Origin: Klenkia taihuensis
GTDB lineage: Bacteria; Actinomycetota; Actinomycetes; Mycobacteriales; Geodermatophilaceae
Length of the DNA stretch: 64,000 nt
Reading direction: 5' to 3'
NCBI RefSeq assembly: GCF_900112525.1
Contig: NZ_FOMD01000001.1
Coordinates: forward strand, 310,001-374,000
In this document: one piece after another, positions 1-64,000 of the stretch
Layout of the letters: each line of letters starts with the position of its first letter
How positions within the stretch are numbered: the first letter of the stretch is position 1
The notes under the pieces: model-generated
The model's database searches: none
The model's input: only the letters and a program-made list of their open reading frames with translations
Told to the model about the DNA's origin: nothing
Translations under genes and position numbers: made by a program

Positions 1-136
1 CGCCTTCCTGGTGGCCTTCGGCGTCCTGCTGGACACCTTCGTCGTCCGGTCGCTGCTGGTCCCGGCCGCGGTGCTGCTGCTGGGGAAGAAGGTCTGGTGG
101 CCCAGCAGGCTGGCGAAGGCCGAGCCCGCCGCCTGA
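1..136 (+). CDS. MMPL/RND-family membrane transporter, C-terminal end (partial)
   Basis: Only the last 44 codons are inside the window, read from base 2 to the TGA at 134-136. The residues GVLLDTFVVRSLLVPA followed by a short basic, Trp-containing tail are the usual last transmembrane helix and end of MMPL-type RND exporters (lipid or drug export in actinobacteria). The start and all other domains lie outside the window, so the substrate cannot be named. It runs convergently into the response regulator gene, with 19 bases between the stop codons. Confidence 0.8.
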   Translation, partial: AFLVAFGVLLDTFVVRSLLVPAAVLLLGKKVWWPSRLAKAEPAA

Positions 137-155
137 CCTGCCCGCCGGGAGGGGG

Positions 156-833
156 TCAGGCCTGCCAGCGGTACTCGAGCTCGGGGCGGCCGGCGCCGCC
201 GTAGCGCGGCTGGCGGCTGACCAGGCCGTTGTCGGCCAGGTGCTCCAGGTAGCGCCGGGCGGTGATCCGGGAGGCGCCGATGGCCTCGGCGGCCTCCCCG
301 GCGCTCACGCCGTCGCGCGCCCGGACCACGGCGACCACCGCGTCGAGGGTCTCCCGGCCCATGCCCTTGGGCAGCGGCGCCGGGCGGGCCGGGCGGACGT
401 GGTCCAGTGCCCGGTCGACGGCGTCCTGGCCGGCCACGTCGCCCTCGGCCCGCAGCACGGCGCGGTGCTCGGCGTAGGCGGCCAGCCGGTCGCGCAGCGC
501 CGAGCCGGTGAACGGCTTGAGCAGGTAGCCGACCACCCCGTGCGCGGCCGCGGCGCGGACGGTGGCGAGCTCCCGGGCCGACGTCACGGCCAGCACGTCG
601 ACGTCGCGGCCGGCTGCGCGCAGCCGGCGCAGCAGCTCGGTGCCGTGGGTGTCGGGCAGGTTCATGTCCAGCAGCACCAGGTCGACCTCGGTGCGCCCGA
701 GCGCGTCCCACGCGGCGCGGCCGGTGCCGGCGACGCCCACGCAGCGGAACCCGGGGGCGCGGTCGACGTGCGCGCGGTGCGCCTCCGCGGCGACCGGCTC
801 GTCCTCGACCACCAGCACCGCCAGGTCGGTCAC
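156..833 (-). CDS. Response regulator, CitB/DcuR/DctR type
   Basis: A 225-residue two-component regulator. The receiver has the acidic pair at residues 11-12, the phospho-acceptor Asp56 in LLDMNLPD and Lys106 in LLKPF. The C-terminal third carries a helix-turn-helix (SRITARRYLEHLADNGLV) like that of the DcuR/CitB family. The GTG start overlaps the TGA of the sensor kinase gene as GTGA, so the two are translationally coupled. Family knowledge says such pairs sense C4-dicarboxylates or citrate and switch on the carrier gene; dctA is divergently placed just beyond the kinase, which supports that job here. A longer upstream reading frame exists but lies inside the kinase gene and has no receiver homology. 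Confidence 0.88.
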   Translation of the reverse strand: MTDLAVLVVEDEPVAAEAHRAHVDRAPGFRCVGVAGTGRAAWDALGRTEVDLVLLDMNLPDTHGTELLRRLRAAGRDVDVLAVTSARELATVRAAAAHGVVGYLLKPFTGSALRDRLAAYAEHRAVLRAEGDVAGQDAVDRALDHVRPARPAPLPKGMGRETLDAVVAVVRARDGVSAGEAAEAIGASRITARRYLEHLADNGLVSRQPRYGGAGRPELEYRWQA

Positions 834-2434
834 GAGGGCACCGCGGTGCGGACGGGCAGCGAGACGGCGAACTCCGCGCCCGGTCCGGGCCGCACCGACA
901 CCGTGCCGCCGTTGCGCTTCACCGCCTGCGCGACGAGCGCGAGGCCGAGACCCTGGCCGGTGGCCTTGGTGGTCCAGCCGCGGCGGAACACCTGGTCGGG
1001 GTCGTCGACGCCGGGCCCGGTGTCCTCGACCCGCAGCTCGAGGCGGCCGTCGGCCTGCCACAGGGACAGCTGCACCTCGCGGGGCGGGTCGCCGGCCAGC
1101 GCGGCGTCGATGGCGTTGTCCAGGAGGTTGCCGACGACGGTCACCAGGTCCCCGCCCGGGATGCCGGTGGCGCCGACCGAGGTGGCCGGGTCGATCTCCA
1201 GGGTCACGCCCCGCTCGTGCGCGGTGGCCGCCTTGCCCAGCAGCAGCGCGGCCAGCACCGGCTCCTCGACCGCCTCGACCACCCGGTCGGTGAGCCGCTG
1301 GGCCACCGCGAGCTCGGCGGTGGCGAACTCGACGGCCTCCTCGGTGCGGCCGAGCTCGACCAGCGACACCGTGGTGTGCAGCCGGTTGGCCGCCTCGTGG
1401 GCCTGCGAGCGCAGCGACTCGGCGAAGGCGCGCACGCTGTCCAGCTCACCGGTGAGGGCCTGCAGGTCGGTGTGGTCGCGCAGGGTCACCACCGCGCCGA
1501 CCGACCGGCCCTTGGGGGTGGCCGGCATCTGGCTGACCACCAGCACCCGGTCGCCGCTGACGTGCACCTCGTCGACGGCCAGCCGCTGCTGGGACAGGGT
1601 GCCGGCCAGCTCGGGGGACAGCCCCAGCTCGGTGACGTGCCGCCCGGCGACGTCGCCCTCGAGCCCGAGCAGCCGCCGGGCCTCGTCGTTGACCAGCTGC
1701 ACCCGCCGGTCGCCGTCCAGCAGCAGCAGGCCCTCGCGGACGGCGTGCAGCACCGCGTCGTAGTACTCGAGCATCCGGGCCAGCGGCTGCGCGCCCAGGC
1801 CGTGGGTCTGCCGGCGCAGCCGGCGGCTGATCAGCCAGCTGCCCAGCGCGCCGACGGCGAGGACGGCGACCGCGACCCCGAGGACGCCGGGCAGCGCGGC
1901 AGCGACGTCGTCCCCGATGGCGGTGACGGTGATGCCCACGCTGACCAGGGCGACGACGTCGCTGCTGCTGCCGACGGCGAAGATCGGGGCGACCGCGCGG
2001 ACCGAGGGGCCCAGGGTGCCGCTGTAGGTCTCGGTGAACGTGGTGCCCCGCAGCGCCCGGTCGATGCTGCCCCGGAACGGCTTGCCGATCTGCTCGGGGT
2101 CGGGGTGGGTGAACCGGGTGCGGTCGGGCGCCATGACGGTGATGAAGGACGTCGCGGTGTCGGCCCGGACCTGCTCCACGTAGGGCTGCAGCACCGCGGT
2201 GGGGTCGGGCTCCACGACGGCCTCGCGGACCAGGGGGGAGTCCGCGATCGTCTCGGCGATGCTGCGGGCCTGGTTGGCCGCGCGGTCCTCCACGGCACCG
2301 CGGGCGTCGGCGACGGCGGTCCAGCCCAGCGCGAGCACCACGACGACCAGCACGAGGGCCTGCAGACCCAGCAGCTGGCGGGCCAGGCTGCCGCGTTCTC
2401 GGCGGCTGCGGGCCAGCACGGCGGGGATGCGCAC
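830..2434 (-). CDS. Sensor histidine kinase, DcuS/CitA/DctS type
   Basis: A 534-residue membrane kinase starting at GTG 2434. A first membrane segment lies near residues 24-41 and a second near 181-202. The extracytoplasmic domain between them contains RFTHPDPEQIGKPF, very close to the ligand-binding signature of the DcuS/CitA sensors. A PAS region follows (about 225-325), then the unusual H-box of this family (SLRSQAHEAANRLHT, His346), the N-box GNLLDNAID (Asn440) and a glycine-rich ATP lid. It probably senses C4-dicarboxylates or citrate outside the membrane and phosphorylates the overlapping regulator. The start is not certain: a further 25 codons are open upstream, but they run into the promoter region. 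Confidence 0.88.
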   Translation of the reverse strand: MRIPAVLARSRRERGSLARQLLGLQALVLVVVVLALGWTAVADARGAVEDRAANQARSIAETIADSPLVREAVVEPDPTAVLQPYVEQVRADTATSFITVMAPDRTRFTHPDPEQIGKPFRGSIDRALRGTTFTETYSGTLGPSVRAVAPIFAVGSSSDVVALVSVGITVTAIGDDVAAALPGVLGVAVAVLAVGALGSWLISRRLRRQTHGLGAQPLARMLEYYDAVLHAVREGLLLLDGDRRVQLVNDEARRLLGLEGDVAGRHVTELGLSPELAGTLSQQRLAVDEVHVSGDRVLVVSQMPATPKGRSVGAVVTLRDHTDLQALTGELDSVRAFAESLRSQAHEAANRLHTTVSLVELGRTEEAVEFATAELAVAQRLTDRVVEAVEEPVLAALLLGKAATAHERGVTLEIDPATSVGATGIPGGDLVTVVGNLLDNAIDAALAGDPPREVQLSLWQADGRLELRVEDTGPGVDDPDQVFRRGWTTKATGQGLGLALVAQAVKRNGGTVSVRPGPGAEFAVSLPVRTAVPS

Positions 2435-2464
2435 GGGGGAAGTGTGCACGCAATGAACGCAACG

Positions 2465-2478
2465 GTGACCGGGGTCAC
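2465..2478. promoter_or_regulatory. CRP/GlxR-like binding site
   Basis: GTGACCGGGGTCAC is a perfect inverted repeat of GTGACC with a two-base spacer, fitting the GTGA-N6-TCAC core of CRP/GlxR regulators. It sits in the 107-base divergent region between the sensor kinase and dctA, 64 bases before the dctA start. Nearly the same sequence recurs at 21471, 52792 and 60030. The assignment to CRP is inference from the motif. Confidence 0.45.
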
Positions 2479-2541
2479 GCGGGGCGGCACGGTGATGACG
2501 TCGCCGCACCCGGCGACCCCGCCGACTCCACAGGAGCAGTC

Positions 2542-3942
2542 ATGGCCACCACCACCGACGCCGCAGCCGCGCCGCGGCACAAGCGCGACAAGACCCACTG
2601 GCTCTACATCGCGGTGATCGTCGCCGTCGTCGCCGGCATCGTCGTCGGGCTGGTGTTCCCGGACTTCGGCAAGGAGCTGAAGTGGCTGGGGACGCTCTTC
2701 GTCAACCTGATCAAGATGATCATCGCGCCGGTCATCTTCTGCACGATCGTCCTGGGCATCGGCGCCATCCGGAAGGCCACGCAGGTCGGCCGGATCGGTG
2801 GGCTCGCGCTCGGCTACTTCATCGCGATGTCGACCGTGGCGCTGTTCATCGGCCTGCTGGTGGGCAACGTCCTCCACCCGGGTGACGGCCTGCAGCTGAC
2901 CGACGAGGTGCGCGGTGCCGGCGCCGACCTGGTCAGCGAGTCGGCCGAGGGGGCCCCGGAGGGCACCACCGGATTCCTGCTCAGCCTGATCCCGACCACC
3001 CTGCTGTCCTCGCTGACCAGCGGGTCGGTGCTGCAGGCCCTGCTGGTCGCGCTGCTGGTGGGCTTCGCGCTGCAGGCCATGGGCAAGGCCGGTGCCCCGA
3101 TCCTCACCGGCATCGGCCACCTGCAGAAGCTCGTCTTCCGCATCCTCGCCATGATCATGTGGGTCGCCCCGATCGGTGCCTTCGGCGCGATCGCCGCGGT
3201 CGTCGGCGCCACCGGCGTCGACGCGCTGAAGAGCCTGGGCATCCTGATGCTGGGCTTCTACCTGACCTGCGCGGTGTTCGTCTTCGTCTTCCTCGGCACG
3301 ATCCTGCGGGTGGTCGTCGGGATCAACGTGTTCTCGTTCCTCAAGTACCTGGGCCGCGAGTACCTGCTGATCGTCTCCTCGTCCTCCTCGGAGACCGCGC
3401 TGCCCCGCCTCATCGCGAAGATGGAGCACGTCGGCGTCAGCAAGCCGGTCGCCGGAATCGTCGTGCCGACCGGGTACTCCTTCAACCTCGACGGCACCGC
3501 GATCTACCTGACCATGGCCTCGCTGTTCATCGCCGAGGCGCTGGGCGACCCGCTGAGCATCGGCGAGCAGATCGGCCTGCTGGTCTTCATGATCATCGCC
3601 TCGAAGGGTGCGGCCGGCGTGTCCGGCGCCGGCCTGGCCACCCTGGCCGGCGGCCTGCAGAGCCACCGGCCCGAGCTGCTGGACGGCGTCGGCCTCATCG
3701 TCGGCATCGACCGGTTCATGAGCGAGGCCCGCGCGGTCACCAACTTCTCCGGCAACGCCATCGCCACGATGCTGGTGGCCACCTGGACCAGGGAGCTGGA
3801 CCGCGAGCAGATGACGGCCGTGCTGGCCGGCGAGCGTCCCTTCGACGAGACCACGATGCTCGACGACGGCCACGCCGCCCCGGACGTCGAGGACGCCGGC
3901 GACCAGCGCCGCGAGCTCGCGGGGGCAGCCACCACCCGCTGA
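2542..3942 (+). CDS. dctA: C4-dicarboxylate:cation symporter DctA
   Basis: A 466-residue member of the dicarboxylate/amino acid:cation symporter (DAACS) family, an inner-membrane carrier that takes up succinate, fumarate and malate with protons or sodium. Hallmarks are the serine-rich re-entrant loop SSSSSETALPRL and the following SFNLDGTAIYLT motif, with about eight hydrophobic segments and a charged cytoplasmic tail. The start ATG is preceded by AGGAG at the right distance. It is divergent from the DcuS-like two-component pair, which most likely induces it. A GltP-type glutamate carrier is the alternative, but the paired regulator favours dicarboxylates. Confidence 0.9.
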   Translation: MATTTDAAAAPRHKRDKTHWLYIAVIVAVVAGIVVGLVFPDFGKELKWLGTLFVNLIKMIIAPVIFCTIVLGIGAIRKATQVGRIGGLALGYFIAMSTVALFIGLLVGNVLHPGDGLQLTDEVRGAGADLVSESAEGAPEGTTGFLLSLIPTTLLSSLTSGSVLQALLVALLVGFALQAMGKAGAPILTGIGHLQKLVFRILAMIMWVAPIGAFGAIAAVVGATGVDALKSLGILMLGFYLTCAVFVFVFLGTILRVVVGINVFSFLKYLGREYLLIVSSSSSETALPRLIAKMEHVGVSKPVAGIVVPTGYSFNLDGTAIYLTMASLFIAEALGDPLSIGEQIGLLVFMIIASKGAAGVSGAGLATLAGGLQSHRPELLDGVGLIVGIDRFMSEARAVTNFSGNAIATMLVATWTRELDREQMTAVLAGERPFDETTMLDDGHAAPDVEDAGDQRRELAGAATTR

Positions 3943-3963
3943 CCCCCACCCCCCCCGGGACGC

Positions 3964-3999
3964 CGACGCCCGCACCTCCCCGACGAGGTGCGGGCGTCG
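3964..3999 (+). terminator. Strong hairpin terminator after dctA
   Basis: A perfect 15-bp stem, CGACGCCCGCACCTC pairing with its complement around a six-base loop, begins 21 bases after the dctA stop. It has no T-tract, as is common in actinobacteria. It separates dctA from the LysR gene that follows on the same strand. Confidence 0.75.
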
Positions 4000-4036
4000 T
4001 GCTGCCCGGGGCCGGTCGGCCGGTACCGTCCCGGGC

Positions 4037-4978
4037 GTGGCCCGGCTGCCGACCCTGCAGCAGCTGGCCTACTTCGTGGCCGCGGTCGAGCACGGCTCGT
4101 TCGTCGCCGCGGCCGAGGCCACCCACGTCGCGCAGCCCAGCCTGTCCGAGCAGGTGCGGCGGCTCGAGCACACCCTCGGCGTCACCCTCTTCGTGCGGAC
4201 CAACCGCCGCCTGCAGCTCACCGAGGCCGGCCGGGCCCTGCTGCCGGCGGCTCGGCGCACCCTGGCCGACGCGCAGGCGCTGGCCGACAGCGCGCGAGGG
4301 GTGCGCGAGCTGGCGGGCGGCACGGTCAGCTTCGGCACCTTCTCCAGCGCGCACCTGTACCTGCTGACCGCGCTGATCGGTGATTTCCGGTCCCGGTACC
4401 CGGGGGTGGTCACCCGGGTGGTCGGGCTCAACAGCTCGGAGGTCGCCGCCCAGGTCCGCCGCGGGGAGCTCGAGGCGGGGCTGGTGCAGCTGCCGATCGA
4501 CGAGCGAGGCCTGGACGTCGGACCCCCGGTCCTCGTGGACTCCGTCGTCTACGTCAGCACCGACGGCGACCGGGCGCGGGCACCGGTCACGGTGCAGCAG
4601 CTGGCCGCCGCCCCGCTCATCCTGTCCGAGGCCCGGTGGGGCGCCGAGGACCCGCTGCGCCGGGTGCTCACCGAGCGGGCCGCCGCGGCAGGCCTGGTCC
4701 TGCAGCCCCAGATCGAGGTCGAGTTCCAGACCGCTGCGGTCGAGCTGGCCGCGCACGGGCTGGGCGACTCGCTGGTCAGCTACCTGGTCACCCGCTGGTC
4801 GGGCTACCCCGGCCGGCTGCACTGGGCGCCGCTGGACCCGCCGGTGGTGGAGCGCTTCGCCTTCATCACCCGGGCCGGCGGCACGCTCAGCCCGGCCACC
4901 CGGGTGTTCATGGACCTGGCGCACACCCACATCAGGGCGCTGCAGCAGGCGGCGGACGGTGGTCCTGCCAGAGGTTGA
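4037..4978 (+). CDS. LysR-family transcriptional regulator
   Basis: A 313-residue protein with the LysR N-terminal winged helix (residues 3-65; recognition region around SFVAAAEATHVAQPSLSEQV, then LGVTLFVRTNR) and a C-terminal effector-binding domain from about residue 90. It uses a GTG start. It is followed on the same strand, about 100 bases later, by a flavin monooxygenase, a dehydrogenase and a solute-binding lipoprotein, which are its likely targets. The inducer is unknown, probably the substrate or product of that pathway. Confidence 0.9.
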   Translation: MARLPTLQQLAYFVAAVEHGSFVAAAEATHVAQPSLSEQVRRLEHTLGVTLFVRTNRRLQLTEAGRALLPAARRTLADAQALADSARGVRELAGGTVSFGTFSSAHLYLLTALIGDFRSRYPGVVTRVVGLNSSEVAAQVRRGELEAGLVQLPIDERGLDVGPPVLVDSVVYVSTDGDRARAPVTVQQLAAAPLILSEARWGAEDPLRRVLTERAAAAGLVLQPQIEVEFQTAAVELAAHGLGDSLVSYLVTRWSGYPGRLHWAPLDPPVVERFAFITRAGGTLSPATRVFMDLAHTHIRALQQAADGGPARG

Positions 4979-5080
4979 GCCTTGAGCTGGCCTCGCGAAC
5001 TGGCCGTTCACAACGGGCCCGGGCCCCCCGAGACTCGCTCCAGGACCGGCCGCACGGGCCGGCGAAGGGGGGAGGACGCC

Positions 5081-6373
5081 GTGGCGAGCAGCACCGCACA
5101 GCGCGTCTGCGTGGTCGGCGCCGGCGCGGCCGGGCTGGAGGCGGTCCGGGTCTTCCGGGACGCCGGGCACGAAGTGGTCGCGTACGAGCGCGGCGACCGG
5201 GCCGGCGGGCACTGGCACACCGACTACGAGGCGCTGCACCTGATCACGCCGCGGGACGTCTCCTGCTTCGACGGCGTGCCGATGCCGTCGTCCTACCCGC
5301 TGTTCCCCAGCCGCGAGCAGGTGGTCGCCTACCTCGACGCGTTCGCCGCCGACCACGGCCTGCTCGAACACGTCCGCCTCGGCACCGAGGTCACCGCGGT
5401 GACCAGCCCGGACGACGGCGTCTCCGGCTGGGACGTGACCACCGACGGCGGCACCGAGCGGTTCGACGCCGTGGTCGTCGCCAACGGCCACCACTGGGAC
5501 CCCAGGCTCCCGGCCGTCGCCGAGGGGTTCACCGGCCGCTCGCTGCACTCCTCGCAGTACCGGTCGGTCGCCGACGTCGAGGGCCGCCGGGTGCTCGTGG
5601 TCGGGGCCGGCAACAGCGGGTGCGACCTCGCCGTCGACGCCGCCAACGCCCGGCTGGACGTGTCGATCGCGATGCGGCACGGGCAGGTGTTCCAGCCCAA
5701 GACCTTCTTCGGCCGGGGCCGCAACCAGCTGCCGTTCCTGGCCAAGCTCCCGCCGTGGGCCGCCGAGCGGGTGCAGCGCGCCCTGGTGCGGGTCTCGGTG
5801 GGCACGCACGCCGACTACCCGGGGCTGCAGCCCCCGGTCACCCGCAACCTCAACGAGCAGCTGCCGGTCGTCAACGACCTGCTCCTCTACTGGCTGCAGC
5901 ACGGCCGGATCACCGCCCGCACCGGTGTGGTCGGGGCCCACGACCGCACGGTCGACTTCGCCGACGGCACCAGTGCCGAGTTCGACACCGTGCTGTGGGC
6001 GACCGGCTTCCGGGTCAGCCTGCCGTTCCTGGCGCCGGACCAGCTGACCTGGTCCGGCGGTGCCCCGCTGCGGGTGGGCGGCATGGTCGTCCCGGTCGGC
6101 ACCTCCCGGCTCTACACGGTGGGGCTGGCCAGCCCGCGCGGTGCGCAGTTCCCGGTGTTCAGCGCACAGTCCGCCCTCGCGGTCCGGCTGCTCGGGCTCG
6201 AGGGACGCACCGACCGGCCGCTGGCAGAGCTGCTGCTGGCCGCCGGGGCGCCGACCGACCAGGTCGACGTGCTCCGCCCGCTCTGGACCCAGCAGATGGC
6301 CCGGGCGACAGCGGTGCTGGACGCCGTCCGCCCGGCGAGCCCCGCCCGCACCGCGCAGGAGGTCCCCCGATGA
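5081..6373 (+). CDS. Flavin-containing monooxygenase (FMO/Baeyer-Villiger type)
   Basis: A 430-residue FAD- and NADPH-dependent oxygenase. GAGAAG at residues 13-18 is the FAD-binding Rossmann motif, FTGRSLHSSQY at about 150-160 is the FMO fingerprint FxGxxxHxxxY, GAGNSG at 175-180 binds NADPH, and ATGF late in the protein is the third family motif. The GTG start at 5081 has GGGGAGG upstream; a longer reading frame back to 4982 has no homology and lacks a ribosome site. Its stop overlaps the next start as ATGA, so it is in an operon with the dehydrogenase. It probably oxidises a ketone, amine or sulfide taken up by the binding protein encoded downstream. Confidence 0.85.
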   Translation: MASSTAQRVCVVGAGAAGLEAVRVFRDAGHEVVAYERGDRAGGHWHTDYEALHLITPRDVSCFDGVPMPSSYPLFPSREQVVAYLDAFAADHGLLEHVRLGTEVTAVTSPDDGVSGWDVTTDGGTERFDAVVVANGHHWDPRLPAVAEGFTGRSLHSSQYRSVADVEGRRVLVVGAGNSGCDLAVDAANARLDVSIAMRHGQVFQPKTFFGRGRNQLPFLAKLPPWAAERVQRALVRVSVGTHADYPGLQPPVTRNLNEQLPVVNDLLLYWLQHGRITARTGVVGAHDRTVDFADGTSAEFDTVLWATGFRVSLPFLAPDQLTWSGGAPLRVGGMVVPVGTSRLYTVGLASPRGAQFPVFSAQSALAVRLLGLEGRTDRPLAELLLAAGAPTDQVDVLRPLWTQQMARATAVLDAVRPASPARTAQEVPR

Positions 6374-7080
6374 GCGACACCGTGCTGGTCACCGGGGCCG
6401 CGAGCGGGATGGGCCGGGCGCTGGTGCAGCGGCTGGTCGGCGCCGGCTGGCGGGTGCTGGCCCTCGACCGGGCCGCCGACGCGCTGGGTGCGCTGGCCGG
6501 CGAGCTGGGCGAGCAGCTGGTGCCGGTGCCCGTCGACGTCACCGACCGGGCCGGGGTCACGGCCGCGGTCGACCGGCTCGTCGCCGGGCAGCGGCTCACC
6601 GGCGTGGTCAACTGCGCGGGCATCTACCCGCCCACCCGGCTCGACGACTTCACCGACGAGACCTACCGCGCGGTCTTCGACGTCAACGTGCTCGGCACGT
6701 TGGTGGTCACCGCCGCCGCGGTCCCGCACCTGCGTGCGGCCGGCGGCGGCGCCGTCGTCAACTTCGCCTCCGTCGACGCCTTCGCCGTCTCCCCGGGCCA
6801 GCTGCTCTACAGCGCGTCCAAGGCAGCGGTGCTGTCGCTGACCAAGTCCCTCGCCATCGAGCTGGCCCCCGACCGGGTCGTGGTGAACGCCGTCGCGCCG
6901 GGCTGGGTCGACACCCCGGGCAACGCCGCCACCGGCCGGATGGCCGAGGCCGCCGCCGGCATCCCGCTGGGCCGGGTGGCCGACCCCGACGAGGTCGCCG
7001 TCTGGGTCCAGCGGCTGCTGGAACCGGGCTACGTCACCGGCGAGACCGTGGTCATCGCCGGCGGCTCGGCGATGCGCTGA
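6370..7080 (+). CDS. Short-chain dehydrogenase/reductase (SDR)
   Basis: A 236-residue classical SDR. TGAASGMG at residues 9-16 binds NAD(P)H, NCAG at 81-84 is the structural motif, and the catalytic set is Ser134, Tyr147 and Lys151 (YSASK). The C-terminal end WVQRLLEPGYVTGETVVIAGG is typical for the family. Its ATG overlaps the monooxygenase stop, so the enzymes are co-translated; an alcohol-to-ketone step before or after the oxygenase is likely. Substrate cannot be read from the sequence. Confidence 0.88.
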   Translation: MSDTVLVTGAASGMGRALVQRLVGAGWRVLALDRAADALGALAGELGEQLVPVPVDVTDRAGVTAAVDRLVAGQRLTGVVNCAGIYPPTRLDDFTDETYRAVFDVNVLGTLVVTAAAVPHLRAAGGGAVVNFASVDAFAVSPGQLLYSASKAAVLSLTKSLAIELAPDRVVVNAVAPGWVDTPGNAATGRMAEAAAGIPLGRVADPDEVAVWVQRLLEPGYVTGETVVIAGGSAMR

Positions 7081-7114
7081 CCTCCGCTCCACCCACCCCC
7101 ACGAAGGAGAACAG

Positions 7115-8452
7115 ATGCGCACCACCCACCTCCGCGCCGGTGCGCTCGCCGCCGCGACCCTGCTGGCGCTGTCCGCCTGCGGCGGCGGCTCGGACGACGG
7201 CGACCCCGGAGCAGGCAGCGCGGCCGGCTCCGACGGCGCGAAGCAGGTCAACGTCTACGGCGCCGACGGCAACATGAACAACGGTCTGGGTGAGGACTTC
7301 GCCAGCTCTCCCGGCGCGCTGGCCGGCATGCGCGGCACGGTGCTGCTCACCGACGTCGGGCAGGACTTCCGCGACCGGCTGCTGGCCCTCGACCCGTCGC
7401 TGACCAACTTCAACACCGCCGCCGAGACCTACGACGCGGTGGTCATCGCCTCGCTCGCCGCTCAGCTGGCCGGCAGCAACCAGGCCACCGTCTGGGCGCC
7501 CTACGTCAACGGGGTGACCTTCGGCGGGGAGACCTGCACCGACTTCGAGTCGTGCAACGCGATCATCCAGGCCGGCGGCAACCCCGACTACGACGGCGTC
7601 AACGGCCCGCTGGCCTTCACCGAGCCCGGTGAGCCGTCGGTGGCGAGCTTCGCCATCGAGAGCTTCACCGAGGACAACCAGATCGACCTGGACGCCCGCG
7701 AATTCGTGCAGGCCGGCGACCTGGCCGACGCCGCCACCGACGAGGGCCCGGCACCGGCCGCGCCGGGCACCACGGGGGCACCGCTGGTGATCGGCAGCCT
7801 CACCCCGCTGACCGGCAGCCTCTCCTACCAGGGACCGCAGCAGATCGCGGCTCTGGAACTCGCGGTCGGCGACGTCAACGCCGCCGGCGGGGTGCTGGGC
7901 AGCCCGGTGCAGCTGAACACCGGTGACTCCGGGGACGCCAGCACCGACACCGCGACCCAGACCGCCGACCGGCTGCTGCAGTCGGGCGCGAACGTGGTCA
8001 TCGGGGCGTCGTCCTCGGGCGTGACGCTGACCGTCATCGACGCGATCACCGGTGCCGGTGTCGCGATGATCAGCCCGGCCAGCACCTCCGACCGGCTGAC
8101 CGACTACCCGGACCAGGGTCTGTTCTTCCGCACCGTGCCGCCGGACACCCTGCAGGCCCGGGCGCTGGCCGACCTGATCGGCGGCGACGGCAACAACACC
8201 GTCGGGATCCTCGCGCTCAACGACCCCTACGGCACCGGGCTGGCCGACAACACCGCCGCCGACCTGGTCGCCGACGGGCTGTCCGAGGACTCGATCCGCT
8301 CGCTCGTCTACGACCCCACGGCGGCGAACTTCGACAGCGAGGTCTCGCAGATGGTCGAGTTCAACCCCGACGCCATCCTGGTCATCGGGTTCGAGGAGAC
8401 CAGCCGGATCATCCAGGGCCTCAACGCGCAGGGCATCGGCCCGCAGCGCTGA
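7115..8452 (+). CDS. LivJ-type solute-binding lipoprotein with swapped halves (circular permutation)
   Basis: A 445-residue secreted lipoprotein: signal peptide with lipobox LSAC (Cys22), a Gly/Asp/Ser linker, then two blocks. Residues about 44-200 look like the C-terminal part of a LivJ/Peripla_BP_6 protein (from VNVYGADGN onward), and residues about 223-445 look like the N-terminal part (LVIGSLTPLTGSLSYQGPQ to the end IIQGLNAQGIGPQR). In ordinary family members the second block comes first, directly after the signal peptide. The old ends are joined by a Pro/Ala-rich linker near residues 201-222, and the cut falls where the chain normally crosses between lobes. AAGGAG precedes the ATG. It follows the monooxygenase and dehydrogenase, but no permease or ATPase genes are adjacent. 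Confidence 0.8.
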   Translation: MRTTHLRAGALAAATLLALSACGGGSDDGDPGAGSAAGSDGAKQVNVYGADGNMNNGLGEDFASSPGALAGMRGTVLLTDVGQDFRDRLLALDPSLTNFNTAAETYDAVVIASLAAQLAGSNQATVWAPYVNGVTFGGETCTDFESCNAIIQAGGNPDYDGVNGPLAFTEPGEPSVASFAIESFTEDNQIDLDAREFVQAGDLADAATDEGPAPAAPGTTGAPLVIGSLTPLTGSLSYQGPQQIAALELAVGDVNAAGGVLGSPVQLNTGDSGDASTDTATQTADRLLQSGANVVIGASSSGVTLTVIDAITGAGVAMISPASTSDRLTDYPDQGLFFRTVPPDTLQARALADLIGGDGNNTVGILALNDPYGTGLADNTAADLVADGLSEDSIRSLVYDPTAANFDSEVSQMVEFNPDAILVIGFEETSRIIQGLNAQGIGPQR

Positions 8453-8463
8453 CCCTCCCGACC

Positions 8464-8503
8464 GGACGCACCCGGCCCTCCCCCCGTGGGGCCGGGTGCG
8501 TCC
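8464..8503 (+). terminator. Hairpin terminator after the binding protein gene
   Basis: A 15-bp perfect stem, left arm 8464-8478 (GGACGCACCCGGCCC) and right arm 8489-8503, lies 11 bases after the stop. It closes the LysR-monooxygenase-dehydrogenase-lipoprotein group and also faces the convergent ZIP gene, so it may work in both directions. Confidence 0.7.
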
Positions 8504-8505
8504 CT

Positions 8506-8521
8506 CGTTCCACGTGGAACG
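8506..8521. other. parS-like palindrome
   Basis: CGTTCCACGTGGAACG is a perfect 16-base palindrome in the short gap before the ZIP gene stop. Its 14-base core GTTCCACGTGGAAC differs from the classic ParB site core GTTTCACGTGAAAC by one symmetric base pair, and the identical 14-mer recurs at 43821. It is a candidate ParB-binding site; no parA or parB gene is in the window. Confidence 0.4.
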
Positions 8522-8523
8522 GG

Positions 8524-9282
8524 TCAGGCGAGCTCGATGGCGAAGGCGAGCAGGAAGCCGAGTGCCGTGATCAGGCCGGTCCAGGTCCGGGTGCGCTCGA
8601 AGGCCTCGGGGATCATCGTGTCGGCGATCATCGTCAGGATCGCGCCGGCCGCCACCGCGGTGATGACGGCGATGGCCTCCGGCGGCGCGCTGCCCAGGGC
8701 GACGTAGCCGACCAGCGCGGACAGGCCCGAGAGCACCGCGATGCCGCCCCAGACGCCGAAGACGTAGCCGGCGGACCGGCCGCTGCGCTTCATCCCGGCC
8801 GCGCTGGACAGTCCCTCGGGCACGTTGGAGATGAACACCGCGGCGAGCACCGGCAGGCTCACCGCCCCGCCGCCGAGCAGGCCCACCCCCAGGACGACGG
8901 ACTCCGGGACGCCGTCCAGCAGCGCGCCCACCGCGATGGCCGCGCCGCTGCCCTGCTGCTCGCCCTCCGAGGGCTGCTGGTCCCCCGAGCGCTTGCGGTG
9001 CCGGGCCCCGCGCCGGGCCAGCAGTGCGTTCGCGCCGAGGTAGGCGACCGCGCCGCCGAGGAAGCCCAGCGCCGTGGGCACCAGGCCGCCGGTCTCCGCG
9101 GCCTCGGCCATCAGGTCGAAGGCCACCGCGGAGATGAGGACCCCGGACCCGAACGCCATGACCGAGGCGACGACCACCTGCGGCACGCGCAGGAACCAGG
9201 CGACCAGCGCACCCAGCACCAGCGCGCCGCCGCCCAGCAGCCCCCACAACCCGGCTTCCAGCCACGTCGGCACCGCACCCAC
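8524..9282 (-). CDS. ZIP-family divalent metal transporter
   Basis: A 252-residue inner-membrane protein with about seven to eight hydrophobic segments and a charged central loop (residues about 90-110). The paired motifs GALLDGVPES and FISNVPEGLSS match the metal-passage helices 4 and 5 of ZIP proteins (zinc, iron or manganese uptake). Unusually, the His found at the start of both motifs in characterised ZIPs (HN.P.G) is absent: Asp and Ser stand in their place. It may therefore prefer another metal or be a divergent subfamily. It converges on the binding protein gene across the hairpin and palindrome. Confidence 0.8.
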   Translation of the reverse strand: MGAVPTWLEAGLWGLLGGGALVLGALVAWFLRVPQVVVASVMAFGSGVLISAVAFDLMAEAAETGGLVPTALGFLGGAVAYLGANALLARRGARHRKRSGDQQPSEGEQQGSGAAIAVGALLDGVPESVVLGVGLLGGGAVSLPVLAAVFISNVPEGLSSAAGMKRSGRSAGYVFGVWGGIAVLSGLSALVGYVALGSAPPEAIAVITAVAAGAILTMIADTMIPEAFERTRTWTGLITALGFLLAFAIELA

Positions 9283-9365
9283 CCCGCTCGTCGTCGCACG
9301 ACGCCGGGGTCTGGACGCCGGGCCGCTCCTGCCCCGCCGGGCCGCGGCTCAACCGGTGGGCGGGG

Positions 9366-9836
9366 TCAGAGCAGGCCGAGCCGCTTGGTGAGTGCGGCGA
9401 CCCGGTTGCGCGGCCCGACGATGCTCACCGCGCGGCAGGCCAGGTCCTCCCCCGCGGTGCCGGCCAGCTCGGCGAGGTACTCGTCGTAGACCCGGTGCGT
9501 CTGCGCCGCCCGGGGCATGTCCACGACCAGGACGCCGGGCGACCCCACCGCCTTGGCCCGGACGGCGGCCAGCTCGTGCGCCGGGGCGGTCAGCACGCTG
9601 CACCCCGCCCACGGCAGGCCCGGGTGGTGGGCGCCGTCGGCGTCCGGACCGCCGTGGGCCAGCAGGTGGTCGACGGCCGCGCCGGTGGCCGCCGCGGTGC
9701 ACGCGACGGCGTTGACCATCTCCCCGGCCGGCACGCCGGCGTCCACGACCACCACCCACTTCAGCCGGGCGTTGCGGGTGGGCTCGGCCGTCACGACCTC
9801 GTCGGCGGTGAAGGCGGGTGCGTCGTGCGTCGTCAT
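9366..9836 (-). CDS. DUF2000 family protein
   Basis: A 156-residue cytoplasmic protein with the DUF2000 fold: the N-terminal strand LKWVVVVD, the region GAAVDHLLAHGG and the conserved end RVYDEYLAEL. The biochemical role of the family is not established; members are often encoded beside Lrp-type regulators. That is the case here: it is divergent from a Lrp/AsnC gene with a 78-base shared promoter region containing a perfect inverted repeat, so the regulator very likely controls it. Confidence 0.75.
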   Translation of the reverse strand: MTTHDAPAFTADEVVTAEPTRNARLKWVVVVDAGVPAGEMVNAVACTAAATGAAVDHLLAHGGPDADGAHHPGLPWAGCSVLTAPAHELAAVRAKAVGSPGVLVVDMPRAAQTHRVYDEYLAELAGTAGEDLACRAVSIVGPRNRVAALTKRLGLL

Positions 9837-9875
9837 GCCCCGACGCTAAGCACATCGACGGCCGCGACGGCGCTG

Positions 9876-9894
9876 TGCCGAACTTCGTTCGGCA
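9876..9894. promoter_or_regulatory. Inverted-repeat operator between DUF2000 and Lrp genes
   Basis: TGCCGAACTTCGTTCGGCA is an 8-base perfect inverted repeat with a three-base spacer, centred between the two divergent starts (40 bases from one, 21 from the other). Position and symmetry suggest the operator of the adjacent Lrp/AsnC regulator, controlling both directions. Confidence 0.5.
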
Positions 9895-9914
9895 ACGTGC
9901 GCGACGATGGGCGG

Positions 9915-10376
9915 GTGGACGAACTCGATGCGGCGATCCTGCGGTCCCTCCAGTCCGATGCGCGGCGCAGCAACCGCGACGTCGCGGCCGACGTGGGTGT
10001 CGCGCCGTCGACGGCGCTGGAGCGCACCCGCGCCCTGCGCGACCGGGGTGTCATCCGCGGCGCGACCCTGGACGTCGACCTGGCCGCGATCGGCCGGCCG
10101 GTGCAGGCCCTCATCGCGATCCGGGTGCGTCCGCCGTCCCGCCGGGCCATCGAGGCCTTCCGCGACTGGGTGCAGGGCCTCCCCGAGACGATCGGCCTGT
10201 TCGTCACCACCGGCACCGAGGACTTCCTGGTGCACGTGGCGGTCGCGGACAACGAGGCGCTCTACGCCTTCGTCATCGACCGGCTCACCCAGCGGCCCGA
10301 GGTCGCCGACGTGCGGACCAGCGTGGTCTACGAGCACCTGCGCCGCCCGCCCCGGATCGAGGCGGGCGGCCGCTAG
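9915..10376 (+). CDS. Lrp/AsnC-family transcriptional regulator
   Basis: A 153-residue feast/famine-type regulator. The N-terminal helix-turn-helix begins right at the start (DELDAAILRSLQSDARRSNR, then APSTALERTRALRDRGVI), and the C-terminal RAM ligand-binding domain runs from about residue 65 (ALIAIRVR) with the glycine-containing VTTGTEDFLVHVAV strand pair. The GTG at 9915 is chosen because the domain starts there; earlier in-frame starts would run through the divergent DUF2000 gene. It probably senses an amino acid or related small molecule and controls the neighbouring DUF2000 gene. Confidence 0.85.
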   Translation: MDELDAAILRSLQSDARRSNRDVAADVGVAPSTALERTRALRDRGVIRGATLDVDLAAIGRPVQALIAIRVRPPSRRAIEAFRDWVQGLPETIGLFVTTGTEDFLVHVAVADNEALYAFVIDRLTQRPEVADVRTSVVYEHLRRPPRIEAGGR

Positions 10377-10377
10377 G

Positions 10378-10944
10378 TCAGCCGCCGAAGGCCTGGTCGA
10401 AGAGGGCGCGCAGCTCGGGTGAGTCCGGGCCGCTGCCGCTGCAGGAACCGATCGTGCCGTCGTCGGCGGTCAGCAGGTAGACCTGCCCCGGCTCGAAGGT
10501 GAGGGCGGCGCCGTCCACCACGCTGCCGTCGCCCTGGGTGACCTCCACGGTGTCCCCGACCTCGCCGGTGAACCGCTGCGTCGTCTCCAGCACCACGGTG
10601 TCGCCCGAGACCGCGGTGACCCGCCCGGCGAAGGCGACGTCGCTGCCGGCCAGCAGCTCCGGGGTCAGTGCGGCGCAGCTGGCGGAGACGTCGGGCGGGG
10701 CGAGGGCGAGCGTCGTCGTCCCGCCGTCCCGGCCGGTCAGGGCCAGTGCTCCCCCGCCGACCACGACGACGGCGGCGGCGGCCGCCGCGGCGAGCAGCAG
10801 GGTGCGGGGACGGCGGGTCGTGGGTGCCTCGGTGCCGGTCACGGTGTCCTCCAGGAGCTGGTCGAGCCGCTCGGGGGCGAGCGGGGGCAGGTCGGGGAGG
10901 GGGTCGGCGGCCCGCAGCCGGGCGTGCAGCTCGTCGTCGGTCAT
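10378..10944 (-). CDS. Membrane protein encoded with an ECF-like sigma factor (possible anti-sigma or target)
   Basis: A 188-residue protein with an acidic cytoplasmic start, one strongly hydrophobic segment (residues about 48-70, Ala/Val-rich) and an extracytoplasmic domain with two cysteines (in SASCAALTP and GSCSGSG) that could form a disulfide. The ATG overlaps the sigma factor stop as ATGA. The arrangement (sigma factor followed by a one-pass membrane protein) is that of sigma/anti-sigma pairs, but no zinc-binding anti-sigma motif is visible, so the role is inference. Its stop lies one base from the convergent Lrp gene stop. Confidence 0.6.
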   Translation of the reverse strand: MTDDELHARLRAADPLPDLPPLAPERLDQLLEDTVTGTEAPTTRRPRTLLLAAAAAAAVVVVGGGALALTGRDGGTTTLALAPPDVSASCAALTPELLAGSDVAFAGRVTAVSGDTVVLETTQRFTGEVGDTVEVTQGDGSVVDGAALTFEPGQVYLLTADDGTIGSCSGSGPDSPELRALFDQAFGG

Positions 10945-11483
10945 GCCTGCTCCTTCCCTCGTGCCGTCCTGTCCGGCTCGGGCCCCTCCCTTTCCAGCGC
11001 GTCCCGCAGCCGCCCGCGGGCCCGGTGCAGCCGGATGGCCACCGCGTTGGTGGTGGTGCCCAGCAGCTGGGCCAGCTGGTCGTGGGTGAGCCCGTCCCAG
11101 GCGGACAGCCGCAGCAGCTCGGCGTCGGCGTCCTTCAGCGTCGCCAGCGCGGCGCGGACGCGGGCGGCGTCGTCCAGCGCGCCGGCGACGTCCTCGGTGG
11201 GGTCGGGTTCGGGGAGGGCCGGGCCGATCCGGGCGGCGAGCCGGTGCTGGCGCCGCCGGCTGCGCTCGGCGTTGGCCAGGCACAGCCGGGCCACCCCGAT
11301 CGCCCACGGCAACGGGTCGGCGGGGACGTCGGCGGCGCGCCGCCACAGCACCAGCAGCACCTCGCCGAGCGCGTCGTCGGCGGTCGCGGCATCGGTGCGG
11401 CGCCGCAGGTAGCGGCGCACCGGCTCCACGACGGCCCGCGCCACCGACTCGAACTCCTCCACGCCCCCCTCTGTCCGGGACAC
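10941..11483 (-). CDS. RNA polymerase sigma factor, ECF/sigma-70 family
   Basis: A 180-residue sigma-70-family protein. Region 2 corresponds to RYLRRRTDAATADDALGEV and LPWAIGVARLCLANAERSRR; region 4 to LLRLSAWDGLTHDQLAQLLG with the helix-turn-helix TTTNAVAIRLHRARGRL. The GTG at 11483 is preferred (AAAGAG upstream), but a second GTG at 11462 preceded by AGAGGGGG is equally possible and would remove seven residues. It lies between an ATPase gene (11 bases away) and a membrane protein with which it overlaps, so all three are probably one operon. The regulon is unknown. Confidence 0.85.
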   Translation of the reverse strand: MSRTEGGVEEFESVARAVVEPVRRYLRRRTDAATADDALGEVLLVLWRRAADVPADPLPWAIGVARLCLANAERSRRRQHRLAARIGPALPEPDPTEDVAGALDDAARVRAALATLKDADAELLRLSAWDGLTHDQLAQLLGTTTNAVAIRLHRARGRLRDALEREGPEPDRTARGKEQA

Positions 11484-11494
11484 GGGCCGCTCTT

Positions 11495-12685
11495 TCAGTC
11501 GGGCTGGCGCAGCAGGTAGCGGCCGAAGTGCGGCACGGTGAAGGCGATCTGCCCGCGCTCGGCGCTGTAGACCAGGCCCTTCTTGATCAGCGAGTCCCGC
11601 GCCGGGGACAGCGAGGCGGGCTTGCGGCCCAGCGAGACCGCGACGTCGCTGGTGCTCACCGCGGCGCCGGCCGGCCCGCCCAGGTCGGCCATGGCGTGCA
11701 TGTACTCCCGCTCGGCCGGGGTGGCCCGGTCGTAGCGGGAGCCGAAGAAGCCCACCGCGAGCTCGGCCTCCGCGGCCGGGGCGGCCACCGCGACGTCGTC
11801 CGCGGTGATCGGGGTGGTGGCCGCGAGGTCCCAGGTGACCTTGCCGTAGGCCTGCACGAAGTAGGGGTAGCCGTCGGCGGCGGCGTACAGGGCGTCGAGC
11901 GCCTCGGGGGTGTACTCGACGTCCTCCCGCTCGGCCGGGCCGACCAGCGCGCGATCGGCCGCGGCCCGGTCCAGCCGGTCGATCCGCAGGTAGCGGAACA
12001 GCCGCTCGGAGTAGGACTTCGACGCCGACAGGACGGCAGGCAGGTGCGGCAGCCCGGCGCCCACCACGATCAGCGGCGCGCCCTGCTGGGACAGCTCGTG
12101 GCAGGCCGCGCAGATGGCGCTGACGTCGTCGGGCTGCACGTCCTGCATCTCGTCGATGAACAGCGCGATGCCCTTGCCGGTGTCCGCGGCGACGCCGGCG
12201 GCGTCGGAGAGCAGCTCGACCAGGTCGATCTCCATGTCGCCGGTGTCGGCCCGGCCGGTGGCGGCGGGGGCGTCGATGCCGGGCTGCCAGCGGTCGCGGA
12301 TCTTGGCGTCCGCGGGCTGGAACTGCGCGAACGCCTTGACCACCCCGAGGACGTCGGCCACCGCCTCGGCGTTGCCGTGCCGCGGACCGAGCTCCCGCAG
12401 CGCCATGTGCAGCGCGCTGGCCACCGGCCGGCGCAGGGACTGGTCGGGCCGGGCCTCGATCTTCCCGGTGCCCCACCCGCGGGCGATGGCCGCCGAGCGC
12501 AGGTGGTTGAGCAGCACCGTCTTGCCGACCCCGCGCAGCCCGGTGAGCACCAGCGACCGCTCCGGCCGGCCGTGCGCGATCCGCTCCAGGACGACGTCGA
12601 AGGCGCCCAGCTCGGCGTCCCGGCCGGCGAGCTCCGGCGGGCGCTGGCCGGCGCCGGGGGCGTAGGGGTTCCGCACGGGATCCAT
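11495..12685 (-). CDS. AAA-type ATPase (Cdc6/ORC-like NTPase)
   Basis: A 396-residue cytoplasmic ATPase. Walker A is GLRGVGKT near residues 49-56, Walker B is ALFIDEMQD near residues 173-181 and a sensor-type strand LIVVGAGLP follows. The C-terminal 70 residues look like a winged helix (SVSLGRKPASLSPARDSLIKKGL). It belongs to the broad ATP-binding proteins of actinobacteria whose partners are poorly known. Placement ahead of a sigma factor and a membrane protein on the same strand suggests a signalling role. It is not close to bacterial replication initiators. Confidence 0.8.
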   Translation of the reverse strand: MDPVRNPYAPGAGQRPPELAGRDAELGAFDVVLERIAHGRPERSLVLTGLRGVGKTVLLNHLRSAAIARGWGTGKIEARPDQSLRRPVASALHMALRELGPRHGNAEAVADVLGVVKAFAQFQPADAKIRDRWQPGIDAPAATGRADTGDMEIDLVELLSDAAGVAADTGKGIALFIDEMQDVQPDDVSAICAACHELSQQGAPLIVVGAGLPHLPAVLSASKSYSERLFRYLRIDRLDRAAADRALVGPAEREDVEYTPEALDALYAAADGYPYFVQAYGKVTWDLAATTPITADDVAVAAPAAEAELAVGFFGSRYDRATPAEREYMHAMADLGGPAGAAVSTSDVAVSLGRKPASLSPARDSLIKKGLVYSAERGQIAFTVPHFGRYLLRQPD

Positions 12686-12752
12686 GTCGGCACCGTATTC
12701 CGCTCTCTAGCCCGGGACGTAGACCTGCGTAGAACGGGGTAGCGCGTGTCGC

Positions 12753-13355
12753 ATGCGCGTGCGGTACGACGGCTGGATCCTCGGCACCGGGACGACGTCC
12801 GGCACCCGGCTGGTGGTCGGGCACTGGCCCCGCTCCCCGCTCGGCCCGGTCTCCGACGTGATGGTCGAGCGGCCCGACGGCCACCGCGTGCTGCTGGCCC
12901 AGACCGCCGAGCTGGCCGAGTTCGTCGCGGGCACCTACACCTTCGACGAGGTCCAGGTCGTGCCGGTGACCGTGGGCCGCGCCGGCGACCAGTGGGTGGT
13001 GCACGCCGGCCCGCTCGCGCTGCGGGTGACCGTGGGCCGCCGTCCGGCCCTCGGCTGGCTGCTCCGGACCGTTCCGTCACCACTGGCTCGCACCCCGGCG
13101 TGGGTCGGGCTGCTCGACCCGGTCGCCCGGCTCGCCGGGGTGCGCACCCGCGGGACGGCGGGCAACGGGCGCACCGAGTGGTACGGCGTCCAGGACCTCC
13201 ACCTGCTGCGCGCGGTGTCGGCGACGTGGGACGGCGCCGACCTCGGCGGCCTGGCGCGGGTGGACCCGCCGGTGCGGTTCGGGTTCGGCTCGGTGCCGCC
13301 GACGCCGTCCGTCGTCCGGGTGACGACGACGATCGGGTCGTCTACGGCTCTCTAG
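12753..13355 (+). CDS. Conserved hypothetical protein
   Basis: A 200-residue protein without a signal peptide or clear membrane segment, rich in beta-strand patterns (MRVRYDGWILGTGTTSG; QVVPVTVGRAGDQWVVHAG; LALRVTVGRRP). I do not recognise a family. It is divergent from the AAA ATPase gene with 67 bases between starts, and its stop overlaps that of the convergent TVP38-like gene in the four bases CTAG. Codon use is like its neighbours, so it is a real gene and not a shadow frame. Confidence 0.65.
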   Translation: MRVRYDGWILGTGTTSGTRLVVGHWPRSPLGPVSDVMVERPDGHRVLLAQTAELAEFVAGTYTFDEVQVVPVTVGRAGDQWVVHAGPLALRVTVGRRPALGWLLRTVPSPLARTPAWVGLLDPVARLAGVRTRGTAGNGRTEWYGVQDLHLLRAVSATWDGADLGGLARVDPPVRFGFGSVPPTPSVVRVTTTIGSSTAL

Positions 13356-14020
13356 CTCGTGGCCGAGACCGGGGTAGAGCGACCTCGACGGCGCCACCAC
13401 CGCACCCCGAGCACGGCCAGCACCACCGCCGCCGGCCCGACGGTGATCGCCAGGCCCCACTCCCCCAGTCCGCCGGCCACCGACCCGACCGCGACGTTGA
13501 ACACCGCGCCGGGCAGCAGGCCGACGAAGGTGGCGGCGAGGTAGACGGGCAGCCGGACGCCGGAGAGCCCGCCGGCGTAGTTGACCAGGAAGAACGGCAG
13601 CACCGGGGTCAGCCGGGCCAGCAGGACGGCGGTGAACCCGCGGTCCATGGCCAGCTGGTCGGCCTTGCGCAGCCGGGGCCCGGCCAGCCGCAGCACCGTG
13701 TCCCGGCCCAGCGCGCGGCCGAGGCCGAACCCCAGCAGCGCCCCGACCAGCGCTCCGACGACGGTGACCAGCAGGCCGGGCCAGAAGCCGAGCAGGATCC
13801 CGGTCAGCAGCGCCAGCGCGGTGCGCGGGATCGGCGCGAGGACGGCGACGGCGGTGCCCCCGGCGATCGCGGCCCACCCCAGCAGCCCGGCGTCGGCGAC
13901 CCGGTCGCGCAGCTGGTCGACCGTCGGCAGGTCGGTGGTCAGCGCGACGACGGCGCCGGCCAGCAGGATCGCGAGCAGCAGCACCGCGCGCACCGCCTCG
14001 CCCCTGCTCACCCGCGCCAC
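13352..14020 (-). CDS. TVP38/TMEM64 (DedA-like, SNARE-associated) membrane protein
   Basis: A 222-residue inner-membrane protein with about five hydrophobic segments. The family core is visible as PIPRTALALLTGILLGFWPG followed by the glycine-rich segment and LLARLTPVLPFFLVNYAGGL, which match the VTT domain re-entrant motifs (F/Y-x-R-x-x-P-x-x-P-F). Such proteins are implicated in lipid scrambling or transport. The GTG at 14020 is preferred over an upstream ATG at 14056 because hydrophobicity and charge pattern fit. The stop overlaps the hypothetical gene stop in CTAG. Confidence 0.82.
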   Translation of the reverse strand: MARVSRGEAVRAVLLLAILLAGAVVALTTDLPTVDQLRDRVADAGLLGWAAIAGGTAVAVLAPIPRTALALLTGILLGFWPGLLVTVVGALVGALLGFGLGRALGRDTVLRLAGPRLRKADQLAMDRGFTAVLLARLTPVLPFFLVNYAGGLSGVRLPVYLAATFVGLLPGAVFNVAVGSVAGGLGEWGLAITVGPAAVVLAVLGVRWWRRRGRSTPVSATS

Positions 14021-14065
14021 GCAGCCCAGTGTCCCGAACGGTCGTGGCGGCACCATCCATCGACG

Positions 14066-14077
14066 GTGATCGATCAC
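14066..14077. promoter_or_regulatory. Palindrome in the TVP38/SigE divergent promoter region
   Basis: GTGATCGATCAC is a perfect 12-base palindrome, with a second shorter palindrome GTCGATCGAC at 14103-14112. Both lie in the 196-base divergent region between the TVP38-like gene and the SigE-family sigma factor. They look like regulator sites; the regulator is unknown. Confidence 0.35.
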
Positions 14078-14216
14078 TCCGGGCGCGGAATGGTCGACGA
14101 GCGTCGATCGACGGCGGGCCGGAGGTGCCGTGACGGGATCGTGACCTCGGTGGTGTCGGGTGTCCGGACCGGTCGCGGCGTCTACCGGGTGTGACGACCA
14201 CGGCGGGGAGCGGCGG

Positions 14217-14738
14217 GTGAGCGACGACGGGTTCACCGACTTCGTCGTCGAGGTGGAGGCACCGCTGCTCCGGACGGCGTACCTGCTCACCGGCGACCAC
14301 GGCCACGCCGAGGACCTGGTGCAGACCGCGCTGGTCAAGGCGCACCGGCACTGGGCGAAGGTGCAGCGCGCGGACTCCCCGCTGGCCTACGTCAGGCGCA
14401 TCCTCGTCACCTCCCACGTCAGCTGGCGGCGCCGGATGTCGACGTCGGAGCAGGTCATCGAGACCGTCCCCGACCGGCCCGGCGACGACCTGCAGGACCG
14501 GCTGGCCACCACCGACCTGGTCCGCGCCGCGCTGCGCGAGCTGTCGCCCAAGGCGCGGGCGGTCGTCGTCCTGCGGTGGTTCGAGGACCTGACCGAGGCC
14601 GAGACCGCGCGGGTGCTCGGCTGCTCGACCAGCACGGTCAGCACCCACGCCGCCCGTGGGCTGGCCACCCTCCGGCGGCACCTGGACGCCACCGCCGCAG
14701 ACACCGACACCTCGATCTACGCCCGGAGGACCTCGTGA
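14217..14738 (+). CDS. SigE-family RNA polymerase sigma factor
   Basis: A 173-residue ECF sigma factor of the actinobacterial SigE (SigE_fam) group: region 2 begins FTDFVVEVEAPLLRTAYLLTG and continues with AEDLVQTALVKAHRHW, and region 4 contains LSPKARAVVVLRWFEDLTEAETARVLG with the helix-turn-helix TSTVSTHAARGLATLR. Start GTG 14217 is chosen because the domain starts directly after it; an ATG 57 bases upstream would add an unrelated, Gly/Arg-rich leader. The end overlaps the next gene as GTGA. Confidence 0.88.
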   Translation: MSDDGFTDFVVEVEAPLLRTAYLLTGDHGHAEDLVQTALVKAHRHWAKVQRADSPLAYVRRILVTSHVSWRRRMSTSEQVIETVPDRPGDDLQDRLATTDLVRAALRELSPKARAVVVLRWFEDLTEAETARVLGCSTSTVSTHAARGLATLRRHLDATAADTDTSIYARRTS

Positions 14739-15754
14739 GCACCGACGTCCGCACCCTGCTGCACGACCTGGCCGCCGATGCCCCCCGCGGCCGCGGCGAG
14801 GAGACCGCCGACCTGGTCGTCGACCTGCACCGCGCGCAGGACCGACGCCGGCTGCGCCGGGCCGGGGTGGCCGCCGCGATCGCGGTGGTCGTGGCGGTCG
14901 TGCCCGCTCTCGTCGACCGCTCCGGGTCCGGCAACACCTCGGCCGCCACCTCCGGCGGGACCGCCGAGGTGGCCAGCCTCTTCGACGCCCCCACCCGCGG
15001 CTCCCTGGCCGACGACGGGCGGGCGGTCGCCGCCGCGCTGGCGGCGAGCTGGGACGTCGGCTACCCGACGAACTCGGGCGACATCCTGGACCCGGCGCCG
15101 GCGGACCGGCACGTGGCATTCGTCGGTGACGTCCCCGGTGGAACGGTGTGGGCGCTGGTGATGGGTCGCACCGGCGGCCAGCTCGCCTACGCCTGGTTCC
15201 AGCTGGTTGACCCGGCTGATCCCCGGACCTTCCGCCTGTCGGTCCCCCCTGCGCGCACGATGCCCGGGGTTCCGGTCGCGCTGCTGGACGGCGCGGGCGA
15301 CCACGGGCCGATGGTCGTCGTCGGCGAGCCCGGGGACGACGTCACCCTCGAACCGTTCGCCGCGGCGTCGGAACTGCCGGAGATCCGCTCGTTCCGGGTG
15401 GAGGACGGCATCGGTCTCGCGGACGTCGTCACGCTCGACGGTGTGGAGCCACCCGCCTACCGCGTCAGCAGTGCGGCCGGTGTTCGTCGGCCTGTCCAGT
15501 TCGACTCCTCGGACCTGTCCACCCGCCCCGACGTCATCAACCTGTTGCTGGACGTGGTCTCCGACCCGGAGATCGGGGACGACGCATCCGAGTGCCTCGT
15601 GCTCGGTGGCTGGTTGCAGCGCGATGCAGACGGCGGCCTCCAGGTCCCCAACCCGTCCTCCCAGGTCCAGGCGGAGGCGCTGCTGACGGCCATCGATGCC
15701 TGCGCCGTCCAGGCCTTGGCCGCGGCAGCGGCGTCGGGGCAACCCGATGACTGA
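14735..15754 (+). CDS. Membrane-anchored protein of the SigE operon
   Basis: A 339-residue protein with a 48-residue charged cytoplasmic start, one membrane segment (AAAIAVVVAVVPALV, residues about 47-61) and a long extracytoplasmic domain that ends with a cysteine pair (SECLVLGGWLQ and IDACAVQAL). The GTG start overlaps the sigma factor stop. In many actinobacteria SigE-family genes are followed by such one-pass proteins of unknown task; an anti-sigma or envelope-sensing role is possible, but no known anti-sigma domain is recognised. The extracytoplasmic half looks like a mostly beta-strand domain. Confidence 0.65.
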   Translation: MSTDVRTLLHDLAADAPRGRGEETADLVVDLHRAQDRRRLRRAGVAAAIAVVVAVVPALVDRSGSGNTSAATSGGTAEVASLFDAPTRGSLADDGRAVAAALAASWDVGYPTNSGDILDPAPADRHVAFVGDVPGGTVWALVMGRTGGQLAYAWFQLVDPADPRTFRLSVPPARTMPGVPVALLDGAGDHGPMVVVGEPGDDVTLEPFAAASELPEIRSFRVEDGIGLADVVTLDGVEPPAYRVSSAAGVRRPVQFDSSDLSTRPDVINLLLDVVSDPEIGDDASECLVLGGWLQRDADGGLQVPNPSSQVQAEALLTAIDACAVQALAAAAASGQPDD

Positions 15755-16316
15755 GCCGGCCTCGGTCGTCGTCGCTCGCCAGCTCGCCGTCGAAGCGCTG
15801 TACCGGCTCGTGCCCCCGGGTCGGCGGACCCGTGCCCGCCAGGTCCGCGCCGTGCTGCTGGCCGCCGGTGTCCTCGGCACGGCGGGATGCGGCGCCGGGG
15901 ACACCGTCTGCCCGGCCATCGGCTACGGCAGCGTGCTGGTCGTCGAGCTGTCCCGCGACTGGCCGGCGGGCTCCGGTCGCTCGGTGGAGCTGGACTGCGA
16001 CCCGGCCTGTCCCCTGCCGGTCGTGCTGCTCGACCAGCCCACCCCGATCCCCGTACCGGGGATGCCCGGCACCCCGGCCGCCCCGACGTCGTCGACCCCG
16101 GCCCCTGCACCGGACGACCCGGTGCTGGAGCTGGACGACGACGGGACCGCCCGGCTCGCGCTGTACGTGGAGCGGCCCGGTGAGGTGACGGCGCGGGTGC
16201 GGCAGAACGGGGCCGTGGTCGCCGAGGTGACCGTGCGCCCGGAGTTCGTGCGGGTCGACGGCACCGCGGAGTGCGGCGGCAACGCCGAGGCGCGGATCGT
16301 GGTCCCCGCGCCCTGA
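15747..16316 (+). CDS. Putative lipoprotein of the SigE operon
   Basis: A 189-residue protein that starts inside the end of the previous gene (8-base overlap). A basic stretch (GRRTRARQVR) precedes a short hydrophobic segment and a lipobox-like GTAGC with Cys48; a Pro/Thr-rich linker (residues about 90-115) follows, then a beta-rich domain with cysteines (CDPAC, AECGG). The N-terminal 30 residues are long for a signal peptide, so the true start may be later, but no good start codon is present nearer the lipobox. Function unknown; operon context suggests an envelope role. Confidence 0.6.
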   Translation: MTEPASVVVARQLAVEALYRLVPPGRRTRARQVRAVLLAAGVLGTAGCGAGDTVCPAIGYGSVLVVELSRDWPAGSGRSVELDCDPACPLPVVLLDQPTPIPVPGMPGTPAAPTSSTPAPAPDDPVLELDDDGTARLALYVERPGEVTARVRQNGAVVAEVTVRPEFVRVDGTAECGGNAEARIVVPAP

Positions 16317-16317
16317 G

Positions 16318-16399
16318 TGTGCAGCTGTGGCCCCGCGGCGAGGTCCTGGAGGGCGCTGGCTGCACAGTCGGTGGGGCGGAGGCGTTTCCGCGGAAACGC
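16318..16399. repeat. Intergenic inverted-repeat cluster with 18-base palindrome
   Basis: The 128-base gap between the lipoprotein gene and the AEC carrier holds two symmetric elements: TGTGCAGC at 16318-16325 matched by GCTGCACA at 16359-16366, and the perfect palindrome GCGTTTCCGCGGAAACGC at 16382-16399. The first could fold as a hairpin (terminator of the SigE operon or a REP-like element); the second, 46 bases before the carrier start, looks like an operator. Confidence 0.45.
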
Positions 16400-16444
16400 G
16401 ACGGCGGTGGCGCGGGGCCGGGTGGCGGCACGCAGACTGCAGCG

Positions 16445-17365
16445 GTGGCGGGGGTGCTGACCGGGTTCGTGGTCATCGGCGTGGTGATCGCCGTCGGCTA
16501 CCTCGCCGCCCGCCGCGGCATCCTGCCCGAGGGCGCCCAGCTGGTGCTGGCGCAGACCTCGTTCCGGGTCGCCACCCCGGCGCTGCTGTTCGTGACCCTC
16601 GCCGCCGCCGACCTGGGCCAGGTCTTCTCCGGCACGCTCTGGGTCACCTCGGCCGCCGCGCTCGCCGTCGCCGCGGTGGTCGTGGTGACCGGGGTGGTGC
16701 GTCGCTGGGGCACCGGCCGGACCACGATCGCCGCGATCAGCGCCGGCATGGTCAACTCGGCCAACCTGGGCATCCCGATCGCCGTCCACGTGCTCGGCGA
16801 CGCCACCCTGGTCGCCCCGCTCCTGCTCTTCCAGCTGGTCGTGCTGGTGCCGGCCGCCGTGGTCGCGCTGGACCTCTCCGCCCCCGACGACGGCACCCCG
16901 CGCTGGCTGCGGCTCACCGCGCCGTTCCGCAACCCGGTGCTCCTCGCGTCGGTGGCCGGGCTGGTGGTCAGCGCCGCGGGCTGGCGGGTGCCCGACCTGG
17001 TGCTCGACCCGCTGCAGTTGCTGGCCTCCCTCGCCGTCCCGGCCGTGCTGCTGGCCTACGGCATCTCGCTGCGCGGCGCCCCCGTCCCCGGCCGCGGCCC
17101 GGAGCGCCGGGCGGTGCTGGCGATCAGCGCGCTGAAGCTGCTGGTCATGCCGGGCCTGGCCTGGGCGCTCGCCGCGGCGGTGGGCCTGGGCGGCGCCGAG
17201 CTGTTCGTCGTCGTCGTCCTCTCGGCGCTGCCGACGGCGCAGAACGTCTACACCTACGCGGTCGCCTACGGCACCGGCGAGCGGCTGGCCCAGCAGACGG
17301 TCACCGTGACCACCGCCGGGTCGATCCCGGTGCTGCTGGTGGTCGCGGCGCTGCTCGGGCCCTAG
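16445..17365 (+). CDS. AEC-family (auxin efflux carrier-like) transporter
   Basis: A 306-residue inner-membrane permease with about nine or ten hydrophobic segments. The layout (first helix VAGVLTGFVVIGVVIAVGY, cytoplasmic break, second half LASLAVPAVLLAYGISL) and the conserved MVNSANLGIPIA and ALPTAQNVYTYA motifs are those of the AEC/MleP family, which exports or exchanges organic acids. Start GTG 16445 begins the first helix directly. Stop overlaps the convergent PfkB kinase stop in CTAG. The substrate is unknown; malate or a related acid is typical. Confidence 0.85.
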   Translation: MAGVLTGFVVIGVVIAVGYLAARRGILPEGAQLVLAQTSFRVATPALLFVTLAAADLGQVFSGTLWVTSAAALAVAAVVVVTGVVRRWGTGRTTIAAISAGMVNSANLGIPIAVHVLGDATLVAPLLLFQLVVLVPAAVVALDLSAPDDGTPRWLRLTAPFRNPVLLASVAGLVVSAAGWRVPDLVLDPLQLLASLAVPAVLLAYGISLRGAPVPGRGPERRAVLAISALKLLVMPGLAWALAAAVGLGGAELFVVVVLSALPTAQNVYTYAVAYGTGERLAQQTVTVTTAGSIPVLLVVAALLGP

Positions 17366-18327
17366 ACCGGCGGGGCCGCGCCCACCTGGTCGGCGCGCTC
17401 GGCCCACCAGGCCAGCGTGGTCGGCAGGTCCACCACGCCGGCGTCGGAGCCCAGCCCGGTGGCGACCAGCCCGGCCGCCGCGGTGGCCAGCAGGGCGGCG
17501 ACCGGCAGGTCCCAGCCGCGCTGCAGCCCGGTGACCAGGCCGGCGGTGAAGGCGTCGCCGCAGCCCGTGGTGTCCACGACGTCGACGGTGAAGGCCGGCA
17601 CGGCGTGCACGCCGTCCGGGCCGACGACCAGGGACCCCTCGGCCCCCCGGGTGACGACGACGGTGCCCACGCCCCGGTCCAGCAGCACCCGGGCGGCCGC
17701 CTCGAGGTCGTCCTGGCCGGTCATCGAGCGCAGCTGGTCGTCGTTCGGCACGAAGAGGTCGACCCAGGGCCACACCGGGTCGAGCTGCTCGAGGACGTCG
17801 GGCCCGGCGCCGGAGCGCAGCAGGTCCACGGTCGTCGTCGTGCCCGACTCCCGCGCGTGCCGCAGCAGCGTCGGGGCGACCTCGGTGGCGAAGGGGCCCA
17901 GCACGTCGGGGCCGCCCAGGTGCAGGACGTCGGCGTCGGCGACCAGCTGCGGGTCCACGTCGGCGGCGGTCAGGGTGGCGGTGACGCCGGGCAGGTGCAG
18001 CGTCGGGCGCTCGCCGTTGGCCCGGATCGGCAGGATCGTGGTCGACGTCCGGCCGCCCTCCCGGACGACCAGGCGGTCGGTCTCCACGCCGTGGTCGGCC
18101 AGCAGCATCCGCAGCAGCCGGCCCAGGGCGTCGTCCCCGATCGCGCCGACCGAGGTGACCCGGGCGCCGAGCTTGGCCAGGTCGACGGCGGTGCCGGCGG
18201 CCGTGCCGGCCGCGGTGACCCGGGCGTCCTCGACCAGCGCGCCGCCCTGCCCCGGCGGGATGTCGGCCACCGGCCGGACGTGGACGTCGACGATGTGCGG
18301 GCCGATGCAGACGACGTACGGGTTCAC
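17362..18327 (-). CDS. PfkB-family carbohydrate kinase
   Basis: A 321-residue ribokinase-fold kinase. The N-terminal glycine pair region (GQGGALVEDARVTAAGTAAG) binds sugar, VTRGAEGSLV is near the nucleotide site, and the second PfkB signature is DTTGCGDAFTAG with catalytic Asp258; the usual Ala of DTTGAGDAF is Cys here. The GTG start overlaps the aldolase stop as GTGA, so aldolase and kinase are made together. A kinase plus class II aldolase suggests phosphorylation of a sugar or sugar acid and later cleavage to a three-carbon and a small aldehyde unit. The sugar is not predictable. Confidence 0.88.
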   Translation of the reverse strand: MNPYVVCIGPHIVDVHVRPVADIPPGQGGALVEDARVTAAGTAAGTAVDLAKLGARVTSVGAIGDDALGRLLRMLLADHGVETDRLVVREGGRTSTTILPIRANGERPTLHLPGVTATLTAADVDPQLVADADVLHLGGPDVLGPFATEVAPTLLRHARESGTTTTVDLLRSGAGPDVLEQLDPVWPWVDLFVPNDDQLRSMTGQDDLEAAARVLLDRGVGTVVVTRGAEGSLVVGPDGVHAVPAFTVDVVDTTGCGDAFTAGLVTGLQRGWDLPVAALLATAAAGLVATGLGSDAGVVDLPTTLAWWAERADQVGAAPPV

Positions 18328-18974
18328 GTGGCGGGACCTCCGTAGCGGGACGCGACGACCTCGGCGAGCTCGTCGTCGGTGAGCACCCGGGGCCGGCCCA
18401 GGGCGGTGGCGGTGACGAACAGCTCGCACAGCCACTCGAGCAGGTGCGCCCGCTCGAAGGCGTCGTCGAGGGATGCGCCGTGGGTGACGGCGCCGTGGTT
18501 CTGCAGGAGCGCTGCGGTGCGGTCGGCGAGCGCCTCGGTGACGGCGCGGGCCAGCTCGGGGGTGCCGTAGCGGTGGTAGGGCGCCACCCGGGGGGCGCCC
18601 CCGAGCCGGACGGCGTAGTAGTGCAGCGGCGGGAGGACGTCGACGACGGTGGAGACCGCCACGCTGCGCAGGCCGTGGTGGTGCACGACCGCCCCGGCGC
18701 CGGTCGCGGCGTACACCGACAGGTGCAGCCCGGTCTCGGTCGAGGGCCGCAGGCTGCTCGACCCCTCGGCCGGGCTGCCGTCGGGGTGCACGAGGCACAC
18801 GTCCTCGGGTCCCACCTGGTCGTAGGGCACCGACGACGGCGAGATGGCGACCAGGTCGCCGACCCGCACGCTCACGTTGCCCGCCGTCCCGGTGACCAGG
18901 CCCTCGTCGATCAGCCGTCGACCGCCCGCGGCGACCGCCTCCCGGGCCGCCTGCACGGCAGACAGGTCGGTCAT
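18324..18974 (-). CDS. Class II aldolase/adducin family protein (FucA-like)
   Basis: A 216-residue zinc-dependent aldolase or epimerase. TAGNVSVR binds the phosphate, SSSLRPSTE leads to the catalytic Glu80, HHHG (His98-His100) and the later QNHG (His160) supply the zinc ligands. Relatives include L-fuculose-phosphate aldolase, methylthioribulose-phosphate dehydratase and five-carbon epimerases. It is first in a minus-strand operon with the PfkB kinase and divergent from a monooxygenase; the 81-base region between holds the operator-like sequence shared with the TetR/aminotransferase promoter. Confidence 0.85.
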   Translation of the reverse strand: MTDLSAVQAAREAVAAGGRRLIDEGLVTGTAGNVSVRVGDLVAISPSSVPYDQVGPEDVCLVHPDGSPAEGSSSLRPSTETGLHLSVYAATGAGAVVHHHGLRSVAVSTVVDVLPPLHYYAVRLGGAPRVAPYHRYGTPELARAVTEALADRTAALLQNHGAVTHGASLDDAFERAHLLEWLCELFVTATALGRPRVLTDDELAEVVASRYGGPAT

Positions 18975-19013
18975 CGTGCAGGACCTGGTGGGACGAGCTC
19001 CATCGGCCTAACG

Positions 19014-19033
19014 TATCTCGAACGCTTGATATG
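19014..19033. promoter_or_regulatory. Shared operator, site 1 (aldolase/monooxygenase)
   Basis: TATCTCGAACGCTTGATATG is an imperfect inverted repeat (TATCTC ... GATATG). Its first ten bases are identical to site 2 at 21533, and the right half also matches GAYATR. It lies 22 bases before the monooxygenase start and 39 bases from the divergent aldolase start, in a locally A+T-rich spot. It is most likely bound by the TetR regulator encoded at 20841-21440. Confidence 0.6.
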
Positions 19034-19055
19034 CAAAAGATCCCGGAGGCGCCCG

Positions 19056-20837
19056 ATGACCGTCGACCCGCAGGCCTGGCTCGAGCGGTTCCAGGCCGCG
19101 TTGACCGCGCGGGACGTCGACGCGGCGGTGGCGCTGTTCGGGCCGGAGTGCTTCTGGCGGGACCTGGTCGCCTTCACCTGGAACATCGCCACCGCCGAGG
19201 GGCCGGAGGCGGTCCGGGCGCGGCTGGTCGAGGTGCTGGACCGGGTCGACCCCACCGGCTTCCGCGTCGAGGAGGGCACCGTGCCGACCCGCCGCGGCGG
19301 CGTCGACGAGGCGTGGGTCGAGTTCGAGACCTCGGTCGGGCGCGGCCGGGGCCACCTGCGGCTGCAGGACGGCAAGGCCTGGACGTTGCTCACCACGCTG
19401 TACGAGCTGACCGGCCACGAGGAGCCGTCCGGGACGCGGCGGCCGGTGGGGGCCGAGCACGGGGCCAACAAGGACCGGCAGACCTGGCTGGAGCGCCGCG
19501 ACGCCGAGGCCGGCGAGCTCGGGTACACCCGCCAGCCCTACGTGCTGGTCATCGGCGGTGGGCAGGGCGGGATCGCGCTGGGTGCCCGGCTGCGCCAGCT
19601 CGACGTCCCCACGATCGTGGTGGACCGGCACGCCCGCCCCGGGGACCAGTGGCGCAGCCGCTACAAGTCGCTGTGCCTGCACGACCCGGTCTGGTACGAC
19701 CACCTGCCCTACCTGCCGTTCCCGGAGAACTGGCCGGTGTTCGCGCCGAAGGACAAGATCGGCGACTGGCTGGAGATGTACGTCAAGGTCATGGAGCTGA
19801 ACTACTGGAGCTCCACGACGGTCGAGTCCGCCTCGTTCGACGAGGCGGCCGGGCGGTGGGACGTCGAGGTCACCCGTGACGGCGAGCGGCTCACCCTGCA
19901 CCCCACCGAGCTGGTGTTCGCCACCGGCATGAGCGGCAAGGCCCGGATGCCGGAGTTCCCCGGCATGGACCGCTTCCGCGGGGAGCAGCAGCACTCCTCC
20001 CAGCACCCCGGACCGGAGCAGTACCGGGACAAGAAGGTCGTCGTCGTGGGGTCCAACAACTCCGCGCACGACATCTGCGCCGCGCTGTGGGAGCACGGCG
20101 CCGACGTCACGATGGTGCAGCGCAGCTCCACCCTGGTGGTGCGCTCCGAGGCCGTGCTGCAGTCGATGGCCGGCACCTACTCCGAGGCCGCGGTCGCCGC
20201 CGGGATGACCACCGCCCGGGCCGACCTGGTCGGGGCGTCGGTGCCGATGGCGCTGCTCGGTCGCTTCCAGAAGCCGGTGTACGACCGCATCCGCGAGCGG
20301 GACGCCGCGTTCTACGCCCGCCTGGAGGCCGCCGGGTTCGAGCTCGACTTCGGCGAGGACGACACCGGCATGTCGCTGAAGTACCTGCGCCGGGGCTCGG
20401 GCTACTACATCGACGTGGGCGCCTCCGAGCTGGTCGCCGACGGCTCGGTCGCGCTGGCGCGCGGCCAGGTGCGCGAGCTGACCGAGGACGCCGTCGTCCT
20501 CGCGGACGGGACGGCGCTGCCGGCCGACCTGGTGGTCTACGCGACCGGCTACGAACCGGCCAACGGCTGGGTGGCCGACCTGGTCGACCAGGGCACCGCT
20601 GACCGGCTCGGCCGGGTCTGGGGCCTGGGCTCGGGCACCACCGGCGACCCCGGGCCTTGGGAGGGCGAGCTGCGCAACGTCTGGAAGCCCACCGCGGTGC
20701 CGCAGCTGTGGTTCCACGGCGGCAACCTGGCGATGTCGCGGCACTTCTCGCTGTACCTGGCGCTGCAGCTCAAGGCCCGGTACGAGGGCATCCCCACCCC
20801 GGTCGCCGAGCGGGCGCCGGTGCACCACCCGCGCTGA
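19056..20837 (+). CDS. Flavin monooxygenase with N-terminal NTF2-like domain
   Basis: A 593-residue protein. Residues 1-120 form an NTF2/SnoaL-like domain (FQAALTARDVDAAVALFG, then ECFWRDLVAFTW), and residues about 160-593 a class B flavin monooxygenase: FAD motif GGGQGG at 168-172, Rossmann GSNNSA at 332-337 in place of the usual GxGNSG, and YATGYEP near residue 515. The front domain is about 120 residues more than ordinary FMOs. Such fusions occur in actinobacteria and are annotated as FAD-dependent oxidoreductases. GGAGG stands upstream of the ATG. It converges on the TetR gene with three bases between stops. Probably oxidises the compound handled by this locus. Confidence 0.85.
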   Translation: MTVDPQAWLERFQAALTARDVDAAVALFGPECFWRDLVAFTWNIATAEGPEAVRARLVEVLDRVDPTGFRVEEGTVPTRRGGVDEAWVEFETSVGRGRGHLRLQDGKAWTLLTTLYELTGHEEPSGTRRPVGAEHGANKDRQTWLERRDAEAGELGYTRQPYVLVIGGGQGGIALGARLRQLDVPTIVVDRHARPGDQWRSRYKSLCLHDPVWYDHLPYLPFPENWPVFAPKDKIGDWLEMYVKVMELNYWSSTTVESASFDEAAGRWDVEVTRDGERLTLHPTELVFATGMSGKARMPEFPGMDRFRGEQQHSSQHPGPEQYRDKKVVVVGSNNSAHDICAALWEHGADVTMVQRSSTLVVRSEAVLQSMAGTYSEAAVAAGMTTARADLVGASVPMALLGRFQKPVYDRIRERDAAFYARLEAAGFELDFGEDDTGMSLKYLRRGSGYYIDVGASELVADGSVALARGQVRELTEDAVVLADGTALPADLVVYATGYEPANGWVADLVDQGTADRLGRVWGLGSGTTGDPGPWEGELRNVWKPTAVPQLWFHGGNLAMSRHFSLYLALQLKARYEGIPTPVAERAPVHHPR

Positions 20838-20840
20838 GGG

Positions 20841-21440
20841 TCAGCGGGCGGTGCGCGCGATCCGCTCCAGGAACCGGTCGACCAGGAGCACCTGGTGGTC
20901 CGGGGTCATGTGGCCGGGGTCGACGATCGCCTGGATCGACAGCGAGTCGACCATGCCCACGACGTCGTCGACCAGCCGCGGCAGGTCGGCGTCCTCGGCC
21001 AGCTCGCCCGCGGCGGCGGCCTGGTCGAGGAAGCCGCGCCACAGCCGGCGGGACCCCTCGTAGGACGCGCTGCGGATGCCGCGCAGGTACGCGTTGCCCA
21101 CCGACTGGCCCAGGAAGCTGACGTCGACCTGGGCCTCGACGAAGCGCTCGTCGTCCAGCGGCAGCGCCTCGAGCATGGCCAGCCGCAGCGCGGTGACGCC
21201 GGCGCTGTCGCGGGTGGCCACCAGGATCCGGTCGCGCGCCCGGGCGAAGGCGAGCCGGTGCGCCGAGACCAGGATGTCCTGCTTGTCGCTGAAGTAGTGG
21301 GTGAGGACCCCGATGGAGTAGCCGGCCTCCTCGGCGATCGCCCGGGTGGTGGCCGCGTCGAGCCCGGCCCGCGCGATGACCCGCCAGGTGGCGTCCAGCA
21401 CCTCTCGTCGCCGTTCGGCGTGGTCGACGATCTTCGGCAC
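20841..21440 (-). CDS. TetR-family transcriptional regulator
   Basis: A 199-residue repressor. The N-terminal helix-turn-helix is REVLDATWRVIARAG ... TRAIAEEAGYSIGVLTHYFSDK (residues about 11-52), followed by an all-helical ligand domain of the BetI-like type (TetR_C). GTG start with GAGGAG upstream. It is divergent from the aminotransferase/ABC transporter operon. Its promoter region holds a TATCTCGAAC-type inverted repeat that also occurs at the aldolase/monooxygenase promoter, so it probably controls both, and itself. The ligand is likely the transported substrate. Confidence 0.88.
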   Translation of the reverse strand: MPKIVDHAERRREVLDATWRVIARAGLDAATTRAIAEEAGYSIGVLTHYFSDKQDILVSAHRLAFARARDRILVATRDSAGVTALRLAMLEALPLDDERFVEAQVDVSFLGQSVGNAYLRGIRSASYEGSRRLWRGFLDQAAAAGELAEDADLPRLVDDVVGMVDSLSIQAIVDPGHMTPDHQVLLVDRFLERIARTAR

Positions 21441-21470
21441 GGAGCTCCTCGGTGACGGCTGTGACCGGCG

Positions 21471-21484
21471 GTGACCCCGGTCAC
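21471..21484. promoter_or_regulatory. CRP/GlxR-like binding site
   Basis: GTGACCCCGGTCAC, a perfect inverted repeat with two central bases, fits the GTGA-N6-TCAC core. It lies 31 bases upstream of the tetR start and about 50 bases from the shared operator site 2, in the 150-base divergent region before the aminotransferase operon. Confidence 0.45.
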
Positions 21485-21532
21485 GGGAAGCAGGTGCTGA
21501 GGCCTTTACAGCAGCGTAGCCGGACTCTAACT

Positions 21533-21552
21533 TATCTCGAACATCCGACATA
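21533..21552. promoter_or_regulatory. Shared operator, site 2 (TetR/aminotransferase)
   Basis: TATCTCGAACATCCGACATA is an inverted repeat of TAT-N-TCG with CGA-N-ATA. It shares TATCTCGAAC and the GAYAT right half with site 1 at 19014. It lies 39 bases before the aminotransferase start and is the best candidate for the operator of the adjacent TetR. Confidence 0.65.
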
Positions 21553-21590
21553 AATAGTCCGGACGTCGTACCACCCCCTGGAGGACCGCC

Positions 21591-22847
21591 GTGACCGTCG
21601 CCGATGAACGCCTGACCGAGACCCGCACCCGGGACGGCGAGCTGCGCGCCCGGGCCGCCCGGGTCATCCCCGGCGGCATGTACGGCCACATGCTGGTCAA
21701 CGAGCACACGATGCCGCCGTCCTTCCCGCAGTTCTACGACCGCGGCGAGGGCGCCCTGACCTGGGACGTCGACGGCAACCGCTACATCGACTTCCTCTGC
21801 TCGTTCGGGCCGATGCTGCTGGGCCACCGCAACCCCCGCGTCGACGCGGCGGCCGCCGCGCAGCAGGCCCTCGGCGACACCCTCACCGGCCCCTCGGCCC
21901 GGATGGTGGAGCTCGCCGAGGTGCTCACCGGCACCATCGCGCACGCCGACTGGGCCATGTTCGCCAAGAACGGCACCGACGCCACCTCCATGGGCATCCG
22001 GATCGCCCGGGCGGCCACCGGCAAGGCCAAGTTCCTCAAGGCCGCCGTCGCCTACCACGGCGCCAACGACTGGTTCACCCCGCGCACGGCCGGGGTGACC
22101 GACGCCGACCGGGCCAACATCGTCGAGTTCGAGTACAACGACGTCGCCTCGCTGCGCGCCGCCGTCGCCGCCCACTCCGGCGAGATCGCGGCGATCATCG
22201 TGACCCCGTTCCGGCACGACGCCTTCGTGCCGCAGGAGCTGGTGGACCCCGCCTTCGCCCGGGCGGCCCGCGAGGCGGCCACCGCCGAGGGCGCGGCGCT
22301 GCTGCTGGACGAGGTGCGCACCGGCTTCCGGCTCGACGTCCGCGGGGCCTGGGAGTCCCTCGGCGTCCGGCCGGACCTGACCGCCTTCTCCAAGGCGCTG
22401 GCCAACGGCTACCCGATCGCGGCCCTGGTCGGCACCGACGCGCTGTCGGCCGCCGCCTCCGAGGTCTACGTGACCGGGTCGTTCTGGTCCTCGGCGGTGC
22501 CCATGGCCGCCGGCATCGCGACCATCCGGGAGGCGGTCGCCCTCGACGCCCCGGCGCTGACCCGGTCGGCCGGCGCCCGCTTCAAGGCCGGCCTGGAGGC
22601 CCAGTCGGTGGCCGCCGGGATGCCGCTGGAGCTCACCGGGCCCGAGCAGATGCCGCTGCTGGTCTTCGCCGACGACGTGCACAAGAAGCGCGCGTTCGCC
22701 TTCACCGACGCCGCCATCAGGCGCGGGGTGCTGCTGCACCCCTGGCACAACATGTTCCTCTCCACGGCCCACACCGACGAGGTCGTCGACGAGGCGCTGC
22801 TGCGCACGCAGGACGCCTTCGACGAGCTCACCCAGCTCGACGTCTGA
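21591..22847 (+). CDS. Class III aminotransferase (glutamate-1-semialdehyde aminomutase-like)
   Basis: A 418-residue PLP enzyme. GKAKFLKAAVAYHGANDWF follows the cofactor phosphate region, LLLDEVRTGFRL contains the PLP-binding Asp, and FSKALANGYPIAALVG holds the Schiff-base lysine. The sequence begins as in GSA-aminomutase-like enzymes (RARAARVIPGGMYG), but heme biosynthesis genes are absent, and the downstream ABC transporter and TetR control point to a catabolic transaminase for an imported amine or amino acid. GTG start with GGAGG upstream, 37 bases ahead of the binding protein gene. Confidence 0.88.
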   Translation: MTVADERLTETRTRDGELRARAARVIPGGMYGHMLVNEHTMPPSFPQFYDRGEGALTWDVDGNRYIDFLCSFGPMLLGHRNPRVDAAAAAQQALGDTLTGPSARMVELAEVLTGTIAHADWAMFAKNGTDATSMGIRIARAATGKAKFLKAAVAYHGANDWFTPRTAGVTDADRANIVEFEYNDVASLRAAVAAHSGEIAAIIVTPFRHDAFVPQELVDPAFARAAREAATAEGAALLLDEVRTGFRLDVRGAWESLGVRPDLTAFSKALANGYPIAALVGTDALSAAASEVYVTGSFWSSAVPMAAGIATIREAVALDAPALTRSAGARFKAGLEAQSVAAGMPLELTGPEQMPLLVFADDVHKKRAFAFTDAAIRRGVLLHPWHNMFLSTAHTDEVVDEALLRTQDAFDELTQLDV

Positions 22848-22884
22848 CCCACCCCACCCCCACCCGGTACGGCAGAGGAGACCC

Positions 22885-24498
22885 ATGAGCAGCGTCCGCC
22901 CGAGTGCACCGCAGCGCCGACGAACCGCAGCACGGGCAGGGGTCGTGGTGCTCGCGGCCACGGCTCTGGCGGCCTGCTCCTCGACCGGGCCGGCGACCAC
23001 CGACCGGACCGGGATCATCATCGGCCGGGCGATGGACGTGAACTCCCTCGACATCTCCCGGTCGCTGTGCGACACCTGCCAGATCTACAACTCCGCGGTC
23101 TACGAGACCCTCGTGCGGGCCACCCCCGACGGCGAGCTCGACCCGCTGCTGGCCGAGTCGTGGGAGGCCAACGAGGACTCCACGCAGTTCACCTTCACCC
23201 TCGACCCCGACGCGGTGTTCGCCGACGGCTCCCCCGTCGAGGCCAAGGACGTCGCCTGGTCCTGGCTGCGGCTGCAGAACCTGCAGGGCCTGCCCAGCTA
23301 CTTCATGCAGGGCATCACCGGCGTCGAGGCACCCGACGAGCGCACCGTCGTCGTCACCTCGGCGGCACCGAACTCGGCATTCCTCAACATCACGTCCGCC
23401 TCCTACATGGGCATCGTCAACTCCGACGTGGCCGCCGAGAACGGGGCCACCGCCGACGCCGACGCCGCCACCAGCGACTCGGCCGAGCAGTGGTTCCTCG
23501 CCAACTCCGCCGGCTCGGGCCAGTACGTGCTGGACTCCTACGCCGAGGGCTCGGAGATCGTGCTGTCGGCCAACGACCAGTACTGGGGCGAGGAGCCCAA
23601 CTTCTCCAGCGTGACCATCAAGGAGGTCACCGACGCCTCGGCGCAGCTGCAGCAGCTGCAGCAGGGCGACATCGACCTGGCGATGCAGATCAGCTTCGAC
23701 GCCCTGGACCAGATCGAGTCCGACGAGTCGCTGACCACCGACGTCGTCCCCTCGTACAACTTCCTCTACCTCGCCCTCTCCCCCGGCGTGGCCGGCGGCG
23801 AGGCGCTGCAGGACGTACGGGTGCGCAACGCGATCCGGATGGGCATCGACTACGACACGGTCATCGACGCCACCTTGGCCGGCAACGGCGAGCGGCAGTC
23901 CACGGGCATCCCGAACGGGTTCGAGGGTGCCGAGGACCTGCCCATCCCGGACTTCGACCCCGAGGGTGCCAAGGCGCTGCTCGCCGAGGCCGGCTACCCC
24001 GACGGGCTGACCCTGGACGCCACCTACCCGACCTTCTCGGCCTACGGCGTCAACTCCAACACCGAGATGCAGTCGATCCAGCAGAGCCTGGCCGAGGCCG
24101 GCGTGACGCTGAACCTGTCACCGGTGGACTTCTCCACCTGGGGCGACGCGATCGGCACCACCGGTTACCCGGTGACCGCGATCTACTTCGCCCCCGACCA
24201 CCCCGACACGATCCAGTACTTCCAGTACTTCTCGCTGATCGACGGGTCGGTCTGGGCCGGCCGGGCGCGAATGCCGGTCAACCCGGAGGAGAACACGCTG
24301 GTCGCCCAGGCCCTCGCGCAGTCCGGTGACGAGCGGACGGCGACCTACGCCCAGCTGGGGCAGCTGATGTACGACGACGCGATCATCCTGCCGGTCGTCA
24401 ACCCCAAGTACATCCTGGCCAGCTCGGCCGACCTCGAGGGCAACAACTACGACATCACCCGGAACCTGGACCTGACCCGGCTGACGTTCGCAGACTGA
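22885..24498 (+). CDS. Family 5 solute-binding lipoprotein (DppA/OppA/NikA type)
   Basis: A 537-residue extracytoplasmic binding protein. It has a twin-Arg-like basic start, hydrophobic segment and lipobox LAAC (Cys31). The SBP_bac_5 signature region is ESWEANEDSTQFTFTLDPDAVFADGSPVEAKDVAWSW in part, with the later VRNAIRMGIDYDTVIDATL segment typical of DppA-like proteins. It captures a peptide, opine or similar compound for the following permeases and ATPase. AGAGGAG precedes the ATG. A strong hairpin follows the gene. Confidence 0.9.
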   Translation: MSSVRPSAPQRRRTAARAGVVVLAATALAACSSTGPATTDRTGIIIGRAMDVNSLDISRSLCDTCQIYNSAVYETLVRATPDGELDPLLAESWEANEDSTQFTFTLDPDAVFADGSPVEAKDVAWSWLRLQNLQGLPSYFMQGITGVEAPDERTVVVTSAAPNSAFLNITSASYMGIVNSDVAAENGATADADAATSDSAEQWFLANSAGSGQYVLDSYAEGSEIVLSANDQYWGEEPNFSSVTIKEVTDASAQLQQLQQGDIDLAMQISFDALDQIESDESLTTDVVPSYNFLYLALSPGVAGGEALQDVRVRNAIRMGIDYDTVIDATLAGNGERQSTGIPNGFEGAEDLPIPDFDPEGAKALLAEAGYPDGLTLDATYPTFSAYGVNSNTEMQSIQQSLAEAGVTLNLSPVDFSTWGDAIGTTGYPVTAIYFAPDHPDTIQYFQYFSLIDGSVWAGRARMPVNPEENTLVAQALAQSGDERTATYAQLGQLMYDDAIILPVVNPKYILASSADLEGNNYDITRNLDLTRLTFAD

Positions 24499-24508
24499 TC
24501 CCTGGTCA

Positions 24509-24539
24509 TCCCGGGGGGCGCTGCCCGCGCCCCCCGGGA
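24509..24539 (+). terminator. Hairpin between binding protein and permease genes
   Basis: A perfect 13-bp G+C-only-rich stem (TCCCGGGGGGCGC and its complement, loop TGCCC) lies 11 bases after the lipoprotein stop and 32 bases before the first permease. Since the next genes belong to the same transporter, it probably acts as a partial terminator or 3'-end stabiliser that keeps binding protein mRNA in excess. Confidence 0.65.
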
Positions 24540-24570
24540 ACCGGAGCCACCCCCACCCCGGGAGCTGCCC

Positions 24571-25584
24571 GTGCTTCGCTTCACCCTCAGGCGCCTGGCG
24601 CTGATGCCCCTCCTGCTGTGGGGCATCGTGACCATCGCGTTCTTCCTGTCCCGGTCGGTGTCGGACAACCCGCTGGCCACCATCGTCGGCGAGCGCAACC
24701 TGGGGAACCCCGAGGTCGTGGCCGCCGCGACCGCCCGGTGGGGCCTGGACAAGAGCCTGCCCGAGCAGTACTGGCTCTACCTGACCAACCTGCTGCACGG
24801 TGACCTGGGCACCTCGTTCCGCACCAAGTCCGCCGTCCTGTCCGACCTGGGCACCCGGCTCCCGGCCACCGCCGAGCTGGCCCTGTTCGCCCTGGTCATC
24901 GCGCTGGTCATCGGCACGCTGCTCGGGGTCGTCGCGGCCCGGCGCAAGGGCGGGGTGGTCGACGGCGCGGTGCGGGTCGCCGCCCTGGTCGGCTCGTCGC
25001 TGCCGGTGTTCTGGGTCGGGCTGGTCTTCCTCTTCGTCTTCTACGCGACGCTGGGCATCGCGCCCAGCCCGGGCCGGCTCTCGGCCCGTGTCATCCCCCC
25101 GCCGGACGTCACCGGGCTCTACACCGTCGACGCGCTGCTGGCCGGGGACTGGCCGCTGTTCGTCGACGCCTTCGAGCACCTGCTCATGCCGGCGTTCATC
25201 ATGAGCCTGGCGCTGCTGGGCACGGTCGCCCGGCTGGTCCGCTCGCAGATGCTCGAGGAGCAGGGCGCGGACTACGTGCGCACCGCGCGGGCCAAGGGCA
25301 TGTCACGCGGCCAGGTGCTCGACCGGCACGTGCTGAAGAACGCCATCACCCCGGTGGTCACCCTGGTGGGCGTCTCGGTCGGCCTGCTGATCATGGGTGC
25401 GGTGCTGATCGAGACGATCTTCAGCTGGAACGGCATCGGCACCTACGCGGTGGAGTCCTCCCGCGCGCTGGACTTCCCGGCCATCACCGGCGTCTGCCTC
25501 GTCGGCGGCGTCCTGTTCCTGGTGGGCAACCTGCTCACCGATGTCGCCTACGCCACCATCGACCCCCGGGTGCGGCTGTCATGA
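24571..25584 (+). CDS. ABC transporter permease, DppB/OppB type
   Basis: A 337-residue inner-membrane protein with six hydrophobic segments. LRFTLRRLALMPLLLWGIVT is the usual first helix of DppB proteins and RTARAKGMSRGQVLDRHVLKN is the EAA loop that contacts the ATPase. The GTG start is followed directly by this helix. The stop overlaps the next permease start as ATGA. It forms the membrane channel with the second permease. Confidence 0.9.
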   Translation: MLRFTLRRLALMPLLLWGIVTIAFFLSRSVSDNPLATIVGERNLGNPEVVAAATARWGLDKSLPEQYWLYLTNLLHGDLGTSFRTKSAVLSDLGTRLPATAELALFALVIALVIGTLLGVVAARRKGGVVDGAVRVAALVGSSLPVFWVGLVFLFVFYATLGIAPSPGRLSARVIPPPDVTGLYTVDALLAGDWPLFVDAFEHLLMPAFIMSLALLGTVARLVRSQMLEEQGADYVRTARAKGMSRGQVLDRHVLKNAITPVVTLVGVSVGLLIMGAVLIETIFSWNGIGTYAVESSRALDFPAITGVCLVGGVLFLVGNLLTDVAYATIDPRVRLS

Positions 25585-26492
25585 CCCTCATCGCCGGCGC
25601 CCTCCCCGAGGCGTCCCCCCTGGGCACGGCCCCCTCGCAGGTACCCCTGGACGACGAACGGCTGCCGCTGCGCGCCCGGCTGCGGCGGCTGGCCCGCCCG
25701 CAGATCGTGCTCGGCGCCTCCGTCGTGCTGGTCTGGCTGCTGGTGATCGCCTTCGCCGGCCTGCTCGCCCCGCACGACCCGTTCGCCGCCTCGGGCGGCC
25801 GGCTGCTGCCGCCCTCGGCCGACCACCTGTTCGGCACCGACTCCCTCGGCCGGGACGTCTTCTCCCGGGTGCTGCACGGGGCCCGGCTGTCCCTGCCCGT
25901 CGCCGCCGTGGCGATCGTGCTGGCGGTGCTGGTCGGCAGCCTGGTCGGCGCGGTCGCCGGCTTCTTCGGCGGCTGGGTCGACGCGGTGCTCATGCGGCTG
26001 GCCGACATCACGATGGCCTTCCCCTCAATCCTGCTCGCGATGGCCGTCGCCGCCGCGCTGGGCCCGGGCCTCACCAACGCCTTCCTGGCCATCACCGCGG
26101 TGTGGTGGCCGATCTACGCCCGCCTGGTGCGCGGGCAGATCCTGTCCATCAAGGAGCGGGAGCACGTGCTGGCCGCCCGGGCGATCGGCATGCGCCGGAC
26201 GGCGATCCTGCGCAAGCACGTGCTGCCGCACGCGCTGACCCCCGTCTCGGTGAACGCCACGATGGACCTCGGCCAGATCGTCATCCTGGTCGCGTCGCTG
26301 AGCTTCCTGGGCCTGGGCGCGCTACCGCCGTCCCCGGAGTGGGGCGCGATGATCACCGACGGCGCGGCGAACTTCTACCAGTGGTGGATCGCCGCGGGGC
26401 CCGGCATCGCGATGGTGTCGGTCGTGCTGGCGGTCAACTTCCTGGGCGACGGGCTCCGCGACGTGTTCGACGTCAAGAACAGGGGACGCTGA
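25581..26492 (+). CDS. ABC transporter permease, DppC/OppC type
   Basis: A 303-residue permease with the DppC layout: a cytoplasmic start with basic residues, first helix LGASVVLVWLLVIAFAGLLA, then ADHLFGTDSLGRDVFSRVLHG, which is the strongly conserved DppC segment, and the EAA loop AARAIGMRRTAILRKHVLPH. It starts within the stop codon of the DppB-type gene and ends two bases before the ATPase gene start. Confidence 0.9.
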   Translation: MTLIAGALPEASPLGTAPSQVPLDDERLPLRARLRRLARPQIVLGASVVLVWLLVIAFAGLLAPHDPFAASGGRLLPPSADHLFGTDSLGRDVFSRVLHGARLSLPVAAVAIVLAVLVGSLVGAVAGFFGGWVDAVLMRLADITMAFPSILLAMAVAAALGPGLTNAFLAITAVWWPIYARLVRGQILSIKEREHVLAARAIGMRRTAILRKHVLPHALTPVSVNATMDLGQIVILVASLSFLGLGALPPSPEWGAMITDGAANFYQWWIAAGPGIAMVSVVLAVNFLGDGLRDVFDVKNRGR

Positions 26493-26494
26493 CG

Positions 26495-28120
26495 ATGACC
26501 GCCGACACCGGGGCCCTGCTGGACGTCCGTGACCTCTCGGTGGCCTTCCGCACCGACCGCGGCGACGTGGAGGCCGTCTCGGGCGCCTCGCTGACCGTGC
26601 ACCCGGGCCAGACCGTGGCGGTGGTGGGCGAGTCCGGGTCGGGCAAGTCGACGCTGACCGCGGCGGTGAACCGGCTGCTGGCGCCCAACGGCCGGGTCAC
26701 CTCCGGCACGGTCACCTTCGCCGGGCAGGACCTGCTGGCGCGGTCCGAGCGGCAGATGAACGCGGTGCGCGGCAAGCAGATCGGCCTGGTACCGCAGGAC
26801 CCGATGTCGAACCTGAACCCGCTGCGCTCCGTGGGCTCGCAGATCGCCGAGGTCCTCACCGTGCACAAGGAGGCCCGGGGGCGGGAGGCCAAGCGGCGGG
26901 CGGTCGAGCTGCTGGAGCGGGTGGGCATCACCGACGCCGCCCGGCGCTACGGCCAGTACCCGCACGAGTTCTCCGGCGGCATGCGGCAGCGGGTGCTCAT
27001 CGCCATGGGGCTCGCGCTGCGCCCGCAGCTGCTCATCGCCGACGAGCCGACGTCGGCGCTGGACGTCACCGTGCAGAAGCGGGTGCTCGACCAGCTCGAC
27101 GAGCTCACCGCGACCATGGGCACCGCCGTCCTGCTGGTCACCCACGACCTGGCGCTGGCCGCCGAGCGGGCCGACCACGTGGTGGTCATGCGGCGCGGGC
27201 GGGTGGTCGAGCAGGGCTCGGTGCACGACGTGCTCACCGCCCCGACCGCGGACTACACCCGGCTGCTGATCGCGGCCGCCCCCAGCCTGGCCACCGAGTC
27301 GCTGGTCGGCCCGGCCGCCGAGGCCGACCCGGTCGTGGAGGTCCGCGGCCTGCGCAAGGAGTACGCGGTCCGCAGCGGTGCGCTGGGCCGCCGCACCCCG
27401 TTCACCGCGGTCGACGACGTCAGCTTCACCATCCCGCGGGGCACCACCGTCGGCATCGTCGGCGAGAGCGGGTCGGGCAAGTCGACGGTGGCCAAGATGG
27501 TGCTCAAGCTCGAGGACACCACCGCCGGGGAGCTGCTGTTCGGGGGCAAGCCGGTCACCGGCATCTCCGGCGCCGAGCTGTTCGCCTTCCGCCGCCGGGT
27601 GCAGCCGGTCTTCCAGAACCCCTACGCCGCGCTGGACTCCCGCTACACCGTCGGGGACACCGTCCGCGAGCCGCTGGACGTGCACGACGTGGGCACCCCG
27701 GCGGAGCGCCGCGCCCGGGTGGCCGAGCTGCTCTCGCAGGTCGCGCTGGACCCCGAGATCGCCCGCCGCTACCCGCACGAGCTCTCCGGCGGCCAGCGCC
27801 AGCGGGTCGCGATCGCCCGCGCTCTGGCCCTGGAGCCCGACGTCGTCGTCCTCGACGAGGCGGTGTCGGCGCTGGACGTGCTGGTGCAGGCCCAGATCCT
27901 CGAGCTGCTGGTGTCCCTGCAGCAGCGGCTGGGCCTGAGCTACCTGTTCATCAGCCACGACCTGGCCGTCGTCCGGATGCTCTGCCACGTCGTGCACGTG
28001 ATGAAGGCCGGCGCGGTCCTGGAGAGCGGCAGCCCGGCGCAGCTGTTCGACCAGCCGCAGCACCCCTACACGCAGGCGCTGCTGGCCGCGATCCCGGTCG
28101 GGGAGGCCACGCCGGCCTGA
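26495..28120 (+). CDS. Fused dual ATP-binding subunit (DppD-DppF type) of the ABC transporter
   Basis: A 541-residue protein with two complete ABC domains. The first has Walker A GESGSGKST (residues 45-53), signature FSGGMRQR and Walker B LLIADEP; the second has Walker A GESGSGKST again (near residue 330), signature LSGGQRQR and Walker B VVVLDEA (Ala instead of Pro after the Glu). Both carry the C-terminal Opp-type extension ending in HPYTQALLAAIP. DppD and DppF are separate proteins in Escherichia coli; here they are one chain. Last gene of the TetR-controlled plus-strand operon. Confidence 0.9.
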   Translation: MTADTGALLDVRDLSVAFRTDRGDVEAVSGASLTVHPGQTVAVVGESGSGKSTLTAAVNRLLAPNGRVTSGTVTFAGQDLLARSERQMNAVRGKQIGLVPQDPMSNLNPLRSVGSQIAEVLTVHKEARGREAKRRAVELLERVGITDAARRYGQYPHEFSGGMRQRVLIAMGLALRPQLLIADEPTSALDVTVQKRVLDQLDELTATMGTAVLLVTHDLALAAERADHVVVMRRGRVVEQGSVHDVLTAPTADYTRLLIAAAPSLATESLVGPAAEADPVVEVRGLRKEYAVRSGALGRRTPFTAVDDVSFTIPRGTTVGIVGESGSGKSTVAKMVLKLEDTTAGELLFGGKPVTGISGAELFAFRRRVQPVFQNPYAALDSRYTVGDTVREPLDVHDVGTPAERRARVAELLSQVALDPEIARRYPHELSGGQRQRVAIARALALEPDVVVLDEAVSALDVLVQAQILELLVSLQQRLGLSYLFISHDLAVVRMLCHVVHVMKAGAVLESGSPAQLFDQPQHPYTQALLAAIPVGEATPA

Positions 28121-28137
28121 CCGGGCAGGATGCCGGC

Positions 28138-28605
28138 ATGGCTGAGGTGCTGCTGCGGGTGGCCGGGCCGGACGACGTCCCCGCGCTGGTCCGGTTCGGG
28201 GAGGACGTCGTGCCGGCCCACTACGCCCCGCTGATCGGCGAGGCGGCCGCCCGGGCCCAGGTCCGCGACTGGTGGCGCCCCGAGCAGCTGGCCGCGGCGG
28301 TGGCCGCCGGCCAGGTGGTGCTGGCCGAGGACGGCGGCTCGGTCGTCGGGATGGCGCAGCGCGGGCGGTGGGGCGCCGACCACGTGGTGTGGAAGCTGTA
28401 CGTCCACCCCGACCACCGGGGCACGGGGCTCGGGCCGCGGCTGCTGGCCGAGCTCACCGCCGGGCTGGACGGCGACCGGGTGCTGCTGGAGCACTTCGCC
28501 GCCAACGAGCGGGCCGCCGCGTTCTACGAGCGGGAGGGCTTCGTGGTGGACCACGTCGAGCCCAGCGCGGTGGGCGACGTGGTGTGGCGGGTCCGCCGGG
28601 CCTGA
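28138..28605 (+). CDS. GNAT-family N-acetyltransferase
   Basis: A 155-residue acetyl-CoA-dependent acetyltransferase. Motif A is LYVHPDHRGTGLGPRLL, with the pyrophosphate loop HRGTGLG, and the C-terminal part has FYEREGFVV, typical of the family. It starts 17 bases after the transporter ATPase and could be read through with it, but its own start has only a weak ribosome site. The acceptor is unknown. Its stop is six bases from the convergent lipase stop. Confidence 0.85.
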   Translation: MAEVLLRVAGPDDVPALVRFGEDVVPAHYAPLIGEAAARAQVRDWWRPEQLAAAVAAGQVVLAEDGGSVVGMAQRGRWGADHVVWKLYVHPDHRGTGLGPRLLAELTAGLDGDRVLLEHFAANERAAAFYEREGFVVDHVEPSAVGDVVWRVRRA

Positions 28606-28611
28606 CCGGTC

Positions 28612-29436
28612 TCAGCGGTGGGCGTCCAGCCAGCCGACGACGTCGTCGAGGACCTGCTCCTGCTCGGGCTCGTTGTGCGGCTCGTGGAACAGCCCCGGGT
28701 AGACGGTGTGCGTCACGTCGGACGACGAGGTCCCGGTGGCCACGAACTCGCTCGCAGCGGGCGGCACGAGCCGGTCGGCGCCGCCGTGGACGACCAGCAC
28801 CGGTAGCGTCAGCCGCCGCAGCCGGGCCGGCATCGCGGCCACCGCGGTGATCATCTCGGCGCCGGTGCGGGCACGGACCTTGCCCATCCGGTTGAGCGGG
28901 TCGGCCCGGTAGGCGGCCACCACCGCGGGGTCGCGGCTGACCGCGTCGGCGTCCAGCTCGAGGACCCCGAGGTCGGGGAGCAGCTTCCCCAGCAGCGGGG
29001 CGGCGAGCTGCTGCACCCGGTTGGCCGAGGAGAGGTCGAGCGCGGGCGCCGACAGCACAGCGCCCCGCACGGTCACCGACGGCGTCCCGGTCAGGTACTG
29101 CGCGGCGACCAGGCCGCCCATGCTGTGCCCGTAGACGAACAGCGGGACGCCGGGGTGCGCGGCGGCAGCCGACTGCGCGGTCTCGTCGACGCCGGCGACC
29201 GTGGCCGCCAGCGAGCCGATGTTGCCGCGGCTGCCCGGGGACCGGCCGTGGCCGGGGTGGTCGGGCGCCCAGGTGGCGTACCCGGCGCGGCCCAGCCGCT
29301 CCGCGACGTGCCCGTACCGGCCGGCGTGCTCGTGCAGCCCGTGCACCAGCACGACCACCCCGGTGACCTCGCCGTCCGGGGTCCAGGTGTGCCGGTACTG
29401 CCCGGTCGAGAGGTGCCCGTCGGTGTGCGTCGCCAC
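28612..29436 (-). CDS. Alpha/beta hydrolase, monoacylglycerol lipase-like
   Basis: A 274-residue serine hydrolase of the Hydrolase_4 group. Oxyanion motif VHGLHEHAGRY at about residues 31-41, nucleophile Ser105 in GHSMGG, acid Asp in GGADRLVPP and His in GLFHEPHNE complete the triad in order. No signal peptide, so probably cytoplasmic. The closest well-known relatives are monoacylglycerol lipases and lysophospholipases. It stands alone on the minus strand between the acetyltransferase and a small membrane protein gene. Confidence 0.88.
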   Translation of the reverse strand: MATHTDGHLSTGQYRHTWTPDGEVTGVVVLVHGLHEHAGRYGHVAERLGRAGYATWAPDHPGHGRSPGSRGNIGSLAATVAGVDETAQSAAAAHPGVPLFVYGHSMGGLVAAQYLTGTPSVTVRGAVLSAPALDLSSANRVQQLAAPLLGKLLPDLGVLELDADAVSRDPAVVAAYRADPLNRMGKVRARTGAEMITAVAAMPARLRRLTLPVLVVHGGADRLVPPAASEFVATGTSSSDVTHTVYPGLFHEPHNEPEQEQVLDDVVGWLDAHR

Positions 29437-29506
29437 GGCGGCAGGCTAGCCCCGACCAGGCACGACCACCGCGCAGTCCACCGCCGAACCGAGCAGCACG
29501 TCCGCC

Positions 29507-29998
29507 TCAGGCCGGTCCCTCGTCGAGCCACGCCTGCAGGGCAGCGACCTCGCGGTCGAGCCTGCGCAGCAGCGGAGGGAGGACCAGGACCTGGGTGCTG
29601 CGCAGCGGCACCTCGGCACCGGAGAACAGCACCAATTCGGCACCCCGGGCGAACAGGGCGATCCCCCGCTGCCCGAATAGCGCGGAGCCGGACAGCTGGG
29701 GGCCGGCCGGGGCCACGACGACTGAGTCGATCTCCTCCATCTCGTAGCGGTGCGAAGCCAGCAACCAGCGGACGACGAGGTGGCCCTCGGGGTGCGCGCT
29801 GACGGAGCCGAGCACCGGCGGCAGGACGACGGTCCCCACCAGGAGGACGACCGCGAGGCAGGCGACGGCCACCGCACCGCTCCCCCACCGGAGATCGGCC
29901 AGCCCGGCGGCGGCCACGACGGCCAGCGCCAGCACCCACCCGGCCACCGCACGGCCCTGGACGGCGAGGTGGAGGACGCCGTCGGGGCCGGTGCGCAC
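29507..29998 (-). CDS. Small membrane protein, possible PH-like domain
   Basis: A 163-residue protein with two adjacent hydrophobic segments (residues about 17-35 and 41-62) and a cytoplasmic C-terminal part that ends in a charged helix (LLRRLDREVAALQAWLDEG). The beta-rich stretch with a conserved-looking EEIDSVVVAP is compatible with a bacterial PH-like domain, but I do not recognise the family with certainty. It is divergent from the PF04020 gene. Confidence 0.6.
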   Translation of the reverse strand: MRTGPDGVLHLAVQGRAVAGWVLALAVVAAAGLADLRWGSGAVAVACLAVVLLVGTVVLPPVLGSVSAHPEGHLVVRWLLASHRYEMEEIDSVVVAPAGPQLSGSALFGQRGIALFARGAELVLFSGAEVPLRSTQVLVLPPLLRRLDREVAALQAWLDEGPA

Positions 29999-30033
29999 GC
30001 CGGGAGCGTAGGTCGTCAGGTCACTCTGCGGTG

Positions 30034-30053
30034 GTCTAGCCAGTTCGCTAGAC
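30034..30053. promoter_or_regulatory. CTAG-containing inverted repeat in a divergent promoter region
   Basis: GTCTAGC at 30034-30040 and GCTAGAC at 30047-30053 form a 7-base inverted repeat with six bases between, 46 bases before the small PF04020 gene and 36 bases from the divergent gene start. CTAG is otherwise rare here, and two copies in one symmetric site suggest a regulator site or promoter element. Confidence 0.35.
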
Positions 30054-30098
30054 AGGCGTAGAGGCGCCGATGCGGGCGGGCGGACCTAGGGTGCAGCC

Positions 30099-30485
30099 GT
30101 GTCCACCGTCGTGAGGTTCGCGCTCCGCGTCGTCGTCCTGGCCGTGATCATCTACGTGGTCACGCAGCTGGTCAGCGGCATCACCGTCGTCGGCAACACC
30201 GAGGGCACCTTCGGCGAGGCCGGCACCTACCTGTGGGTGGCGCTGCTGTTCGCGATCGTCAACACGATCGTCGGCCCGGTGGTGCGGCTGCTGTCGCTGC
30301 CGTTCGTCGTCCTCACGCTCGGGCTGTTCCTGCTCGTGGTCAACGCCGCGCTGCTGGGCATCACCGCCGCGATCAGCGACCGGCTGCAGGTCGACGGCTT
30401 CTGGACGGCGGTCGTCGGCGGCTTCCTCATCGCCGTGTTCAGCTGGGTCGCCGAGCTGCTGCTGCCGCTGAAGGTCAAGGCCTGA
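30099..30485 (+). CDS. PF04020 (phage-holin-IV-like) small membrane protein
   Basis: A 128-residue protein with four hydrophobic segments, matching the Phage_holin_4_2/DUF family by its NTIVGPVVRLLSLPFVVLTLG core and the glycine-containing last helices. Despite the name, such proteins are common chromosomal membrane proteins in actinobacteria with no known lysis role. GTG start. It is followed after 54 bases by the glutamate dehydrogenase gene on the same strand. Confidence 0.8.
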   Translation: MSTVVRFALRVVVLAVIIYVVTQLVSGITVVGNTEGTFGEAGTYLWVALLFAIVNTIVGPVVRLLSLPFVVLTLGLFLLVVNAALLGITAAISDRLQVDGFWTAVVGGFLIAVFSWVAELLLPLKVKA

Positions 30486-30539
30486 CACACCGGCCACCTC
30501 GGCTGACGTCTGGGACGTCCGGCCACTAGCGTCGGGGTC

Positions 30540-33500
30540 ATGGCTCGGCCCGGGACCGCCCACCCACCCACCGCGACCCCGGAGCCCTCGCCGGACACCG
30601 GCCGCCCGGCCGACATGGCCGCGCTGGAGGCCGACCGCACCGAGAAGGCGCACCTGCTGGACCTGGCCGGGGAGTCCCTGGCCAGCGACGAGGTGCCGGA
30701 GCTCCCGGCCGGGCTGACCGAGGACGACGTCCCCGCCGTCGTGCACTCCTACTTCCGCGGCGAGCCGGCCGCCGAGGTCGTCGGCCACGACCCCGGCTCG
30801 CTGGCCCGCCTCGCCCTCGACCACCTCGCGCTGGCCGCCACCCGGCCGCAGGGCGCCGCGCTCGTCGCCGTCGACCGCACCCAGGGCGGTGCCTCCGTGC
30901 TGCGGGTGGTCACCGACGACATGCCCTTCCTGGTCGACTCGGTCACCGCCGAGGTGGTCCGGCAGAAGGTCGTCCTGGACCACGTCGTGCACCCGGTGGT
31001 CAGCGTCCGCCGCGACGTCACCGGGACCCTGCTCCAGTTCTGCGACGGCAAGGACCTGCCCGACGCGATCGCCGAGTCCTGGATCGCCGTCGTCCTCGCC
31101 GGCACGATCGACGACGAGGCCGCCGACGACCTGGTCTCCGGCCTGCGCACGGTGCTCGCCGACGTCCGCGGCGTGCACGAGGACGCCGGCAAGCTGCGCG
31201 AGCGCGCCCTGGACCTCGCGCACTTCCTGGAGCAGGAGCCCTGGGACCCCACCGACCCCGCCGACGTCGCGCTCGGCGACCCGCACGAGGCCGCCGCCCT
31301 GCTGCGCTGGATGGCCGACGGCAACTTCGTCTTCCTGGGTGCCCGGGACGTCGACCTGGTCGACGAGCACGGCTCCCCCGCCACCGCCGCCGTCCCCGGC
31401 ACCGGGCTGGGCGTGCTGCGCAGCGACACCGACATGAGCACCCCCGTCGTCCCGGTCGGCGCGGCCGCCCGCGACGTGGTGGGCCGGCGGGTCGTGGTGA
31501 CCAAGGCCGACGTCCGCTCCACCGTGCACCGCCCGGCCTGGCTGGACGTCGTCGCGGTCACCCTGCCCGGCCCGCAGGGCACCCGCGGCCGCCAGCACCG
31601 CATCGTCGGGCTGTTCCCCACCGGCGCCTACACCGCCAGCGTCAGCGACGTGCCTCTGGTCCGGCGCACCGCCGCCCAGGTCCTCGAGCGCTCGGGCGTG
31701 GAGCCGGACAGCCACACCGGCAAGGAGCTGCTCGACGTCCTGGAGACCTACCCCCGCGACGAGCTGCTGCAGGTCGACGTCGACGAGCTGCTGCCGGTCG
31801 CGCTGGCCGTGCTGCACCTGCGCGAGCGTCGGCAGACCCGGCTGTTCCTGCGCCGCGACCCGTTCGGCCGGTTCTTCTCCGCGCTGGTCTACCTGCCGCG
31901 CGACCGGTACACCACCGAGGTCCGGCTGGCGATGCAGCAGATCCTGCTGACCACCCTCGGCGGCTCCTCGATCGAGTACACCGCCCGCTCCACCGAGTCG
32001 GTGCTCGCCCGGCTGCACTTCGTCGTCCGGGTGCAGAGCGGGCGCGGGGTCGCCGCACTGCCCGACGTCGACGTCCCCGAGCTGGAGCGGCAGCTCGCGG
32101 CCGCCGCCCGCAGCTGGACCGACGACCTCACCGACGTCCTCACCGCCCAGTACGGCGCGGACGCCGAGCGCCGGCTGGCCCAGGTCGCCGACGCCTTCCC
32201 CGCGGCCTACCAGGCCGACTTCCCCGCCTCCACCGCCGTCGCCGACCTCGACCGGCTGGACGCCCTGGAGCCCGGCGAGCTGGCGCTGCGGCTGTGGACC
32301 CCCCGCGACGCTGCCCCCGGCGAGCGCCGGCTGACCGTCTTCCGGGTCGGCGAGCGGCTGCTGCTGAGCGAGGTGCTGCCCGTCCTGCAGCACCTGGGTG
32401 TGGATGTCGTCGACGAGCGGCCCTACGAGATCGACCGGATCGGCTCCCCGCTGGCCTGGGTCTACGACTTCGGCCTCACGATGACTGGGCCCCGGGCCCA
32501 ATCCACCGGCGACCTGCCCGCGCTGGACTCCCTCCCCCGCCGGTTCACCGACGCGATCTCCGCCGTCTGGCGCGGGGACGCCGAGGACGACGGACTGGGC
32601 GCACTGGTGCTGGTGGCCGGGCTGACCTGGCAGCAGGTGGCCGTCGTCCGGGCCTACGTCCAGTGGCTGCGGCAGGGCGGGCTGCCCTTCTCCGCCGGCT
32701 ACGTGGAGTCCGTGCTGGCCGGGCACCCCGAGGTGGTCTCCGGGGTCGTCGACCTGTTCGCGGTCCGCTTCGACCCGCGGCACCCCGGCGACCGGGCCGC
32801 CCAGCAGCGCGAGCTGGTCGAGCGGCTGACCGCCCGGATCGGCGCCGTGGACTCCCTGGACGCCGACCGGGTGCTCACCGCGCTGCTCGCCGCCGTCCGC
32901 GCCACCCAGCGCACCACCGCCTACACCGCCGGCGCGTTCACCGACGGCACCCCGCTGGCCATCAAGCTCGACCCGCACGCCGTCCCCGACCTGCCCGAGC
33001 CCCGCCCGGCCCGCGAGGTGTGGGTGTCCTCGCCGCGGGTCACCGGCGTGCACCTGCGCTTCGGCGCCGTCGCCCGCGGCGGGCTGCGCTGGTCCGACCG
33101 GCGCGAGGACCTGCGCACCGAGATCCTCGGCCTGGTCAAGGCGCAGACGGTGAAGAACACCGTCATCGTGCCCACCGGCGCCAAGGGCGGGTTCGTGCTG
33201 CTGCGCCCGCCGGCCGACCGCGACGCGTGGCTGGCCGAGGGCCAGGCCTGCTACAAGCTCTTCATCGGCGCGCTGCTGTCGCTCACGGACAACCTCGTCG
33301 ACGGCGAGGTCGTGCCGGCCGAGGGCGTGGTGCGGCACGACGGCGACGACACCTACCTCGTGGTCGCGGCCGACAAGGGGACGGCGACCTTCTCCGACCT
33401 GGCCAACTCCGTCGCCGTCGAGCGCGGCTTCTGGCTCGGCGACGCCTTCGCCTCCGGCGGCTCGGTCGGCTACGACCACAAGGCCATGGGCATCACCGCC

Positions 33501-35474
33501 CGCGGCGCCTGGGAGTCGGTCACCCGGCACTTCCGCGAGCTGGGCATCGACACGCAGAGCCAGGAGATCACCGTCGTCGGCGTCGGCGACATGAGCGGCG
33601 ACGTGTTCGGCAACGGCATGCTGCTGTCGGAGCACCTGCGGCTGGTGGCCGCCTTCGACCACCGGCACGTGTTCGTCGACCCCACCCCCGACGCCGCCAC
33701 CGGGTTCGCCGAGCGCAAGCGGCTGTTCGAGCTGCCCCGGTCCAGCTGGGCCGACTACGACCCGATGCTGATCAGCGCCGGGGGCGGGGTGTGGCCGCGG
33801 ACGGCGAAGTCGGTGCCGGTCAGCGAGCCGGTGCGCGAGGCCCTGGGCCTGGACGAGCACGTCGAGCAGCTGACCCCGGCCGAGCTGGTGCGCGCGGTGC
33901 TGCTGGCCCCGGTGGACCTGCTGTTCAACGGCGGCATCGGCACCTACGTCAAGGCCACGACCGAGAGCCACCTCGACGTCGGGGACAAGGCCAACGACGC
34001 GGTGCGGGTCAACGGCGAGCAGCTGCGCGTCCGGGTGGTCGGCGAGGGCGGCAACCTCGGCCTGACCCAGCGCGGCCGGGTCGAGTACGCGCTGGCCGGC
34101 GGCCGGGTGAACACCGACGCCATCGACAACTCCGCCGGCGTCGACACCTCCGACCACGAGGTCAACATCAAGATCGCGCTCAACGCGGTCCAGCTCTCCC
34201 CCGACGAGCGCGCCGACCTGCTGGCCTCGATGACCGACGAGGTCGCCCGCCAGGTGCTCACCGACAACTACGCGCAGAACGCCACCCTGGCCGCCGAGGT
34301 CACCAGCGCCCGCAGCCTGCTCGACGCGCACACCCGGTTCATGCGGTCCCTGGAGCGCTCGGGCCGGCTGGACCGCGCGGTCGAGGCGCTGCCCGACGGC
34401 CGGGCGCTGTCCGAGCGCCGCCGCGACGGCCAGGCGCTCACCTCGCCCGAGCTGTCGGTGCTGCTGGCCTACGCCAAGCTCGAGGCCGACGCCGCGGTGC
34501 TGCACTCCACGCTGCCCGACGACCCCGCGCTGGGGCGCCTCCTCACCGAGTACGTGCCGACGGCGCTGCGCGAGCGGTTCCCCGACGCGGTCGACAGGCA
34601 CCCGCTGCGCCGCGAGATCATCGCCACCGCGCTGGTCAACCGGGCGGTCAACGTCGCCGGGGTGACCGGGCTGTTCCGGCTCGGCGAGGAGACCGGCGCG
34701 CCGCTGGTCGCCGTCGTCCGCGCGCACGCGGTGGCCCGTGCGGTCTTCGACGTCGACCGGCTGTGGGACGCCGCCCGGCCGCTGGACAACCGGGTGCCCG
34801 CCGCGGTCCAGGTGCAGCTGCGCACCGAGGCCACCCGGCTGGCCGAGCGGGCCGCGCGCTGGCTGCTGCGCCAGCCCGAGCTGGCCGCCGAGCCCGCGCC
34901 CTCGATCGCCGTGCTCACCGCCCGGTTCGCCGGCCCGGTCGCCACCGTGGTCGCCGGCCAGCCCGAGTGGCTGCTGGGTGCCGACGCCGAGGCCTACGCC
35001 GAGCGCGCCGCCGGGTTCCGGTCCGCCGGGGTGCCCGCCGACCTCGCGGCCGCGGCCGCCGTCGCCCCGCTGCTGCCCGGCGCCCTCGACCTCGCCGTGG
35101 TCGCGGAGAGCACCGGCGCACCCATCCCGCTGGCCGGCCGCGTCTGGGAGGCCCTCGCCGCCCGGCTCGACCTGGTGCCGCTGCGCGAGCTGATCACGGG
35201 CCTGCCCCGCGACCGGCGGTGGCCGGCGATGGCCCGCGCGGCGCTGCGGGACGACCTCACCAGCGAGCAGGCCGCGCTCACCACGGAGGTGCTGCGGGGT
35301 CGGGGCTCCGACGAGGACGACCCCGGCGCGCTGGTCACCCGCTGGGCCGACCGCTGGGACACCGGTCAGCGCCGGGCCGCCGCCCAGCTGGCCGAGCTGG
35401 CCGCCGGGGAGTCGCACGAGCTGGCCGAGCTGGTGGTCGCCGTCCGCACCCTGCGGGGGCTGCGCCGGGCCTGA
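30540..35474 (+). CDS. NAD-dependent glutamate dehydrogenase, large (180 kDa) class
   Basis: A 1644-residue cytoplasmic enzyme converting glutamate and NAD+ to 2-oxoglutarate and ammonia. Its length matches the roughly 1,600-residue actinobacterial/proteobacterial class. The N-terminal half holds regulatory ACT-like repeats (MPFLVDSVTAEV near residue 120); the catalytic core lies near residues 830-1180 with SDRREDLRTEILGLVKAQ, TVKNTVIVPTGAKGGF (catalytic Lys region), and GVGDMSGDVFGNG of the NAD-binding part. The frame is uninterrupted, although several opposite-strand frames stay open because of the base composition. Role: glutamate catabolism or nitrogen balance; it stands alone. Confidence 0.93.
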   Translation: MARPGTAHPPTATPEPSPDTGRPADMAALEADRTEKAHLLDLAGESLASDEVPELPAGLTEDDVPAVVHSYFRGEPAAEVVGHDPGSLARLALDHLALAATRPQGAALVAVDRTQGGASVLRVVTDDMPFLVDSVTAEVVRQKVVLDHVVHPVVSVRRDVTGTLLQFCDGKDLPDAIAESWIAVVLAGTIDDEAADDLVSGLRTVLADVRGVHEDAGKLRERALDLAHFLEQEPWDPTDPADVALGDPHEAAALLRWMADGNFVFLGARDVDLVDEHGSPATAAVPGTGLGVLRSDTDMSTPVVPVGAAARDVVGRRVVVTKADVRSTVHRPAWLDVVAVTLPGPQGTRGRQHRIVGLFPTGAYTASVSDVPLVRRTAAQVLERSGVEPDSHTGKELLDVLETYPRDELLQVDVDELLPVALAVLHLRERRQTRLFLRRDPFGRFFSALVYLPRDRYTTEVRLAMQQILLTTLGGSSIEYTARSTESVLARLHFVVRVQSGRGVAALPDVDVPELERQLAAAARSWTDDLTDVLTAQYGADAERRLAQVADAFPAAYQADFPASTAVADLDRLDALEPGELALRLWTPRDAAPGERRLTVFRVGERLLLSEVLPVLQHLGVDVVDERPYEIDRIGSPLAWVYDFGLTMTGPRAQSTGDLPALDSLPRRFTDAISAVWRGDAEDDGLGALVLVAGLTWQQVAVVRAYVQWLRQGGLPFSAGYVESVLAGHPEVVSGVVDLFAVRFDPRHPGDRAAQQRELVERLTARIGAVDSLDADRVLTALLAAVRATQRTTAYTAGAFTDGTPLAIKLDPHAVPDLPEPRPAREVWVSSPRVTGVHLRFGAVARGGLRWSDRREDLRTEILGLVKAQTVKNTVIVPTGAKGGFVLLRPPADRDAWLAEGQACYKLFIGALLSLTDNLVDGEVVPAEGVVRHDGDDTYLVVAADKGTATFSDLANSVAVERGFWLGDAFASGGSVGYDHKAMGITARGAWESVTRHFRELGIDTQSQEITVVGVGDMSGDVFGNGMLLSEHLRLVAAFDHRHVFVDPTPDAATGFAERKRLFELPRSSWADYDPMLISAGGGVWPRTAKSVPVSEPVREALGLDEHVEQLTPAELVRAVLLAPVDLLFNGGIGTYVKATTESHLDVGDKANDAVRVNGEQLRVRVVGEGGNLGLTQRGRVEYALAGGRVNTDAIDNSAGVDTSDHEVNIKIALNAVQLSPDERADLLASMTDEVARQVLTDNYAQNATLAAEVTSARSLLDAHTRFMRSLERSGRLDRAVEALPDGRALSERRRDGQALTSPELSVLLAYAKLEADAAVLHSTLPDDPALGRLLTEYVPTALRERFPDAVDRHPLRREIIATALVNRAVNVAGVTGLFRLGEETGAPLVAVVRAHAVARAVFDVDRLWDAARPLDNRVPAAVQVQLRTEATRLAERAARWLLRQPELAAEPAPSIAVLTARFAGPVATVVAGQPEWLLGADAEAYAERAAGFRSAGVPADLAAAAAVAPLLPGALDLAVVAESTGAPIPLAGRVWEALAARLDLVPLRELITGLPRDRRWPAMARAALRDDLTSEQAALTTEVLRGRGSDEDDPGALVTRWADRWDTGQRRAAAQLAELAAGESHELAELVVAVRTLRGLRRA

Positions 35475-35596
35475 CCCGGTGCCCGCGGTCCTGCGGGAAC
35501 CTTGCGGAACGCTGCGGGCCGGGATGCGGTTCGGCGGCCAGGGTCGAGCCCGACGCCGGGACCTCCCGGCCCGGGCCGACACGGGGAGCACGCCGC

Positions 35597-36244
35597 ATGA
35601 CCACCGCCACGACCACCAGCCGCCGCAGCCGGCGCAGCACCGGGCGCCGGCTCGGCATCTCGGCGGCGGCCGTGGGCGCCGCCGCCGCGGTCGCCGGGCT
35701 GGGCACCTTCGGGACGTTCACCAGCAGCACGACCGCCACCGAGACGGTGAACACCGGCACGGTCTCCCTCGTCATCGGCACGGCGGGGTCGGCGGCCAAC
35801 CGCCTGTCGGTCACCGCGGGCGCCGTCGTCCCCGGGGACACGATCAGCCGGGCGGTGACGCTCACCAACGGCGGCCAGGCCCCGGACCAGTCGCTGGGCA
35901 GCGTCGTGCTGAACACGACCGCCACCACCTCGAGCATCCTGGACACCGGGACCAACGGGCTGACGATGACGGTCCTGGCCTGCTCCGTGCCGTGGACCGA
36001 GGCCGGCACCTCGCCCGCCTTCACCTACACGTGCAGCGGGACGGCGACGACCGTGGTGGCCACCCGCGCGGTGCTGGGCACCGGCCTGCCGATCGCGGTG
36101 CCCTCGCTGCTCGCGCCGGGCGGCACCGCGAACCTGGTGGTGCAGCTGGCGCTGCCGGTGGCCGCGGACAACGCCTACCAGGCCAAGACCTCGACCATCC
36201 AGTTCGAGTTCGTCGGCACCCAGCGCAGCGGCACCGCCCGCTGA
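35597..36244 (+). CDS. TasA/camelysin-like secreted protein
   Basis: A 215-residue exported protein. The long basic start (SRRSRRSTGRR) and the Ala/Gly-rich helix ending GLGTFGTFTSSTTA are the typical signal of SipW substrates, and the mature part, starting with TVNTGTVSLVIG, has the beta-sandwich pattern of the TasA/peptidase M73 group (LTNGGQAPDQSLGSVVL). A SipW-type signal peptidase follows 12 bases later, so this is probably its substrate. Bacillus TasA forms biofilm fibres; whether this one does is unknown. Confidence 0.72.
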   Translation: MTTATTTSRRSRRSTGRRLGISAAAVGAAAAVAGLGTFGTFTSSTTATETVNTGTVSLVIGTAGSAANRLSVTAGAVVPGDTISRAVTLTNGGQAPDQSLGSVVLNTTATTSSILDTGTNGLTMTVLACSVPWTEAGTSPAFTYTCSGTATTVVATRAVLGTGLPIAVPSLLAPGGTANLVVQLALPVAADNAYQAKTSTIQFEFVGTQRSGTAR

Positions 36245-36256
36245 CGGGGGCCGGCC

Positions 36257-36787
36257 GTGACCGTCGCGCGGGCGGCCGGCTGGACGGCGCGCCGGCTGGT
36301 CGACCTGGTCCTGCTGGGGAGCATCGCCGCGTTCGCCGTCCTGGTCGTCGGCCCGCACGTGCTCGGCTACCGCACGGCCACGATGCTCACCACGAGCATG
36401 GCCCCGACCATCGACGCCGGCGACGTCGTGCTGGACACCGCGCTGCCGGTCACCGCCGTCGAGCCGGGGATGGTGATCACCTACCACATCCCGGTCGGTG
36501 ACCGGCGGGTCGTGAGCCACCGGGTGCTCAGCGCCGAGACCGCACCGGACGGGTCCGTCACGGTGCGCACCCGGGGCGACGCCAACGAGGCCGACGACCC
36601 GTGGACGGCGACCTTCGCCGCCGGCGACACCGCCTGGCAGGTGCGCGCGGTGGTGCCGGGCGCGGGCCGGGTCATCAAGGTGCTGCGCACGCCGGGCCTG
36701 TCCCAGGCGCTGGTCGTGGGCGTGCCCGTGCTGCTGGCCGGGTGGGTGCTGGTGGCGGTCTGGCGGCCCCGCCCGGACGAGCCGTGA
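36257..36787 (+). CDS. Signal peptidase I, SipW (ER-type)
   Basis: A 176-residue membrane peptidase with two membrane segments (about residues 14-33 and 153-169). The nucleophile is Ser47 in TTSMAPT. The general base is His88 in VVSHRV, where the ordinary bacterial enzymes have Lys; RGDANEADDP supplies the conserved Asp cluster. That Ser/His form is the ER-type enzyme seen in Bacillus SipW and archaea. GTG start; overlaps the next gene as GTGA. Context with the TasA-like gene supports processing of surface proteins. Confidence 0.85.
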   Translation: MTVARAAGWTARRLVDLVLLGSIAAFAVLVVGPHVLGYRTATMLTTSMAPTIDAGDVVLDTALPVTAVEPGMVITYHIPVGDRRVVSHRVLSAETAPDGSVTVRTRGDANEADDPWTATFAAGDTAWQVRAVVPGAGRVIKVLRTPGLSQALVVGVPVLLAGWVLVAVWRPRPDEP

Positions 36788-37215
36788 CCGGGGCCCGCGC
36801 CCGGCTGGCGCTGGTGCTGCTGGGGGCCGCGGTCGCCGTCCCGCTTGCCTCCCCCGGGCCGGCGGCGGCGTCCTTCACCACCCGGGTCGTGGCCGCGGCG
36901 ACGGCGACCACCGCGAGCGTCGCGCCGCCCACGTCGCCGGGCACGGCGGGGTCCACCGCCTGCGTGCCGGGCCTGACCACCAGCTACACGGTGCGCCTGT
37001 CCTGGACCGCGAGCGCCAGCGCCCGGGTCTCGTCCTACCGGGTGACCGAGACCGTCGGGGGCGTCGCGCGGGCGCCGGTCACCGTCTCGACGACGTCCTG
37101 GAGCCGGACGGCGAGCAAGACGCTGCTGACCACCGTCACCCACCAGCTCGCGGTGGTCGCGGTGACCAGCTACGGGTGGACGTCGGTGCCGGCGACGGCG
37201 GTGTACACGTGCTGA
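36784..37215 (+). CDS. Secreted protein of the SipW module
   Basis: A 143-residue protein with a signal peptide (ARLALVLLGAAVAVPLAS, cleavage near PAAAS) and a Thr/Ser-rich mature domain with fibronectin type III-like strand patterns (YTVRLSWTASASARVSSYRV) and two cysteines, one at the very end. It is co-translated with the signal peptidase through a GTGA overlap, which suggests the same surface function. The last 46 bases overlap the degraded response regulator on the other strand. Confidence 0.65.
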   Translation: MTGARARLALVLLGAAVAVPLASPGPAAASFTTRVVAAATATTASVAPPTSPGTAGSTACVPGLTTSYTVRLSWTASASARVSSYRVTETVGGVARAPVTVSTTSWSRTASKTLLTTVTHQLAVVAVTSYGWTSVPATAVYTC

Positions 37216-37754
37216 CCCGGCGTGACCCGGTCGAGCCGGTAGCCCACGCCGCGCACGGTGCGCACCCGCGCGGGGTCCAGCCCGGCCGCGGTGAGCTTGC
37301 GCCGGAGGTTGGACATGTGCGCCTCGACCAGCCGCAGGTCGCCCTCCCAGTCGCTGTCCCAGGTTGCCGGGCCCGGGGGCGGGGCGGGTCACGGGCCGGC
37401 GCAGGAAGGTCTGCACGCGGGCGGCCAGCTCGCGCGGGGAGAACGGCACGGCCATGTAGCCGTCGGCCCCGGCCGCCAGCCCGACCAGGACGTCGACCTC
37501 CTCGGCGCGCTCGCTCACGATCAGCACGTAGGCCTCGGTGCGGCTGCGCAGCTCGCGGCACAGCTCGGCGCCGTCGGCGTCGGGCAGGCCCCGGTCCAGC
37601 ACGATGACGTCGGGGTGGGTCCGCCCCACTCGGCCAGGCACTCCCGGGCGGTGCCGACCGCGCGCACCCCGAGACCCGCCCCGGCCAGCGTGGTGGTCAC
37701 CAGCGCGCGGAGGTCGGGGGCGTCCTCCACCACGAGGACCGACCCGCGCGTCAC
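37170..37754 (-). pseudogene. Decayed OmpR-type response regulator
   Basis: The remains are readable but not in one frame. A GTG at 37754 opens RGSVLVVEDAPDLRALV of a receiver domain; the frame breaks near 37620-37630. The next frame carries HPDVIVLDRGLPDADGAEL (phospho-acceptor Asp) and AVPFSPRELAARVQTFLRR, with Val where the conserved Lys should be. A second break near 37365 drops about 50 residues of the winged helix, after which the first frame resumes with EAHMSNLRRKL and VRTVRGVGYRLDRV to a TAG at 37170. Two frame changes, one internal deletion and a lost key residue make loss of function almost certain. No sensor kinase is nearby. Confidence 0.82.
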
Positions 37755-37979
37755 CGCAGGACCTGCCGCGGGACGGCGGACCTGGCTGCGGGGGTGGGCT
37801 GGGGTACGGCGCACTCCGGTGGTCGGCGGCGCCGCGGCCGGCGCCGGTGGTCCTCCCGACGCTGACGGGGCGCGGCGTCGGGCGCCCGCCCACCGTCCGT
37901 GCGCCACCCGATCGAGCTCCGGAACGGAACCGTCCGGTGAATCGGGCCGAGATGGTGACCGAGGGTCACCGATCCCGGG

Positions 37980-38537
37980 TCAGCGCAGCCGGGCCAGCCG
38001 GACCAGGCCGACGACGACGGTGGCGACGGCGGCGCAGCCCGCCAGCGCGAGCAGGACCCCGCCCACCGCCAGCGACGTCGGGTCGGAGGTCACCGCGACC
38101 TGCAGCGCGTTGACCAGCACCGCGATCCCGACCTGGCCCACCATCCCGGCACCGACCAGCGCCAGGCCGGTGCCGACCAGCGCGCGGCCGCGCTGCACCA
38201 GCGAGCCCACGGCCACCAGGACCAGGCCGGTGAGCAGCACCAGCCCGGCGGCCAGGAACTGCGTGCTGTCCCCGAAGCGCTGCGCCAGCGGGCTGCTCCA
38301 GCCGACGTCCTGCGGGTAGGAGTACGAGGGCAGGACGGCGCCGGCCAGGCCGAGGACGGCGGTGAGCAGGCCCAGGACCAGGAGCGCCGTACCGCCCCCG
38401 GGTCGCGCAGGGGCTCGTTGCCCCCATGCCTGCTGCGGCGGGTACGGCGGGGGCTGCTGGCCCCGGGGCTGCGCGGGCTGGCCCCAGGGCTGCGCGGGCT
38501 GGTCCCAGGGCTGCGGCGGGTGGCTCACCCGGTCCAT
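37980..38537 (-). CDS. Proline/glutamine-rich small membrane protein
   Basis: A 185-residue protein: about 48 residues rich in Pro, Gln and Trp-Gly repeats (PAQPWGQPAQPRGQ), then four hydrophobic segments. Function unknown; the layout (disordered Pro/Gln front, several helices) is common among actinobacterial envelope proteins. The ATG at 38537 is used; a GTG nine bases later is possible. The 225-base gap between it and the response regulator remnant contains only a short inverted repeat, GGTGACC-GAG-GGTCACC at 37954-37970, and no gene. Confidence 0.65.
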   Translation of the reverse strand: MDRVSHPPQPWDQPAQPWGQPAQPRGQQPPPYPPQQAWGQRAPARPGGGTALLVLGLLTAVLGLAGAVLPSYSYPQDVGWSSPLAQRFGDSTQFLAAGLVLLTGLVLVAVGSLVQRGRALVGTGLALVGAGMVGQVGIAVLVNALQVAVTSDPTSLAVGGVLLALAGCAAVATVVVGLVRLARLR

Positions 38538-38548
38538 CCTGCCCGGGG

Positions 38549-40213
38549 TCAGCGGGCCAGACGGAGGATGCGGGCGTCCCAGGGACCCAGGACGGCGGGG
38601 TCGTGGTCGGGCAGGTGGTCGCGGTTGCCCAGGACGAGCTCGGCACCCCCGGCCTCGGGCAGCAGCTCGCCGAGGGGGTACGGGGTGGCCGACACGTTGC
38701 ACACCACGAGCAGGGTCTCGTCGTCCGACGTCCGGGTGTAGGCGTAGACGTCCTCGTGGTCGGGCAGCAGCATCGCGAACGCACCCAGCTGCACGGTCCG
38801 GTTCGCGTGCCGGAGCGCGATCAGTGCGCGGTGGTGGGCCAGCACGGAGTGCGGGTCGTCGCGCTGGGCGGCCACGTTCCACTCGACGTGGTCGGGGTTC
38901 ACCGCGATCCACGGCTCGCCGGTGGTGAAGCCGGCGTGGGCGGTGGCGTCCCACTGCACCGGGGTGCGGGCGTTGTCGCGGCTGGCCGGGCGCACCGCGG
39001 CCAGCACCTGCTCGACGTCCTGCCCGGCGGCGACGGCCTCGGCGACGTGGTTGAGCGTCTCGATGTCGCGGAAGTCCCGGACGCCGCCCCAGGTGGAGTT
39101 GGCCATGCCGATCTCCTCGCCCTGGTAGACGTAGGGCGTCCCGCGGTGGCCGTGCAGCAGGGTGGCCAGGCAGGTGGCGGAGTCGCGGCGGTACCGGGGT
39201 GAGTCGTCGCCGAAGCGGGAGACCGCGCGCGGCTGGTCGTGGTTGTCCCAGTAGAGGGAGTTCCAGCCGACGTCGGCCAGGCCCTCCTGCCAGCGGCCCA
39301 GCGAGGCCTTGAGGTCGGTCAGCCGCAGCGGGCGGGCGTCCCACTTGGAGTCGCCGTGGTCGAGGCCGACGTGCTCGAACTGGAACACCATGTCCAGCTC
39401 GGCGCGGGCGGGGTCGGTCACCTCGCGGGCCTGCTCGACGGTGACGCCGGGCATCTCGCCGACGGTGATCAGGTCGGCGTCCCGGCCGGCGAACACCTCG
39501 CGGTGCATCTCGGCGAGGAACTCGTGCAGCCGCGGGCCGAACAGCCAGCCCTCGGTCCCCTCCGGCAGGGCGGGGTCCTTGCTGATCATGTTGATGACGT
39601 CCATCCGGAAGCCGTCGACCCCGCGGTCGAGCCACCAGCGCATCATCTCGTGCACCGCGGACCGGACCTCGGGGTTCTCCCAGTTCAGGTCGGGCTGCTT
39701 GCGGCTGAACAGGTGCAGGTAGTACTGGCCGGTCGTCTCGTCGAGCTCCCAGGCGGGGCCGGAGAAGAAGGACCGCCAGCCGGTGGGCTCGGCGCCGTCC
39801 CGCGGGTCGCGCCACCAGTACCAGTCGCGCTTGGGGTTGGTGGTCGAGCTCCGGGACTCCACGAACCAGGGGTGCTCGTCGCTGGTGTGGTTGACCACCA
39901 GGTCCATCACGACCTTGATGCCCCGGTCGTGCGCCTCGGTGATCAGGGCGTCGAGGTCGGCGAGGGTGCCGAACACCGGGTCGACGTCGCGGTAGTCGCT
40001 GATGTCGTAGCCGTTGTCGTCCTGCGGCGAGCGGTAGACCGGGGACAGCCAGACGACGTCGACGCCGAGGTCGGCCAGGTGGTCCAGCTTCCCGCGGATC
40101 CCGTTGACGTCGCCGATGCCGTCGCCGTCGGAGTCGGCGAAGGAGCGGGGGTAGACCTGGTAGACGACGGCGGCGGTCCACCACGGCGGGGTCGGGGACG
40201 TCACCCCCACCAT
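38549..40213 (-). CDS. Alpha-glucosidase, GH13 (oligo-1,6-glucosidase type)
   Basis: A 554-residue glycoside hydrolase. GH13 regions are all present: DLVVNHT, GFRMDVINM with nucleophile Asp205, GEMPG with acid/base Glu253, and WDNHDQPR with Asp326; DSDGDGIGD near residues 28-35 is the calcium loop. Val206 right after the nucleophile is the residue associated with preference for alpha-1,6 over alpha-1,4 links in this subfamily. No signal peptide, so it acts on oligosaccharides inside the cell. No sugar transporter is adjacent; the small membrane protein follows 11 bases downstream. Confidence 0.92.
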   Translation of the reverse strand: MVGVTSPTPPWWTAAVVYQVYPRSFADSDGDGIGDVNGIRGKLDHLADLGVDVVWLSPVYRSPQDDNGYDISDYRDVDPVFGTLADLDALITEAHDRGIKVVMDLVVNHTSDEHPWFVESRSSTTNPKRDWYWWRDPRDGAEPTGWRSFFSGPAWELDETTGQYYLHLFSRKQPDLNWENPEVRSAVHEMMRWWLDRGVDGFRMDVINMISKDPALPEGTEGWLFGPRLHEFLAEMHREVFAGRDADLITVGEMPGVTVEQAREVTDPARAELDMVFQFEHVGLDHGDSKWDARPLRLTDLKASLGRWQEGLADVGWNSLYWDNHDQPRAVSRFGDDSPRYRRDSATCLATLLHGHRGTPYVYQGEEIGMANSTWGGVRDFRDIETLNHVAEAVAAGQDVEQVLAAVRPASRDNARTPVQWDATAHAGFTTGEPWIAVNPDHVEWNVAAQRDDPHSVLAHHRALIALRHANRTVQLGAFAMLLPDHEDVYAYTRTSDDETLLVVCNVSATPYPLGELLPEAGGAELVLGNRDHLPDHDPAVLGPWDARILRLAR

Positions 40214-40237
40214 CCTGCCTGCCCGGCCCGCCGCGGC

Positions 40238-41653
40238 TCAGCCGAGGTCGGGCCGGCGCTCCCCGAACCGGGTGGCCTGCTCGAACGCGTGGCCCACCTC
40301 GAGCACCCGCCGGTCGGCGCGCGGCGCGGCGATGACCTGCAGGCCCACCGGCAGCCCGTCGGGAGTGAACCCGCCGGGGACGCTGAGCGCCGGGCAGCCG
40401 GTGGCGCTGATCAGCGTGCAGGAGCGCATCCAGCCCAGGTAGTCCTCGAACTCCGTGCCGGCCACCGACGTCGGGTACTCCTGCTCGACCGAGAAGGGCA
40501 GCACCTGGGTGACCGGGGCCAGCAGCACGTCGTGGCGGGTGAAGAACTCGACCACCCGCTCGTACAGCGCGGTGTGCGCGACCTCGGCCCGGCCGACGTC
40601 GGCGCCGGTGAGGGACGCACCGACGGTGGCGTTCCACTTGATGGTGTCCTTGACCAGCTCCGGCGAGCGGCGGACCGCCTCGCCGAAGGAGGCCTCGAAC
40701 AGCCACGCCCGCAGCGTGCCGAACGCCTCGTCGGCACCGGTCAGGTCGGGGCAGTCCTCCTCGACGACGGCGCCGAGGTCGCGGAAGACCTGCAGCTGCG
40801 CGGTGAGCACCTCGGTGATGGCCGGGTCGACCGGCACCCGCCCGCCGAGGTCCGGCGTCCAGGCGATGCGCAGCCCGGTGAGGTCGGTGGGCAGCGGAGC
40901 GGCGAAGCCCGCCCCCGGGTCGGACAGCGAGATCGGCACCCGGGGGTCGGGCCCGGCGAGCACCGAGAGGCCGAGGGCGACGTCGGAGACGGTGCGGGCC
41001 ATCGGGCCCTGCACCGACAGCTGGGACCAGCCGATCGCGGTGGGGTGCGAGGGCACCCGGCCCGGCGTGGGCCGCAGGCCGACGACGTTGCAGAACGCGG
41101 CCGGGTTGCGCAGCGAGCCGCCCATGTCGCTGCCCTCGGCCAGCGGCACGAAGCCGGCGGCCAGGGCGGCGGCGGCCCCGCCCGAGGACCCGCCGGCGGA
41201 CAGGCCGTGCCGGTACGGGTTGTGGGTGGCCCCGAAGAGGGTGTTGAAGGTGTGCGACCCGGCGGCGAACTCCGGCACGTTGGTCTTGCCGACGCGGATC
41301 GCCCCGGCCTCGCGCAGCCGGGCGACCACCAGCTCGTCACGGGCGGGCACGGTGTCGCGGTGCAGCGGGGAGCCCCAGGTGGTGCGCATGCCGCCGGTCT
41401 GGTGGGTGTCCTTGTGCGCGACCGGGACGCCGTGCAGCGGGCCGACCACCTCGCCGCGGGCCAGCCGGGCGTCGGCCTCGTCGGCGGCTGCCCGGGCCGC
41501 GTCGTCGTCGCGGGTCACGATCGCGTTGACCTCGCCGTCGTACCGGTCGATCCGGGCGAGGTGCGCCTCGAGCAGCTCGCGGGCGCTGACCTCCCGGCGG
41601 CGGACGAGGTCGGCCAGCTCGGTGGCGGGGCGGGTGCACAGCTCGTCGGTCAC
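40238..41653 (-). CDS. Amidase signature family protein
   Basis: A 471-residue amidase. The Lys-cisSer-Ser triad is Lys81 (VAHKDTH), Ser156 (GGSSGG) and Ser180 (GSDMGGSLRNPA), with the exact spacing of the family. It resembles broad amidases and 6-aminohexanoate-cyclic-dimer hydrolase-like proteins; a GatA role is unlikely because no gatC or gatB is nearby. The GTG at 41653 starts the domain; a longer frame upstream enters the promoter region shared with the divergent acetyltransferase. Confidence 0.88.
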   Translation of the reverse strand: MTDELCTRPATELADLVRRREVSARELLEAHLARIDRYDGEVNAIVTRDDDAARAAADEADARLARGEVVGPLHGVPVAHKDTHQTGGMRTTWGSPLHRDTVPARDELVVARLREAGAIRVGKTNVPEFAAGSHTFNTLFGATHNPYRHGLSAGGSSGGAAAALAAGFVPLAEGSDMGGSLRNPAAFCNVVGLRPTPGRVPSHPTAIGWSQLSVQGPMARTVSDVALGLSVLAGPDPRVPISLSDPGAGFAAPLPTDLTGLRIAWTPDLGGRVPVDPAITEVLTAQLQVFRDLGAVVEEDCPDLTGADEAFGTLRAWLFEASFGEAVRRSPELVKDTIKWNATVGASLTGADVGRAEVAHTALYERVVEFFTRHDVLLAPVTQVLPFSVEQEYPTSVAGTEFEDYLGWMRSCTLISATGCPALSVPGGFTPDGLPVGLQVIAAPRADRRVLEVGHAFEQATRFGERRPDLG

Positions 41654-41717
41654 CCCGGGACCGTAGCGCGCGAAGTACCTCAGCGGTGAGACATCTCGGC
41701 GGGACCAGACTGGGGCG

Positions 41718-42206
41718 ATGCCCGTGCGCCCCGCCGGCCCCGCCGACGTCCCCGCGATCACCGCCGTCTACGGCCACCACGTGCTGCACTCCGTGGCCAC
41801 CTTCGACACGGTCCCTCCCGACGAGGCCGACCGGGCCGCGTGGCTGGCCGCGCACCCCGGCGGCCGGCACCGCGTGCTGGTCGCCGAGCGGGACGGCGCG
41901 GTGGTCGGGTTCGCGGCCAGCGGGCCGTTCCGGCCCCGTCCGGCCTACGACGCCACGATCGAGACCAGCGTCTACCTCGCTCCCGACGCCACCGGGCAAG
42001 GCCTCGGGACGGCGCTGTACACCGCGCTGTTCGAGGCGCTGGCCGGTGAGGACCTGCACCGGGCGCTGGCGGTGATCGCCCAGCCCAACCCGGCGTCCGA
42101 GGCGCTGCACCGCTCCTTCGGCTTCGCCCACGTCGGCACGCTCGGCGAGGTCGGTCACAAGTTCGGCCGCTGGGTCGACACCGCCTGGTTCGCGAAGGAC
42201 CTGTGA
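41718..42206 (+). CDS. GNAT acetyltransferase, phosphinothricin acetyltransferase-like
   Basis: A 162-residue acetyltransferase. The start [20 protein letters not shown], the [17 protein letters not shown] acetyl-CoA loop and the end [18 protein letters not shown] are the marks of the Pat/Bar/YncA group, which acetylates the amino group of phosphinothricin or of methionine derivatives. The specific substrate is not evident. It is followed by the alcohol dehydrogenase gene with a palindrome between. Confidence 0.88.
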
Positions 42207-42220
42207 ACCCGGTCCCACAT

Positions 42221-42236
42221 GCATTGCGCGCAATGC
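42221..42236. promoter_or_regulatory. 16-base palindrome upstream of the alcohol dehydrogenase
   Basis: GCATTGCGCGCAATGC is a perfect palindrome in the 95-base gap, 65 bases before the dehydrogenase start. Its position and symmetry suggest an operator for a dimeric regulator. No regulator gene is adjacent. Confidence 0.45.
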
Positions 42237-42301
42237 GCCTGGGTAGGCGGAGGTGGCGCTGCTCCGCGGCGCCCCCCCGAACCCGATCCGAGGAGACACC
42301 T

Positions 42302-43342
42302 GTGCCCACGACCGTGACCGCCCGGGCCACCGCCAGCGCCGGTGGCAGCTTCGAGCGCACCACCATCGAGCGCCGCGACGTCCGGCCGCACGACGTCCGC
42401 ATCGAGATCGCCTACGCCGGCATCTGCCACTCCGACATCCACACCGCCCGCGACGAGTGGGGTGCCGCCAACTACCCGCTGGTGCCCGGCCACGAGATCG
42501 CCGGCACCGTCGCCGAGGTCGGCAGCGAGGTCACCAAGTACAAGGTCGGCGACCGGGTCGGCGTCGGCTGCTTCGTCGACTCCTGCCGCGAGTGCGAGAA
42601 CTGCAAGGCCGGCGAGGAGCAGTACTGCCTGAAGGGCGAGACCGGCACCTACGGCGGCATGCAGGACGGCAAGCCCACCGACGGCGGCTACTCCGAGCAG
42701 ATCGTCGTGGACGAGAACTACGTGCTCGGCATCCCCGAGGGCATCGAGCTCGACGCCGCCGCCCCGCTGCTGTGCGCCGGCATCACCCTGTACTCCCCGC
42801 TCAAGCACTGGGGCGCGGGCCCGGGCAAGAAGGTCGCGATCGTCGGCCTGGGCGGGCTGGGCCACATGGGCGTGAAGATCGCCGCAGCCCTGGGCGCCGA
42901 GGTCACCGTGCTGTCGCAGTCGCTGAAGAAGCAGGAGGACGGGCTCCGCCTGGGTGCGCAGCACTACTACGCCACCAGCGACCCGGAGACCTTCGAGAAG
43001 CTGGCCGGCGAGTTCGACCTGATCGTCAACACCGTCTCGGCCACCCTGGACCTGGACGCCTACCTGGGTCTGCTGCGGGTCAACGGCACCCTGGTCGAGG
43101 TCGGCGCCCCCGAGGAGCCGATGAAGGAGGCCGCGTTCTCCCTCATCCAGAACCGGCGCTCGCTGGCCGGTTCGAAGATCGGCGGCATCCGCGAGACCCA
43201 GGAGATGCTGGACTTCTGCGCCGAGCACGGCCTGGGCGCCGAGGTCGAGGTCATCGGCGGCGACCAGATCGACGAGGCCTACGAGCGGGTCGTCGCCTCC
43301 GACGTCCGCTACCGCTTCGTGATCGACATCGCCCAGCTCTGA
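42302..43342 (+). CDS. Zinc-dependent NAD(P) alcohol dehydrogenase (YahK/cinnamyl type)
   Basis: A 346-residue medium-chain dehydrogenase that reduces aldehydes or oxidises alcohols. Catalytic zinc: Cys42, His64, Glu65 (GHE) and the later Cys of LLCAGIT; structural zinc: Cys95, Cys98, Cys101 and Cys109. GLGGLGHMG is the nucleotide site. The pattern [13 protein letters not shown] places it in the YahK/CAD group, usually NADPH-specific and active on a broad range of aldehydes. GTG start with GAGGAG upstream. A strong terminator hairpin follows. Confidence 0.9.
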
Positions 43343-43350
43343 GCGAGCAC

Positions 43351-43386
43351 CGCGTGCCCCCGACCCGGCCGGGTCGGGGGCACGCG
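43351..43386. terminator. Bidirectional hairpin terminator
   Basis: A perfect 36-base palindrome with CGCGTGCCCCCGACCCGG as one arm sits nine bases after the alcohol dehydrogenase stop and six bases from the convergent ABM monooxygenase stop. It can terminate both transcripts. Confidence 0.8.
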
Positions 43387-43391
43387 TGCGT

Positions 43392-43712
43392 TCAGGCGAC
43401 CTCGAACTCGCCCAGCCGGTCCCAGTGGTCGCCGGGGATCTGCATGTTGCGGATCCGCGGGGTCTCCACCAGGTACTGCGGCAGCTCCTGCTGCGCCTTC
43501 TTGAAGTGCTCACCGGTCACGTGCGCCTCGGCGGCGTCGTCCTGGAAGCCCTCGATCAGCACGTACTCGTTCGGGTCCTCGAGGCTGCGGGACCACTCGA
43601 AGAACAGGTTGCCGGGCTCGGCCCGGGTGGCCTCGGTGAACTCCTTCGAGAGCTCGGGCCACTGGTCGGCGTGCTCGGGCTTCACCGGGAATCGGACGCA
43701 GATGAAGATCAT
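43392..43712 (-). CDS. ABM-family putative quinol monooxygenase
   Basis: A 106-residue protein of the dimeric alpha/beta-barrel antibiotic biosynthesis monooxygenase family (YgiN-like). The pattern FPVKPEHADQWPEL, EPGNLFFEWSRSLEDPNEYVLIEGF and HFKKAQQELP is the whole domain, with nothing missing. Such proteins act without a bound cofactor on quinols, or detoxify reactive compounds. It lies downstream of YaaA (peroxide stress) on the same strand, which fits an oxidative-stress role. Confidence 0.87.
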   Translation of the reverse strand: MIFICVRFPVKPEHADQWPELSKEFTEATRAEPGNLFFEWSRSLEDPNEYVLIEGFQDDAAEAHVTGEHFKKAQQELPQYLVETPRIRNMQIPGDHWDRLGEFEVA

Positions 43713-43755
43713 GCGGGCCAGTCTGGCGCGGTCCTGCCCGGTCCGCGCCCGGGCG

Positions 43756-43776
43756 GCTGTCTCGATATGCGACAGC
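43756..43776. promoter_or_regulatory. Inverted repeat between yaaA and the ABM gene
   Basis: GCTGTC and GACAGC flank nine bases (TCGATATGC). The element begins directly after the yaaA stop and 44 bases before the ABM gene start. It could be a weak terminator or the operator/promoter of the ABM gene; the A+T-rich centre favours the latter. Confidence 0.35.
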
Positions 43777-44526
43777 TCAGGCAGGGACGACGAGGGTCAG
43801 CGCCGAGCCGCCGCGGGCGCGTTCCACGTGGAACCCGCCCCGCCGCAGCAGCGCCACCAGCGCGGTGACGTCGCCGGGCTCGGCGCGGCTGGTCACCAGC
43901 AGTCGGGCCACCCGGCCCTTGTGCGCCTTGTTGAAGTGGCTGACCACCGCCCGCGACCCGTCGGCGCGCTCGCTCACCACGTCCACGGTGACCGCGCCCG
44001 GCACCGGCGCCAGCGCCTGGTAGCTGCCCGACCGCAGGTCGACGACCAGGCCCTCCGTCGCGGCGAGCACGGGCGCGAGCACCGGCTTCCACACCGCCCG
44101 CAGGTTCGGCAGGCCCGGCAGGTGCGAGTGGGCCGACAGCCGGTAGGCCGGGATCGGGTCCCCCGCCCGGACGACCCCGAACAGCGCCGACCCCACCGCC
44201 AGGCGGGCGTCGGCCTTGGCCCGCTGCGCCTTGGTCAGCGTGCCGACGTCGAGGGCGTCGTAGAGCACCCCGGTGTAGCGCTGGACGGCCGGCAGGGTGG
44301 GCGCTGTCCGCAGCGCCGCGTTGCGCTCGACCTCGTCGTCCTGCTTCGGCGAGAGCCCGAGCGCCGACCGGGACGCCGGCACGTCGTCGGCCAGCGCGAC
44401 CAGGGCGTCGACGAGCTGCCCGCGCACCCCGGTCAGCTCCTCGGCGGCGGTCAGCGCAGCCAGGTCCAGCGGCGGGCCCGACCCTCCCGTGTGCTTGGTC
44501 TCCGAGGGCGGCAGCAGGACGAGCAC
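43777..44526 (-). CDS. yaaA: YaaA/DUF328 peroxide stress protein
   Basis: A 249-residue cytoplasmic protein. It starts LVLLPPSETKHTGG as in YaaA, has ALDVGTLTKAQRAKADARLAVGSALFGVVRAGDPIPAYRLS in pieces, and ends with SHFNKAHKGRVARLL, the conserved DNA-binding region. In Escherichia coli YaaA lowers free iron under peroxide stress and binds DNA. A 14-base palindrome like parS lies inside the coding sequence at 43821. It follows the AAA ATPase gene by 11 bases. Confidence 0.9.
   Translation of the reverse strand: MLVLLPPSETKHTGGSGPPLDLAALTAAEELTGVRGQLVDALVALADDVPASRSALGLSPKQDDEVERNAALRTAPTLPAVQRYTGVLYDALDVGTLTKAQRAKADARLAVGSALFGVVRAGDPIPAYRLSAHSHLPGLPNLRAVWKPVLAPVLAATEGLVVDLRSGSYQALAPVPGAVTVDVVSERADGSRAVVSHFNKAHKGRVARLLVTSRAEPGDVTALVALLRRGGFHVERARGGSALTLVVPA
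43821..43834. other. parS-like palindrome inside yaaA
   Basis: GTTCCACGTGGAAC, identical to the core of the site at 8507-8520. Location inside a coding sequence is common for true parS sites. ParB binding is inference from the motif. Confidence 0.4.
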
Positions 44527-44537
44527 GGGGAGCCAGG

Positions 44538-45908
44538 TTACGGCTGCCCCGGTACCCCGAGCAGGGCGCGGGTGACCTCCTGCGTGCTGTCGAGCAGGTC
44601 GTCCAGCGCCCGGCGCAGGTGCTCCCCCGTCACCGTGCCGTCGACCGCCCCGGCCAGCAGCGCCTCCAGCACCGCCCGGCGGACCAGCTCCTTGATGAAC
44701 GACGCCGTCACGCCCGCGCTCGCGGCGACCACGTGGTCGCCGTCGGCGGCGTCGACGGCCAGGCCGCTCCCCCGGCCGTAGACCTCGAGCAGCCGGCGGC
44801 GGGCGTCGGCGTCGGGCAGGCCGATCTCCACCGCGACGTCGACCCGGCCCGGCCGGGCCGCCAGCGCGTGCTCCAGCGCCTCGGCCCGGTTGGTGGTGAG
44901 CACGAACAGCAGGTCGGCGTCGCTGGCCGCGCCGTCCATGGCGTCCAGCAGCTCGAACAGCACCGGCTGCGGGCCGTGGGAGTGCCCGCGGTCCTCGGCC
45001 ACCAGGTCGACGTCCTCCAGGACGACGACGGCGGGCTCCAGGTCGCGGGCCAGCTGGGTCACCGCACCCACCAGGTGCAGCGACCGGCCCGACAGCAGCA
45101 GCACGGTGGCGCCGGGGACGTGCTGCACCACGTAGCGGGTGGTGTGCGTCTTGCCGGTGCCGGGCGGGCCGTAGAGCAGCAGCCCGCGCTTGAGGTGCTG
45201 GCCGGCCGCGCGCAGCGCGTCGCGCTGCTCGGCGATGCCGATGCTGTGCCGCTCGACCCGGGCGAGCACCGCCTCGGGCAGCACGACGTCGGCCCGCTCG
45301 GTGCGCGGCAGCACCGGGAAGAGCACCTCCGTGCCCGCGTTGCTCTGCCGCAGCTCCAGCACCTGACCGCGGTACACGTTGTGCCGGGCCCGCAGCTCGT
45401 CCAGCTCGGCGAGCACCTCCTGCGCCTGGGGGCCGGCCAGCCCGGCCACCTCGACGGTCAGCGTCGGCTCGTGGTGCCGCTCGGGCCCGCGGACCAGCAC
45501 CGCGTAGTCACCCCGGTCGTCGCCGACCAGCAGCAGCGCCGTCCGCCAGACCGCCGTCGTCCGGCCCGGGCCCGAGGGCAGGTCGGCCAGCGGTGGGGCG
45601 GTGCGGCGCAGCGGCGGCAGACCGTCGCCGGACAGCAGCTGGGCCAGCTCGGGGTGCATGTGGTGCGGGGGCACCGAGTAGCCCACCACCTCCACCTCCC
45701 GGTCGGCCGCCCACCGCTCCAGCGCGATCTGCAGGTTGACCTGCTCGAACGGGGCCAGCTCCCGGACCACCACCGGCAGGTCGGCGGCGTCGGCGCCCAG
45801 GTGGCCGCGCAGCGCGGAGGTCACCGGGCCGTCGGCCTGGCCGCTGCCGGCCTCGTGGGCCCAGCTCATGAACCGGGAGAACTGGCGGGCGAACTCGGTG
45901 GGCTCCAC
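44538..45908 (-). CDS. AAA-family ATPase with unknown N-terminal domain
   Basis: A 456-residue ATPase. Residues 1-210 form a domain I do not recognise (DLPVVVRELAPFEQVNLQIALERW). The AAA module follows: LLYGPPGTGKTHTTRY (Walker A), VVVLEDVDLVAED (Walker B), TTNRAEALEHALAARPGR (sensor 1 and arginine finger) and a C-terminal lid. It resembles 26S-protease-regulatory and Cdc48-like actinobacterial ATPases, but no protease or chaperone partner is adjacent. Neighbours are YaaA and the spore photoproduct lyase homologue, all on the minus strand. Confidence 0.82.
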   Translation of the reverse strand: MEPTEFARQFSRFMSWAHEAGSGQADGPVTSALRGHLGADAADLPVVVRELAPFEQVNLQIALERWAADREVEVVGYSVPPHHMHPELAQLLSGDGLPPLRRTAPPLADLPSGPGRTTAVWRTALLLVGDDRGDYAVLVRGPERHHEPTLTVEVAGLAGPQAQEVLAELDELRARHNVYRGQVLELRQSNAGTEVLFPVLPRTERADVVLPEAVLARVERHSIGIAEQRDALRAAGQHLKRGLLLYGPPGTGKTHTTRYVVQHVPGATVLLLSGRSLHLVGAVTQLARDLEPAVVVLEDVDLVAEDRGHSHGPQPVLFELLDAMDGAASDADLLFVLTTNRAEALEHALAARPGRVDVAVEIGLPDADARRRLLEVYGRGSGLAVDAADGDHVVAASAGVTASFIKELVRRAVLEALLAGAVDGTVTGEHLRRALDDLLDSTQEVTRALLGVPGQP

Positions 45909-45930
45909 GCGGCGGAAGATTACTGAACGG

Positions 45931-47010
45931 TCATGTCCAGTACAGGAGGCGAGCGCCCGGCAGCCGCTGGTCCACCGCGTCGGTGAACCAGCCGCGCAGC
46001 TCGGCCATGACCGGCTTCGGGTAGACGTGCTTGACCGCGCCGAACTTGCCGCGCTTCTGGGCGCGCAGGTCCTCGTCCATCTCCAGCTTCGTGCGCGGGT
46101 ACCAGTCCAGCAGCGTGGCCTTGCTGCCCGGCGTGAACCGGTGCGTGATGCACTCGACCGTCAGGTCGGCCCCGGCGGGCAGGACGGCGGCCACGGAGTC
46201 CAGCAGCTCGCCGTACTCGGTGCGCCAGTCTTCCACCGGCATGATCGGCGCGATGGTCAGCCCGACCGGGTAGCCGGCCTCGGCCACCCGGCCCAGCGCT
46301 GCGACCCGGGCGGGCACCGGCGACGTGGCGCCCTCGAACCGTCGGCCGACCGTGGCCGCGTTGACCGAGAAGCGCAGCCGGGTGCGGCCGCGGTGCGGCA
46401 GGTCCAGCAGCGGCTCGACGTCGTCGAACTTGGTGGTCGCCCGCAGCTGCACCGGCCCGGGCCAGTCGTGCGTGCCGACGTGCGTGATCGCCGTGGCCAG
46501 CCCACCGGTGAGGTGCTCGATGGCCAGCGGGTCGGTGTAGCAGGAGGCCTCGAACGTCGTCCCCTCGTGGCCGCGCTCCGCGGTGCCCGAGGTGACCGCC
46601 CCGCGCCCGACGTAGCCGTCCAGCGACGCCAGGACGTCGGGCAGGTCGGCGAACACCCGGGTGATCGGCGGCCCGCTCAGCGACCCGGCCAGGTAGCAGT
46701 ACTGGCAGTGCGCGGGGCAGCCCTCGGCCAGGTCGAACCGCCAGTCCGCCGACGGCGGGATGGGCTGCAGCTTCCGCCGCGACGGCGCGCCCACCACGAC
46801 GGCGAGGGTGTCCTTGGCGGCCATGAACGCGGCCCGGTCGCCGTCCCCGCGCAGGTTGGGCAGCCGGTCACCGGCCAGCACGCGGACGTCGGGGACGCCG
46901 GCGGCCTGCACGCGGTCGAGGACGGCGCGGCCGTACGGGAGGGCGGCGGCGGACGCGGTCACCAGTACGCGGGACGGGGTCCACACGCGGGTGGGAGCAG
47001 CAGTGGTCAT
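45931..47010 (-). CDS. splB: Radical SAM enzyme, spore photoproduct lyase family
   Basis: A 359-residue radical SAM protein. The iron-sulfur ligands are Cys98, Cys102 and Cys105 (CPAHCQYCYL, the C-x3-C-x2-C form), and FEASCYTD carries Cys157 at the place of the hydrogen-donor cysteine (Cys141 of Bacillus SplB). RLRFSVNAATVGRRFEGATS, YPVGLTIAPIM and ITHRFTPGSKATLL match SplB segments, and the chain ends ARLLYWT like the ARIEYFT end of SplB. It is therefore predicted to repair 5-thyminyl-5,6-dihydrothymine in DNA. ATG 47010 is used; an upstream frame is unlike the family. Exonuclease III is a near neighbour. Confidence 0.8.
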   Translation of the reverse strand: MTTAAPTRVWTPSRVLVTASAAALPYGRAVLDRVQAAGVPDVRVLAGDRLPNLRGDGDRAAFMAAKDTLAVVVGAPSRRKLQPIPPSADWRFDLAEGCPAHCQYCYLAGSLSGPPITRVFADLPDVLASLDGYVGRGAVTSGTAERGHEGTTFEASCYTDPLAIEHLTGGLATAITHVGTHDWPGPVQLRATTKFDDVEPLLDLPHRGRTRLRFSVNAATVGRRFEGATSPVPARVAALGRVAEAGYPVGLTIAPIMPVEDWRTEYGELLDSVAAVLPAGADLTVECITHRFTPGSKATLLDWYPRTKLEMDEDLRAQKRGKFGAVKHVYPKPVMAELRGWFTDAVDQRLPGARLLYWT

Positions 47011-47089
47011 CACCAGGGAGAACACCGGCACCGGGGGGTCCGCTTCCCCCTCTGTTGACGAACCGGGCGCCGGCCAGGACCGTCGTCCC

Positions 47090-47470
47090 ATGACGGTGCC
47101 GGCGGTGTCGCGGATGGGTTCGTGGGTGCTCGACCGGCGCGGTCAGGGCCGCGGGGTGCGGATCACCCGGCACCCCGACCTGCACGCCATCAACCTGAGC
47201 GTGTGGCGCGAGAGCGTCTGCGTGGGCACCGTGCACCTGTCCCCCGCCGACGCCGCCGAGGTGGTGCAGGCGCTGACCACCCAGCTCGCCCAGCTCGCGG
47301 TGCCCCCGCCGCCGGTGCCCCCGGTGCGCGCGGTCGACCGGGTCGACGAGCTCGAGGCCCGGATCGCCCAGCTGGAGCAGCAGCGCACCCCGCGGTGGCG
47401 CCGGGCCCTGGACCGGCTCGCCGAGGTCGGCGACGTCCGCCCCTTCGGCAAGGGGGGCGGCGTCCGCTAG
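47090..47470 (+). CDS. Conserved small protein of unknown function
   Basis: A 126-residue protein. Residues 1-65 form a compact domain with Trp12 and a VCVGTVHLSPADAAEVVQAL helix, followed by a Pro-rich linker and a C-terminal coiled coil (VDELEARIAQLEQQ). I do not recognise the family; similar short proteins occur in related actinobacteria by general memory. It is divergent from the photoproduct lyase gene. Its stop overlaps exonuclease III in CTAG. Confidence 0.6.
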   Translation: MTVPAVSRMGSWVLDRRGQGRGVRITRHPDLHAINLSVWRESVCVGTVHLSPADAAEVVQALTTQLAQLAVPPPPVPPVRAVDRVDELEARIAQLEQQRTPRWRRALDRLAEVGDVRPFGKGGGVR

Positions 47471-48264
47471 TCGGCCAGGTACACCAGGACCGGGGCGTGG
47501 TCGGAGGCGCCCTTGCCCTTGCGCTCCTGCCGGTCGATCGAGGCCCCGGTGACCCGGGCGGCCAGCGCCGGTGAGCAGAGCTGGAAGTCGATCCGCATGC
47601 CCTCGCGGCGCGGGAAGCGCAGCTGGGTGTAGTCCCAGTAGGTGAACTCCCCCGGGGTGTGCGGGCGCACCACGTCGGCGAACCCGGCGTCCACCACGGC
47701 GGCGAACGCGGCGCGCTCGGGCGGGCTGACGTGCGTGGAGTGGCTGAAGACCGCCATGTCCCACACGTCGTCGTCCTGCGGGGCGATGTTCCAGTCGCCG
47801 GTCAGCGCGATCTGCGCGCCGGGGTCGGCGGCCAGCCAGCCCGCGGCCGTCGTCCGCAGCGCCTCGAGCCACTCCAGCTTGTAGGCCAGGTGCGGGTCGC
47901 CGAGCTGGCGGCCGTTGGGCACGTACAGCGACCACATGCGCACGCCGCCGCAGGTCGCCCCGATCGCCCGGGCCTCGGGGGCGGGCTCGACGCCCTCCTT
48001 GGACGACCACGACGGCATCCCGTCGAAGCCGACCTGCACGTCCTCGATCCCGACCCGCGAGACGACCGCGACGCCGTTCCACTGCGAGTGGCCGACGTGG
48101 GCGACCTCGTAGCCGATGGCCTCGAAGGGCATGTGCGGGAACTGGTCGTCCCGGCACTTGGTCTCCTGGATGGCCAGCACGTCGACGTCGCTGCGCTCCA
48201 GGAACGCGGTGACCCGGTCGACCCGGGTCCGGACGGAGTTCACGTTCCAGGTCGCCAGGCGCAC
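47467..48264 (-). CDS. xthA: Exodeoxyribonuclease III
   Basis: A 265-residue AP endonuclease and 3' exonuclease. The family landmarks are in order: LATWNVNSVRTRVDRV at the start, IQETKCRDDQFP, ALTGDWNIAPQDDDVWD with the active-site Asp-Asn pair, and the end KGKGASDHAPVLVYLAD with the catalytic Asp-His. It acts in base-excision repair in the cytoplasm. Close to the spore photoproduct lyase gene, the two may serve in genome repair. Confidence 0.93.
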   Translation of the reverse strand: MRLATWNVNSVRTRVDRVTAFLERSDVDVLAIQETKCRDDQFPHMPFEAIGYEVAHVGHSQWNGVAVVSRVGIEDVQVGFDGMPSWSSKEGVEPAPEARAIGATCGGVRMWSLYVPNGRQLGDPHLAYKLEWLEALRTTAAGWLAADPGAQIALTGDWNIAPQDDDVWDMAVFSHSTHVSPPERAAFAAVVDAGFADVVRPHTPGEFTYWDYTQLRFPRREGMRIDFQLCSPALAARVTGASIDRQERKGKGASDHAPVLVYLAD

Positions 48265-48395
48265 GGCACGACCCTAAGGACGACGGAGCCCCGCCGCCGT
48301 CCCGGGGGTTGACCCACCTCGGCGCCCCTTCGTCCGTGCTGTGCCGCGGAGGAACGGGCGGCGGTACGGGTGGGGCCGCGTGGGCGGCGTGCGCC

Positions 48396-49358
48396 TCAGG
48401 CCTGGGAGAGGGGGGCGATCTCGGTGTCCTGCTTGGCCTGCAGGCGGTCGCGCATCCGCTGGCGGGACTCCACGAACTTCGTGGCCTGCGCGTCCAGGCC
48501 GGACATGAACGCGGCCAGCTCCTCGCGCGCCTTCTCCCCCTCCGGCCCGAAGCCGGTGCGGTCGAAGACCTTCCAGTGCCGCAGGATCGGCGCGACGACG
48601 TCGTCGTGGTGCAGCCGCAGGTCGTAGATGCCGGCCTTGGCGATGATCGTGGAGTTCTTCCGGAACCCGGCCATCGTGGCGCCGGGCATCTCGAACCCGA
48701 TGACCTCGTCGGCGATCGCGCGCATGGTCTCGTCGGGGGCGATGTCCAGGGCCGCGGCGACGATGTTCCGGTAGAAGACCATGTGCAGGTTCTCGTCCTT
48801 GGCGATCCGGGCGAGCATCTGGTCGGCGACGGGGTCGTTGGTCGCCTTGCCGGTGTTGCGGTGGCTGACCCGGGTGGCCAGCTCCTGGAAGGACACGTAG
48901 GCCACCGCCTCGAGCGGGGTCTTGTCCCCGGAGTCGTAGCCCGAGGTCATGTAGTCCATCCGGGCCCGCTCCAGCTCGACCGGGTCGACGCCGCGGGTGA
49001 CCACCAGGTAGTCGCGGATGGCGATGCCGTGCCGGTTCTCCTCCGCCGTCCAGCGGCCCACCCAGGTGCCCCAGGCGCCGTCCCGGCTGAACCGGGTGGC
49101 GATCTCCCGGTGGTAGCTGGGGAGGTTGTCCTCGGTGAGCAGGTTGGTGATCATCGCCGCCTTGGCGGTGGCGTCGAGCCGGGACTGCTCGGGCGCCCAG
49201 TCCTCCCCGCCCAGGAAGGCGAAGTCGCGACCCTCGGACCACGGCACGTAGTCGTGCGGGTGCCACTCCTGGGCCATCTTCTCGTGACGGTTCAGGTTCT
49301 CCTCGACGACCGGCTCGAGCTCGGTCAGCAGGGCCGTCGTGGCGGGGGTCCGGGACAC
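48396..49358 (-). CDS. Acyl-ACP desaturase (soluble diiron, DesA type)
   Basis: A 320-residue soluble stearoyl-ACP-type desaturase. The diiron ligands are in EENRH (Glu107, His110) and DENLH (Glu189, His192), with Glu76 in LLTEDNLPSYH and Glu159 in the second helix. It introduces a double bond in fatty acyl chains carried on ACP or CoA. GTG start. Actinobacteria use such enzymes for membrane fluidity. It stands alone between exonuclease III and an acetyltransferase. Confidence 0.88.
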   Translation of the reverse strand: MSRTPATTALLTELEPVVEENLNRHEKMAQEWHPHDYVPWSEGRDFAFLGGEDWAPEQSRLDATAKAAMITNLLTEDNLPSYHREIATRFSRDGAWGTWVGRWTAEENRHGIAIRDYLVVTRGVDPVELERARMDYMTSGYDSGDKTPLEAVAYVSFQELATRVSHRNTGKATNDPVADQMLARIAKDENLHMVFYRNIVAAALDIAPDETMRAIADEVIGFEMPGATMAGFRKNSTIIAKAGIYDLRLHHDDVVAPILRHWKVFDRTGFGPEGEKAREELAAFMSGLDAQATKFVESRQRMRDRLQAKQDTEIAPLSQA

Positions 49359-49429
49359 CGTGCACCTCCAGGGGTGGGGCCGACGGGCCCGACGCTACCC
49401 GGCCCCCGGCTGTGGCACGCTGTTGCCTG

Positions 49430-49981
49430 ATGCTTGCAACAAGGGTGCACGTGCAGCCGGCCGGTCCCGACGACGTCGCCCCCGCGCGGGCGCTGATGCT
49501 GCGGGTGCTGGAGGAGGACCTCGGCTACGGGTTCCGCCCCGAGTGGCACGCCGACGTCGCCGACCCGGCGACGGCCTACCTGCGCACGCCCGGCCAGGTG
49601 CTCCTGCTGGCCCGGGACGACGACGGCGTGCTCATGGGCACCACCGCCGTCCGCACCGGCGGCCCGCGGAGCCCGCAGGTGCTGGTCGACCGGTACGCCG
49701 GCCGGCCGGTCGCGCAGCTGGTGCGGGTGTGGGTGCTCGCCGAGCACCGCCGCCGCGGCGTCGCCCGCGCCCTGGTCACGGCCGCCGCGCGGTGGGCGGT
49801 CACCGAGGGCGGCTACGGCACGCTCTGCCTGCACACCGACACCGCCGTCCCCGGCGCCGAGGCGTTCTGGCGGTCGCTGCCCGTCGTCGAGGTCCTCGAC
49901 GAGCGGGTCCCCGGCGAGCAGCTGCAGACCGTGCACTTCGAGCTGGACACCGCGGCCCTGCTCGGGGCGCCCCGGCCCTGA
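49430..49981 (+). CDS. GNAT-family N-acetyltransferase
   Basis: A 183-residue acetyltransferase. VRVWVLAEHRRRGVARALV is the acetyl-CoA-binding motif A and FWRSLPVVEVLDER the C-terminal part. The fold starts at VHVQPAGPDDVAPARALM. The start is uncertain: ATG 49430 has no clear ribosome site, and GTG 49445 is equally possible. A TGTTGC ... GCAACA repeat lies across the start (49421-49441). The substrate is unknown. Confidence 0.75.
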   Translation: MLATRVHVQPAGPDDVAPARALMLRVLEEDLGYGFRPEWHADVADPATAYLRTPGQVLLLARDDDGVLMGTTAVRTGGPRSPQVLVDRYAGRPVAQLVRVWVLAEHRRRGVARALVTAAARWAVTEGGYGTLCLHTDTAVPGAEAFWRSLPVVEVLDERVPGEQLQTVHFELDTAALLGAPRP

Positions 49982-50155
49982 CGGTCCGTCAGCGGTCGAC
50001 CGTGCTCGGTCCGGGCGCGCTGCCGCCGGGCCGCTGCCGCGTACCGCCGACGGGTGACCTCGCTCGCCCTGGGCGACCCACCCGCCGAACCGGTGCGATC
50101 ATGGGCGAATGCGTCGGAGGGAACCGGAGCGGGGGAAAGGCGTGCGGGTGATCCC

Positions 50156-51928
50156 GTGACCGGACCCGCCGACCCGTCCGACCCGATCGACCACACCACC
50201 CGGATCCCCCGCCGCGGCGGGCTGCCGCCGGTGCCCGGCGCCGCTCCCCCGCCCGTGCCCGGCCCGACCACCGGTGGCCGGCGCCGCGCCGAGGGCGGCA
50301 CCGACCCCGGGCTCGCCGCGCAGGCCCGGGCGGCGGCCGGGTTGCCGCCGATGCCCGTGGCCACGTCGGTCCCGGTGCACCCGCCCACCTCCGACGACGA
50401 CGAGACCGCCCGTGTGCGGGTGCCCGCGGAGCAGGACCGGTCCGTCCGCAGCTTCGGCCGGGCGGTCGGGCTCACCGTCCTCGGGGCCGTCGTCCCGGGT
50501 ACCGGCCTGCTGGCCGCCGGGTGGCGCCGCACCGGTGCCGCCGTCCTCGCCGTCTTCGTCCTGCTGCTCGGCGGCGCGGCCTGGCTGGCCACCGCCGGCC
50601 AGCGGACCGCCGTCCGGGCCGCCGTCGACCCCCAGGTCCTGCTCGGCGTGATGGTCGGCGTCGGGGTGCTGGCCGTGCTGTGGATCGCCGTGGTGGTCGC
50701 CGGCTACCGGCTGCTGCTCCCCCGGCGTGCGTCGCGCCTGCAGCACGGCGTCGGGGTGGTGCTGGTCGCGCTGCTGGTCGCCGCCGTCGCCGTCCCCGCG
50801 GTCACCGCCGTCCGGCTGGCCGGCGCGCAGCGCGGGCTGGTCGACACCGTCTTCGCCGACGGGCAGAGCGCGACCGTGCAGGAACCCGCCGACCCGGTGA
50901 ACCCCTTCGGGGACAAGGAGCGGGTCAACGTCCTGCTGCTCGGCGGCGACGGCGGCGAGGGCCGCGACGGCGTGCGCACCGACACGGTGATCGTGGCCAG
51001 CATCGACACCGACACCGGCGACACCACGCTGTTCAGCCTGCCGCGCAACCTCGAGGACCTGCCCTTCCCGGCCGGGACCCAGCTGGCCGAACTGTTCCCC
51101 GACGGGTTTGACGCCGGCTCGGAGAGCGAGAGCCTGCTCAACGCCGTCTACCGCAACGGCCCGGCCCTGTACCCCGACGCCCTCGGCGCCCCCACCGACA
51201 ACCCCGGGGCCGACTGGCTGAAGCTGGGCGTCGGCGAGGCCCTCGGCCTGCCCATCGACTACTACGTGCTGGTCAACCTCGACGGGTTCAGCCAGCTGGT
51301 CGACGCCCTGGGCGGCATCACGGTCAACGTCAACTACTACGTCCCGGTGGGCGGCATCCCCAACGCCCAGCTGCCCGACTCCTACATCGCCCCCGGTCCG
51401 GACCAGCAGATGGACGGCGCCACCGCGCTCGCCTTCGCCCGCGGCCGCATCGGGCTCACCGACTACCAGCGGATGGACCGGCAGCGCTGCGTGCTGGACG
51501 CGATCGTCGCCGAGGCCGACCCGGTCACCCTGCTCACCCGCTACCAGCAGCTCGCCGCCACCACGTCGGACATCGTGTCCACCGACATGCCGCAGTCGGT
51601 GCTCGACGACTTCGTCGACCTGGCCTTCCTGGTCAAGGACGCCGAGATCCGCAGCGTGGTCTTCGACGACACCGTGATCAGCCCGGCCTACCCGGACTAC
51701 GACCAGATCCGGGCGCTGGTGCAGCAGGCCATCGGGACCGCGCCGGCTACCAGCGCAGCGCCGTCGAGCTCGGCGTCGGCCGCGCCCACGACGGCGTCGT
51801 CCGCCCCGGCCCCGGGGACGCCGGCACCGGCCGCCGACCCCGCGACCGACGTCGCCGACGCCTGCGCCTACGACCCGGTCGCCGCGCAGGAGGCCATCGA
51901 CGCCGGGGAGCCCCCGACCCGCGGCTGA
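50156..51928 (+). CDS. LytR-CpsA-Psr (LCP) family protein
   Basis: A 590-residue membrane protein that probably attaches glycopolymers to peptidoglycan. The N-terminal 100 residues are Pro-rich and cytoplasmic; four hydrophobic segments follow (about 104-125, 130-150, 160-190, 202-222), more than the single helix of typical LCPs. The catalytic LCP domain begins RVNVLLLGGDGGEGRDGVRTD, with DTVIVASIDTDTG, FSLPRNLEDLPFPAG and ALAFARGR carrying the conserved Asp and Arg residues. A Ser/Ala/Pro-rich tail ends the protein. GTG 50156 is chosen because homologous sequence seems to begin near there; an in-frame GTG at 50054 is possible. Confidence 0.82.
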   Translation: MTGPADPSDPIDHTTRIPRRGGLPPVPGAAPPPVPGPTTGGRRRAEGGTDPGLAAQARAAAGLPPMPVATSVPVHPPTSDDDETARVRVPAEQDRSVRSFGRAVGLTVLGAVVPGTGLLAAGWRRTGAAVLAVFVLLLGGAAWLATAGQRTAVRAAVDPQVLLGVMVGVGVLAVLWIAVVVAGYRLLLPRRASRLQHGVGVVLVALLVAAVAVPAVTAVRLAGAQRGLVDTVFADGQSATVQEPADPVNPFGDKERVNVLLLGGDGGEGRDGVRTDTVIVASIDTDTGDTTLFSLPRNLEDLPFPAGTQLAELFPDGFDAGSESESLLNAVYRNGPALYPDALGAPTDNPGADWLKLGVGEALGLPIDYYVLVNLDGFSQLVDALGGITVNVNYYVPVGGIPNAQLPDSYIAPGPDQQMDGATALAFARGRIGLTDYQRMDRQRCVLDAIVAEADPVTLLTRYQQLAATTSDIVSTDMPQSVLDDFVDLAFLVKDAEIRSVVFDDTVISPAYPDYDQIRALVQQAIGTAPATSAAPSSSASAAPTTASSAPAPGTPAPAADPATDVADACAYDPVAAQEAIDAGEPPTRG

Positions 51929-51932
51929 CCGG

Positions 51933-52409
51933 TCAGGGCCGCTGCACTGCGGCCAGCACGACGGGGTCGGCGCAGCCGGCCGCGAACCCGGCGATGCGGC
52001 GGCGGATGTCCCGGCCGAGCACGACCTCGCCGACCCGCTCCACCAGCGGGGCCGCCCAGCGCGGACGGCAGCGGAAGACGTAGCGCCACACCGCCCGGGT
52101 GCCGCCGTCGCCGGCCGGGGTGAACCGCCAGCTGCCGGCGAAGACCTCGAAGAACCAGGGCCCCGCGGTCATCCGCATGCCCACGTGCGAGCCGGGCGCC
52201 CAGCTGACGTACTCGCTGACCATCCGCAGCCGGTGCCGGGAGGTGGTCGCGGTGCGCACACCCTTGCCGGGCGCGGGGGCGCCGTCGAGGAAGTGCTGCT
52301 CGTGCACGAAGGGGTCCCACCGGTAGCGGGTGGCACCGGTGGTCTGGGAGACGGCGAAGGCGACGTCCGGGGGGACCGGGACGACGACCTCCGCGGTCAC
52401 CTGGGCCAT
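51933..52409 (-). CDS. SRPBCC-family (START-like) protein
   Basis: A 158-residue protein of the polyketide-cyclase/START-like group: VTAEVVVPVPPDVAFAV strand and first helix, RWDPFVHEQHFLDGAPAPGKG, then the antiparallel strands VGMRMTAGPWFFEVF and WRFTPAGDGGTRAVWRY, and the long C-terminal helix. Such proteins bind hydrophobic ligands. Role here is unknown. Its stop lies four bases from the LCP gene stop and its start two bases from the EIIB gene stop. Confidence 0.83.
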   Translation of the reverse strand: MAQVTAEVVVPVPPDVAFAVSQTTGATRYRWDPFVHEQHFLDGAPAPGKGVRTATTSRHRLRMVSEYVSWAPGSHVGMRMTAGPWFFEVFAGSWRFTPAGDGGTRAVWRYVFRCRPRWAAPLVERVGEVVLGRDIRRRIAGFAAGCADPVVLAAVQRP

Positions 52410-52411
52410 GC

Positions 52412-52714
52412 TCAGCCGGAGATGGGCTCGCCCGCGCGGATGGCGGCCACCAGGTCGCGGACGGCGGGGTCGCCGACCACGGCGGTGTAGGCGATCACCG
52501 GGCGGTCGCCGGCGGCGGCGCGCACCCGGTCGGCCAGCTTGCCGTGGGTGAGGACGACGTCGGCGTCCTCGGGCAGGGCGTCCAGCGGGCTGTGCTCGAC
52601 CACGACGCCCCCGAGGTGCTTGCGCAGCTGGACGCTCATCAGCACGCTGCTGGCCATGCCGGCATCGCAGGCGATGACGAGCTTGCGGACGGCGGTTCCC
52701 TCGATGGTGGGCAT
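52412..52714 (-). CDS. Stand-alone PTS EIIB component (mannitol/lactose-type fold)
   Basis: A 100-residue protein with the PTS EIIB phosphocysteine loop KLVIACDAGMASSVLMS; Cys16 is the phospho-acceptor and the pattern C-D-A-G-M-x-S-S is that of mannitol EIIB. The rest of the small alpha/beta domain is complete. No EIIA, EIIC or PTS operon is adjacent, so it either works in trans with a remote permease or has a regulatory role. ATG 52714 begins the domain. Confidence 0.75.
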   Translation of the reverse strand: MPTIEGTAVRKLVIACDAGMASSVLMSVQLRKHLGGVVVEHSPLDALPEDADVVLTHGKLADRVRAAAGDRPVIAYTAVVGDPAVRDLVAAIRAGEPISG

Positions 52715-52791
52715 GGTGGAACAGGGCCTCTCGCTGGTGGGTGAGCTCTCATTCTCCCCTGTCGTCGGCAGGTGTGACGCTGTTCTCAACC

Positions 52792-52805
52792 GTGATCGCG
52801 GTCAC
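52792..52805. promoter_or_regulatory. CRP/GlxR-like binding site
   Basis: GTGATCGCGGTCAC fits GTGA-N6-TCAC with one mismatch to perfect symmetry. It lies 36 bases before the aldehyde dehydrogenase start and 78 bases from the divergent EIIB gene. Confidence 0.42.
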
Positions 52806-52840
52806 CCACCCTGCGGGTGAGGTTCTGGCAGGGTGCCGAC

Positions 52841-54394
52841 ATGACAGCGACGTCACTGCACGTGAAGCCCGGGACGGAGTGGGCCGCCGTCCTCGGCCGG
52901 TCCGCGGAGCGCGCGCCGGAGGCCTTCGGCGCCGACCGCCTGCACAACCTGGTCGACGGGTCCTGGCGCCCGATCGGCGACCCCGAGACCCTGGTCTCCC
53001 CCGTGGACGGCTCGAAGCTCATCGGGCTGCCCAAGGTGTCCGCCGGCGAGGCGCAGCACGCGGTGCTGGCCGCGGCGGCCGCCCACCGGGAGTGGGCGAC
53101 CACCCCCGTCGCCGAGCGGAAGGCCCGGGTGAGCGCCGCGGTCGACGCGATGGCCGACGCCCGCGACGACCTCGCGCTGCTGCTGGCCTGGGAGATCGGC
53201 AAGCCGTGGAAGCTGGCCTGCGCCGACGTCGACCGCGCCCTGGACGGCGTGCGCTGGTACGTCGAGGAGATCGACGGCATGCTCGGCGACCGCACCCCGC
53301 TGGACGGGCCGGTGTCCAACATCGCCAGCTGGAACTACCCGATGTCGGTGCTGGTGCACGCCGAGCTGGTGCAGCTGCTGGCCGGCAACGCCGTCGTCGC
53401 CAAGACCCCGTCCCAGGGCGGGGCGGCCTGCCTGACCCTGGCGCACGCGCTGATGGCCCGGGAGGGCCTGCCGGTCACCCTGCTGTCGGGCGGTGGCGCG
53501 GAGCTGTCCAGCGTGCTGGTCCGCTCCCCCGAGGTCGGTGCGCTGGCCTTCGTCGGCGGGCGCTCCAACGGCGGCAAGGTCGCCGCCGGCCTGCTGGACA
53601 CCGGCAAGCGGCACATGCTCGAGCAGGAGGGCCTCAACGCCTGGGGCATCTGGGAGTTCTCCGACTGGGACGGCCTCGCCGCGCACCTCAAGAAGGGCTT
53701 CGAGTACGGCAAGCAGCGCTGCACCGCCTACCCGCGCTACGTCGTGCAGCGCGAGCTGGTGGACCAGTTCCTGGCCACCTACCTGCCGGTCGTGCAGTCG
53801 CTGCGCTTCGGTCACCCGCTGGCCGTGGAGCACGACGACGACGAGCTGCCGGTGCTGGACTTCGGGCCGGTGATCAGCGCGGGCAAGGCAGCCGAGCTAC
53901 GCGACCGGGTCGCGGACAGCCTGCACCGCGGCGCCGTCCCGCTCTGGCGCGGGTCGCTGGCCGACGGCCGGTTCATCGCCGGCCAGGACACCTCGGCCTA
54001 CGTCGCCCCCGCCGCGCTGCTCTCCCCCGGCGGCGCCTCGGCGCTCATGCACTCCGAGCCCTTCGGCCCGGTCGACACGATCGTCGTGGTGGACAGCGAG
54101 GCCGAGCTGCTGGCCCAGATGAACGCCTCCAACGGGGCGCTCGTGGCCTCGCTGGCCTGCGACGACGAGGACAAGGCGCACCGGCTGGCCCGCGAGGTGC
54201 AGGCGTTCAAGGTCGGCATCAACAAGCCCCGCTCCCGCGGCGACCGTGCCGAGCCCTTCGGCGGCCGGGGCGCCTCCTGGCTGGGCTGCTTCGTGGGCGG
54301 CGAGCTGCTGGTGCAGGCGGTCACCCAGGGCCCGGAGGGCGAGCTGCTCTACGGCAACTTCCCGGAGCACTCCCGCTACCCCGCCTCGATCTGA
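52841..54394 (+). CDS. Divergent aldehyde dehydrogenase family protein
   Basis: A 517-residue member of the aldehyde dehydrogenase superfamily. ASWNYPMSVL is the cofactor/Asn motif and GKQRCTAYPRYVV carries the catalytic Cys. Two motifs are changed: the Lys-Pro-Ser of the cofactor pocket reads AKTPSQG, and the general-base region E-L-G-G-K reads LEQEGLNAWG, with the Glu kept but its surroundings unlike typical enzymes. The NAD phosphate region GGRSNGGKVAAG is also modified. It may act on an unusual aldehyde or acyl substrate. A CRP-like site lies before it. Terminates before a long inverted repeat. Confidence 0.8.
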   Translation: MTATSLHVKPGTEWAAVLGRSAERAPEAFGADRLHNLVDGSWRPIGDPETLVSPVDGSKLIGLPKVSAGEAQHAVLAAAAAHREWATTPVAERKARVSAAVDAMADARDDLALLLAWEIGKPWKLACADVDRALDGVRWYVEEIDGMLGDRTPLDGPVSNIASWNYPMSVLVHAELVQLLAGNAVVAKTPSQGGAACLTLAHALMAREGLPVTLLSGGGAELSSVLVRSPEVGALAFVGGRSNGGKVAAGLLDTGKRHMLEQEGLNAWGIWEFSDWDGLAAHLKKGFEYGKQRCTAYPRYVVQRELVDQFLATYLPVVQSLRFGHPLAVEHDDDELPVLDFGPVISAGKAAELRDRVADSLHRGAVPLWRGSLADGRFIAGQDTSAYVAPAALLSPGGASALMHSEPFGPVDTIVVVDSEAELLAQMNASNGALVASLACDDEDKAHRLAREVQAFKVGINKPRSRGDRAEPFGGRGASWLGCFVGGELLVQAVTQGPEGELLYGNFPEHSRYPASI

Positions 54395-54400
54395 GGGTCC

Positions 54401-54492
54401 AGCGTCGATCAGGGAGGTTGATCGACGTCCGTCCTCCCGCACCAGATCTGGTGAAGGGGGACGGACGTCGATCAACTCCCCTGATCAACGCT
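54401..54492. repeat. Long inverted repeat (cruciform) between convergent genes
   Basis: Arms of 34 bases (54401-54434 and 54459-54492; core GTTGATCGACGTCCGTCC) match with three mismatches, and the centre holds another perfect palindrome, CACCAGATCTGGTG (54440-54453). It fills nearly the whole 112-base gap between the aldehyde dehydrogenase and xylB stops. It can serve as a bidirectional terminator; its structure also resembles small mobile or REP-like elements. Confidence 0.75.
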
Positions 54493-54506
54493 GAGCGCAG
54501 CGGGGG

Positions 54507-55892
54507 TCAGCGGTCGGTGCGGGGCCGGACCTCGGCGTAGCGCTCGCGCACCGTCGGCGTCGGGTCGGCCTCCAGCGTCCGGGTGGCCGACCCGGCCCAG
54601 CCCGACAGCGCGCCGGTGAGCACCCAGGCGGCCTGCCGGGCCGCGCCGTCGGCCACCGCCTCGCCGGGCGCGGGGACGACGACCGGCCGGCCGAGCACCG
54701 CGGGGGCGATCTGCTGCACCGCCGCCGACCGCGCTCCCCCGCCGACCAGCAGCACCCGCTCCACCGACGCGCCCTGCGCCACCAGCGCGTCGATGCCGTC
54801 GGCCAGCCCGCACAGCAGGCCCTCGACGGCGGCGCGCGCCCAGTGCGCCGGGGTGGAGGTGCGCAGCGTCAGCCCGTGCACCGAGCCGGTGGCGCGCGGC
54901 AGGTCCGGCGTCCGCTCGCCCTCCAGGTAGGGCACCAGCACCAGGCCGTCGGCGCCGGCGGGTGCGCTGAGCGCGAGCTCGGCCAGCTCGTCCAGGGACA
55001 CCCGGAGCATGGCTGCGGCGGCGTCCAGCACCCGCGCGGCGTTCAGCGTGCAGACCAGCGGCAGGTGCCGGCCGGTGGCGTCGGCGAACCCGGCCACGGT
55101 GCCGGTGGGGTCGGCGGCCGGGACGTCGGACACCGCCGTCACCACGCCCGACGTGCCGATCGAGACGACGACGTCGCCCGGGCCGGCGCCCAGCCCGAGG
55201 GCGGCGGCCGCGTTGTCCCCGGCGCCCGGGCCGAGGACGACGTCGCGGTGCCGGCCCACCGCCTTGGCCGGGCCGGCGACCCGCGGGACGGCGGGGGAGC
55301 GGCCGCGCAGCGCCAGCTCCAGCAGGTCCCGGCGGTACTCCCCGGTGCGCGCGGACCAGTAGGCGGTGCCGCTGGCGTCGGACCGGTCCGTCACCAGGGT
55401 GTCCAGGCCCTGCGCGCCGGACAACCGCCAGGTCAGCCAGTCGTGCGGCAGGCACACCGCGGCGGTGCGGTCGGCGTTGCCGGGCTCGGCGTCGGCCAGC
55501 CAGCGCAGCTTGGCGCCGGTGAAGGAGGCGACGGGGACGACGCCCACCGCGTCGGCCCAGGCCTGCCCGCCGCCCAGCTCGGCCACCAGGTCGGCGGCGG
55601 CGTCGGCGGAGCGGGTGTCGTTCCACAGCAGCGCCGGGCGGACCACCTCACCGGCGTCGTCCAGGCAGACCATGCCGTGCTGCTGGCCGCCCACCGACAG
55701 GGCGGCGACGTCGTCGAGACCGCCGGCGGCGGCCACCGCCTCGGTGAGCGCGGCCTCCCAGGCGTCGGGGTGCACCTCGGTGCCCTCGGGGTGCCGCGCC
55801 CGGCCCTCGCGCACCAGGTCGCCGCTCTCGGCGTCGCGGACGACGACCTTGCAGGACTGGGTCGAGCTGTCCACGCCGGCGACGAGCGGCAC
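54507..55892 (-). CDS. xylB: Xylulokinase
   Basis: A 461-residue FGGY-family kinase phosphorylating D-xylulose with [18 protein letters not shown] is the phosphate-binding start, GGQQHGMV the sugar region, and Asp226 in [11 protein letters not shown] the catalytic base; the ATP part has [10 protein letters not shown]. The GTG start is preceded by a perfect AGGAGG. It is divergent from the ROK regulator and xylose isomerase genes, the standard actinobacterial xylose gene layout. Together XylA and XylB lead xylose into the pentose phosphate pathway. Confidence 0.93.
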
Positions 55893-55963
55893 GAGGGACC
55901 TCCTGTTGACGCGGTGATGTGGCGCAGACAATAGTGCAGGGACCGAACGAATGGGAGTGGCCG
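55893..55963. promoter_or_regulatory. xylB/xylR-xylA divergent promoter region
   Basis: Only 71 bases separate the two divergent starts. TTGACG at 55906-55911 and ACAATA at 55928-55933 (16-base spacing) make a plausible promoter towards the regulator and xylA. The ROK repressor should bind here, but no long symmetric operator is obvious. Confidence 0.5.
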
Positions 55964-57145
55964 GTGCAGTCGCAGGGACAGGTGCGCAGTGCGAACCTCG
56001 CCGCGGCCCTGGCCTGCCTGCGCGACGGCGGCCCGCGCAGCCGCGCCCGGCTGGCCGCCGACACCGGGCTGACCAAGGCCACCGTGTCCAGCCTGGTCGC
56101 CGAGCTGGTCGAGCGCGGGCTGGTGGCCGAGGGCGCCGTGCACCGCCCGGGCTCGGTCGGCCGGCCGGGCACCCTGGTGGAGCTCGACGGCCGCGGGGTC
56201 TGCGGCATCGGCGTCGAGGTCAACGTCGACTACCTGGCCGTCCTCGCCCTCGACCTGGGCGGCGCGGTGCGGTGGGAGTCCCGGCTGGCCCTCGACGTCC
56301 CGGGTCTACGCCCGGTCGAGGTGCTGGCCCGGGCGTCGGCGATGGTGGCCGAGGCCCGCGCGGGCGGGGCCGCGGGCGCCGTCGGGATCACCGTCGCCGT
56401 GCCGGGCGGGGTGCAGGGCTCCGTCGTCCGCACCGCCCCCAACCTGCCCGGCTGGGTCGGGACGGACGTCGCGGCCGGCCTCGCCGACCTCGGCCTGCCG
56501 GTCACCGTGGGCAACGACGCCGACCTGTCGGCGCTTGCCGAGGTCTCGGCCGGCCCGCACGCCGGCGTGCCCGACCTGGTCTACCTGACCGGTGAGGTCG
56601 GCGTCGGCGGGGGAGTGGTCACCGGCGGGCAGCTGCTGCGCGGCAGCACCGGCCTCGGCGGCGAGGTCGGCCACCTCGCGCTCACCCCCGGCGACGCGCC
56701 CTGCGGCTGCGGCCGGCGCGGTTGCTGGGAGACCGTCGTCGGCCTGGGCGCGCTGCTGCGCGCCGCCGCCGACCCCGACGACCCGCTGCGCGACCCCGGC
56801 CGCGATCTCGAGGACCGGCTGGCCGACCTGCTCGCCCGCGCCCGCGACGGCGACGCCCGCACGCTGGAGGCGCTGACCGGCATCGGCACCGGGCTCGGCG
56901 TCGGCGCCGCCGTCCTGGTCGCGCTCTTCGACCCCGCCGTCGTCGTCCTGGGCGGGTACTTCGCCGTGGTCGGCGAGTTCCTGCTCGACCCGCTGCGGAC
57001 CGCCCTGGCCCAGCGGGTCGACGCCGCCGACCGGGTGGCCCTGTCCACCCTCGGCTTCACCGCAGCCGTCCGGGGCGGCGCGCACGTCGCGCTGCAACCG
57101 GTGTTCACCGATCCGACCACAGTGCCGCTGGAGGCCTCCGCATGA
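55964..57145 (+). CDS. ROK-family xylose repressor (XylR-like)
   Basis: A 393-residue repressor. The N-terminal winged helix ([20 protein letters not shown], residues 26-45) binds DNA; the sugar-binding ROK domain has GIGVEVN and [11 protein letters not shown], and the zinc site is His237, Cys247, Cys249, Cys254 (GHLALTPG ... [10 protein letters not shown]). GTG 55964 is chosen because of GGGAG upstream; an earlier GTG at 55919 lies in the promoter. Its stop overlaps xylA as ATGA. It probably represses xylA and xylB until xylose is present. Confidence 0.9.
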
Positions 57146-58287
57146 CCCGCACCCCCACCCCAGCCGACCGCTTCTCCTTCGGTCTGTGGACCGTCGGCTG
57201 GCAGGGCGTCGACGTCTTCGGCGGCGCCGTCCGCGAGCCGATGGACCCGGTCGAGGCCGTGCACAAGCTGGCCGAGCTCGGCGCCGCCGCCGTCACCTTC
57301 CACGACGACGACCTGGTGCCCGACGACGCCACCCGCGACGCCACCCTGGCCCGGTTCAGGGACGCCCTGACCGAGACCGGCATGGGTGTGGAGATGGCCA
57401 CCACCAACCTGTTCGGCGCCGCGGTGTTCAAGGACGGCGCGTTCACCGCCAACGACCGCGACGTCCGCCGGTACGCCCTGGCCAAGGCCGCCCGCAACAT
57501 CGACCTGGCCGCCGAGCTGGGCGCCACCACCTACGTGTTCTGGGGTGGCCGGGAGGGCGCGGAGTCCGGTGCCGCCAAGGACATCGGCGCGGCGCTGGAG
57601 CGCTACAAGGAGGGCATGGACACCCTCTGCGCCTACGTGAAGGAGCAGGGCTACGACCTGCGGTTCGCCATCGAGCCCAAGCCGAACGAGCCCCGCGGGG
57701 ACATCCTGTTGCCCACGATCGGCCACGCCCTGGCGCTGATCAGCGAGCTGGAGCACTCCGAGATGGTCGGCCTGAACCCCGAGGTCGGGCACGAGGAGAT
57801 GGCCGGGCTGAACTTCGCCGCGGGCATCGCCCAGGCGCTGTGGCACGGCAAGCTCTTCCACGTCGACCTCAACGGCCAGCACGGTCCCCGCTACGACCAG
57901 GACCTGCGCTTCGGCGCCGGCAACCTGCGCGGGGCGTTCTGGACCGTCGACACCCTGGAGACCATGGGCTACGACGGCTACCTGCACTTCGACTACAAGC
58001 CCCCGCGCACCGAGGACGTCGAAGGCGTGTGGGAGTCCGCGCGGGCGTGCATGGCCAACTACCTGGTGCTCAAGGAGAAGGCCGCCGCGTTCCGGGCCGA
58101 CCCCGAGGTGCAGGAGGCGCTGGCCACCTCCCGCGTCGCCGAGCTGTCCCAGCCGACGATCGGCGCGGGGGAGACCCTGGCCGACGTCCGCGCCGAGTCC
58201 TTCGACGTCGAGGCGCTGGCGGCCCGGGGCTGCGCGTTCGAGCGGCTGGACCAGCTGGCCATGGACCACCTGCTCGGCGTCCGCTGA
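57142..58287 (+). CDS. xylA: Xylose isomerase
   Basis: A 381-residue class I xylose isomerase converting D-xylose to D-xylulose. Catalytic His54 and Asp57 (FHDDDLVP), metal ligands Glu178, Glu214, Asp242, Asp252 and Asp254 (HVDLNGQHG ... YDQDLRFG), Lys180 and His217 are all present, at the positions of the Streptomyces enzyme shifted by three. Start overlaps the ROK regulator stop. No xylose transporter gene is present in this window. Confidence 0.95.
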
Positions 58288-58319
58288 CCGGTCGGGTGCG
58301 GGGCTCCTAGGCTGCAGGC

Positions 58320-58520
58320 ATGGCCGAGCCCCGCACCCGCAACGCCCGCCGCGAACGCCTGGTGGGGTTGCTCCTGCTCGGCATCGCGGTGGTGCTGCTG
58401 TTCTCCAGCCCCACCTGGTTCACCCGCGACCAGACCGCCGTGGCGGTCGCCCAGATCGTGGTCGCCCTGCTGCTGGCCGGGGTGGGCGGCTTCCTGGTCA
58501 AGCGCGCCCAGACCCCGTAA
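58320..58520 (+). CDS. Small two-helix membrane protein
   Basis: A 66-residue protein with a basic start and two hydrophobic segments (residues about 14-29 and 41-60, GLLLLGIAVVLLF and AQIVVALLLAGVGGFLV). No family is recognised. It has a clear ATG 32 bases after xylA, but its link to xylose use is not supported by anything else. Confidence 0.6.
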   Translation: MAEPRTRNARRERLVGLLLLGIAVVLLFSSPTWFTRDQTAVAVAQIVVALLLAGVGGFLVKRAQTP

Positions 58521-58600
58521 GCAGCGTTTACGCCGAGGTGTGACGGGAACCACCTGCGCCGACGGGGGCGTCGGGCCCCCGCGGCGACGGGAGGCTCGGC

Positions 58601-58804
58601 GTGGAGCTGGCGAAGCAGGACCTGGTGCAGATGCTGCACGGGCAGGGCGACAACGACACCGCCGACGCTCTGGCCGCGGCCGACCTGCCGGACACGATCG
58701 ACACCGCGCGGGACGCCGATGCCCTGACCGCCGTGGGCCTGGACCAGGCGACCCTGCAGGGCCACATCGCCGCCGGGGCCATCGGCGGCAACATGACCAT
58801 GTGA
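58601..58804 (+). CDS. Small soluble protein of unknown function
   Basis: A 67-residue acidic protein (LAKQDLVQMLHGQGDNDTADALAAADLPDTID in part), mostly helical, with GTG start; GGGAGG is upstream. Similar small proteins are common in actinobacteria, but I know no function. Its stop is four bases from the convergent acyl-CoA dehydrogenase stop. Confidence 0.55.
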   Translation: MELAKQDLVQMLHGQGDNDTADALAAADLPDTIDTARDADALTAVGLDQATLQGHIAAGAIGGNMTM

Positions 58805-58808
58805 GCGC

Positions 58809-60020
58809 TCAGCCCGCGTAGGGCCGCTCGCGGGCCAGTTCCTCCTTGGCGACCGAGCGGATGTGCACGGCGTCGGGGCCGTCGACGATGCGCAGCGTGC
58901 GGGCGTGTGCCCAGAACTCGGCCAGCGGGGTGTCGTCGCTGACCCCGGCGCCGCCGTGCACCTGGATGGCGCGGTCGATGACGTCCAGGCACACCTTCGG
59001 TGCGGCCACCTTGATCGCGGCGATCTCGGTGCGCGCGCCCTTGGCGCCGTACCTGTCGATCAGGTCGGCGGTCTTGAGCACCAGCAGCCGGGCCTGGTCG
59101 ATCTCGATGCGCGACAGCGCGATCTGCTCGCGCACGGTGCCCTGCTCGGCCAGTGGCCGGCCGAACGCCACCCGCTCCTGCGTCCGCTTCACCATCAGCG
59201 CCAGGGCCCGCTCGGCCATGCCGATCGCCCGCATGCAGTGGTGGATGCGGCCGGGGCCGAGCCGGGCCTGGGCGATCATGAACCCGTCGCCCTCGCCGGC
59301 CAGCATGTTGCGCGCGGGCACCCGGACGTCGGTGAACCGCAGCTCGGAGTGCCCGTGCTGGTCCTGGTACCCGAAGACGGGCAGGTGGCGGACGATCTCC
59401 AGGCCCGGGGTGTCGCGGGGGACCAGGATCATCGACTGCTGCCGGTGCGGCGGGCCGTCGGGGTCGGTCTTGCCCATCACGATGAAGATCGCGCAGCGCT
59501 CGTCGGCCGAGCCGGTGATCCACCACTTGCGGCCGTTGATGACGTAGTCGTCGCCGTCGCGCACGATCGAGGTGGAGATGTTGCGGGCGTCGGAGGACGC
59601 GACGTCGGGCTCGGTCATCGCGAACCCCGACCGGATCTCCCCGGCCAGCAGCGGCTCGAGCCACTGCTGCTTCTGCTCGGGCGTGCCGAACAGCATCAGG
59701 GTCTCCATGTTCCCGGTGTCCGGCGCCCCGCAGTTGATCACCTCGGGTGCGATGACCGGCGACCAGCCGGTGATCTCGGCGACCGAGGCGTACTCGAGGT
59801 TGGACAGCCCGGCGAGCTCGTGGTGGAACAGGTTCCACAGCCCGCGGGAGCGCGCCTCGGCCTTGAGCTCCTCGATGACCGGCGGCAGGCCGTGGTCGTC
59901 GTGGCCGCGCTCGCGGCGCCAGGCGTGGTAGGTCGCCTCGGCCGGGAACACCCGCTCCCGCATGAAGTCCCACATCCGGCCGGTGACGTCCTCGGCCCGG
60001 TCCGACAGCGCGAAGTCCAT
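58809..60020 (-). CDS. Acyl-CoA dehydrogenase family protein
   Basis: A 403-residue FAD enzyme for beta-oxidation-type dehydrogenation. The N-terminal helical domain, [17 protein letters not shown] (FAD-side motif), [18 protein letters not shown], and the C-terminal [20 protein letters not shown] are all family landmarks. Its length and the start ([22 protein letters not shown]) are those of the ACAD10/11-like or long-chain group. A CRP-like site lies just upstream. Single-gene unit. Confidence 0.9.
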
Positions 60021-60029
60021 GCCCGGACG

Positions 60030-60043
60030 GTAACCGGGGTCAC
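60030..60043. promoter_or_regulatory. CRP/GlxR-like site (one mismatch)
   Basis: GTAACCGGGGTCAC matches the 2465 site at 13 of 14 bases. It lies nine bases upstream of the acyl-CoA dehydrogenase start on its own strand, which would overlap the ribosome-binding site, so it may act as a repressor site or be chance. Confidence 0.3.
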
Positions 60044-60066
60044 CTCCGCGCCGCGGACCGGCCGGG

Positions 60067-60525
60067 TCAGGGCTCGGAACGGTGCCCGGCCCGGACCTCC
60101 TTCACCGGCGTCCGGTCCCGGTGGACCGGGCCGAACGCGATCACCAGCCCCAGCAGCGCGGACAGGCCGTGCAGCCAGTTGTCCGCGGTGTTGATGCCCA
60201 GCGGGTCCCAGTCCTGGCCGACCGCGAACAGGCCGTAGACGAAGGTGGCCCCGTAGCCGATGGCCAGCAGCCAGCCGAACACCCGGGCGCGCGTCAGCGT
60301 GCTGGCCAGGGCAAGACCGGCGAGTCCGACGACCACGTGCACCGTGTTGTGCAGGGGCGTGACCATGAAGCCCAGCAGCGTCTCGGTGTGGTCGAAGAAG
60401 TCGGAGAACCCGGTCAGCACGAAGCCGACCACGCCGACGAGGAGGTAGACGGCGCCGACCGCGCCGGCGACGAGTTGGGGCCACGTCCAGCGGGTCTGGT
60501 GGGCGGCCGGGTCGATCGGGTCCAT
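60067..60525 (-). CDS. DUF4383 membrane protein
   Basis: A 152-residue protein with four hydrophobic segments, including [19 protein letters not shown] at the start, the conserved [21 protein letters not shown] with its Asn-His pair, and the [18 protein letters not shown] end. This matches DUF4383 proteins, common in actinobacteria and of unknown function. It stands 70 bases downstream of recQ on the same strand. Confidence 0.82.
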
Positions 60526-60595
60526 GGGGGACCTCCGTGCAGCAGGTCGCCCCTGTCTGGACGTGCTGGCCCCCCTACCCGTCGCCGCCCGGACC

Positions 60596-62290
60596 TCAAC
60601 CCACCCGGCGCAGCAGCCCGTGCTCCTCGACCGCGGGGATGGACAGCGTCCGGTACCCCACGGAGTCGAACAGGACGACGACGCGGTCGCCCTCGGTGCG
60701 CATCACCCGGCCCGCGCCCCACTCGGTGTGCTCCACCGCCGCGTCGGCGACCAGGTCGCCGTCGGGGGCCTCCTGCCGCTCGGACGTACCCGCCGAGCAG
60801 GTGTCGCAGTTGCCGCACGGCTCGGCGAGCTCCTCGCCGAAGTAGCCCAGCAGGTACTGGCGCCGGCAGCCGGTGGTGTCGGCCAGCCCGCGCACCATCT
60901 CCACCCGGCTCTCGTCGACCCGCTGCCGGTGCTCGGCCAGCTCCCGCGCCGCGGCGGCCGCCGCGCCCGGTGCCGGGCCGTCGGGGGCGGGGGTGACGGT
61001 GCCGTCGTCGGCGAGCAGGACCGCGCCCACCTGGTCGAGGAGGTTCAGGTCGCGGGTGAGCGGGCTGGCGCCGCGCCCGGTCTCCTCGCGCAGCGCGGCG
61101 ACGTCGACCCGCACCCCGGCCTCGGCGCCGGCCCGGACCAGCCCGGCCACGTGCTGCAGGTCCTCGAGGTCGGGGACGCCGGCGGCGAAGAACTTCCGCA
61201 GGCCGAGGTCCTCCTGCCGGAAGAACAGGACGGCGACGGCGGGCTCGCCGTCCCGCCCGGCGCGGCCGATCTCCTGGTACCAGCTGTCGACCGAGTCGGC
61301 GGGCTCGGCGTGCAGCACGAACCGGACGTCGGGCTTGTCGATGCCCATGCCGAACGCGGTGGTGGCGACGACGACGTCCAGGTCCCCGCCCATGAAGGCC
61401 TCCTGCACCTCCTCGCGCTCGGCCTTGCGCAGCCCGGCGTGGTAGGCCCGGGCCCGCAGGCCGCGCTCGGCGAGGGCGTCGGCGAGGGTGAGGGTGCCCT
61501 TGCGGGTGGCGCTGTAGACGATGCCGGTGCCGTGCCCGGCCTCGGCGACGGCCCGGTCGAGCAGCGCGGCGGTCTTGCGGTCGGCGTCGGCGTGGTGCTC
61601 GACCTCCAGCCGGATCTCCGGCCGGTCGAACCCGGCGACCACGACGGCGGGGTCGGTCATCCGCAGCCGCTCGACGACCTCGCTGCGCACCGGGGGGGCG
61701 GCGGTGGCGGTCAGCGCCAGCACGGTGGGGGAGCCCAGCTGCTCGACGACGGCGCCCAGCCGCAGGTAGTCGGGGCGGAAGTCGTGGCCCCAGGCGGAGA
61801 CGCAGTGCGCCTCGTCGACGACGAACAGCGCCGGGACGGTGACCGCCAGCGCGGCGACCACCTCCGCGCGGGCCAGCTGCTCCGGGGCGAGGAACAGGAA
61901 GCGGACCGATCCGTCACGCAGGCCGTCGAGGGCCGCCTGCTGGTCGGTCGCGGACTCCGCGGAGTTCAGCAGCGCGGCGGCCAGGCCGAGGTCGTGCAGG
62001 CGCTGCACCTGGTCCCGCTGCAGGGCGATGAGCGGGGAGACCACGACCACCGGGCCCTCCAGCAGCTCGCCGGCGACGGTGTAGACCAGCGACTTGCCGG
62101 CGCCGCTGGGCAGCACGGCCAGGGTGTCCTGCCCGGCGCAGACCGCCTGCAGCGCGGCCTCCTGGCCGGGCCGGAAGACCGCGTCGGCGTCGCCGAGCAG
62201 CTCGCGGGTGCGTTCCCGGATGCGGCGGGTGCGCACCGCCACGGAGGCCCCCGCCACGGGGCGGCGGGAAACGGTGCTGGTGCTGGTCAC
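60596..62290 (-). CDS. recQ: RecQ-family ATP-dependent DNA helicase
   Basis: A 564-residue 3'-5' helicase. [19 protein letters not shown] leads into motif I LPSGAGKS (usually PTGxGKS), DEAHC is motif [12 protein letters not shown] is motif VI, and [12 protein letters not shown] with CGNCDTC forms the zinc-binding subdomain. The C-terminal 60 residues form a short extra domain with [22 protein letters not shown], instead of a clear HRDC. GTG 62290 is used; a later in-frame GTG is possible. It is divergent from the PIG-L deacetylase gene. Confidence 0.9.
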
Positions 62291-62406
62291 GAGGCGGTGC
62301 CGGAGGGGGTCACCAGCCGCTGCTGCCCCCCGTCGGAGGGGCCTCAAACGAGCCGCAGGTCAGCGCCCGATCGAGTTCCGTAGGACGGTCGCGCACACTG
62401 TGCTCC

Positions 62407-63231
62407 GTGTCCCGCCCGCTCACCCTCATGGCCGTGCACGCCCACCCCGACGACGAGGCCACGTCCACCGGCGGCGTCCTGGCCAAGTACGCCGCCGAGG
62501 GCGTCACCACCGTGCTCGTGACCTGCACCGACGGGGCGCTGGGCGACGCCGGCACGGTGAAGCCGGGGGAGGAGGGGCACTCCACCGAGGAGGTCGTGGC
62601 CGCCCGCGCGGCCGAGCTCGCGGAGAGCTGCCGCATCCTCGGCGTCACCCACGCCCACCAGCTCGGCTACCACGACAGCGGGATGATGGGCTGGCCGCAG
62701 AACGACGCCCCCGGCGCCTTCTGGACGACGCCGCTCGAGGAGCCGGTCGCCCGGCTGGCGGAGCTGATCCGGCAGCACCGGCCCGACGTCGTCGTCACCT
62801 ACGACGAGAACGGCTTCTACGGCCACCCCGACCACATCCAGGCGCACCGGGTCACCGTCGCGGCCCTCGACGCAGCGGGCTCGGACGCCCGGCTCTACTA
62901 CTCCACCGTCCGGCGCTCGGACTTCGCCCGGTTCGGCGAGCTGCTGCGCGAGGCGGGGGAGGAGATGCCGGAGGCCGAGGAGGGGCAGGAGATGCCCGAG
63001 ATGGGGGCCGAGGACGACCAGGTCGCCGTCGAGGTCGACGTCCAGGAGTTCGCCCGGGCCAAGCGGGACTCCCTCGCCGCCCACGCCAGCCAGGTGGAGA
63101 ACATCTTCTTCCTCAAGCTGTCGCCGGACACCTTCCGCGCCGCGATGGGCCACGAGGCCTTCGTGCAGGCCCGACCGCCCCGCGAGCCGGGCGGCCCGGT
63201 CGCCGACGACCTGTTCCACGGGCTGCGCTGA
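62407..63231 (+). CDS. PIG-L/LmbE-family deacetylase (Mca/MshB-like)
   Basis: A 274-residue zinc-dependent N-deacetylase. AHPDDE at residues 12-17 and GHPDH near residue 141 are the metal-binding motifs. LMAVHAHPDDEATSTGGVLAKY and the ENGFYGHPDH segment resemble mycothiol S-conjugate amidase (Mca) and MshB of actinobacteria, so it may act on mycothiol conjugates or its precursors. The acidic insert of residues about 185-205 (EEMPEAEEGQEMPEMG) is unusual. GTG start. Confidence 0.82.
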   Translation: MSRPLTLMAVHAHPDDEATSTGGVLAKYAAEGVTTVLVTCTDGALGDAGTVKPGEEGHSTEEVVAARAAELAESCRILGVTHAHQLGYHDSGMMGWPQNDAPGAFWTTPLEEPVARLAELIRQHRPDVVVTYDENGFYGHPDHIQAHRVTVAALDAAGSDARLYYSTVRRSDFARFGELLREAGEEMPEAEEGQEMPEMGAEDDQVAVEVDVQEFARAKRDSLAAHASQVENIFFLKLSPDTFRAAMGHEAFVQARPPREPGGPVADDLFHGLR

Positions 63232-63288
63232 CCGCATCCGCGGAGCCTGGGCCCCCACGGGGCCGCACCTGCGTCTAGGGTGCCGCTC

Positions 63289-63684
63289 GTGACCGCCACC
63301 TACCGGATCGCCGAGGCCGCCCAGCTGCTCGGCGTCAGCGACGACACCGTCCGGCGCTGGATCGACAGCGACCGCCTCGCCGCCCACCGCGGCGGCACCG
63401 GCCCCGCCCAGGTCGACGGCACCGACCTCGCCCGGGTGGCCACCGAGCTGCACGAGGCGCCGGCGCCGGGTACCACGCGTGGCTCCAGCGCCCGCAACCG
63501 GCTCACCGGCATCGTCACGCGGGTCGTCCGCGACACGGTGATGGCGCAGGTCGAGATCCAGTGCGGGCCCTACCGGATGGTCTCGCTGATGAGCCGCGAG
63601 GCCGCCGACGAGCTGGGCCTGGAGGTCGGCGTCCGCGCCGTCGCCACGGTCAAGGCCACCCAGGTCAGCGTGGACGTGCCGTGA
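63289..63684 (+). CDS. Helix-turn-helix protein with TOBE (molybdate-binding) domain
   Basis: A 131-residue protein. Residues 1-50 are a MerR/excisionase-like helix-turn-helix (IAEAAQLLGVSDDTVRRWID), and residues about 65-131 are a Mop/TOBE domain (SARNRLTGIVTRVVRD, GPYRMVSLMSREAADELGL) that binds molybdate. This resembles ModE-like regulators of actinobacteria. GTG 63289 is favoured over the GTG at 63280, since AGGG lies at the right distance. The stop overlaps modA as GTGA. Confidence 0.83.
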   Translation: MTATYRIAEAAQLLGVSDDTVRRWIDSDRLAAHRGGTGPAQVDGTDLARVATELHEAPAPGTTRGSSARNRLTGIVTRVVRDTVMAQVEIQCGPYRMVSLMSREAADELGLEVGVRAVATVKATQVSVDVP

Positions 63685-64000
63685 GGCGCGCCCTGCCGGC
63701 CCTGGCCGTCGCCGGTCTGCTCTCCCTCACCGCCTGCGGGGGGTCCGCGTCCCCCGACGCCGCGGGGACGTCCTCGTCGTCCGGCAGCGGGGGCGAGCTC
63801 ACCGGCACCCTGACCGTCTTCGCCGCGGCCAGCCTCACCGACGTCTTCACCGGCCTCGGCGACCAGCTGATGGCCGAGAACCCCGACCTGGACATCACGT
63901 TCAACTTCGCCGGCAGCTCCGCGCTGGCCACCCAGATCACCCAGGGCGCCCCGGCCGACGTGTTCGCCAGCGCGAACCAGACCCAGATGGGCGTCGTCAC
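63681..64000 (+). CDS. modA: Molybdate-binding lipoprotein ModA (5' part)
   Basis: The first 106 codons of the gene; the rest is outside the window. A lipoprotein signal ends in LTAC (Cys18), then a Ser/Gly linker, then TGTLTVFAAASLTDVFTGLG and AGSSALATQITQGAPADVFASA, which are typical ModA oxyanion-binding segments. It is translationally coupled to the TOBE regulator, so molybdate sensing and uptake are linked. modB and modC probably follow outside. Confidence 0.92.
   Translation, partial: MRRALPALAVAGLLSLTACGGSASPDAAGTSSSSGSGGELTGTLTVFAAASLTDVFTGLGDQLMAENPDLDITFNFAGSSALATQITQGAPADVFASANQTQMGVV

Follow-up and report, generated by a model that had tools for sequence, protein, structure and literature searches.

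DNA methyltransferases have been circularly permuted repeatedly. They are a family with documented permutation intermediates, and the standard models for circular permutation are by duplication and by fission-fusion (PMC3320104). Among binding proteins, the closest precedent for the gene described here is Tp0684/TpMglB-2 of Treponema pallidum, a glucose-binding protein of Treponema and its relatives that is the sole naturally permuted binding protein found in the literature searched. It is a naturally permuted, tethered, two-lobed type I protein of an ABC system, with a solved structure, and was shown to bind glucose with a change of shape; its authors proposed the class 'Type Ic / Cluster Bc' for it and suggested that tethering may lie behind the permutation (PMC4990184). 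In this member of the glucose/galactose (MglB) family, the first three strands of the N lobe are found at the C-terminus, the C lobe being in order. The literature searched, which did not extend to subscription journals and preprints, gave no Liv-type binding protein that we recognised as a natural permutant.

The gene at 7115-8452 of the window (the whole 64,000-nucleotide stretch that was analysed, from Klenkia taihuensis) very probably specifies a solute-binding protein of type I (Peripla_BP_6-like), anchored by a lipid and of a kind that was permuted naturally, at least twice and apparently in place, the window copy itself being a duplicate. An earlier note on this DNA had described a solute-binding lipoprotein with its two halves exchanged and with reading frame, signal peptide, lipobox and ribosome site intact. 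All of these elements are present, and the Pro/Ala-rich linker that the note placed between the old ends lies within the junction. The features are:

4982..6373, + strand: flavin-binding monooxygenase-like (FMO) gene, first of a putative three-gene operon
6370..7080, + strand: short-chain dehydrogenase/reductase (SDR) gene, between the FMO and binding-protein genes
7103..7109, + strand: GAAGGAG, ribosome-binding-site-like (from sequence)
7115..8452, + strand: gene for a solute-binding lipoprotein of 445 aa, circularly permuted, type A (from sequence, profile and model)
7115..7180, + strand: signal peptide and lipobox LSA-C (Cys22) (from sequence)
7181..7243, + strand: post-lipobox linker, Gly/Ser/Asp/Ala-rich, residues 23-43, low model confidence (from sequence and model)
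7244..7696, + strand: residues 44-194, the C-terminal block of unpermuted relatives; Asp51-Gly52 and Cys141/Cys147 invariant
7697..7780, + strand: junction from old C-terminus to old N-terminus, residues 195-222, including the Pro/Ala-rich linker
7781..8449, + strand: residues 223-445, the N-terminal block of unpermuted relatives

The motif VNVYGADGN begins at residue 45 (nt 7247) and LVIGSLTPLTG at residue 224 (nt 7784), and the C-terminal end is AQGIGPQR. A structure prediction, one of the checks proposed in the note, was run and was confident (pLDDT 89 overall, below 50 for residues 1-40). Cys141 and Cys147 (CTDFESC, window 7535-7555) were invariant in all three alignments (type A, native and type B); the pair perhaps forms a disulfide outside the cytoplasm.

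The window protein resembles several known systems in part. It differs from TpMglB-2 in being Liv-type, in having about half of the chain moved (residues 223-445) and in being cut elsewhere. With Type Ic / Cluster Bc it shares the natural permutation of a type I LBP, and it has neither the three-strand cut nor the relationship to MglB. The sequence and fold of its larger half are like those of LivJ/LivK and Atu2422 (1z15, 2lbp, 3ipc), in which the chain order is canonical. The DNA methyltransferases offer a parallel for permutation within one family; they are unrelated enzymes with no retained transporter neighbourhood. The most direct comparison is with unpermuted Peripla_BP_6 lipoproteins of the same taxonomic order (loci L107, L081 and L106), with which both halves align end to end; the two halves were 55% and 47% identical to L081. 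These relatives likewise carry a lipobox-like motif, the invariant Asp-Gly and the Cys pair, and their transporter genes and orientation are the same as at most of the Geodermatophilaceae type A loci read. They differ in the order of the halves and hence in the position of the anchor on the fold.

The permutation itself is close to certain. In Pfam, Peripla_BP_6 (PF13458) positions 2-217 of 343 matched residues 224-443 only (111.2 bits versus a gathering score of 31.7) and left the first half unmatched; the N-terminal half by itself gave E 0.057. The notable NCBIfam matches lay in the second half, with one weak match (E 0.032) on residues 7-55, and in every one of the 60 PDB matches listed, of 135, the best stretch was within residues 215-441. 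No continuous, unpermuted full-length match for the protein as encoded, the result that the note had named as refuting a permutation, was found in Pfam, NCBIfam or the PDB (60 of 135 PDB matches listed). Structure comparison left most of the first half unaligned and is no direct demonstration of the permutation. When the halves were rejoined in native order, the Peripla_BP_6 match grew to 2-299 of 343 (from 111.2 to 118.8 bits), ANF_receptor gave a single match over 4-349 of 353 (from 75.3 to 79.0 bits), and the match to 4gnr lengthened too. The permutation-aware comparison proposed in the note thus came out in favour of a permutation.

A profile built from native proteins alone (24 unpermuted relatives, length 423) matched both blocks, in reversed order. 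Profile positions 266-418 fell on window residues 41-194 (168 bits, i-E 1.4e-53) and positions 31-268 on residues 207-444 (303 bits). The two ranges meet at 266-268, indicating that almost nothing was lost or doubled at the cut. After rejoining and removal of residues 1-43, the protein gave one match over profile 48-418 of 423 (482 bits). The summed score was little changed (467 bits as encoded versus 482 rejoined), and the decisive evidence is the order of the blocks rather than the score. Ten other rotations each matched in two or three pieces, and rotation at the same cut (residue 218) with the post-lipobox linker 23-43 kept was still in pieces; a single match therefore requires both the right cut and removal of the linker. 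By score and by both profile parts this is a Peripla_BP_6/ANF_receptor protein, a type I LBP, without the canonical chain order.

The permuted relatives were cut at two different places. Among 100 relatives read by script, 63 had the block order of the window protein and 37 the native order; a further 61 rows, some of which repeat earlier loci, comprised 43 permuted and 18 native. Type A proteins (the family of the window genome and families f3 and f87) end near ...GIGPQR, with the domain starting at ...VNVYGADGN. Type B proteins (families f17, f30 and f71) end about 20 residues further on, at ...VYGxDGNxGNALGENFDAG, with the domain starting at ...ELEGMKGTT; this was the cut in the 43 permuted rows wherever the end was present. 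In family f30, 51 of 150 genomes had the type B order at full length or nearly so (counted by hand from the listing), and the other 34 matching genomes showed the native-type pattern only. Both permuted types have the strand and loop of the invariant Asp-Gly at a chain end, at the start in type A (Asp51) and at the end in type B (Asp446 of L085); in native proteins this segment is internal (Asp278 of L107). One locus (L159; G755:C22, 7500-17500) carried two type B genes in tandem, both already permuted.

Where partner genes are present, permuted genes lie at the address of the native gene. At L107 (native) and L009 (type A), the binding-protein gene is tail-to-tail with four genes that Pfam identifies as two ATPases and two Liv-type permeases, and the two neighbouring ATPases were confirmed at L085 (type B). 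Among loci with more than 2.5 kb of 3' flank, partner genes were present at 29/32 native loci (26 convergent, 3 upstream), at 11/20 type A loci, all convergent (11/18 without the window lineage), and at 6/6 type B loci (4 convergent; 2 upstream, of which one was recognised by a single gene). Of the nine type A loci that lacked partners, seven belong to family f3, which may be the Micromonosporaceae (our guess), and the other two are Klenkia orthologues of the window copy. At loci that do have a partner, this shared address speaks for a change in place and for a function that was retained. One f3 genome (G676; contigs C25 and C9, loci L102 and L103) had both a type A gene without a transporter in the flanks read and a native gene with one. 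The Liv-type permease beside the binding protein has a CarboxypepD_reg domain before BPD_transp_2, at the type A and the native locus alike (L009:10379-11749 and L107:7676-8962, both on the - strand), an odd fusion for an ABC permease.

A binding protein of a Liv/HAAT-type ABC importer would be expected to be encoded beside Liv permease and ATPase genes and to bind an amino acid-like ligand. The window copy has no such genes nearby and shows, as regards the ligand, the invariant Asp-Gly; the paralogue in the same genome has partner genes alongside. This paralogue, on contig C3, is 69% identical and has the same block order; judged from the sequences, the window copy is a Klenkia-lineage (genus-level) duplicate away from the transporter. 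Its likely operon partners are the FMO and SDR genes: the SDR ATG overlaps the FMO stop and 34 bp separate SDR from the binding-protein ATG, an arrangement that makes an operon of the three genes likely. The order FMO, SDR, binding protein was the same in the window, K. brasiliensis, K. terrae and genome G022. All four copies of this lineage differ at seven positions that show conservation of 85% or more among the other 95 rows; two of these positions are in an LAFLGPP-like motif (LSYQGPQ in the window copy). Our best guess, from these residues and neighbours, is that the copy binds a new ligand, perhaps one treated by the FMO and SDR enzymes. Elsewhere in the window, an sCache sensor-kinase-like gene is divergent from an SDF dicarboxylate symporter gene (836-3939), upstream of a LysR gene and the FMO-SDR pair, and a DUF2000 protein gene lies next to a ZIP-like gene (9369-9836, - strand).

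The gene order kept in four genomes, the seven changed positions and the absence of Liv genes nearby could also be taken to indicate that the window copy is an extracellular sensor or scavenger tied to the FMO-SDR pair, rather than a transport binding protein. We consider this rather unlikely, since the block order and the invariant Asp-Gly are retained and the paralogue in the same genome has transporter genes beside it. The reading that we prefer is that the copy probably serves an FMO/SDR-related ligand via a transporter encoded elsewhere.

The two types of permuted protein did not form one group in trees. In a 68-row protein tree (25 of 57 type A rows, all 37 native and all 6 type B), the 25 type A rows and five native rows of the same taxonomic order made one clade (100/99), apart from type B. 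The same five native rows grouped with type A in a 96-row tree (100/98; 15 type A, 33 type B and 48 native rows, with repeated or near-identical new rows left out). A single clade of types A and B was rejected in both protein trees (p-AU 0.0001 for 68 rows and 0.024 for 96 rows) and in a tree of the two partner ATPases (54 rows, p-AU 0.00007). In the ATPase tree, which left out L082, L043-L045, repeated rows, some type A rows and loci without long matches to both ATPases, type A partners grouped with the same five native loci (99/96) and type B partners fell in two places (starred branches), L083 being with seven native loci (98/96). A quick 76-row ATPase tree, in which type B but not type A was one side of a branch, was replaced because L082 was a bad fragment with a branch length of about 10. 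Type B as one clade was not rejected (p-AU 0.233 for 68 rows and 0.179 for 96 rows). Neither was type A: the constrained tree was 2.3 log units better in the 68-row data set, and in the 96-row tree a branch of weak support (57/9) had type A as one of its sides.

A common origin of every permuted form is thus rejected in two data sets, the protein and the partner ATPases. These separate origins would mean at least two permutations, unless there was reversal to the native order or joint exchange with the transporter. Based on the trees, the family appears to have been permuted at least twice, three times being possible, with one or two events for type B. The A and B cuts are about 20 residues apart and flank the same strand and loop, as would be expected if there had been one ancestral permutation and an end segment of about 20 residues had later slid from one end to the other; a form with this segment at both ends could have given rise to either type. 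Such sliding is improbable: it is opposed by the rejection of an A+B clade and by the five unpermuted genes that join the type A rows in both protein trees. In addition, none of the proteins read had the segment at both ends, by one motif pattern that missed the segment altogether in 12/161 rows (some rows repeated); nine double matches were chance matches elsewhere.

The swapped order is widespread, and the gene is under purifying selection. Genome-wide searches were within the phylum of the window genome. In its own family, 80 of 96 genomes had a full-length copy in swapped order (counted by hand from the listing); three had partial copies, seven weak matches only and six none. A search of its taxonomic order (298 genomes) found full-length or nearly full-length copies in 46 own-family, 45 f3 and one f87 genomes. 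Named carriers include Klenkia brasiliensis, K. terrae, Blastococcus and Geodermatophilus; the ninth locus in the scan of named carriers, from Cryobacterium arcticum, had the native order. A set of 72,556 plasmid records yielded 4 matches with E no higher than 1e-15, block order aside, the best being from Nonomuraea (45%). dN/dS was 0.08-0.34 between close orthologues and 0.08-0.32 when the window copy was compared with its orthologues in Klenkia; it was 0.68 between the two copies in the window genome, for which dS is hard to judge because of strong codon bias.

These results support the natural circular permutation that the earlier note had favoured, and they change the standing of its two alternatives. 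Permuted orthologues do occur in related genomes, so that a family-wide permutation is also true and is the same phenomenon at a larger scale. That the gene is broken or chimeric and without function, as an unusual block order might suggest, is very improbable given the open frame, the signal peptide and lipobox, the low dN/dS against the Klenkia orthologues and the high model confidence. An assembly or sequencing artefact, in which a wrong join swapped the halves, would account for an order that is generally rare but has a negligible chance of being correct, being excluded by one open frame, by the same order in 80 of 96 family genomes, 45 of f3 and one of f87 across many independent assemblies, single-contig genomes among them, and by the second copy in the same genome.

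We propose that the permuted chain would fold into the normal two-lobed 'Venus flytrap', with a small ligand bound between the lobes and delivered to a Liv-type ABC importer (by homology for the copies without a transporter). The invariant Asp aligned with Asp 226 of the Atu2422 chain (profile alignment, counted by hand), a site that we take to be the pocket acid (Glu226 in LivJ), in lobe 2. The cut would set the lipid anchor just before the Asp51-Gly strand and loop and so tether the protein from lobe 2, not lobe 1. A lipobox-like motif was present, by pattern, in 48/55 native, 56/57 type A and 41/49 type B rows (some repeated); native relatives also look like lipoproteins, and tethering alone does not explain the permutation.

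On this view the gene would have been permuted where it stood, next to the transporter, on at least two occasions in the phylum and with different cuts. The probable route is tandem duplication, fusion, and trimming at both ends. The type B junction keeps a GDGxL-like motif, which precedes the first strand in many native proteins; this fits a second, fused copy that has lost its signal peptide. The loci read contained neither a fused tandem copy nor a split gene, and none of the 117 loci searched held two copies. It is also possible, and we put this forward tentatively, that the strand of the presumed pocket acid is a hot spot at which at least two, possibly three, in-place permutations occurred and that the move of the anchor from lobe 1 to lobe 2 was selected.

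Permutation of a Liv-type protein is seen here in several families of a single phylum, and unpermuted relatives occur next to the same transporter genes. Such matched natural pairs make the effects of permutation on folding, closing and docking testable. The family also marks a blind spot in annotation, since Pfam recognises only half of such a protein. If the two cuts do have separate origins, this would be parallel circular permutation, and if the hot-spot reading is true, it would be an adaptive change of tether geometry in a Liv-type importer and not a neutral accident.
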